Of a stretch of DNA of 24,973 bases, positions 1 through 24,973 are shown piece by piece. This stretch comes from a virus. The notes below the pieces were generated by a model, which was not told the DNA's origin, did no database searches, and saw only the letters and a list, made by a program, of their open reading frames with translations. The position numbers and the translations under genes were made by a program. Where the stretch lies: positions 1 through 24,973 of the IMG/VR virus record IMGVR_UViG_3300042545_001367; one strand, written 5' to 3'. Within the stretch, counting starts at the first letter, position 1; every line of letters begins with the position of its first letter.

Positions 1-2402
1 TCCGATCTCATGATGCGCGCCACCACGCGCGGCCTGCGGTGCAGCACCTTGCCATCGGGCAACACCGTGTCGTCCCCCGCGCGCAGCACGAGCACGCTCG
101 AATTGTCCAAGTCGCCCTCGCCATCCGTCACGTCGGCCCCCGTCGCCGGGTCGCAGCTCGTGAGATACCGGGCATCCTGCGCCGGCATCTCCAGCACCGC
201 CAGCCATGCCTCTTCCATCGGCGTCGCGCGGAACGCAATCGGCACATCGGTCATCCGCCCCGCCAGCACATCCTCCACCCCGGCGCCGTGGGCATCGAGC
301 ACCCCATACTTCCACTGCCCGCGCGCCGCCTCCGCCGAGCGCCGCAGCGCCGCCAGGCTCTCGCGAGAAAAAGCCGGCGAGCCCGACGCCACAAATGCCG
401 TCTTCGGGTCCGGCGGATACTCCTGATCAAACTTCGCCTCGTTGCCGTTGAAATCATTCCGAATCGTCCACCGCCGCCATTTGAGCTGCGCTGGCGTCCA
501 TTGGTAGCGCCGGATTCCCTCGGCCTCCGCCGGCGTGAGCGAGGCCATGATGCGGTCCTCCTCCCCCTCCCCAAGTTCCATCGCGTTCCGCGGGATCTCA
601 TACCACGCCGCAAAGACCCGCATCCAAATCTCATCCGGGTCCGCCGCACCCTCCTCGCTCTCCCACTTCTTCCAATAGTCCTCATCCTCCGGCCACCGCG
701 CCGCCAGCCAGCGCGTGTAGAACCAGCCCGAGTTTCCGCACCACAACGCTCGCCCATTCCTGCGGACCATGAGCAAGTGATCGTTCGGCAGTGTCACACA
801 ATAGACGTTCCCGGAATACCCCGGAACGAGTTCAGGCCGGCGAGTGTGCTTTACCATTGCCCGCGTGGATTCCGTGAACGTCGCGAACCTGTTCCGCGCT
901 GTGCCGTAGGCGCTCGTGGCATACCCTGCCTTCAACGCGAGTTCCTGAATGTCGTCCTGCAATGCACGGTCAACGCCACATGCGATCCGCCCGCGTGCAT
1001 TGCCAGCGCGCATCAGCTCCGCATATCCATCACCCAAATTGATCGCCATCAGCAGTTCACGGCACTGTTCCCTGCTCATCGCCATCAGCAGTGCCCGCGG
1101 AATCCGCTTCGGCTTTGAAAACTCCCGCAGATAGTCCGCCAGTTGCGCGTTCTCGAAAATGAAGCGCCGGCCCCGACCGTGCGCCACATCACGCAGCGGG
1201 ATGCCGAGCGCGCGAGCAACGCGCTCACACGCCGTCCGCATGGCATCTGGATATGTCACCTGCGTCACAGTCACGCTCTTGTTGCCTGGCTTGAATGTGA
1301 CATGCCCCTCCGTCAGAAAGTATCCAAGGAACTCAAGCCACGCCGCGATTGGCACCGTCTTTTCCGGCTGTGTGCGCCACCCTGCCCCCTGCCTGTGCCG
1401 ATACGCTGGAAGCGTGAAATCAGAAGCGCCGGGCGTGCGCCAGTCCATCCCGCGCTCGAAATAGTAGTCCGTCACGGAATCGAGCATTGAGCCGGCGGCC
1501 TGCATCTTCATCTCCCCCTTTTGACGCGCACACCACACGCTGTGATTTGGCGTGACGAGCAGATCCACGCTCTGCGCCTTGATCTGCACCATGTCTCCGG
1601 CGTGATGATGCACCTGCTTTTTCCAGTGGCTCTCGTAATACGCGATGCCGGTCTCCAGCGACTTCGACAAAATCCGTTCGGTGCCGGTCAAGTCTTTGAA
1701 AAACTTCCATCCCTCATCGGTAAGCAGTTCAGTCTTCTCATCGTAGCACTGCCCATTCGCCGTGCTCTCCGCGATCACGATGCTGTCCGCCGTCTTCGGC
1801 ACCGTGTTCAGCGTCGCGAGCATCAGCTTGTTCGCGTCCCTCACCCCGTCCGAGGGAAAATGCGCGCACTCCGAAAACCACAGCACGCGGAACCCGCCGC
1901 CGCGGCCCGCATTCGGGTCCAGCGCCGTTTCCTTGATGGCTTCGCTCCCGTTCCCATACTCGATCTTGCGCGCGCTCCCGCTCACGCCGAAGCCCCACGG
2001 AAACACGTCGCTCGTCGCAAACTGCCGTTGCAGTTCGAAGATTTCATCGCTCCGCTTAAAAACATCCGCCATCACCAGCGCCTTCGTCACCTTGTTCCGG
2101 CATTCGAGGTCCACCACCTTCGAGCAAATCAGCGACGACCCCGAGCGCCGGCCCTTCAACACGATGATGCGCGCCGGCCTTTTCAGCCGACGACACAGCG
2201 CCAGCGCACGCTCGATGCGCAGTTGAAGCGTGTTCGCCTTCGGATTCGCCGCATTCAGCGCCGCCAGCTTCACCGGATCCCGCTCGATGGCATCCCCGAT
2301 CCACCGCTTCCCCGAGTCATCCGCCCACTGGATGCACGTCTCCAGGTGCGTGCAGGGCGAGGACACCGCCGCCAGCAAAGATTCAGCCGTCGCGATATCC
2401 AT
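1..2402 (-). CDS. terL: Terminase large subunit, intein-containing, C-terminus cut by window edge
   Basis: Packaging motor ATPase/nuclease that translocates phage DNA into the prohead and cuts it. The frame is open from ATG 2402 to base 1. Exteins: Walker A-like LKGRRSGSS (residues 82-90, with the usual Lys replaced, as in several terminase families), Walker B FRVLWFSECA (171-180, acidic E178), and motif III ESTANGQ (212-218), where the intein interrupts. After the intein the protein resumes with SGWFYTRW. The nuclease domain follows (YLTSCDPATGAD, then DNSSVLV), with the first catalytic Asp visible. The start lies one base after the small-subunit stop, so the pair is probably translationally coupled. 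About 460 extein residues are visible and the rest is beyond the window. Function is well supported by motif order and by the adjacent small subunit. Confidence 0.93.
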   Translation of the reverse strand, partial: MDIATAESLLAAVSSPCTHLETCIQWADDSGKRWIGDAIERDPVKLAALNAANPKANTLQLRIERALALCRRLKRPARIIVLKGRRSGSSLICSKVVDLECRNKVTKALVMADVFKRSDEIFELQRQFATSDVFPWGFGVSGSARKIEYGNGSEAIKETALDPNAGRGGGFRVLWFSECAHFPSDGVRDANKLMLATLNTVPKTADSIVIAESTANGQCYDEKTELLTDEGWKFFKDLTGTERILSKSLETGIAYYESHWKKQVHHHAGDMVQIKAQSVDLLVTPNHSVWCARQKGEMKMQAAGSMLDSVTDYYFERGMDWRTPGASDFTLPAYRHRQGAGWRTQPEKTVPIAAWLEFLGYFLTEGHVTFKPGNKSVTVTQVTYPDAMRTACERVARALGIPLRDVAHGRGRRFIFENAQLADYLREFSKPKRIPRALLMAMSREQCRELLMAINLGDGYAELMRAGNARGRIACGVDRALQDDIQELALKAGYATSAYGTARNRFATFTESTRAMVKHTRRPELVPGYSGNVYCVTLPNDHLLMVRRNGRALWCGNSGWFYTRWLAARWPEDEDYWKKWESEEGAADPDEIWMRVFAAWYEIPRNAMELGEGEEDRIMASLTPAEAEGIRRYQWTPAQLKWRRWTIRNDFNGNEAKFDQEYPPDPKTAFVASGSPAFSRESLAALRRSAEAARGQWKYGVLDAHGAGVEDVLAGRMTDVPIAFRATPMEEAWLAVLEMPAQDARYLTSCDPATGADVTDGEGDLDNSSVLVLRAGDDTVLPDGKVLHRRPRVVARIMRS
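732..1748 (-). other. Intein with LAGLIDADG (DOD) homing endonuclease, inside terL
   Basis: A 339-residue in-frame protein insertion that should splice itself out of the terminase. It begins with Cys1 (block A, CYDEKTELLTDEGW). Block B is LLVTPNHSVW with T66 and H69. The endonuclease motifs are WLEFLGYFLTEGH (137-149, acidic E147) and LLMAINLGDGYA (D240). Block F is NVYCVTLPNDHLLMV and block G ends WCGN with Asn339, followed by Ser as the +1 nucleophile. The penultimate residue is Gly instead of the usual His, a variation seen in some functional inteins. Both endonuclease acidic residues are intact, so homing activity is plausible. Removing residues 1-339 restores a normal terminase motif III (ESTANGQ joined to SGWFYTRW). 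Confidence 0.93.
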
Positions 2403-2403
2403 T

Positions 2404-2985
2404 TCAGCCGCCAGCGGGTTCCGAGGCTTTTCCGCGGCGCTCCGCCAGCCACGCCGCCAGCGTCTCAGCGTTCAGCACCTTCTGGTTGCCGAGGTCCACC
2501 TTCTCAGGCGCGTCAATGCCGGCCAGCTTGGCGATGCGCTCCCCATATTTGATCATCGTCATGCTCAGTTTGTTGATCTTCTCAAATTCCGCCAGCGCCA
2601 TCACGCTCCCGTCAGGCTTCTCGTCCTTCACTTCCAGCGTCTCATCGAACAGCTTCCGCGCCACCAGGCTCTGCCCGGCATCCATGAAGGCCAGTTGCTC
2701 GTCGCGCAGCGCCTCCGCGCGCTCCGCCGTCAGCCCGGCCGTCTCCTTCATCGCCTCCGCGCACAGCTCGCACGTGTACCCGAGCGAAATATCCAGCGCC
2801 GCGGCGATCGTTCGCATTACCTCCCCGCGCAGCCGGCGGGCCACGATCGCCGACTTCAGCGCCGCGCGCCGGTCCGCCGTCGCCTTCGGCGCCCGCCGCC
2901 GTGCAGCAATGGCCTTGCCCCCTTTGCGCGCCGCCTCGCGACGGATTTTCTTCGGCACCGGCTTGCGTGTTTTCTTCGTGCTCAT
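2404..2985 (-). CDS. terS: Terminase small subunit-like DNA-binding protein
   Basis: A 193-residue protein directly upstream of terL, probably the small terminase subunit that recognises the packaging site. The N-terminus (about 1-45) is very Lys/Arg-rich. It is followed by a helix-turn-helix-like stretch (MRTIAAALDISLGYTCELCA, about 57-76), then a long helical region with acidic and Leu/Ala spacing and a C-terminal tail. It ends one base before the terL start codon. The assignment rests on position, size and the HTH-plus-helix layout; sequence motifs for this family are weak. A start at ATG 2985 leaves 19 bases after the upstream integrase stop. Confidence 0.72.
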   Translation of the reverse strand: MSTKKTRKPVPKKIRREAARKGGKAIAARRRAPKATADRRAALKSAIVARRLRGEVMRTIAAALDISLGYTCELCAEAMKETAGLTAERAEALRDEQLAFMDAGQSLVARKLFDETLEVKDEKPDGSVMALAEFEKINKLSMTMIKYGERIAKLAGIDAPEKVDLGNQKVLNAETLAAWLAERRGKASEPAGG

Positions 2986-3004
2986 GGTCAGATGGTAGTC
3001 ATTT

Positions 3005-4033
3005 TTAAGCGTCTAACAATCGCAACCTTCCCGCCCCAGCCATCAATCCCATTCTTCCCATCCGTCCCATCTCGGGATCCAGCGGGCTCGGAACACTCAG
3101 CGCCTCCGCATGGCAGTATCCCGCCGTCGTCTGGATCTGCGAATGCCCCATGCTCTTGCTCATGGCCACCACATTCACCCCGCGGTCGAGATTGTGCGTC
3201 GCGTATGCGTGCCGCAGCTCATGCGGCACGATCGCGAGCCCCAGCTTCCGCCGCGCCTGCTTCACCGCCCGCTGCACATTCGCCTCGTGCATCCGCCAGC
3301 GCACCGTCTCCCCCGTCCGCGGATGCCCGCACGGCCGATGCGCCGGGAACAGCCACGCCCAGGCCCACGCGCTCCGATACTCAGGATACTTCCGCCCGAG
3401 CTGATGCGGCAGCGCCACCGGCACACCGTTCCGCACATCCATCTCCCAAGTCCGGCGCGCAATCGTCATCTGCTGCTCGATCTCCACCGCCAGCGAGCAG
3501 GGCAGCCGCACCACGCGGTCCTTCCCGCCCTTCGCCCCGAGAATGAACAGCGAACTGTCCTCAAACTTCACATCCTTGATCCGCAGATTCAGCGGCTCCG
3601 TCACCCGCAACCCCGCCCCGTAAAGCAGCCGTGCGACCAGGTTCGTCGGATACCCGCCCACATCCCGCACCGCAGAAAGCAGCGCCCGCGTCTCCTCCAC
3701 CGTCGGCGCGTGCCGCATCTGTTGCGGACGCGAAGCCCGCAGCGCATCCACATCGTTCAGCGGAGTCTTCATCACATCCTTGTAAAAAAAGAGGATCGCC
3801 GAGAAAGCCGAGTTCTGCGTCGCCACCGCCACATCATGCTGCGTCACCAACATCGTCAAAAAAGCCTCCGCCTTCGCCTCACTCGAAAGCCCACGCTCCA
3901 GCGTGAAAGTGAAAGCCAGATACCTTCGCAACCACCCACAGTAATCCCGCTCCGTTGAAAGCGCCTTCCCCTGCCGCCGGATCACCCCCCGCGCCCTCTC
4001 CACATGATTTTCAATAAGTTCCCTGCGCGTCAT
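3005..4033 (-). CDS. intI-like: Integron-type tyrosine recombinase (IntI-like)
   Basis: A 342-residue site-specific recombinase, within the usual integron-integrase length. It has an N-terminal SAM-like core-binding domain (about 10-95) and then the catalytic domain: R143 (GAGLRVTEPL), K171 (AKGGKDRVV), H271-E-L-R274, H297 (SMGHSQIQTT) and nucleophile Y306 (AGYCH). Residues 208-250 hold the extra IntI-specific region (LPHQLGRKYPEYRSAWAWAW, then LFPAHRPCGHPRTGE). This matches the family's LxRKYP...W.W.fP pattern and is absent from ordinary phage integrases and XerC/D. The start codon overlaps the stop of the acetyltransferase-like gene by ATGA. It lies next to a run of attC-like palindromes, supporting a cassette-recombination role. 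It is unlikely to be the phage integration enzyme, because a second integrase lies beside the att region. Confidence 0.88.
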   Translation of the reverse strand: MTRRELIENHVERARGVIRRQGKALSTERDYCGWLRRYLAFTFTLERGLSSEAKAEAFLTMLVTQHDVAVATQNSAFSAILFFYKDVMKTPLNDVDALRASRPQQMRHAPTVEETRALLSAVRDVGGYPTNLVARLLYGAGLRVTEPLNLRIKDVKFEDSSLFILGAKGGKDRVVRLPCSLAVEIEQQMTIARRTWEMDVRNGVPVALPHQLGRKYPEYRSAWAWAWLFPAHRPCGHPRTGETVRWRMHEANVQRAVKQARRKLGLAIVPHELRHAYATHNLDRGVNVVAMSKSMGHSQIQTTAGYCHAEALSVPSPLDPEMGRMGRMGLMAGAGRLRLLDA

Positions 4034-4707
4034 AGCTTTGGCTTTCTTGCCGGTTCAATATGCAAACCGGCGGTTGGAGAAACACAGTTCTCCGCCTCAG
4101 CGCCGTTGTGAGTAGATGCGGTTTTTTGCCAGCGGTTTTTCACTTCGAGCATCACCGGGCTGTGAGTCCGCTTTTCATTCAGGTGGTCATCCTTCCGCCA
4201 ACCATCCTTTACGGGCTTCGTCTTCCCCACCACCCGCCAGCCTGCCCCCCGCAAAGACGCGCCGCTTTCCGTTTCGAGGGTGTACGTAATCATCCGCCGT
4301 CCCCCCATTGCCTCCCACGCTCGCCAGCACGCGGCATACAGCATCGAGCACGTTCCCTTCGGCGCGGGCTCTATCGTGCAGACGCGGAGAACCTCCGCCG
4401 TCCATCCATCCATCAGTGTCGCCGAGAGCGGGTTTCCGACTATCGCGACCCCCACAAGCCGACCATCCACCGCCACGCCGGCAGACCACTTGCCTCCGTT
4501 GCGTGCGGTGCGGCCGTTGTGCCTGTGGTGCTGCGCGACGAAATCATTCGCCTTTCGGAGCGTCATCGGAACCATGTATGGCCTCCCACTCCCCGCCAAC
4601 TCTGCTGCCACGGGCGGCTCTAAATCGGGCGGAGAACCAGGGCTTGCACCAAACGCGCCTGGCGTCGTGCTGAAAAGCTCCGGTTCGGATTGGATAGGCG
4701 GCTTCAT
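4030..4707 (-). CDS. XF1762-like (GNAT-like) phage protein, first cassette ORF
   Basis: 225 residues. The core (about 46-165) begins MTLRKANDFVAQHHRHNG and continues GVAVDGRLVGVAIVGNP, then a CSMLYAACWRAWEAMGGRR helix and TYTLETESGASLRGAGW. This is the pattern of the phage XF1762-type family, which resembles GNAT acetyltransferases; the substrate is unknown. The first 45 residues are a Pro/Gly/Ser-rich linker encoded by one arm of an attC-like palindrome. The start at 4707 is chosen because it overlaps the upstream stop as ATGA; longer forms in this frame run into the upstream gene. The C-terminal 25 residues overlie the small palindromes next to intI. Confidence 0.72.
   Translation of the reverse strand: MKPPIQSEPELFSTTPGAFGASPGSPPDLEPPVAAELAGSGRPYMVPMTLRKANDFVAQHHRHNGRTARNGGKWSAGVAVDGRLVGVAIVGNPLSATLMDGWTAEVLRVCTIEPAPKGTCSMLYAACWRAWEAMGGRRMITYTLETESGASLRGAGWRVVGKTKPVKDGWRKDDHLNEKRTHSPVMLEVKNRWQKTASTHNGAEAENCVSPTAGLHIEPARKPKL
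4049..4093. promoter_or_regulatory. Candidate attI region: paired palindromes with a near-canonical GTT core
   Basis: Immediately upstream of the IntI-like start codon are two adjacent inverted repeats: GCCGGTT/AACCGGC (4049-4055 with 4065-4071) and GGAGAA/TTCTCC (4076-4081 with 4088-4093). Between them lies GTTGGAG (4073-4079), one base away from the integron core consensus GTTRRRY. Integrons carry attI between intI and the first cassette, which is this position. The site overlaps the 3' end of the acetyltransferase-like gene. The assignment is positional inference. Confidence 0.35.
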
Positions 4708-4752
4708 TGCGGGGGCGCGTCCTCGGCGCGTTGGTGAAGCCCGGCGTTCTCC
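4631..4752 (+). repeat. attC-like site 1
   Basis: A 122-nt imperfect palindrome bounded by GGAGAAC (4631-4637) and GTTCTCC (4746-4752). The left arm GGGCTTgCACCaAACGCGCC (4640-4659) pairs with GGCGCGTTGGTGAAGCCC (4725-4742) perfectly except for two unpaired left-arm bases, shown in lower case. Extrahelical bases on one arm and AAC...GTT ends are the structural hallmarks of attC. The stop/start junction of the two flanking minus-strand genes (4704-4707) lies in the loop. Confidence 0.75.
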
Positions 4753-5105
4753 GTCTCTTTCTGTCGTGCATCGAGGAGCACGATTAGTTCGACCAGCGCT
4801 GTGCCTGTTTTTCCGATTGCGAGTTGGAGTTTCAGGTCGCCCGCCTCTCGCGCTTCGAGCATCCAGCATAGCGCTTCGCATTCGGCCTTTTCAACGCGCT
4901 TCGTCAGAGACGGAGAACCAGCGCGCTGCAAGCGAACACGGGTCTCGTCTTCGGTCGGAGGCTGTGCCGAGTCATCCGCAGCCGCCCGTCCACCCCAGAA
5001 AACTCCGCACGGATAGCACATCGATAGCCCGCCCTCTTTTGTGCCGGTATTGGTGCCTCCGCACTGCGGACAAACCGCCGGCTGCTTTGGTTGTCCTTCG
5101 CTCAT
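4704..5105 (-). CDS. Zinc-ribbon protein, cassette ORF
   Basis: 133 residues, function unknown. The N-terminus carries a zinc-ribbon-like pair of CxxC motifs (CPQCGGTNTG at 15-24 and CYPCGVFW at about 30-37). A polar linker follows, then a helical segment (about 70-115: ECEALCWMLEAREAGDLKLQ, then a TALVELIVLLDARQ stretch). The linker residues around LQRAGSPSL are encoded by the left arm of attC-like site 2, and the C-terminus (ETENAGLHQRAE) by the right arm of site 1. The gene overlaps both neighbours by ATGA, which supports the chosen start. A nucleic-acid-binding or regulatory role is possible but not shown. Confidence 0.75.
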   Translation of the reverse strand: MSEGQPKQPAVCPQCGGTNTGTKEGGLSMCYPCGVFWGGRAAADDSAQPPTEDETRVRLQRAGSPSLTKRVEKAECEALCWMLEAREAGDLKLQLAIGKTGTALVELIVLLDARQKETENAGLHQRAEDAPPQ

Positions 5106-5144
5106 AGTTTTTCCTCCCCGTGTCGTTGAGCTACTTCGGTAGCT
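4912..5144 (+). repeat. attC-like site 2
   Basis: The left end is GGAGAAC (4912-4918). The left arm GCTgCAAgCGaACACGGG (4925-4942) pairs with CCCGTGTCGTTGAGC (5117-5131) once three left-arm bases are left unpaired. The first and last extras are six bases apart, as in the classical aadA attC. The right outer half-site is degenerate. The 174-nt loop is longer than in classical attC sites. It holds the overlapping stop/start at 5102-5105. Confidence 0.65.
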
Positions 5145-5395
5145 GCTCTTTCCAGTTCGCGACGAATGATGGGCAAGCAGATGCGCGGGAACTCCATCGG
5201 CGTGAACAGCCCGTGCCGGATTGACGATTGCTCCCAGAGTGCCGAGGCGATGGTTTTCGCCAGAGCAGCTACCCAGTCAGTGCTCGCGAACACCGCCCTG
5301 TCTGGACGCGCGGGTTCGGGCACGAGGTTACTTGCGCAGCGCGGGCAGATGCCGCAGTCCGTGTTCCAATCGCATTGTGTGCAGTGTAGGCTCAT
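5102..5395 (-). CDS. Zinc-finger-like protein, cassette ORF
   Basis: 97 residues, function unknown. It begins MSLHCTQCDWNTDCGICPRC, a treble-clef or rubredoxin-like cluster of CxxC pairs (C5-C8 and C17-C20). The helical remainder includes WVAALAKTIASALWEQS and ends with a charged helix (RRELERAATEVAQRHGEEKL). Both ends overlap neighbours by ATGA. The last 20 residues are encoded by the right arm of attC-like site 2, and the region around DRAVFASTDW by the left arm of site 3. It resembles the small zinc-ribbon ORFs next to it in layout only; no sequence similarity is claimed. Confidence 0.72.
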   Translation of the reverse strand: MSLHCTQCDWNTDCGICPRCASNLVPEPARPDRAVFASTDWVAALAKTIASALWEQSSIRHGLFTPMEFPRICLPIIRRELERAATEVAQRHGEEKL

Positions 5396-5449
5396 CGGCT
5401 CGTATTGGATGCGCCGCTTTGGGCGGTGTCGGAGACTTCCCCGTTCCCC
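5267..5449 (+). repeat. attC-like site 3
   Basis: The left arm AGTgCTCgCGaACACCGCCC (5279-5298) pairs with GGGCGGTGTCGGAGACT (5421-5437) with three unpaired left-arm bases at the same positions as in site 2. The right end is GTTCCCC (5443-5449); the left outer half-site is degenerate. The gene junction at 5392-5395 lies in the loop. Confidence 0.7.
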
Positions 5450-6366
5450 GAATTTGCGCCGCTGTGTTTCGTGGCCGCGTCGTCGCCTGCCGGCTCCGCA
5501 CCCCCGCCGCCCAAGAAGAACTCAGAGGCGAGGCGTCCGCGTGCAATCTCGACGTATTTCGCCTCACGGTCGCACCCGAGATAGTGGCGTCCCTCCTGTT
5601 TCGCGGCGAGCAGCGTTGACCCGCTTCCGCAGCACATGTCGAGCACCACGTCGCCGGGATTCGTGTATGTGCGGACGAGGTAGCGCATCATCTCAATCGG
5701 CTTTTGCGTCGGGTGGAGTCCGGTTTCCGTGTTCCAGTCCTGCACAGAGCTTGGCACTCGATCCACCGTCAGTTCATTGTCCTTCCGAACTTCAAACTTT
5801 CGGTAGTTTTCAGACGCCCCGCGGAAGGTGCATTTGTAGTTCGCACGGTCTGCTCCAGCCCCTCTCCGAGTTTCCCTTTGCGCGTTGTATGTCCACTTGC
5901 CCGCCGCGAATACGACCACCGATTCATGTTCCTTGAACGGCTCCCGGACGGTGTTCGCGAAGTTGCTGCCGCGATTTTTCCGCCAAACCCATTCGTGCCG
6001 AAATTCCTCCACGTTGCTCATCACCATCTGTGCCGTGAACGGCTGGCTTGCTGTCGTCACTACAGCGCCACGGCAGAGCCTTCGCACTTGCAGCCACCAA
6101 GCCGGAAGATCAATCACCGTGTCCCATCGGTTCGAGGTTGTGCCGTATGGCAAGTCCGTGATTACCGCGTCAACGCAAGCGTCGGGGAGAGCCTCCATGA
6201 ACTCGATGCAGTCGGCGATTTGAACGGTGTCCAACAGACCCCCCACTCCGCTCCGCACCGGGGCGCGTTCCGTGGCGACGCTCGGCTCTAATCCGAAATT
6301 CGGGGAACCAGGCGCTGCAAGGGACTGCACCCTGGCGTTCAGTTGAGGTAGCGAATTTCCAGTCAT
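5392..6366 (-). CDS. Site-specific DNA methyltransferase (adenine-N6/cytosine-N4, beta-type order)
   Basis: 324 residues. It transfers methyl from S-adenosylmethionine to an exocyclic amine in DNA. The catalytic motif is DLPYGTTSNRWD (71-82). HPTQKP (218-223) and the AdoMet-binding motif DMCCGSGST (243-251), followed by HYLGCDREAKY, come after it. Catalytic motif first and AdoMet motif second is the beta-class order. No restriction endonuclease gene accompanies it, so it is probably an orphan methylase protecting phage DNA or altering regulation. Start 6366 is chosen because it lies four bases after the upstream stop; longer in-frame starts overlap that gene by more than 100 bases. N-terminal residues 15-45 are a linker encoded by the left arm of attC-like site 4. 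Confidence 0.92.
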   Translation of the reverse strand: MTGNSLPQLNARVQSLAAPGSPNFGLEPSVATERAPVRSGVGGLLDTVQIADCIEFMEALPDACVDAVITDLPYGTTSNRWDTVIDLPAWWLQVRRLCRGAVVTTASQPFTAQMVMSNVEEFRHEWVWRKNRGSNFANTVREPFKEHESVVVFAAGKWTYNAQRETRRGAGADRANYKCTFRGASENYRKFEVRKDNELTVDRVPSSVQDWNTETGLHPTQKPIEMMRYLVRTYTNPGDVVLDMCCGSGSTLLAAKQEGRHYLGCDREAKYVEIARGRLASEFFLGGGGAEPAGDDAATKHSGANSGNGEVSDTAQSGASNTSR

Positions 6367-6425
6367 AAAATCAGTCCCGTTTCGGAGAGCGTTCCCGGTG
6401 CATCCCTTGAGCTTCATCGTTCGGA
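6302..6425 (+). repeat. attC-like site 4
   Basis: A 124-nt palindrome bounded by GGGGAAC (6302-6308) and GTTCGGA (6419-6425). The left arm GCTgCAAGGGAcTGCACC (6314-6331) pairs with GGTGCATCCCTTGAGC (6397-6412), perfect except for two unpaired left-arm bases. The stop at 6371 and the methylase start at 6366 lie in the loop. Confidence 0.75.
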
Positions 6426-6907
6426 GACTTCCGATTCCTATCCGACGCGCTATCCCCCGCCGCCCCCAGCCTTCCAACCAAAGCCGCGCACGTCTCGTAT
6501 TCCGTTGCACCGTATTGAATCAATCCGGCTTCATCGAGCAGGCGGCAGTATCCCGCCAAAAGCGAAGGCGCATCAGTCTTTTCTTCGGCGGTCAATTCGT
6601 AGCCTTCCAGCCGCGCAATGCACTCTGGCATTGAGAGCGCCATCCAGTCTTCAGCGCAGCCCTTGTATGCGTAGAGTCCAAGCGCGGCTTTCCACTCTTT
6701 CACTTTCGCGCGCCGAACCTCCCGCTCCCCAACCGCTCGAAGTCTGCCGCTCACGGTCGGCTCTAGCTCGAACAGCGTCTCCGAACCATGCGCTGCACAG
6801 CGAACTCCGCCGTTCGTAGGCGCGGTTTCGAGCACGCGGTCATAGCGGCAGTGCGGGCACTCCACCAGTTCGGGGTCCATGTCTTTCGTGCAGTTCGGGC
6901 ATTTCAT
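6371..6907 (-). CDS. Zinc-ribbon protein, cassette ORF
   Basis: 178 residues, function unknown. It starts MKCPNCTKDMDPELVECPHC, a zinc ribbon with C3/C6 and C17/C20. A linker encoded by the left arm of attC-like site 5 follows (ETLFELEPTVSGRLRAVGE). The larger helical domain contains EDWMALSMPECIARLEGYEL and a Tyr/Leu-rich helix (SLLAGYCRLLDEAGLIQYGA). The C-terminus SPNDEAQGMHRERSPKRD is encoded by the right arm of site 4. Start 6907 overlaps the upstream stop by ATGA; a longer in-frame form would overlap that gene by over 130 bases. Confidence 0.75.
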   Translation of the reverse strand: MKCPNCTKDMDPELVECPHCRYDRVLETAPTNGGVRCAAHGSETLFELEPTVSGRLRAVGEREVRRAKVKEWKAALGLYAYKGCAEDWMALSMPECIARLEGYELTAEEKTDAPSLLAGYCRLLDEAGLIQYGATEYETCAALVGRLGAAGDSASDRNRKSPNDEAQGMHRERSPKRD

Positions 6908-6962
6908 AATTTCGATTCGGGAGCGCCGGTTGCGGCGGAGTCGGAGAGCTTTGCGCTCTGCA
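6780..6962 (+). repeat. attC-like site 5
   Basis: The left end is TCCGAAC (6780-6786). ACTCCGCCG (6804-6812) pairs perfectly with CGGCGGAGT (6933-6941). The outer parts GCTgCACAGCGa (6792-6803) and CGGAGAGCT (6942-6950) pair imperfectly, with extra bases on the left arm. The right outer half-site (TTGCGCT, 6951-6957) lacks the G of GTT. It is weaker than sites 1-4. The loop holds the 6904-6907 gene junction. Confidence 0.55.
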
Positions 6963-7236
6963 TACTGATTCGCTCGCGACGCTCCAGATACACCACACCG
7001 AAGGCGCGATTGTTGTCCTCCTCGGGGATGGCGAGCACCCACGTTTCTGACTCCGCCTTGCCCGCACTCGCGCGGATGAGTTTGTCGCCCTCCGCGTAGG
7101 TGCAGAGTTTCAGTTCGAGCCGCCGATACCGTTTGAAGATTCGGTAGTAGAGGCTTTTGAGTGTCCGCGCCAGCGATGCAGAGCCAGACAGTGGAGGCGA
7201 ACCCGACTCCGCGGTGATGTCTTTCGTGGTTTCCAT
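6904..7236 (-). CDS. Hypothetical protein, last cassette ORF
   Basis: 110 residues, not recognised. Basic in the middle (SLYYRIFKRYRRLELKLCTY), then GDKLIRASAGKAESETWVLA and a strand-like segment (NRAFGVVYLERRERISMQS). The start codon (7236) lies in the loop of attC-like site 6, and the C-terminus is encoded by the right arm of site 5. It overlaps the downstream zinc-ribbon gene by ATGA. A small beta-rich fold is possible. No catalytic motif is evident. Confidence 0.68.
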   Translation of the reverse strand: METTKDITAESGSPPLSGSASLARTLKSLYYRIFKRYRRLELKLCTYAEGDKLIRASAGKAESETWVLAIPEEDNNRAFGVVYLERRERISMQSAKLSDSAATGAPESKL

Positions 7237-7280
7237 AGCTCTATTTCGCGGGGTCGGGTTCGCTCACTTTTTCGTTAGAT
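7178..7280 (+). repeat. attC-like site 6 with canonical GTTAGAT core
   Basis: CGAACCCGACtCCGCG (7198-7213) pairs with CGCGGGGTCGGGTTCG (7247-7262) with one mismatch. Outside this, AGTGgAGg (7190-7197) pairs with CTCACT (7263-7268), leaving two unpaired left-arm bases. The right end is GTTAGAT (7274-7280), an exact match to the integron core GTTRRRY. The minus-strand gene to the right stops inside that core (TAA at 7277-7275), as many cassette genes do. The left half-site is degenerate. Confidence 0.68.
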
Positions 7281-7769
7281 TTTTTGCGCTTCGGGCACGA
7301 GCGTTTCGCCCCCACCGCCGCCCGTCCCGCCAGCGGCAGTGGGGTTAGCTTGGGCGTTCGCCAGCACGGTGTCCTTTAACTCTTTTTGCAGCCGGTCTCG
7401 AAACTGGAACAGCCGGACGTGGCGGGCGTGTCTTTCTTCCTCGGACGCCTCATGTTTCAAAGGATACCAGTAGTTGAGAGCATTGTTAATCTCGCGCAGG
7501 CAGTCCCCAAGGCTAACCCGCGTGCTTGGGCGCACGGCAGAGCGTGGATGCACCAGCACCGACACACCGGACACCAGCGAGCCCAGGCCAACATAGTTCT
7601 CCGCCTGCCGATCCGTCACCGCACGGCGGAGCCGGCTCATGGCGGGGATGGTAAGGTCCACCACGTCCACGTCGGCGCGCGCCTGGCGGATCCGCACTGG
7701 GGCTTGCGTGTGGTTGATGAGTGTCACCGTCCGCAGGGTGGACATCGGCACTGTTTCGGTTTCGTCCAT
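7275..7769 (-). CDS. Hypothetical early phage protein
   Basis: 164 residues, function unknown. The N-terminal half is beta-rich (STLRTVTLINHTQAPVRIRQ, then VDLTIPAMSRLRRAVTDRQ). Residues about 85-140 form charged helices (CLREINNALNYWYPLKHEAS and EERHARHVRLFQFRDRLQKE), possibly coiled coil, and the tail is Gly-rich (TAAGGTGGGGGET). It lies four bases downstream of the next early gene and ends inside the GTTAGAT core of attC-like site 6. It appears to be the first phage-operon gene outside the cassette array. Confidence 0.7.
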   Translation of the reverse strand: MDETETVPMSTLRTVTLINHTQAPVRIRQARADVDVVDLTIPAMSRLRRAVTDRQAENYVGLGSLVSGVSVLVHPRSAVRPSTRVSLGDCLREINNALNYWYPLKHEASEEERHARHVRLFQFRDRLQKELKDTVLANAQANPTAAGGTGGGGGETLVPEAQKI

Positions 7770-7773
7770 AAAT

Positions 7774-8064
7774 TCAGTGAGTCTCCGGCCTCCCGGTATT
7801 CAGCACGAGCTCCACGCCGTGCGCCTCCAGCACTTCCACCGGCTGCACGCTCAGTGCATCCAGCAGCGCGCCGAGGCGCTTCACCGCGTCATTCACACGC
7901 ATCCGGCGGTCGCGCAGGATGCTGCCGATGTCGCGCGCCATCTCATCCGCCGTCACAGAGGGAAGCTGCGCCTCGCGCTCGATCCACACGCGCAGGATCG
8001 TCTCCACCTGCGGACTCCACACCAGTTCCATAAGCCGGCCATACTCAGGGCACCCCAGTCTCAT
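7774..8064 (-). CDS. Hypothetical small early protein
   Basis: 96 residues, not recognised. It begins MRLGCPEYGRLMELVWSPQV and contains helices (ETILRVWIEREAQLPSVTAD, then DIGSILRDRRMRVNDAVKRL) and a C-terminal GVELVLNTGRPETH. The start at 8064 overlaps the VRR-NUC stop by ATGA. A longer in-frame form would lie over the nuclease gene and has the Arg/Gly composition of a shadow frame. Position suggests a role in replication or recombination, but nothing in the sequence shows one. Confidence 0.68.
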   Translation of the reverse strand: MRLGCPEYGRLMELVWSPQVETILRVWIEREAQLPSVTADEMARDIGSILRDRRMRVNDAVKRLGALLDALSVQPVEVLEAHGVELVLNTGRPETH

Positions 8065-8489
8065 GGCTTCGCCTCCGGTGCGCGGAATTTGCCGCGCAAA
8101 TAATGCTCGATGATGCGCCGAGCCTGCTCCCAGTCGTCCCGCACCACATCCACCGCATACCCGTGCGCGCGCAGAAGGTTCAGCCACACGGCCTGCTCCT
8201 CGCTGAGTGTGTTTTTCCCCGCCTTGAGTTCGAGCCACAGCCCGTGGTGCCCGCCGGCGGGCACTGGCAGACACACATCCGGCACGCCGCGCTTCACGCC
8301 CTCGGCTTGCATCCGCGCCGCCGTCACGTAGTCCCGCTTCCCGCCGTTCGGCACGGCGAAAAGCAGCTTCAGCCGCGGGTCCGCACCGCTCGCCATCTTT
8401 GCCCAAGTGAACAGGTTCACCTGCATGGCCCGCTCAGGCTCGCGCCGCGGCTTCTTCCCGCCCTTGGCTTTGGTCTTGGTCAGTCTCAT
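8061..8489 (-). CDS. VRR-NUC domain nuclease
   Basis: 142 residues with the compact virus-type replication-repair nuclease fold. Visible are LLFAVPNGGKR (43-52), AARMQAEGVKRGVPDVCLP with D71, and LWLELKAGKN with E87 and K89, the PD-(D/E)XK catalytic set. EEQAVWLNLLRAHGYAVDVV follows. In phages this domain is expected to process branched or replicating DNA. It sits beside the DnaC-like ATPase and replication gene and overlaps the next gene by ATGA. The N-terminal 22 residues are basic. Confidence 0.9.
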   Translation of the reverse strand: MRLTKTKAKGGKKPRREPERAMQVNLFTWAKMASGADPRLKLLFAVPNGGKRDYVTAARMQAEGVKRGVPDVCLPVPAGGHHGLWLELKAGKNTLSEEQAVWLNLLRAHGYAVDVVRDDWEQARRIIEHYLRGKFRAPEAKP

Positions 8490-8492
8490 GGG

Positions 8493-9371
8493 TCAAATCG
8501 TGTAGGAATCCGCCATCGCCCGGAGCCGGCGCACGATGCTTTCTCCGATGCTGTCCTGCGTGCCCTTCCGTCCGGCATCCGCGCGCAGCCGTTCGGCGAT
8601 CATCTTGCCGTTTGCGTTCGCCGTGAAGCAGGTGGGGCGGCGGAACGCCTGCCGCTCCTCCACGAGCCAGTAAAAGTCCGTGAGCACCGCATCCGTGAAC
8701 CGCGCCTTGTCCACATCGTCAATCAGCAGCACCGGGATCTCGATCCATTCGCGCAGCCATGCCTCCGCAGCCGCCGCGCCCGCCTCGTACGCCGCCGCCA
8801 TCTTCCGGGAAAGGGCCGCGCCGTGGATCGCCCGCGCCTGTCCGCCGCCAAGCACGTAGCCGCGCAGCATGGCATACATCAGCCGCGTCTTGCAGCGCCC
8901 AGGCACGCCCACGAGCCCGAGCCCGCGCTTCGCCACGTCCCACGCGAGGATTTCATCCACCGCCGTGTCCGCGTTCACCGCGATCATCTTGCCGGCGGCA
9001 TCGAGGCGGCTCACTTCCCCCTGCCGCACCACGGCGCGCAATCGCTCCATGTCGCTCTCCCGGTATTCCGGCGGGCAGATGGCTTCCCATGCGGCCGTCC
9101 GCGGGTCCGGCTTTGGCGCGCTCGCCGTGGTTGTGGCCGGGAAAAGCCGCGCCATGCCGCGCTCGCAGCATTCCGTGCAGCGCACCGTTTTGAACAGCAG
9201 CGTCTCACCGCAGAACAGCAACTGCGCCGTGAACGGCCGCGCGCAATCCAGGCACTGCGCTGCCTCGGTCGTTGCGGCGATGGCCCCGCTCAATGCCGGA
9301 GCGGCATCCCGCCGCCGCATCGCATCCTGCATCTTCCGGCTTGCTTCGATGTCGAGGTCCAGAGCGGTCAT
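8493..9371 (-). CDS. DnaC-like AAA+ ATPase with N-terminal zinc ribbon (helicase loader)
   Basis: 292 residues. An N-terminal zinc ribbon (C40xxC43 ... C65xxC68) precedes the AAA+ core: Walker A GVPGRCKT (155-162), Walker B VLLIDDVD (214-221) and a sensor-1-like CFTANANG (248-255), with an Arg-containing C-terminus (IGESIVRRLRAMA). This is the DnaC/IstB-type arrangement. It would load host DnaB onto the phage origin, in keeping with the absence of a phage helicase here. The start 9371 lies one base after the initiator-like gene's stop. An earlier in-frame Met (9425) would overlap that gene. Confidence 0.85.
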   Translation of the reverse strand: MTALDLDIEASRKMQDAMRRRDAAPALSGAIAATTEAAQCLDCARPFTAQLLFCGETLLFKTVRCTECCERGMARLFPATTTASAPKPDPRTAAWEAICPPEYRESDMERLRAVVRQGEVSRLDAAGKMIAVNADTAVDEILAWDVAKRGLGLVGVPGRCKTRLMYAMLRGYVLGGGQARAIHGAALSRKMAAAYEAGAAAAEAWLREWIEIPVLLIDDVDKARFTDAVLTDFYWLVEERQAFRRPTCFTANANGKMIAERLRADAGRKGTQDSIGESIVRRLRAMADSYTI

Positions 9372-9372
9372 G

Positions 9373-10116
9373 TCAGAATCCTCCAGCGGCGAGTTTGTCC
9401 TGCGGCACGCGCACGGTGCGCGCATCCGTCACAGCCCGATTCAGCCAGTTCACGAAGAACCGGCGGTTGCACACCCGGCGGTTGGCCCCTGCCCACGCCT
9501 GCGCCTTGCCGAGTTCGAGCTTCACGTCCACGCCGGCATATCCGGGGTTTTGCGAAAGTCCGGCAATCCAGACTTCATCCGGTTCCGTCAAAGCCTTGGC
9601 ACCCGGATTTCTTTGCCCTTGCGCCGCCGCAGGGGACGGCTCCGCCGGCACCGCGGTTCCACTTCCTTTTCCTTCCATTTCATTCTCTTTCCTTTCCCAT
9701 TCTCCTTCCTTTCCTTTCCGTTGAAGCTCTGCTTCGAAGCTGTCGCCAAGCACAGCTTCGGCGGGTCGGTGAAGCTGTGCTTGCTTTCTGCTTCGACCAG
9801 AAGCCCGCCCACCTTTCGCCCCTGCTGTGCGTTTGGCCTTCACTTCCTTCTCCCGTTGCTTTGGGTAGCTGTTCACGATCAGGTCATCCGCTTCCCACGA
9901 TAGCAGCGGATGCGAGCTTTCCACTTCCGCAATCGTCACGCCGCAGGTCTGCTGCCATTGGCGGTCCTTCCACGCCCGTGCGCCAATGATGCGCCCGCCA
10001 TTCTCCTGCTCTGCGCAGAACGCGAAGACATAGAGCCACGTCGCCCGCGCCACCGGCTCCGACCCGATGAAGGCCGGCGAGCGCAGGACGGCGGTGTGGA
10101 TGTTCAGCCAGTTCAT
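9373..10116 (-). CDS. Replication initiator-like protein with low-complexity linker
   Basis: 247 residues. The N-terminus (MNWLNIHTAVLRSPAFIGSE, then VARATWLYVFAFCAEQENGG) resembles the winged-helix N-terminal domain of phage replication proteins. The middle (about 90-155) is a charged low-complexity linker (KEGEWERKENEMEGKGS). The C-terminus (about 165-247) includes WIAGLSQNPGYAGVDVKLEL and CNRRFFVNWLNRA, similar in style to DnaD/DUF-type initiator ends. It precedes the DnaC-like loader, matching the lambda O/P-type arrangement. The linker DNA holds a polypurine tract and a perfect inverted repeat and could contain the origin. Confidence 0.75.
   Translation of the reverse strand: MNWLNIHTAVLRSPAFIGSEPVARATWLYVFAFCAEQENGGRIIGARAWKDRQWQQTCGVTIAEVESSHPLLSWEADDLIVNSYPKQREKEVKAKRTAGAKGGRASGRSRKQAQLHRPAEAVLGDSFEAELQRKGKEGEWERKENEMEGKGSGTAVPAEPSPAAAQGQRNPGAKALTEPDEVWIAGLSQNPGYAGVDVKLELGKAQAWAGANRRVCNRRFFVNWLNRAVTDARTVRVPQDKLAAGGF
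9657..9782. other. Candidate replication origin inside the initiator gene
   Basis: On the plus strand 9657-9720 is an almost pure pyrimidine tract. It is followed by GAAGC/GCTTC motifs and a perfect 12-bp inverted repeat (AAGCACAGCTTC at 9748-9759 and GAAGCTGTGCTT at 9771-9782, 11-nt loop). Lambdoid phages place their origin inside the initiator gene next to a strand-asymmetric tract. The alternative is a dispersed host repeat that invaded a tolerant linker. Confidence 0.4.
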
Positions 10117-10120
10117 GTTT

Positions 10121-10381
10121 TCAGGTAGGGGAAAGGAATGAAAATGATCCCTCGGGATTGGGGAGCCTCAGCGCGCGGTCAAACTCGGCCACCATCGCCG
10201 CATCCCGCGCCTGCTCGTTGTGCCGGCGACGGTCATCATGGTCCGGCGTGATGTGGCTGCGCGGATGCGCGCCACGCTTCGCACCGGCAAGAGCCCCGTG
10301 GCAGATTCCGCGCATCGGATTCTTGCGCAGCCCAAAGTCACGACGGACCCCCGGCCTGATTCGGCGGAGAGGCAGATTCAC
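10121..10381 (-). CDS. Hypothetical small basic protein (GTG start)
   Basis: 86 residues, not recognised. The start is taken as GTG at 10381, which overlaps the DUF2303 gene's stop as GTGA, the same coupling seen through this operon. The product is Arg-rich and polar (PLRRIRPGVRRDFGLRKNP, then HDDRRRHNEQARDAAMVAEF). It ends four bases before the initiator-like gene. A longer in-frame form would overlap DUF2303 by over 130 bases. HPRSHITPDHDDRRR is His/Asp-rich but matches no motif I can name. Confidence 0.6.
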   Translation of the reverse strand: MNLPLRRIRPGVRRDFGLRKNPMRGICHGALAGAKRGAHPRSHITPDHDDRRRHNEQARDAAMVAEFDRALRLPNPEGSFSFLSPT

Positions 10382-11247
10382 AGCACACCCCCATTCCACA
10401 CCGGGATCCCCAACTCCGCCGCGATCGCCGACCGCAGCTTCACAAACTCCTCGGCCTTCGCCTGGCTGGGGCGGTAGAGCTTCACCGTCACGGCCAGCTT
10501 CCCGTCGCGCGGCACCCATTGCACCTTGGCCTCGATCGTCCGCGGTTCCTCGCCGTCAAAGACCGGGATGGAAAGCGTCATCCGGTCAAACGCCTTGAGC
10601 TGTCCGGCAGCCGGCCCGCCGCTTTCCGTGTCCTCCTGGTAGTTCAGCGACACGCCGCCGGTGATGGCGTTCACCTTGCTGGCAAACTTCACTTCGGTCT
10701 TCGCGTTAAAGTCCCGCGCGAGCTCGAGCACGTCCGCCGCCTTCGGGCTCACGATGTCCACGATATTGTCGTCCACAAACTCCACGAACTCCTTTTGCGT
10801 CATCGGCTTCCCGTGGACACCTGCCCAGGTCAGCCATTCGAGCGAGAGCGGGCAGGTGTATTTCGCGCGGTGCGAGCAGCGCGATGGCAGGTGATTGGCG
10901 ACGGCCGTGTGGTAGTCCAGAATCGCCTCGAATGCCGGGCAGCCCGTCAGGCCAGTGGCCGGCACCGCGCAGAAGACGCGCGTGAGGTTGTCCTTGAACA
11001 CGTTCAGATAGCCGATGAACGAGTCCGCAGATTGGAAGTTCACGGTCTGCCGGATGTGGTCCGGCAGCGGCGGCAGCGTCTCGTGAAAGAGCGGTTCTGC
11101 CGTGAAGCCATCGGGCACGATGACGACCGGCAAATATCCGGGCACCACCTTCGGCTCGCCGAGCGCGGAGCCGGCATCGAGCAGGGTTTGATTCATGTTG
11201 GTGTTCGCCTTGTTTTCAGGCGCGGGAGTGGGATTGCTTGGAGGCAT
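10378..11247 (-). CDS. DUF2303 family protein (YfdQ-like)
   Basis: 289 residues. It matches the phage/prophage DUF2303 family in length and in motifs: a PVVIVPDGFTAEPL-like N-terminus, FQSADSFIGYLNVFKDNLTR (about 73-92), CPLSLEWLTWAGVHGKPMTQ, the EFVEFVDDNI segment, and a C-terminal beta region (VQWVPRDGKLAVTVKLYRPS). Function is unknown; such genes usually lie in early phage operons near replication or recombination genes, as here. The leader before the ATG is AC-rich with no Shine-Dalgarno. The alternative start MNQTLL (18 residues in) is possible. Confidence 0.85.
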   Translation of the reverse strand: MPPSNPTPAPENKANTNMNQTLLDAGSALGEPKVVPGYLPVVIVPDGFTAEPLFHETLPPLPDHIRQTVNFQSADSFIGYLNVFKDNLTRVFCAVPATGLTGCPAFEAILDYHTAVANHLPSRCSHRAKYTCPLSLEWLTWAGVHGKPMTQKEFVEFVDDNIVDIVSPKAADVLELARDFNAKTEVKFASKVNAITGGVSLNYQEDTESGGPAAGQLKAFDRMTLSIPVFDGEEPRTIEAKVQWVPRDGKLAVTVKLYRPSQAKAEEFVKLRSAIAAELGIPVWNGGVL

Positions 11248-11311
11248 GGTATTGGTTTGGGTTGTTGGTTTCGGGTTGGTTAAAGTTGGTTAAAAACAAG
11301 GTTTCTCAGGG

Positions 11312-11797
11312 TTATTCCTCGTCTTCGCGTTCGCGGCGCTTCTTGCCGAATTGGAGCTGGCCCTGCCGCGGGTCCTCGCGTTGCAGCAGCCCGTCCGCTC
11401 CCCGGTAAAAGACGCTCTCCACCTTCTCCTGTTCTGGAGCCTTCACGGCCACGTCCGCCGACATCAGCACCGCGTTGTTCAGAGGCTTGAGCTTCAGCTT
11501 GATCGTCATCGTGCCGGCGCCGTTCAGCTTCGTCACCTTCTCCGCAAGGTCCGCCAGCTTCTCCCCGGCCTCGATGGCCGCGCAGCCGGCATCAATGTGA
11601 AGCAGGGCAAACAGCAGCGGGTTCTTCTCTGCCACTTCGAGCCGTGCCTTCAGCTCCGCATTTTCCCCCGCCGCAGCGGTCAGCAGCAGATCCAATCGGT
11701 TGCGTTCATCGGTCATCACTTTCAGAGGATCCAAGTCAGGCATCGCGGAGATGGATGGAGTTTCGTTCGTGTGGGTTTCAGTCTTGGGTTGTTTCAT
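11312..11797 (-). CDS. Hypothetical early protein with coiled-coil segment
   Basis: 161 residues, unknown function. A helical, likely coiled-coil stretch (about 25-60: DERNRLDLLLTAAAGENAEL then KARLEVAEKNP) is followed by EAGEKLADLAEKVTKLNGAG, a strand region (TMTIKLKLKPLNNAVLMSAD) and a very charged tail (QFGKKRREREDEE). It precedes the DUF2303 gene. The leader again is AC-rich (ACACAACCAACCAAACCC) rather than a Shine-Dalgarno. ORFs of this type often accompany DUF2303 in phage operons, which is family-context inference only. Confidence 0.7.
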   Translation of the reverse strand: MKQPKTETHTNETPSISAMPDLDPLKVMTDERNRLDLLLTAAAGENAELKARLEVAEKNPLLFALLHIDAGCAAIEAGEKLADLAEKVTKLNGAGTMTIKLKLKPLNNAVLMSADVAVKAPEQEKVESVFYRGADGLLQREDPRQGQLQFGKKRREREDEE

Positions 11798-11819
11798 GGG
11801 TTTGGTTGGTTGTGTGAAG

Positions 11820-11850
11820 CCGCGGGAGGGCGGTAATCCCTTTTACGCGG
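11820..11850. repeat. Dispersed palindromic repeat, copy 1
   Basis: A 31-nt imperfect hairpin with CCGCG/CGCGG outer arms and GGG/CCC inner arms, ending CCCTTTTACGCGG. It overlaps the 3' end of the winged-helix gene. Nearly the same sequence recurs at 23403-23433, and a diverged copy at 24063-24094. Confidence 0.7.
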
Positions 11851-12274
11851 TAAGTGATTGTCCCGCCCCTCCGGCACATGCCGGCGACTGCGCTGGTGCC
11901 GCCGGGTGTTCCAAGCCGGCAGTCCCTCGGGCGTGATGCCCGGACAAAACTTCCGTGCGGATGCGCCACACGATCGCCGACTTCCCGCTCAGGTTCCGGT
12001 GCCGTTCCTCCGTCTCCTCGATCATTCCGCGCGCCAGCAGTTCCGAGAACCGCGGACGCACCGCCAGCACGCTCTCGCAAAGCGCATTCGCGCACTCATC
12101 CGCCGTCATCGGCTTCACGCCGAGCGCCTGCATTACCATCAGCCGCAGCACCACCGCGCGCCCGCGCATCGCCTTCGCGGCCTCGGTCGTCGTGTCACTC
12201 TTGGCCTTCACGCCGGGATCCGAAGGATACCGCCGGAGAGGCTGCGAGAAAATGTCGAGTTGTTCGACGCTCAT
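11843..12274 (-). CDS. Winged-helix-like DNA-binding protein
   Basis: 143 residues. It begins MSVEQLDIFSQPLRRYPSDP. The central region (about 40-105) reads as a winged helix: a helix with LRLMVMQALGVKPMTADECA, a recognition-like helix in VLAVRPRFSELLARGMIEET, and a wing ending SGKSAIVWRI. Related phage proteins occur in early operons as presumed regulators. It overlaps its upstream neighbour by ATGA. The C-terminal 25 residues are Ala/Pro/Gly-rich and end in a dispersed palindrome, so the original end may have been replaced by repeat sequence. Confidence 0.72.
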   Translation of the reverse strand: MSVEQLDIFSQPLRRYPSDPGVKAKSDTTTEAAKAMRGRAVVLRLMVMQALGVKPMTADECANALCESVLAVRPRFSELLARGMIEETEERHRNLSGKSAIVWRIRTEVLSGHHARGTAGLEHPAAPAQSPACAGGAGQSLTA

Positions 12275-12585
12275 GGCTGCTCCTTTCGCTCGCGGGCCAC
12301 GACTGGCAGCGTTTCAAAGACCAGCTTCCGCATGTCCGCCAGATGCTTCTCAGTCGCAGCCATTGCGCCCGCGCTCCCAGTGCCTTCCGATGGACGGAAG
12401 CCGCACTGCCAAAGCTCGTCAATCAGCAGTTGCGCGTTAGTCAATTCGAGCCGGAACGACGGTTCCACTCGTGTGAGTTCAGGACGAGGACTGAGCGTGA
12501 GGTTCGTGACGACGTGCGTGTCTGTCATCAACAGCACCTCGACATCCCCACTCCAAGGCGAACGCTGTGCTCGCGCCTTCATCAT
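12271..12585 (-). CDS. Hypothetical early protein
   Basis: 104 residues, not recognised. The N-terminal half is strand-like (VEVLLMTDTHVVTNLTLSPR). The C-terminal half is helical (LTNAQLLIDELWQCGFRPSE, then AATEKHLADMRKLVFETLPV). ATGA overlaps at both ends support the chosen start; MTDTHV, 19 residues later, is an alternative. The helical part resembles the short segment found in other phage ORFs of the W-x-C-G-x-R-P type, but I cannot name a family. Confidence 0.68.
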   Translation of the reverse strand: MMKARAQRSPWSGDVEVLLMTDTHVVTNLTLSPRPELTRVEPSFRLELTNAQLLIDELWQCGFRPSEGTGSAGAMAATEKHLADMRKLVFETLPVVARERKEQP

Positions 12586-12923
12586 TCGCCCTCCTCTCCG
12601 TCATTGGACGTTGGGCGTTGGGCGTTGGGCGTTGGGCGTTCCGCCGACACCTGCAAAACCACCGCTAGCTTCCGCCAGCCTTCCAGCGCCTCGGCCCTGG
12701 CGCGCTGAATCTCCCCGAGTTCCGAGGCATCCATCGGGTCCGGCGCGCATTGCGCCAACACCTTCGCCAGTTGCACCCCGGCAGCGACCGCCATGTGCCG
12801 CTCGTGCAGCATGGCCTGCGCCCACTTGTTCTGCTTGTCCGCCCACGCGGCAGCCGAACGGTATTTCGCCTGGAGCAAGGCATACGCCTCCTTCATCTCC
12901 TCGACCGATGCGGAAAAGCTCAT
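12582..12923 (-). CDS. Hypothetical helical protein ending in an intergenic-type repeat
   Basis: 113 residues from MSFSASVEEMKEAYALLQAK. It is mostly helical (KYRSAAAWADKQNKWAQAML, then IQRARAEALEGWRKLAVVLQ). The last 17 residues (SAERPTPNAQRPTSN and an acidic end) are encoded by a GTTGGGC tandem repeat that also occurs in non-coding DNA near 24.7 kb. The true domain probably ends near VVLQV. Start 12923 overlaps the 27-residue upstream ORF by ATGA; a longer form would overrun that gene. Confidence 0.7.
   Translation of the reverse strand: MSFSASVEEMKEAYALLQAKYRSAAAWADKQNKWAQAMLHERHMAVAAGVQLAKVLAQCAPDPMDASELGEIQRARAEALEGWRKLAVVLQVSAERPTPNAQRPTSNDGEEGE
12603..12640. repeat. GTTGGGC short tandem repeat
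   Basis: TTGGACGTTGGGCGTTGGGC and further units: four tandem GTTGGGC copies ending in GTTCC, at the 3' end of a coding region. The same unit recurs around 24688-24710. Confidence 0.8.
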
Positions 12924-13003
12924 GCCTCCCCCTTTCTCCTGCGCCAAGCCATCAGCGCCAGCGCCGCAGCAAGCGCCGCGATTGAAAAGATGCGCGCCTT
13001 CAT
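12920..13003 (-). CDS. 27-residue single-pass membrane peptide
   Basis: MKARIFSIAALAAALALMAW followed by RRRKGEA. One hydrophobic helix (about 5-20) has a basic C-terminal cap, so the likely topology is N-out/C-in. It is preceded by a GGAGCGGGAA ribosome-binding site. It shares ATGA overlaps with the genes on both sides, which is the main reason to believe it is translated. Function unknown; small phage membrane peptides can be lysis or exclusion factors. Confidence 0.6.
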   Translation of the reverse strand: MKARIFSIAALAAALALMAWRRRKGEA

Positions 13004-13263
13004 TTCCCGCTCCTCCTCGCAAGCATGGCATCCGCCAGCATGTACGCCCCCGCTGCACAGTTGATCCGCAGTTCCCCTGGCCTCATGCCGTGCAAAGTCA
13101 CATCTTCATTGCGAAGGAGCCCGATGATTGCCGCCATCGCCTCCGCCGCGAAGTAATCCCGAAGCGTCATGCCGGGGTGCATATTCAGCGTGAAACCGGA
13201 TGTTCCCGGCACGAATGTCTCAGGAAACGCCGGCCCTCCGTCATTGGTCGTCGTGTCGCTCAT
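13000..13263 (-). CDS. Conserved small phage protein (GGPAFP / MTLRDYFA type)
   Basis: 87 residues. It shows the phage pattern NDGGPAFPETFV (near 7-18) followed by HPGMTLRDYFAAEAMAAIIG (about 33-52) and a helical end (NCAAGAYMLADAMLARR). Proteins of this type are common in phage early regions and have no assigned function. Start 13263 overlaps the upstream stop by ATGA; a longer in-frame form is a shadow of the excisionase-like gene. It overlaps the 27-residue membrane ORF by ATGA. Confidence 0.75.
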   Translation of the reverse strand: MSDTTTNDGGPAFPETFVPGTSGFTLNMHPGMTLRDYFAAEAMAAIIGLLRNEDVTLHGMRPGELRINCAAGAYMLADAMLARRSGK

Positions 13264-13586
13264 GCGCCCCTCCTCTCCGAAGCCGCGTGAACGCGGTTTC
13301 CGCGGACCGCCAGCTCCGTGCGACCGTCCAGCCACGAGGTATAGTCCGACATCCGCACCACATGTTTCCGCGCCGTGATTTTCACCACCGGGATGCCAAG
13401 CCGGCGCATGGCCGAGAGTGAATCCTTGTAGCCGAGCCGGCGCGCGATCTCCGTCACCGGCACCGTGTCCACGAGGTCATTCGCCACGCGAACGGCCGCA
13501 GCCTGCACCGCCGCGGGCAGGATGCGCTCCACCAGCGCCTCGACCTTCGCCGCCACCGACTGTTTCACAAATTTCGTCAGGTTCAT
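13260..13586 (-). CDS. Excisionase-like/MerR-type DNA-binding protein
   Basis: 108 residues. An N-terminal helix (MNLTKFVKQSVAAKVEALVE) precedes a DNA-binding segment: VPVTEIARRLGYKDSLSAMR, then RLGIPVVKITARKHVVRMSD and YTSWLDGR (about 47-94). This is the helix-turn-helix plus wing layout of phage excisionases and MerR-like factors. In a genome with a tyrosine integrase it could direct excision, although it lies in the early operon 2 kb from the integrase. Start 13586 overlaps the upstream gene by ATGA. Confidence 0.68.
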   Translation of the reverse strand: MNLTKFVKQSVAAKVEALVERILPAAVQAAAVRVANDLVDTVPVTEIARRLGYKDSLSAMRRLGIPVVKITARKHVVRMSDYTSWLDGRTELAVRGNRVHAASERRGA

Positions 13587-13789
13587 GGCAGGACAGTGAT
13601 ACCTTCCATTTCGAGGCATTTTCGGACGATCTCCGTGAGGCGTTCCGCGGTGACAGGTTCCACGTCGGAAAACCGGGACATGGTGATTTCCAGCCGGGCG
13701 GTCAGCGCAAAGCTGACCGGCTCGACCACATCGCGAAACGAGCACGGCTTCGCGCGTTCAGTGTGCGTCTTTACGTCGGTGATATTCAT
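13583..13789 (-). CDS. Hypothetical small protein
   Basis: 68 residues, not recognised. MNITDVKTHTERAKPCSFRD, then VVEPVSFALTARLEITMSRF, then a helix (AERLTEIVRKCLEMEG). It lies three bases after the membrane ORF upstream and overlaps the excisionase-like gene by ATGA. It could be a small regulatory or accessory factor; there is no motif to decide. Confidence 0.62.
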   Translation of the reverse strand: MNITDVKTHTERAKPCSFRDVVEPVSFALTARLEITMSRFSDVEPVTAERLTEIVRKCLEMEGITVLP

Positions 13790-13792
13790 GGC

Positions 13793-14017
13793 TCAGAGCG
13801 AGGGAAAGGCGATTGCCAGCACGTTGCCGATGATCACGCCGCCGAGCACCGCGAACACCAGCCACAGGGCCAGCCTCCGCACTTCGGCGGCAGTGCGCAG
13901 CCGGCGCTCCGCATTCATGCGAGCCGACCACGCCATCAGCGGCGAGCCGAGGCGCAGGTTCAGCGGGCGGTCCATGTTCGAGTCCGGGGAGTGGGGGATT
14001 TTGGTGGGTGTGGTCAT
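13793..14017 (-). CDS. Small single-pass membrane protein
   Basis: 74 residues. The polar N-terminal half carries MNAERRLRTAAEVRRL, and one strong hydrophobic helix (about 51-70: LWLVFAVLGGVIIGNVLAI) lies near the C-terminus. The Arg-rich stretch before the helix favours N-in topology. It is the second gene of the leftward operon, three bases after the RHH gene. Function unknown. Confidence 0.65.
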   Translation of the reverse strand: MTTPTKIPHSPDSNMDRPLNLRLGSPLMAWSARMNAERRLRTAAEVRRLALWLVFAVLGGVIIGNVLAIAFPSL

Positions 14018-14020
14018 GGG

Positions 14021-14215
14021 TCAGTTGTGGCTGTGGCGTTGAATCTTTCCGGCTCGCTTGTTTCGGCGCGCGTCCTCCACCGCCTCCGCGATGGTCTTCA
14101 CGATCCAGTTCGAGCGGTTGCGGTGTTCCGTCGTCGCGGCCTTTTCCAGCCGCAGCAAAAGGTCACGCGGCACGCCGCTCACGGTGATGGTCACAAGTTC
14201 GGTGTCTTCGGGCAT
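14021..14215 (-). CDS. Ribbon-helix-helix regulator (leftward operon)
   Basis: 64 residues, CopG/Arc-like. A beta strand (ELVTITVSGVPRDLLLRLEK) is followed by two helices with the turn HRNRSNWIVKTIAEAVEDAR. It begins the leftward early operon. The motif RSNWIV recurs in the divergent RHH gene at 14295, so the two may be paralogues binding the same operators in the shared gap. It is small enough to act as a cro-like dimer. The assignment of repressor versus anti-repressor is open. Confidence 0.8.
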   Translation of the reverse strand: MPEDTELVTITVSGVPRDLLLRLEKAATTEHRNRSNWIVKTIAEAVEDARRNKRAGKIQRHSHN

Positions 14216-14294
14216 GGGATGGAGTGATACACCGTCTCATTCCTTGTGCAAGAAAAATGTTGCAAAATGTTTTGGAGTGTCATTCCCTATCACT
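14216..14294. promoter_or_regulatory. Divergent regulatory gap with operator-like repeats
   Basis: 79 bp between two divergent RHH genes, AT-richer than its surroundings. Direct repeats GGAGTG (14221-14226, 14274-14279) and TCATTCC (14237-14243, 14280-14286). Inverted repeat AGTGATA/TATCACT (14223-14229, 14288-14294). A doubled AAAATGTT lies in the centre. Symmetric placement of operator-like motifs at both ends is what a lysis/lysogeny switch would show. No convincing -35/-10 pair could be fixed. Confidence 0.6.
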
Positions 14295-14576
14295 ATGCCA
14301 CGAGGAAAAAGAGCGCCGGGTCAGACACAAATCAGCATCTCGATGCCGAAGTCCATCGTGGACGAGATAGACGCGCTTGCAGCGGAGGACCGCCGCACAC
14401 GCTCCAACTGGATCGTCTCCGTCATCGAGAAACGCATCGCCGCAGAACACGCAAAAAAAGAACTGGAATCCGCCGCGCCGGAGCATCGTTCAACGCCTAC
14501 ACTCAACGCTCCCGATCCCGCGCCCACGCCGCGCCCCGGCGTCCGCTACGAAAAGCCCGCCAAGAAAAAGCCATGA
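14295..14576 (+). CDS. Ribbon-helix-helix regulator (rightward operon), candidate repressor
   Basis: 93 residues. RHH fold: TQISISMPKSIVDEIDALAA strand-helix, then DRRTRSNWIVSVIEKRIAAE (to about 53), followed by a Pro-rich, basic tail. It is the first gene of the operon that ends with the integrase, so it probably keeps the lysogenic state or controls integrase. The start at 14295 gives the complete domain and leaves TATCACT directly before the ATG. It overlaps the lipoprotein gene by ATGA. Confidence 0.8.
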   Translation: MPRGKRAPGQTQISISMPKSIVDEIDALAAEDRRTRSNWIVSVIEKRIAAEHAKKELESAAPEHRSTPTLNAPDPAPTPRPGVRYEKPAKKKP

Positions 14577-14800
14577 ACACCCCTCATCATCCCGCGCTGC
14601 TCTGCCTCATCGGCATCAGCACCTTCCTCCTCGGCCTGTTCCTCGCCTCGTGCGACGAGCCCGCGCCCGTCGCCCGGTGCAATCCCACCGGCACCTGCAT
14701 CGCCTGCAAGAGCTGCGCGAACTGCGGGCACTGCGCACGACGGGGAGGCACATGCAGTGTGTGCCGGCCTGCCAAGACGCTCACCAAGGCAAAGCCATGA
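14573..14800 (+). CDS. Cys-rich lipoprotein
   Basis: 75 residues. A signal peptide with a hydrophobic core (ALLCLIGISTFLLGLFLASC) ends in lipobox LASC with lipidated Cys27. Asp follows at +2, which in Enterobacteria favours inner-membrane retention. The mature part is Pro-poor at first, then carries eight Cys within residues 36-64 (CNPTGTCIACKSCANCGHC, then RRGGTCSVC), suggesting disulfides or metal binding. It sits between the RHH regulator and a membrane protein in the lysogenic operon, with ATGA overlaps on both sides. Phage lipoproteins of this size are known to block superinfection; that role is inference. Confidence 0.78.
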   Translation: MNTPHHPALLCLIGISTFLLGLFLASCDEPAPVARCNPTGTCIACKSCANCGHCARRGGTCSVCRPAKTLTKAKP

Positions 14801-15360
14801 AAGAAATCTTCAAACGAGAGGGGTTGGTCCTCGCGCTCCTCACCGCCGCAGTTATTTTACTCGTCTGGCTCGTGCGGATGAACGCCCTTCCGCTCGCCGT
14901 CCTATGGCTCGGCTGTCCCATCGCCGCATGGCTGCTCACTGTCCCGTCCGTCTCCGCGTGCCTCACCATTCGCGGCCGTGGAATCCTCGGCATCATCCTC
15001 ATCGGCCTGTCCATCTTTGCGTCACTCGCGATGGATGCCCACCGGCGCGAAGTCACCGACTGGATTGGAAGCACCTGCCTAGAGGGATACACCGTCCAGA
15101 TGGAGGGCGCGGATGAACACGACGAACAGGACAACGATGATCCTCGTTTTTCCAATCGCCCGCACCACGACTGGACAGCAACCAGCGACGCAGGAACCCT
15201 TGCCCTCACGGTATTCCAGATCGTCTTGTTCGCCAGCCTGTTCGCGGTGCCCCTTGCAACGTGGTGGCTATCCCGAGACGCGCGCGACAAAATGGAGCAG
15301 GAATACTGGCGGCTGGAACACAAAAAAGCTACGGGCCAAGCCGCGCGCCTCGTGAAATGA
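14797..15360 (+). CDS. Multi-pass membrane protein with acidic loop
   Basis: 187 residues. Predicted helices by hydrophobicity: about 9-27 (LVLALLTAAVILLVWLV), 30-56, 63-79 (ILGIILIGLSIFASLA) and 134-157 (LALTVFQIVLFASLFAVPLA). A polar segment (about 82-133) holds an acidic patch (EGADEHDEQDNDD). The C-terminal helix is charged (DARDKMEQEYWRLEHKK). It follows the lipoprotein gene by ATGA overlap and precedes integrase by ATGA overlap. Together with the lipoprotein it may form an envelope complex expressed from the prophage. No family recognised. Confidence 0.75.
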   Translation: MKEIFKREGLVLALLTAAVILLVWLVRMNALPLAVLWLGCPIAAWLLTVPSVSACLTIRGRGILGIILIGLSIFASLAMDAHRREVTDWIGSTCLEGYTVQMEGADEHDEQDNDDPRFSNRPHHDWTATSDAGTLALTVFQIVLFASLFAVPLATWWLSRDARDKMEQEYWRLEHKKATGQAARLVK

Positions 15361-16631
15361 AAAAGCCCGCCCCGAAGCCCAAGCCCGTCCACGTCGCCCG
15401 GTGCAACGCCGTCCGCATCACCGTCTATCGCAACGGCCCCGCGCGCTACGGCATCACCTGGCGCAAGCTGGAGCACGGTCCGCGCATCCGCGAGACCTTC
15501 GGCACCCGCGCCGCGGCAGTCGCCCGTGCGGATGCCATCGCGCTCGCCCTGCACAACGGCCGCGCCGACGTTCTCACCCTCACCCACGCCGATCGCGAGA
15601 ACTACCAGCGCGCCATCGAAGCCCTCGCCCCCCTCGGCATCCCGCTGCACGCCGCCATCGCCGAATACACCGCCGCCCGCGCCATCCTCGGCACCCACAG
15701 CATCCACGAGGCCGCGCAGTTCTTCGCCAGCCGGCGCATCGTCCAGGCCAAGGCACCGCCCACCGCCGAGATCGTCGCGAGCATCCTCGGTGATTTGCGG
15801 GCCGACGTCATCCAGCCCGTGTCCGGCACCTACCTGAGCGTCATCACGCCCCGGCTCCGCGCCATCGCCGCCGCATTCCCCGACCTGTCCGACGCCACCC
15901 CCGAGACCGTCGCGCGGTTCCTGCGCACCCTCCAGCACCGCGGCAGCCCCGTCAGCCCGAAGACCTTCAACCACTACCGCGCCACATTCGCCTTCCTCTG
16001 GCGATGGTGCGAGCTGCGCGGGCTCGTCAGCGGCAAGACCCCGCTCGCAGGCGTCAAGCGGCTCGATGCCCCCGGCACACGCGAAGTCTTCACCGTCGGC
16101 GAACTCCGCGCCCTCCTCGCCTACGTCCCGCGCGAATGGATCCCGCTCGTCGCCCTCGGCGCCTTCGCCGGCCTGCGAGTCTGCGAAATCGCCCGCCTCT
16201 CGTGGGATGCCCTCTGCTGGGATGCCGGCGAGATCCGCATCCGAGCCGGAGTAGCCGGCAAACGCGGCAGCCCCCGCAACGTCCCCATGCTCGAACCCCT
16301 GCGCGCCTGGCTCGCCCCGTGGCGCACCGCCCTTGGCCGCATCTACCCCGGCACCGAGCGCGCCCTTGGCCGACGTCTGGAATGGTTCCACAAACAAGCC
16401 GCGGCCCACATCCCCGGCTTCCGGTGGAAAGAAAACGCCCTCCGGCACAGCTTCGGCAGCTACCACGCCGCCAAATTTCAGAACCTCGAACTCACCCGCG
16501 CCATCATGGGCACCAGCATCACCATGCTGCGCCGCCACTACCACGACCCGCAATTCCAGGGCGACGCCGAGCAATTTTGGAACATCCTCCCCACCGCAGA
16601 CCCCGCCGGAAAAATCCTCGCCATCGCGTAG
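15357..16631 (+). CDS. int: Tyrosine integrase (phage integration), atypical catalytic residues
   Basis: 424 residues. Arm/core-binding N-terminal part (about 1-240), then catalytic domain: R274 (FAGLRVCEIARLSW), a basic beta-hairpin (GVAGKRGSPRNVPM), N360-A-L-R363-H, then IMGTSITMLRRHY with Y395. The usual box II His is Asn, and the His/Trp after MG is Thr. Similar ALRHS variants occur in other integrases, so this does not imply inactivity. It overlaps the membrane protein gene by ATGA and is followed by a hairpin and the att region. This is the likely prophage integration enzyme, as opposed to the IntI-like protein at 3005-4033. Confidence 0.87.
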   Translation: MKKPAPKPKPVHVARCNAVRITVYRNGPARYGITWRKLEHGPRIRETFGTRAAAVARADAIALALHNGRADVLTLTHADRENYQRAIEALAPLGIPLHAAIAEYTAARAILGTHSIHEAAQFFASRRIVQAKAPPTAEIVASILGDLRADVIQPVSGTYLSVITPRLRAIAAAFPDLSDATPETVARFLRTLQHRGSPVSPKTFNHYRATFAFLWRWCELRGLVSGKTPLAGVKRLDAPGTREVFTVGELRALLAYVPREWIPLVALGAFAGLRVCEIARLSWDALCWDAGEIRIRAGVAGKRGSPRNVPMLEPLRAWLAPWRTALGRIYPGTERALGRRLEWFHKQAAAHIPGFRWKENALRHSFGSYHAAKFQNLELTRAIMGTSITMLRRHYHDPQFQGDAEQFWNILPTADPAGKILAIA

Positions 16632-16635
16632 ATCC

Positions 16636-16661
16636 TCATTTTGTTGGCGTCAACAAAATGA
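16636..16661. terminator. Perfect hairpin just after the integrase
   Basis: TCATTTTGTTG and CAACAAAATGA form an 11-bp stem with loop GCGT, starting five bases after the integrase stop. No T-run follows, so it may be an mRNA-stabilising or recombination-related hairpin instead of an intrinsic terminator. Confidence 0.5.
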
Positions 16662-16699
16662 TCCGCTTCTCTATGTCCGAGGAGTCGCTTGCCGATGAA

Positions 16700-16825
16700 A
16701 TCTGCGCCGGAAATCCTTCGGTTTTTCGGAAATCCCTCATTCTCGCCAGGAATGCGGGCGCATCTGCACCGGAAATCCTTGGAATTTTCGGGTGCCCTCC
16801 GAAATCTGCCATAAATCTGCCACGC
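16700..16825. repeat. Direct repeats left of the att core (possible arm sites)
   Basis: Two 30-nt direct repeats (16700-16729 and 16762-16791) share the core CCGGAAATCCTT and a TTTTCGG end. A further CGGAAATCC lies at 16727-16735. Next come two AAATCTGCCA units (16802-16822). A similar pair, AAATTTGCCAC and AAGTTGCCAC, occurs right of the core near 16987-17010. Flanking short repeats around a core are typical of integrase arm-binding sites. Confidence 0.5.
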
Positions 16826-16915
16826 GGACCACGCAACTCCCCTCTCCAACAGGGGTACTCGGGAAGGGACTTGAACCCGCACGGCACCTTTTGTGATTTC
16901 CGCTAAAACCCTTGT

Positions 16916-16947
16916 AACAGGGAGAAAATGCCTGTTTCCCGTTTTTT
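16916..16947 (+). terminator. Probable intrinsic terminator right of the att core
   Basis: AACAGG (16916-16921) and CCTGTT (16931-16936) form a 6-bp stem with a 9-nt loop, followed by TCCCG and a T6 run (16942-16947). It would end transcription from the integrase operon on the plus strand before the HTH gene. Confidence 0.5.
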
Positions 16948-17050
16948 CAAAGTCGCGCATCCAGAATAAAAGCGGTGGATTCCAAATGAAATTTGCCACA
17001 AGTTGCCACGGAAGGTTGACCGAAGTACACCAAACCCGTTTGACAGACAC

Positions 17051-17512
17051 ATGAAGAAACCCCGTTCCACCCTGGCGCTTGCCTGCCTCACGCTCCGTTC
17101 CTCTCGCGGGCTCTTGCAGGTGGAGCTTGCGGAATCAGCCGGCGTCCACGTTTCCACTTTGAAGAATGTCGAGGGCGACAAGCCGGTGAGCCTCGCCACG
17201 CTCGCGCGCCTCTACCGCGACGGGCTGAAGGGGAAGCATCGGCTCTCGGTGGAGGAATGGCACAAGCTCGTCGGCTACTGGCTACTGCGCGAGATCCCAG
17301 AAGGGATCGCGCTCGATGCCTTGGTGTCCGGCGCTTCGGCGGCGGCGGATGGAGTGGCAGGGGCAGCCGGCGAACGGCAGCGCGCAGTGCTTGCGGCGAT
17401 GGCGAAGATGCCCGAGCAGGATGCCGAGACGCTGGCGGCGGTCGCGAAGGCGCTCACCACTCGCCGCGGCCCGGCGCTGCTCGCCGTCCTGCGCGGCCTG
17501 CTGGAAATGTAG
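17051..17512 (+). CDS. XRE-type helix-turn-helix regulator
   Basis: 153 residues. HTH at about 20-50 (LLQVELAESAGVHVSTLKNV, then EGDKPVSLATLARLYRDGL). An extended helical, Ala-rich C-terminal region follows (VSGASAAADGVAGAAGERQR, then a DAETLAAVAKALTTRRG helix), possibly for oligomerisation. It is likely a phage transcription regulator. It stands alone on the plus strand between att and the leftward late genes, ending one base before the convergent small gene. Repeated GTTGAC/GTTTGAC motifs (near 17015 and 17039) before the start may be its operator. An alternative view is host DNA next to an att boundary. Confidence 0.78.
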   Translation: MKKPRSTLALACLTLRSSRGLLQVELAESAGVHVSTLKNVEGDKPVSLATLARLYRDGLKGKHRLSVEEWHKLVGYWLLREIPEGIALDALVSGASAAADGVAGAAGERQRAVLAAMAKMPEQDAETLAAVAKALTTRRGPALLAVLRGLLEM

Positions 17513-17695
17513 TCACCCGGCAAAGCGGTGAGCAACCAGGAGCGCCACGGCGCGCGCGGCGTCCCCGGAATCTACGCCGGCTGGAGTCAGACAGAGATCG
17601 GACACCGGGCGTTCCGGGCAGACGGTTTGCAGCCATGACAGAACGGCGTTGCCGTCGAGATTGTTGTCGGCGATGAAGCGTTCGAGGGCGTTCAT
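17513..17695 (-). CDS. Hypothetical small late protein
   Basis: 60 residues, not recognised: MNALERFIADNNLDGNAVLS, then a WLQTVCPERPVSDLCLTPAG segment and a C-terminal helix (DAARAVALLVAHRFAG). It lies 34 bases downstream of the fibre-like gene on the same strand and is the last gene of the leftward late operon. The helix-loop-helix pattern could be a small accessory factor. Convergent with the HTH gene. Confidence 0.65.
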   Translation of the reverse strand: MNALERFIADNNLDGNAVLSWLQTVCPERPVSDLCLTPAGVDSGDAARAVALLVAHRFAG

Positions 17696-17729
17696 GGGGA
17701 TGACTGGATGGCGGGGCGGGCGGAATCAC

Positions 17730-18872
17730 TCAGATCGCCGTGTCGGAAAGCCACGTCCACGTCGCCTTCAGGAACTCGGCGGAGATGGCGGATGTTCCGC
17801 CGTTGCTGTCCGTCGTCTTTGTTCGGTCGAAAACCTTCGTTTCGATGATGTGAAGCGTTGTGCCGCTGATCGTGATCGTGCCTACCGTTGACTGATAGTA
17901 TCGGGGACCAGTCCAGGTGACAGCGTTGTAGCCGTTTCGCAGCACGCCCGACGCATCGTAGGGCTTGTAGTTCGCCCAGTAATCAGTGTGCGCCGTGGCC
18001 GAAGATGAGTCATCCAGCGGGAATGTGTCGTTGTAGGGCGGGAGATATTCCAGCGGTCCCCAACGAGTCTGCGCCACGGTAATGCGGCCAGCGGCAATGC
18101 TCACGGTCGCGAGGGCTGTGTAATACAGGCCAAGCTCTGGCGAGCTCCCCGGCACGGTCGCGCCAGCGTGATAAGTCAGCGTGCCTGCGCCTCGGTCGAG
18201 CTTCACATAAACGGTGTCACCGTTGGCGACGTACAAAAAGAACGCTTCATTGCGACTGGGGCCGTAGAAACCGCCAGCCCCTTTGATCCCCATCCATGAT
18301 CCGCCCATCACAGTTACCGACGGTCCAGCATCAGAAAGCACGCTCACGTCAAACTCGCGCAAGTGCTGGAGGCGTCCGGCGTATCCGAATGGTCCCCAGC
18401 GGGTTTGCGAGACCGAAATGATGCCAGCGGCAATACTGACACTCGCCAGTTGCTGGTAAAAAATTCCGTTTGCCGGATCGTCGGAGGGCAGCGCCCCGGA
18501 AAGAATTGTCAGAGTCCCCCCAGCGATGAGTTCGTGGTAGTCGAGCTTGAGGTAGATCTTGTCCCCGTTCGCGACGGTCAGCGCGTGGTAGGCGCGGCGC
18601 GTGCCGGCGTTGGTTGCGCCGGATGCCCGAATGCCCATCCATGTGCCCGCCATCACCTTCACGGTCGGGCCGGCATGGTCGAGCACGCTCACGTCAAACT
18701 CGCGCTCGCCGCCCACAGGCAGCAGCCCCTCGGGGCGATGATACGGCATCGGCTCGTTCCGGTCTTCGGGGCGGGCCTGGTCCGGGATGCTGTGCGGGAC
18801 CACTTCGCGGATCCGCGCCAGCACCGGGTCCGGGATTGCAAATGGATCAGGGTCTTCGATCATCCCGATCAT
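17730..18872 (-). CDS. Fibre-like structural protein with duplicated domain
   Basis: 380 residues, probably a tail or receptor-binding protein. After a 55-residue N-terminus come two similar domains of about 115 residues. Each begins EFDVSVL..AGP.V.VM.G.WMGI and ends near SIAAG.I.V.QTRWGP.(E/G)Y. A distinct C-terminus follows (about 290-380, [20 protein letters not shown], ending [14 protein letters not shown]). The internal duplication and Gly/Ser/Thr-rich strands fit an exposed fibre. Start 18872 overlaps the upstream gene by ATGA; a longer in-frame form is a shadow of that gene. Confidence 0.75.
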
Positions 18873-20263
18873 CCGGTGACGGTGGTGAGCGCGCGGCGAT
18901 TCAGATTGTACTTCCACGGCGCGATTTCGCAGGAGAACACGATGTTGGAAACCGAATACAGGAAAGCCTCCGCGCCAGGCGTGCCCGTCCACGATGGCCC
19001 CACTACGCCTACGTAGCCCCACTTCGGATTGTCGTTCGCGGTGTTAAAGTTTGGAACCGTCACGCCCGGACTGAGCACCGCCACCCCGCGGAGGTTGACG
19101 TTGTAAAACTTGCCGGCGTGAATGAGGTTTTTCGTCTGCGGCGTGAAGTAGGCGTCCGCCGCGTAGCTCAACAAATTGGTGTTGAGTGAAACCACCGGCG
19201 GAGATGTGTAGCCGCTGCCGCCGCCGGTGACGGCGATGGACGTGACCACGCCCGCGGTCAGCGTCGCCGTGGCCGTGGCGGTAGTTCCGGGCAGGGCGAT
19301 TGTCACCACCGGGGTGAGTGTGTATCCACTGCCGCCGCCGGTGACTGCGATGGACGTGACCACGCCACCAGTCAGCGTCGCCGTGGCCGTCGCCCCGGTG
19401 CCAACGCCGGTGATTGTCACGACCGGCGGCGATGTGTAGCCGCTGCCTCCACTCGTGACCGCGATGGACGTGACTACGCCGGCAGTCATCGTCGGGTACG
19501 CCGTCGCGCCGGTGCCTGGCGGTGCGATTGTCACCACCGGGGCAGCATAGTAGCCGCTGCCTCCACCAGTGACCGCGATGGACGTGACCGCGCTACCAGT
19601 CAGGGTCGCCGTAGCCGTCGCCACCCCCGTCGGATTCGTGCCGTAATGGAATGTCGTGGTCGAAGTCGCCCTTCGGGATCCCCCGGCGAGAATCGGCCAC
19701 TGCAAATCCACAACCACCGCGCCGTCCTCGCCTTCAGAATGATCTACCGCAGGGCTGCCAACCACCACGTCTGGATAGTGAATGGTCGTGGTGCCGGTGC
19801 GTGTCACGCTGACGGCGGCGAAATTCAGCAGCGTGCTCGTCACCTTGCGGCCGTAGGCTCCGTTGATGGGGTGATACTCGATGGACGAGCCGGCGGTCTG
19901 CGTGTAGGGCGCGCTCGGCTTCACCACGATCTGCGTGTCCACCTGCACATCGGTCTGCGTCTCCTCGTCCTGGGTGTAGGTCGTGAGCACTGTGCCGGGG
20001 ACGCGCTCGTATTTGCGATACACTTCCACCGTCGTCCGGTCGCATTGCAGCTCGATCTGCTCCACGAGCACGTTGTTCGGGAACCGCGTCGCGTCGGGCT
20101 CGGGCGTGGTGATGAATGGCAGCGCCGCCGCCTTCAACCGAGGGAGCGTCTGCACGCGCTCCGTCACCGGGTAGTCCACATCGCCGTAGGGGTAGCTCAC
20201 CTTGGGCTCGCCCTTGAGCGCGCGGAGAACGTCGAGATGCGCGAGGAATGGTGCCGCGGCCAT
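18869..20263 (-). CDS. Large structural protein with four 38-residue GGSGY repeats
   Basis: 464 residues. The N-terminal domain (about 1-205) has [20 protein letters not shown] and other mixed alpha/beta segments. Four tandem 38-residue repeats follow (about 208-355) with core [20 protein letters not shown], a pattern frequent in phage and bacterial surface proteins. The C-terminal domain (about 360-464) contains [19 protein letters not shown] and [20 protein letters not shown]. Its place after the adaptor and before the fibre-like gene suggests a tail or head-fibre structural protein. The repeats may vary in number between relatives by slippage. Confidence 0.75.
19196..19640. repeat. Tandem 114-bp coding repeat, four copies
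   Basis: GCGATGGACGTGAC recurs at 19233, 19347, 19461 and 19575, exactly 114 bp apart. It encodes the 38-residue GGSGY repeats on the minus strand. Confidence 0.92.
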
Positions 20264-20266
20264 GCT

Positions 20267-21169
20267 CTACCAGGTGCGCGACGGCATGAGCCGGCGCGAA
20301 TTGAACGGTGCCGGCATCCGCTGCTTCGGAGCGAGCTTCGCCAGCCGCTCGATTGCCGCCGCAGCCTGCCGCGCGATCTCCTCGCGGATCGTGCTGTTCG
20401 CCATCAGCGGGCAGTTCATCCAGCGTTTCGTCGCCAGTGGCAGCCAGATGTCCCGCGCGACGGAAGCCTCGAGGCCAAAGGTCACGTTGGTCTCGGTCAG
20501 CACGTCGGACGTCGCCAGTTGCGCGATCAGCCGTGTGCCGCGGATGGAGTAGCCCATGCGGGCGCCGGGCATCGGATAGACGCAGAAATACGAATCCGTG
20601 TCATTTCGCTCCGTCCACCACACTGCCGGTGCGCCGTCCGCCGAGGTGCCCGTGTCGAGATTCACGCCTTGCCCGTCCACGCCGAGCAGCGCGAACGCAT
20701 CGAACCGGCTCGCCACCCGTTCCAGTTCCACGCCGTTCACTTCCACGCAGGTCGCAGAATCAATCCGCACGGCCGCCAGCACGGCATCATGGAATGCGGT
20801 GGCAGCGATGGCGCTGCCCGTGGCTCCTGTCCAAGCCGGCGTGAGTGTGATCGTGGGGTCGGCGTATGCCTTCACCTGGTAATCCTGCTCGCCGCCGGTG
20901 ATGCGCAGCGTGCCGAGGATCTTCACGATGTTCGCGGTGCCAGCCGCGGCGGTCAGCCCGCCGCTTGCGGGCGTCACGTTCAGCACCGTCGGCGCGGAGA
21001 AGATGCCGGCCTGCCGCGTCTCGAAGTAGCGAGGGCAGGCGTCCGCCATGTCCGAGACCGCGCCGCCGATGGCATCCACGAGCCATTCCGCGGTTGCCTT
21101 GGGCAGCGTGTCCGCGAGGGCGAAGTCCGCGTAGGCTAGCAGGCGTTTCGCGATCTCGTTTGCGGTCAT
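20267..21169 (-). CDS. Head-tail adaptor/connector-like protein
   Basis: 300 residues. It starts with helices (MTANEIAKRLLAYADFALAD, then TLPKATAEWLVDAIGGAVSD). Beta-rich segments follow (PTVLNVTPASGGLTAAAGTA, then DYQVKAYADPTITLTPAW), and a helical C-terminus (STIREEIARQAAAAIERLA, then QRMPAPFNSRRLMPSRTW). Position after the capsid gene and before the fibre proteins suggests a gateway or tail-tube-like protein in a short-tailed phage. It overlaps the upstream gene by ATGA. Family not identified. Confidence 0.68.
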   Translation of the reverse strand: MTANEIAKRLLAYADFALADTLPKATAEWLVDAIGGAVSDMADACPRYFETRQAGIFSAPTVLNVTPASGGLTAAAGTANIVKILGTLRITGGEQDYQVKAYADPTITLTPAWTGATGSAIAATAFHDAVLAAVRIDSATCVEVNGVELERVASRFDAFALLGVDGQGVNLDTGTSADGAPAVWWTERNDTDSYFCVYPMPGARMGYSIRGTRLIAQLATSDVLTETNVTFGLEASVARDIWLPLATKRWMNCPLMANSTIREEIARQAAAAIERLAKLAPKQRMPAPFNSRRLMPSRTW

Positions 21170-21684
21170 GCGGATGCGCCCACGAGGGCGTCCAGTTTCG
21201 CAAGGCCCGCAGGCTTCGCGGATTTCTTGGCCTTCGGTGCCGAGGGTGCAGCCTGCGGAGGTTCAGCGGGCGCCGACGCTTCCGGCGCCGCGAGACGCGC
21301 GGCCCTTGCCTCGCGCTCCAGTTCCGCCGCCGCATCGGCTTCGCGCTGTTCGAGGTCTGCGGCCTTGGCAGCATCCTTCGCCGCGAGTTCTTCGGACGTC
21401 AGAAACACGATGATCACCTTGAACCCGCCGAGCCTCGTGGCGCTGCGCTGGATGTCGTCCATGTCCACCCGCGCGAGTTCGAGCGGGAAGATGCCGTGCT
21501 CCGGGTCGTTCGTGCCGAGCACGTAGCGACGGTGATAGATGCCCGTCTCCCGGTCCCGGTAGAAGTGGTAGTTTGGACGGGTCCGCCCGCGAATGGTGAG
21601 CGTGTGCGTCGGCGCGCTGCGGCCTTCGATTTGCAGGCGGATTTCCGCGATGGACAGTGCGGAGGCTGGGTTTTGTTTTGGCAT
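21166..21684 (-). CDS. Hypothetical structural-region protein
   Basis: 172 residues from MPKQNPASALSIAEIRLQIE. The N-terminal part (about 10-95) is compact, with TIRGRTRPNYHFYRDRETGI, YHRRYVLGTNDPEHGIFPLE and a TRLGGFKVIIVFLTSEELAA segment. After it come an Ala/Glu/Lys coiled coil (about 95-135) and an Ala/Pro/Lys-rich tail. The leader before ATG 21684 is AC-rich with no Shine-Dalgarno. It sits between the capsid gene and the adaptor gene; a head-decoration or completion role is possible. Confidence 0.68.
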   Translation of the reverse strand: MPKQNPASALSIAEIRLQIEGRSAPTHTLTIRGRTRPNYHFYRDRETGIYHRRYVLGTNDPEHGIFPLELARVDMDDIQRSATRLGGFKVIIVFLTSEELAAKDAAKAADLEQREADAAAELEREARAARLAAPEASAPAEPPQAAPSAPKAKKSAKPAGLAKLDALVGASA

Positions 21685-21718
21685 GGGGTTGTTGTTGGTT
21701 TGGGTTTGTCGGCTCTGA

Positions 21719-21784
21719 CCTGTGCGCGCCCAGCGGACCCGCACAGGCCAGAGGCCGGCGTCCCTCCCCCGAAGGACGCCGGCC
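21719..21784. terminator. Twin strong hairpins after the capsid gene
   Basis: Two perfect inverted repeats: CCTGTGCG/CGCACAGG (21719-21726, 21740-21747) and GGCCGGCGTCC/GGACGCCGGCC (21753-21763, 21774-21784). No T-run on the minus strand, so attenuation or mRNA processing is more likely than simple termination. They would set the excess of capsid over downstream proteins. Confidence 0.55.
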
Positions 21785-21799
21785 CACCCAACCAAACTG

Positions 21800-23323
21800 C
21801 TAGCCGCCGATTTCCGGCGGGTTGTACACGACGGGGACGAGCACGAAGCCGCGGGGAGCGCCCGCGGTGTCTTTGCTCACGTCCACGCCCATCACGCCCT
21901 CGATGGCCGCTGCCACCTGCATGGAGTAGTCATCCGTGTCGGTGAACGACATGGAACCGCTCAGGCTCATGCTGCGGGGCTGGTAGTTCGTGCGACCATT
22001 CACCGCGGTGGACGGGTCGCCCATTGCGCCGCCGCCGTAGGCGATGAGCGCCGCGCCGGAGCCGAGGGCGCCGACGTAGCCGATCACTTCGCCTTTGGCG
22101 TTGCACTGGTAGATGGGAGCGCCGACGGGGTGAGCGTCGGAGTTCACCGCCGAGTTCCAGGTCACGCTGCCGAGCGTGGTCACGCGCGTGCCGGAAGCAG
22201 CAGAGCCGAGGCGTTCGGTCGTGGCGATCGTGGTGCCGAGGTTGTCCGTGCTGCCGGTGTAGGAATACATGCCCCACTTGCCCGCCGCCGCGCCCGTGTG
22301 ATTCCAGATTTTCAGGTAATACACGTTCGTGTCGGCGCTGATGCTCTCGCCCTCGTACTGAGTGAAGGCGATGTTCCCCGAGAAGTAGCGGAAGTAATCG
22401 GGGCCGGTGGTATTGCCGGAGCCGCCGCCCTTGATCGTCACCACGCCGGTGCCGGCGCTGATCGCCTCGCCGAGCTTCGCCTTCGCATTGAAGAACGAGC
22501 CGATGGGGCCGTTGTGGTCGTCGTCAACCGTGTTCCAGTGGAACAGGGTCTGCCCGCGCCAGTTCGAGAACCCGCCTTCGGTGATCGTGTTCGAGTCACC
22601 GCGATTCTCGGAATGAATGTTCCGGTTCACGTAGTCGTCGTTGCTGTACAACGGCAGGAAGACGTCGTTCGGCGCGAAGAACAGATACTGCGGGATCTGC
22701 GCGCCCGCTTTGCTGGTCGCATTGCGGATGGCAGGTGCGCCGATGGTCGCGAGCCGGCTGGTCGCGTATTCGATCACGTTCGGCGAGATCACATCCGAAG
22801 CCGTGAGAGCGCCGATGCTCCCGCGGTTGTTCGGGTAGTAGATGTTGTGGCCGGCGACGGCGCGCTGGAGCCAGCGTTGCATGATGAAGTCCGTGCGGAT
22901 GCCGCCGAGCCAGAGATCCAGCTCATCGGCGATGGCCTCGGGAACGCTCTTGCCGACCGCCATGAGACGGAGCTGCTTGCGCGTCCACGAGGAAGCATTG
23001 CGCACGAAGTCAATGCGGACCTGGTGAGTGCCGAATTTCAGCTTCTCCTCGTTTCCGCGAAGCGTGGCCTCGCCGAGAATCGGCTTGGCCTTGAGCGCGC
23101 CGTGACGAGTGAAGTGGACCGTCTCCCCGGCTGCTTTGCTCAGGTCTGTGACCCGGCAGATGGGGAAGCCGAGGGCGCCATCCGGCCCCTCGAAGCGTTT
23201 GAACACATCCCCGGTGTTGCCGGTGGAGCGTTTGAGCAGGTTGCTGAACAGGACATTGATGCTGTTCGGGTTGGCGGAGCGAATTGCTGCGCCGGTCTGA
23301 GCGTTGAAGTTTGCGACTGACAT
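21800..23323 (-). CDS. Major capsid protein, N4 gp56-like family
   Basis: 507 residues, the shell-forming coat protein. Family features at the N-terminus: INVLFSNLLKRSTGNTGDVF, then FPICRVTDLSKAAGETVHFT, LKAKPILGEATLRGNEEKLK, FGTHQVRIDFVRNASSWTRK and RLMAVGKSVPEAIADELDLW. This series matches the N4 gp56-type capsid family. The middle holds capsid A-domain-like segments (IPQYLFFAPNDVFLPLYSND) and a long beta-rich insertion (about 245-400). It ends near AGAPRGFVLVPVVYNPPEIGG, where the A domain closes. A strong GGAGG precedes the ATG at 23323. Confidence 0.88.
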   Translation of the reverse strand: MSVANFNAQTGAAIRSANPNSINVLFSNLLKRSTGNTGDVFKRFEGPDGALGFPICRVTDLSKAAGETVHFTRHGALKAKPILGEATLRGNEEKLKFGTHQVRIDFVRNASSWTRKQLRLMAVGKSVPEAIADELDLWLGGIRTDFIMQRWLQRAVAGHNIYYPNNRGSIGALTASDVISPNVIEYATSRLATIGAPAIRNATSKAGAQIPQYLFFAPNDVFLPLYSNDDYVNRNIHSENRGDSNTITEGGFSNWRGQTLFHWNTVDDDHNGPIGSFFNAKAKLGEAISAGTGVVTIKGGGSGNTTGPDYFRYFSGNIAFTQYEGESISADTNVYYLKIWNHTGAAAGKWGMYSYTGSTDNLGTTIATTERLGSAASGTRVTTLGSVTWNSAVNSDAHPVGAPIYQCNAKGEVIGYVGALGSGAALIAYGGGAMGDPSTAVNGRTNYQPRSMSLSGSMSFTDTDDYSMQVAAAIEGVMGVDVSKDTAGAPRGFVLVPVVYNPPEIGG

Positions 23324-23402
23324 GGTGCCTCCTTCCGGGCGAATGCCCGAAGTGCTCCCGCGATGCGGGAGGGGTTTGCTGCAAACGGAGGCTTCTGATT
23401 GA

Positions 23403-23433
23403 CCGCGTGAGGGCGGAACGCCCTTTTACGCGG
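23403..23433. repeat. Dispersed palindromic repeat, copy 2
   Basis: CCGCGTGAGGGCGGAACG followed by CCCTTTTACGCGG, a double-nested hairpin (CCGCGT/ACGCGG outside, GGGCG/CGCCC inside). It ends a few bases from the stop of the scaffold-like gene. Confidence 0.75.
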
Positions 23434-23436
23434 CGG

Positions 23437-24564
23437 CTACGTCAGCGCACGCATGGCGGCACGGATGTCATCCGCACTCGCATCACTGCGCGACGCTCGC
23501 GCCAACAGATTGCCTCCGTCATCGGCCCCGTTTCCGGTGGCCAGCATCGCGACTCGCGTCCCCTGCTTGGATGGCACCACCCTCGGCTTCGCCGCCTCTT
23601 TCGAGACTGCCGCCGCGGGCTTCTTCCCGGTCTTCCCCGTCAACATCACACGCCCGAGGGCGAGTGCCGTGAGTTCAGAAGGCCAGTTTGGATTTTTGAA
23701 AAAACTCGGATCCGACTTTTCCTTTTCAGCCAGCACCTTGTTCGCCTCCGCGTTCAACGGTGTGCCTGGGGTAGTCAGCTCCGGCAGTTCTTTTCCGAGA
23801 CGTGCAAATTCCGCGTCCTCGCGCGCCTGCCGCTCCGTCACCTCTGCTTTCGCCGCGGCTTTCGCCGTCTGCGTCAGTTCAAAAAGCTCGGCCTTCGCCT
23901 CGTCCAGCGCGTCCTCGATGCGAGTCTCCTCGTCGAAGTCGAACCGGCTCTTGGCTTCTGCCCGTGCCTTCTTCAGTTCAGCGACCTTTGCGGTAGCTGC
24001 CGCGAGCGGGGATTGCGCTTCCTGTGCGGGTTCCTCGACCGCGGCCTCCGCCGCTGCCTGAGTCGCGTGAGGGCTCTCAGTCCCTTTTGCGCGAAACTCG
24101 AATCCCACTTCCGCCAGCGCATCCGCCAGGCTCAGACCCTTGTTCTCCCGCACGAGATCCTGCGCAGCAATCAGCAGCGCCTGGTCCTTCGCGGGAAAGC
24201 GGTGGATCTGAATCCTCCGCGGCTGTCCCTTCGGCGCTTCATCCCCGTCGTCGGCTTGCGCCGTGGTCGTGGATTCCTCGCCTTGGGTGCCTTCCGTCTC
24301 AGTATCCTCAGTGCCATCGTCAGCTTCGCCGCCCGCGGTGTCCGTGAACTCTGCCGCACCGCTTTCGAGTTGCCTCATTGCGTTGCGAACGTCGTCTTCG
24401 GAGCCGTTGGCGAGGATGTCCGCCAGCGATGTCGGGGATGCGGGGGCTTGCGCCGCGGCCTCCCCTGATGCCTGCGTGTCCGCCTCCGCGGAGTTGCCGG
24501 CTTGCGCGTCAGTTTGGTCTTCGGACGCGGCCTCCGCCGCGCCGTCAGTGGTAGCTGTCTGCAT
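23437..24564 (-). CDS. Scaffold-like (head assembly) protein
   Basis: 375 residues, strongly acidic at the N-terminus (about 1-110, Asp/Glu/Ala/Thr-rich), with a central coiled coil (about 185-255: AATAKVAELKKARAEAKSRF, then ALDEAKAELFELTQTAKAAA) and a basic C-terminal end. Acidic/helical low-complexity proteins directly before the capsid gene are usually scaffolds, which guide shell assembly and are removed later. The segment RAKGTESPHATQ is encoded by a diverged dispersed palindrome. No protease motif found. Confidence 0.72.
   Translation of the reverse strand: MQTATTDGAAEAASEDQTDAQAGNSAEADTQASGEAAAQAPASPTSLADILANGSEDDVRNAMRQLESGAAEFTDTAGGEADDGTEDTETEGTQGEESTTTAQADDGDEAPKGQPRRIQIHRFPAKDQALLIAAQDLVRENKGLSLADALAEVGFEFRAKGTESPHATQAAAEAAVEEPAQEAQSPLAAATAKVAELKKARAEAKSRFDFDEETRIEDALDEAKAELFELTQTAKAAAKAEVTERQAREDAEFARLGKELPELTTPGTPLNAEANKVLAEKEKSDPSFFKNPNWPSELTALALGRVMLTGKTGKKPAAAVSKEAAKPRVVPSKQGTRVAMLATGNGADDGGNLLARASRSDASADDIRAAMRALT
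24063..24094. repeat. Dispersed palindromic repeat, copy 3 (inside the scaffold gene)
   Basis: TCGCGTGAGGG ... CCCTTTTGCGCGA, a diverged version of the 31-nt hairpin, in frame within the scaffold-like gene. Confidence 0.55.
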
Positions 24565-24839
24565 GTCCCGTTTTCGTCTGCGGGACTTTTCCTGTCAACG
24601 TCTAAATTCTCAGACCTTCACACGGGGGATGGATGAACCGCGAAGCAGCGAAGCGGCGAATGGGACCGAGCAGAGAAAGTTCTGACTTTGGACGTTGGGC
24701 GTTGGACGTTCGCTCTTCACACAAACCGCGGCGAACGCGGCGAGCGCGGCGCTCCTAAATCTTTTCCGCTCATCCCACGCCGCGACCGCCGCGACCGCCG
24801 CGGTAACTCTTCCCCCTTCGTTCCTTCTGAGCCAGGGAT
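24565..24839. other. Intergenic island of host-type repeats
   Basis: 275 bp without a convincing gene. It holds TTGGACGTTGGGCGTTGG (about 24688-24705), also present at 12603; a CGGCGAACGCGGCGAGCGC tract (about 24730-24751); and CCGCGACCG tandem units (about 24780-24802). The frame across it reads as Ala/Val/Arg low complexity. Promoters for the scaffold-capsid operon would be expected here, but I see no clear -35/-10. Confidence 0.6.
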
Positions 24840-24973
24840 TCACGGGCGGGCAAACTGCCAGTGCATCCAGTCGAAGTCCCTCGCGCGGCCATAGCTGACT
24901 GCGCCCTCGCCCTCGATGATTTTCCACATCGGCAGGTATTCGAGGCGGGCAAACCGCGCAGTGCGCTTCGTCT
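24840..24973 (-). CDS. C-terminus of an upstream head-region protein (cut by window edge)
   Basis: Only the last 44 residues are visible, ending TGA at 24842-24840. They include ARFARLEYLPMWKIIEGEGA, then VSYGRARDFDWMHWQFARP. The aromatic-rich, well-structured end and normal codon use show it is a real gene. In this genome order a gene before the scaffold would be portal or a portal-associated protein, but the residues are too few to tell. Confidence 0.6.
   Translation of the reverse strand, partial: TKRTARFARLEYLPMWKIIEGEGAVSYGRARDFDWMHWQFARP

Follow-up and report, generated by a model that had tools for sequence, protein, structure and literature searches.

A probable class 1 LAGLIDADG homing intein within the coupling motif of a viral terminase large subunit

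The terminase large subunit (TerL) gene at the edge of a 24,973-nucleotide viral contig (IMG/VR record IMGVR_UViG_3300042545_001367, analysed over its whole length and referred to here as the window) very probably harbours a LAGLIDADG homing intein of class 1. It lies in frame between ESTANGQ and SGWFY, inside the energy-coupling motif, the most conserved one of this DNA-packaging motor. The argument is made by sequence, and combines the anatomy of the element, its membership of an intein family, its insertion site, its presence and absence in a relative, and the fact that the inteins concerned are more alike than the terminases that carry them. On these grounds the intein appears genuine and is probably competent for both splicing and homing, splicing and DNA cutting being its predicted activities.

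The minus-strand open reading frame that carries the element (2402..3) is open across 800 codons, including the insert. When joined, the two exteins match the terminase large subunit family phrog_2 in a profile comparison (E 3.2e-15), and their homologues are TerLs in 17 annotated phage records. The gene runs on beyond the contig edge: bases 9-134 of the window are identical at all 126 positions to bases 1-126 of a second IMG/VR contig of 33,834 bp (L040), which carries the remainder of the TerL nuclease domain (...LVVETNKGE... HDDDVLALAMG) and is probably a further piece of this phage's genome, separated from the window where the assembly branched. The bases outside this overlap, TCCGATCT, look like the remnant of an Illumina adapter, so that the final TerL residues as read in the window (..RS) are an artefact. 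Alignment of the joined exteins and L040 with known TerLs revealed that the P-loop, Walker B, motif III and the nuclease acids are all present. The P-loop of the window TerL (LKGRRSGSS; 2128-2172, minus strand) lacks the usual Lys before Ser/Thr, as do those of its relatives (GLST, GFTT).

Judged by position alone, the gene that adjoins TerL possibly encodes the terminase small subunit (Table 1). The 25 kb contig also codes for two tyrosine integrases (3005-4033, minus strand; 15261-16631, plus strand), one of them directly beside the terminase genes, and for a Mom-like DNA modification protein (phrog_1384, E 2e-32) near an N6/N4 DNA methylase (4030-4881 and 5392-6510, both minus strand), a pair that may possibly serve in protection against restriction. 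A protein encoded at 18869-20263 (minus strand) contains repeated GGGSGYxxxPxVTI units and matches the repeats of virion and baseplate protein families.

Table 1. Features of the TerL gene and its intein. A4 denotes the alignment of 64 family members.
Feature	Position	Strand	Basis
TerL with intein	9..2402	-	3' end cut at contig edge; continues on L040
N-extein, ATPase domain: P-loop region LKGRRSGSS, Walker B LWFSECAHF, first half of motif III	1749..2402	-	alignment with inteinless TerLs
First part of coupling motif III, ESTANGQ	1749..1769	-	inteinless TerLs have ESTANG/ESTAEG here
Intein, 339 residues, Hint splicing domain and LAGLIDADG nuclease	732..1748	-	relatives, profile, model, fold matches
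Cys1, N-terminal splicing nucleophile	1746..1748	-	64/64 in A4
Block B, T66-P-N-H69	1542..1553	-	T 63/64, H 64/64 in A4
E147, first LAGLIDADG acid (WLEFLGYFLTEG; GYFLTEG)	1308..1310	-	E or D 61/64 in A4
D240, second LAGLIDADG acid (AINLGDGY)	1029..1031	-	D 61/64 in A4
Cys317 of block F (VYC)	798..800	-	family-wide, 58/64 in A4
Block F His324, which may assist Asn cyclisation where a penultimate His is lacking	777..779	-	43/64; role proposed by analogy with PMC5050341
C-terminal Gly338-Asn339	732..737	-	G 62/64, N 64/64 in A4
C-extein start SGWFY, +1 Ser	717..731	-	matches SGYFY/SGEFY/TGEFH in other TerLs
C-extein: rest of ATPase, start of nuclease domain	9..731	-	phrog_2 match and TerL alignment
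Apparent adapter remnant TCCGATCT, artefact	1..8	.	departs from L040 exactly at this point
Gene adjoining TerL	2404..2985	-	phrog_645, E 9.7e-11; phrog_645 label is not terminase small subunit

The insert reads CYDEKTELLT...RALWCGN, with ...IVIAESTANGQ before it and SGWFYTRW after it. At the join position the aligned inteinless TerLs read ESTANGASGEFY, ESTANGASGYFY and ESTANGVGGFFY; thus, motif III is exactly re-formed once the insert is taken out. A preliminary description of this DNA had proposed a 339-residue intein with these boundaries, lying in terminase motif III between ESTANGQ and SGW, and had called for the extein join to be compared with inteinless TerLs. The codons, relatives that align end to end, and the profile and fold matches all agree with that length and those boundaries, and the alignments with inteinless TerLs support both the placement and the join. 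The two nuclease acids that it described as intact, E147 and D240, are indeed present and are aligned across the family. The GC content of the intein is 0.593, as against 0.64-0.68 in the exteins.

Relatives of the intein number more than 100, most of them aligned over residues 1-339, and show that it is no chance reading. They were identified in 77 annotated phage records by tblastn (best E 1e-31), in 38 viral contigs and in 65 bacterial or archaeal contigs; a wider viral scan returned 448 stretches with relatives, 80 of which were kept. Members of this family reside in dozens of unrelated host proteins. Conservation was assessed in an alignment of 29 intein rows (A1), which is too diverse to act as a seed for collection scans, and in A4. 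Pfam identifies LAGLIDADG_3 in 57 of the 64 members and Intein_splicing in 23, and finds only a sub-threshold LAGLIDADG_3 match in the window intein alone. Similarly, a phmmer search of the PDB with the intein sequence alone gave no match and the family profile was needed, which matches PI-PkoII (7e-20), other inteins and splicing domains. The best PDB matches of an AlphaFold model of the intein (pLDDT 94.9, pTM 0.93) are the TliVMA/PhoVMA inteins, PI-PkoII and PI-SceI, followed by the nuclease I-DmoI. The sole hit of DNA-pattern scans for ESTANGxC[YF] lay in a RecA-like gene and was due to chance. Two further observations concern the family as a whole: Cys317 is near-invariant (58/64) where Cys1 is invariant, and in L002, L005, L006, L008, L012, L016, L022 and L034 the intein directly follows an NSWG motif, similar to the motif that holds the active-site Asn in papain-like cysteine peptidases.

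Cys1, the TxxH of block B, Asn339 with a +1 Ser, and the Hint fold of the model together place the element in class 1, with Gly338 standing in for the penultimate His that is usual, if not obligatory, in this class. The nuclease belongs to the LAGLIDADG (DOD) type by its two motifs with the acids E147/D240 and by its fold match to PI-PkoII and I-DmoI. Since a penultimate His is the textbook intein residue, the preliminary description was right to call the Gly atypical by that standard, but within the family it is the rule (28/29 in A1, 62/64 in A4). In the mycobacteriophage Bethlehem, an intein of the RDF protein that ends with a penultimate Gly splices fully, and changing this Gly to His slows splicing; according to the same study, an upstream block F His is able to replace the penultimate His (PMC5050341). 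Because Gly is common across the family and a Gly-ending phage intein splices, we do not regard Gly338 as an anomaly.

Established intein biochemistry proceeds from an acyl shift at Cys1 through transesterification to the +1 residue and Asn cyclisation to extein ligation. Applied to the window, TerL and intein would be translated as a single precursor, in which attack by Cys1 and the acyl shift would lead to transesterification onto the +1 Ser. Cyclisation of Asn339 may then be assisted by a block F His, for which His324 is the candidate, or by another group replacing the penultimate His, and ligation would yield an uninterrupted coupling motif whose junction peptide would span ESTANGQSGWFY. 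In a mixed infection the nuclease would cleave motif III DNA in other phages whose site is empty, and repair of the cut site would copy the intein in. It is conceivable, if improbable, that this family, which spans phages, bacteria and archaea and combines Cys1 with a penultimate Gly and a near-invariant block F Cys, cyclises Asn in a way of its own or has a cysteine-based switch, with the result that splicing regulates terminase maturation and, through it, DNA packaging.

The two closest inteins, in the TerLs of L121 (ESTAEGN^TGEFH) and L122 (ESSAEGA^SGSFH), occupy the same codon boundary as that of the window, and the three form a single clade (support 100/100). Its sister clade (93/87) comprises the inteins of L123, L124 and L126, which are inserted shortly before this point of the motif, in other TerLs. 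In the TerL tree, the three carriers are interleaved with inteinless genes and require three label changes. Taking identity ratios as a rough clock only, the window intein is 52.5% identical to that of L121 and 47.8% identical to that of L122, as against 30% for the TerLs in both cases, and the corresponding values between L121 and L122 are 57.6% for the inteins and 58% for the TerLs. Tree paths agree with this, measuring 1.09 for the inteins versus 2.56 for the TerLs between the window and L121, and about 0.88 versus 0.70 between L121 and L122. As the window intein resembles those of L121 and L122 more closely than its TerL resembles theirs, it seems, on what is good evidence, that the intein moved between terminase lineages after these had split. 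The lower GC content of the inteins (in L121/L122, 0.49-0.52 for the intein versus 0.59-0.66 for the exteins) fits such a transfer. We infer that homing, rather than other recombination, was its cause.

Occupied and empty versions of this site can be compared directly in L122. The TerLs of L206 (99.0% protein and 96.7% DNA identity to L122) and L207 (97.9% and 94.9%) lack the intein, and their exteins are joined exactly at the intein boundary. This is direct evidence of gain or loss, whether a recent gain or a precise loss, and provides a natural occupied/empty pair for measuring homing. The pair comes from a relative with the same site rather than from the window TerL itself, for which no close inteinless homologue was identified among viral contigs and annotated phage records; the viral-contig scan, made with the N-extein, gave no relative of this TerL. 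Within six codons either side of the empty site, L122 differs from L206 by 7 changes (6 of 593 windows are as high) and from L207 by 11 (17 of 593). Such clustering would fit co-conversion or site escape, but we do not lean on it because L206 and L207 also differ from each other there. The suggestion that placement in this motif makes loss difficult and homing effective receives only partial support: presence/absence and transfer between lineages are observed, but from an empty allele 99% identical to an occupied one it is clear that the site is not occupied in every case.

Readings in which the insert is something other than a class 1 intein fare poorly. An RNA-level explanation, in which the transcript loses a group I or II intron that contains an endonuclease reading frame, would be in keeping with the frequent presence of homing nucleases in introns, but the insert keeps the reading frame over its whole length, starts with intein block A and finishes with block G, and an Rfam scan of the window gave no match, leaving it a vanishingly small chance; we rejected it on the Rfam result. 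It is extremely improbable that the 339 residues are an unspliced, normal insertion domain of the terminase family, even though the frame is open throughout, given that the splicing residues are conserved, that the same family is found in so many unrelated proteins, and that other TerLs lack the insert at the same codon; the residues were not found as a normal domain of homologous terminases, the outcome that the preliminary description had named as its refutation. A class 3 intein, in which splicing starts at Cys317 rather than at Cys1, has in its favour that Cys317 sits where class 3 inteins have their block F nucleophile and is retained in 58/64 members. The class 3 signature combines the lack of a position-1 nucleophile with a WCT triplet, namely block B Trp 12, block F Cys 4 and block G Thr 5 (PMC5050341). 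Against this, the family has an invariant Cys1, Cys337 stands where Thr would be expected before Gly-Asn, and the block B Trp is apparently one place off in our block numbering. With only the block F Cys of the triplet in place and Cys1 present, this very improbable mechanism was rejected.

A less drastic alternative accepts a class 1, splicing-competent intein but holds that its nuclease is now inactive and that it is inherited vertically with TerL. Nuclease activity cannot be read from sequence, and at 48-53% identity the window intein stands at a moderate distance from its closest relatives, but both catalytic acids and the fold are retained. Moreover, the inteins are far more alike than their TerLs, beyond what vertical descent alone would give, although this argument concerns activity in the past and not that of today. 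We consider an inactive nuclease fairly unlikely, and favour a homing-competent intein.

Compared with known elements, the inteins of L121 and L122, which to our knowledge have not been published as such, share the codon boundary and clade of the window intein but lie in TerLs only 30% identical to it and have D rather than E as the first nuclease acid. Those of L123, L124 and L126 share the family and the terminase motif, but are inserted before the STANG part rather than after it (IG^STANG, IE^CTPNG). Other members of the family match end to end and have a penultimate Gly, in a different host protein (ThyX of Corynebacterium phage P1201) or at another TerL point (KYKFQ^SAEYQ in Gordonia phage GMA6). 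In our alignment Vincenzo and phi1_186018, likewise of the mycobacteriophage group, carry a coupling-motif intein at ILIQ^TRWH, which we take to be the TerL6-f site of mycobacteriophage Chandler; it differs from the window intein in lying a few residues upstream, in ending with His-Asn and in the type of TerL. Coupling-motif TerL inteins are thus already known from mycobacteriophages, at a slightly different position. Kelley et al. 2016 described seven mycobacteriophage TerL intein sites, one of which (TerL6-f) is in the coupling motif; of the mycobacteriophage terminase inteins, five splice, one of these being a coupling-motif intein, and two cleave the allele that lacks the intein (PMC5050341). 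Chandler TerL6-f, like the window intein, lies in the coupling motif of the terminase ATPase, and it splices (PMC5050341). The Bethlehem RDF intein, likened here by description, is a class 1 intein with a penultimate Gly in another host protein (PMC5050341). A single TerL with two inteins is known from Mic1 (PMC7156551), and TerL inteins have been described in crAss-like phages (PMC7886860). Tentatively, on comparison with the TerL6-f and GMA6 insertion points, the boundary used in the window appears to be unreported, adding a further insertion point within the TerL coupling motif. Set beside these systems, the window element seems an ordinary intein, though one that is clearly mobile, and its lineage has apparently entered, at one and the same codon boundary, terminases that are only 30% identical.
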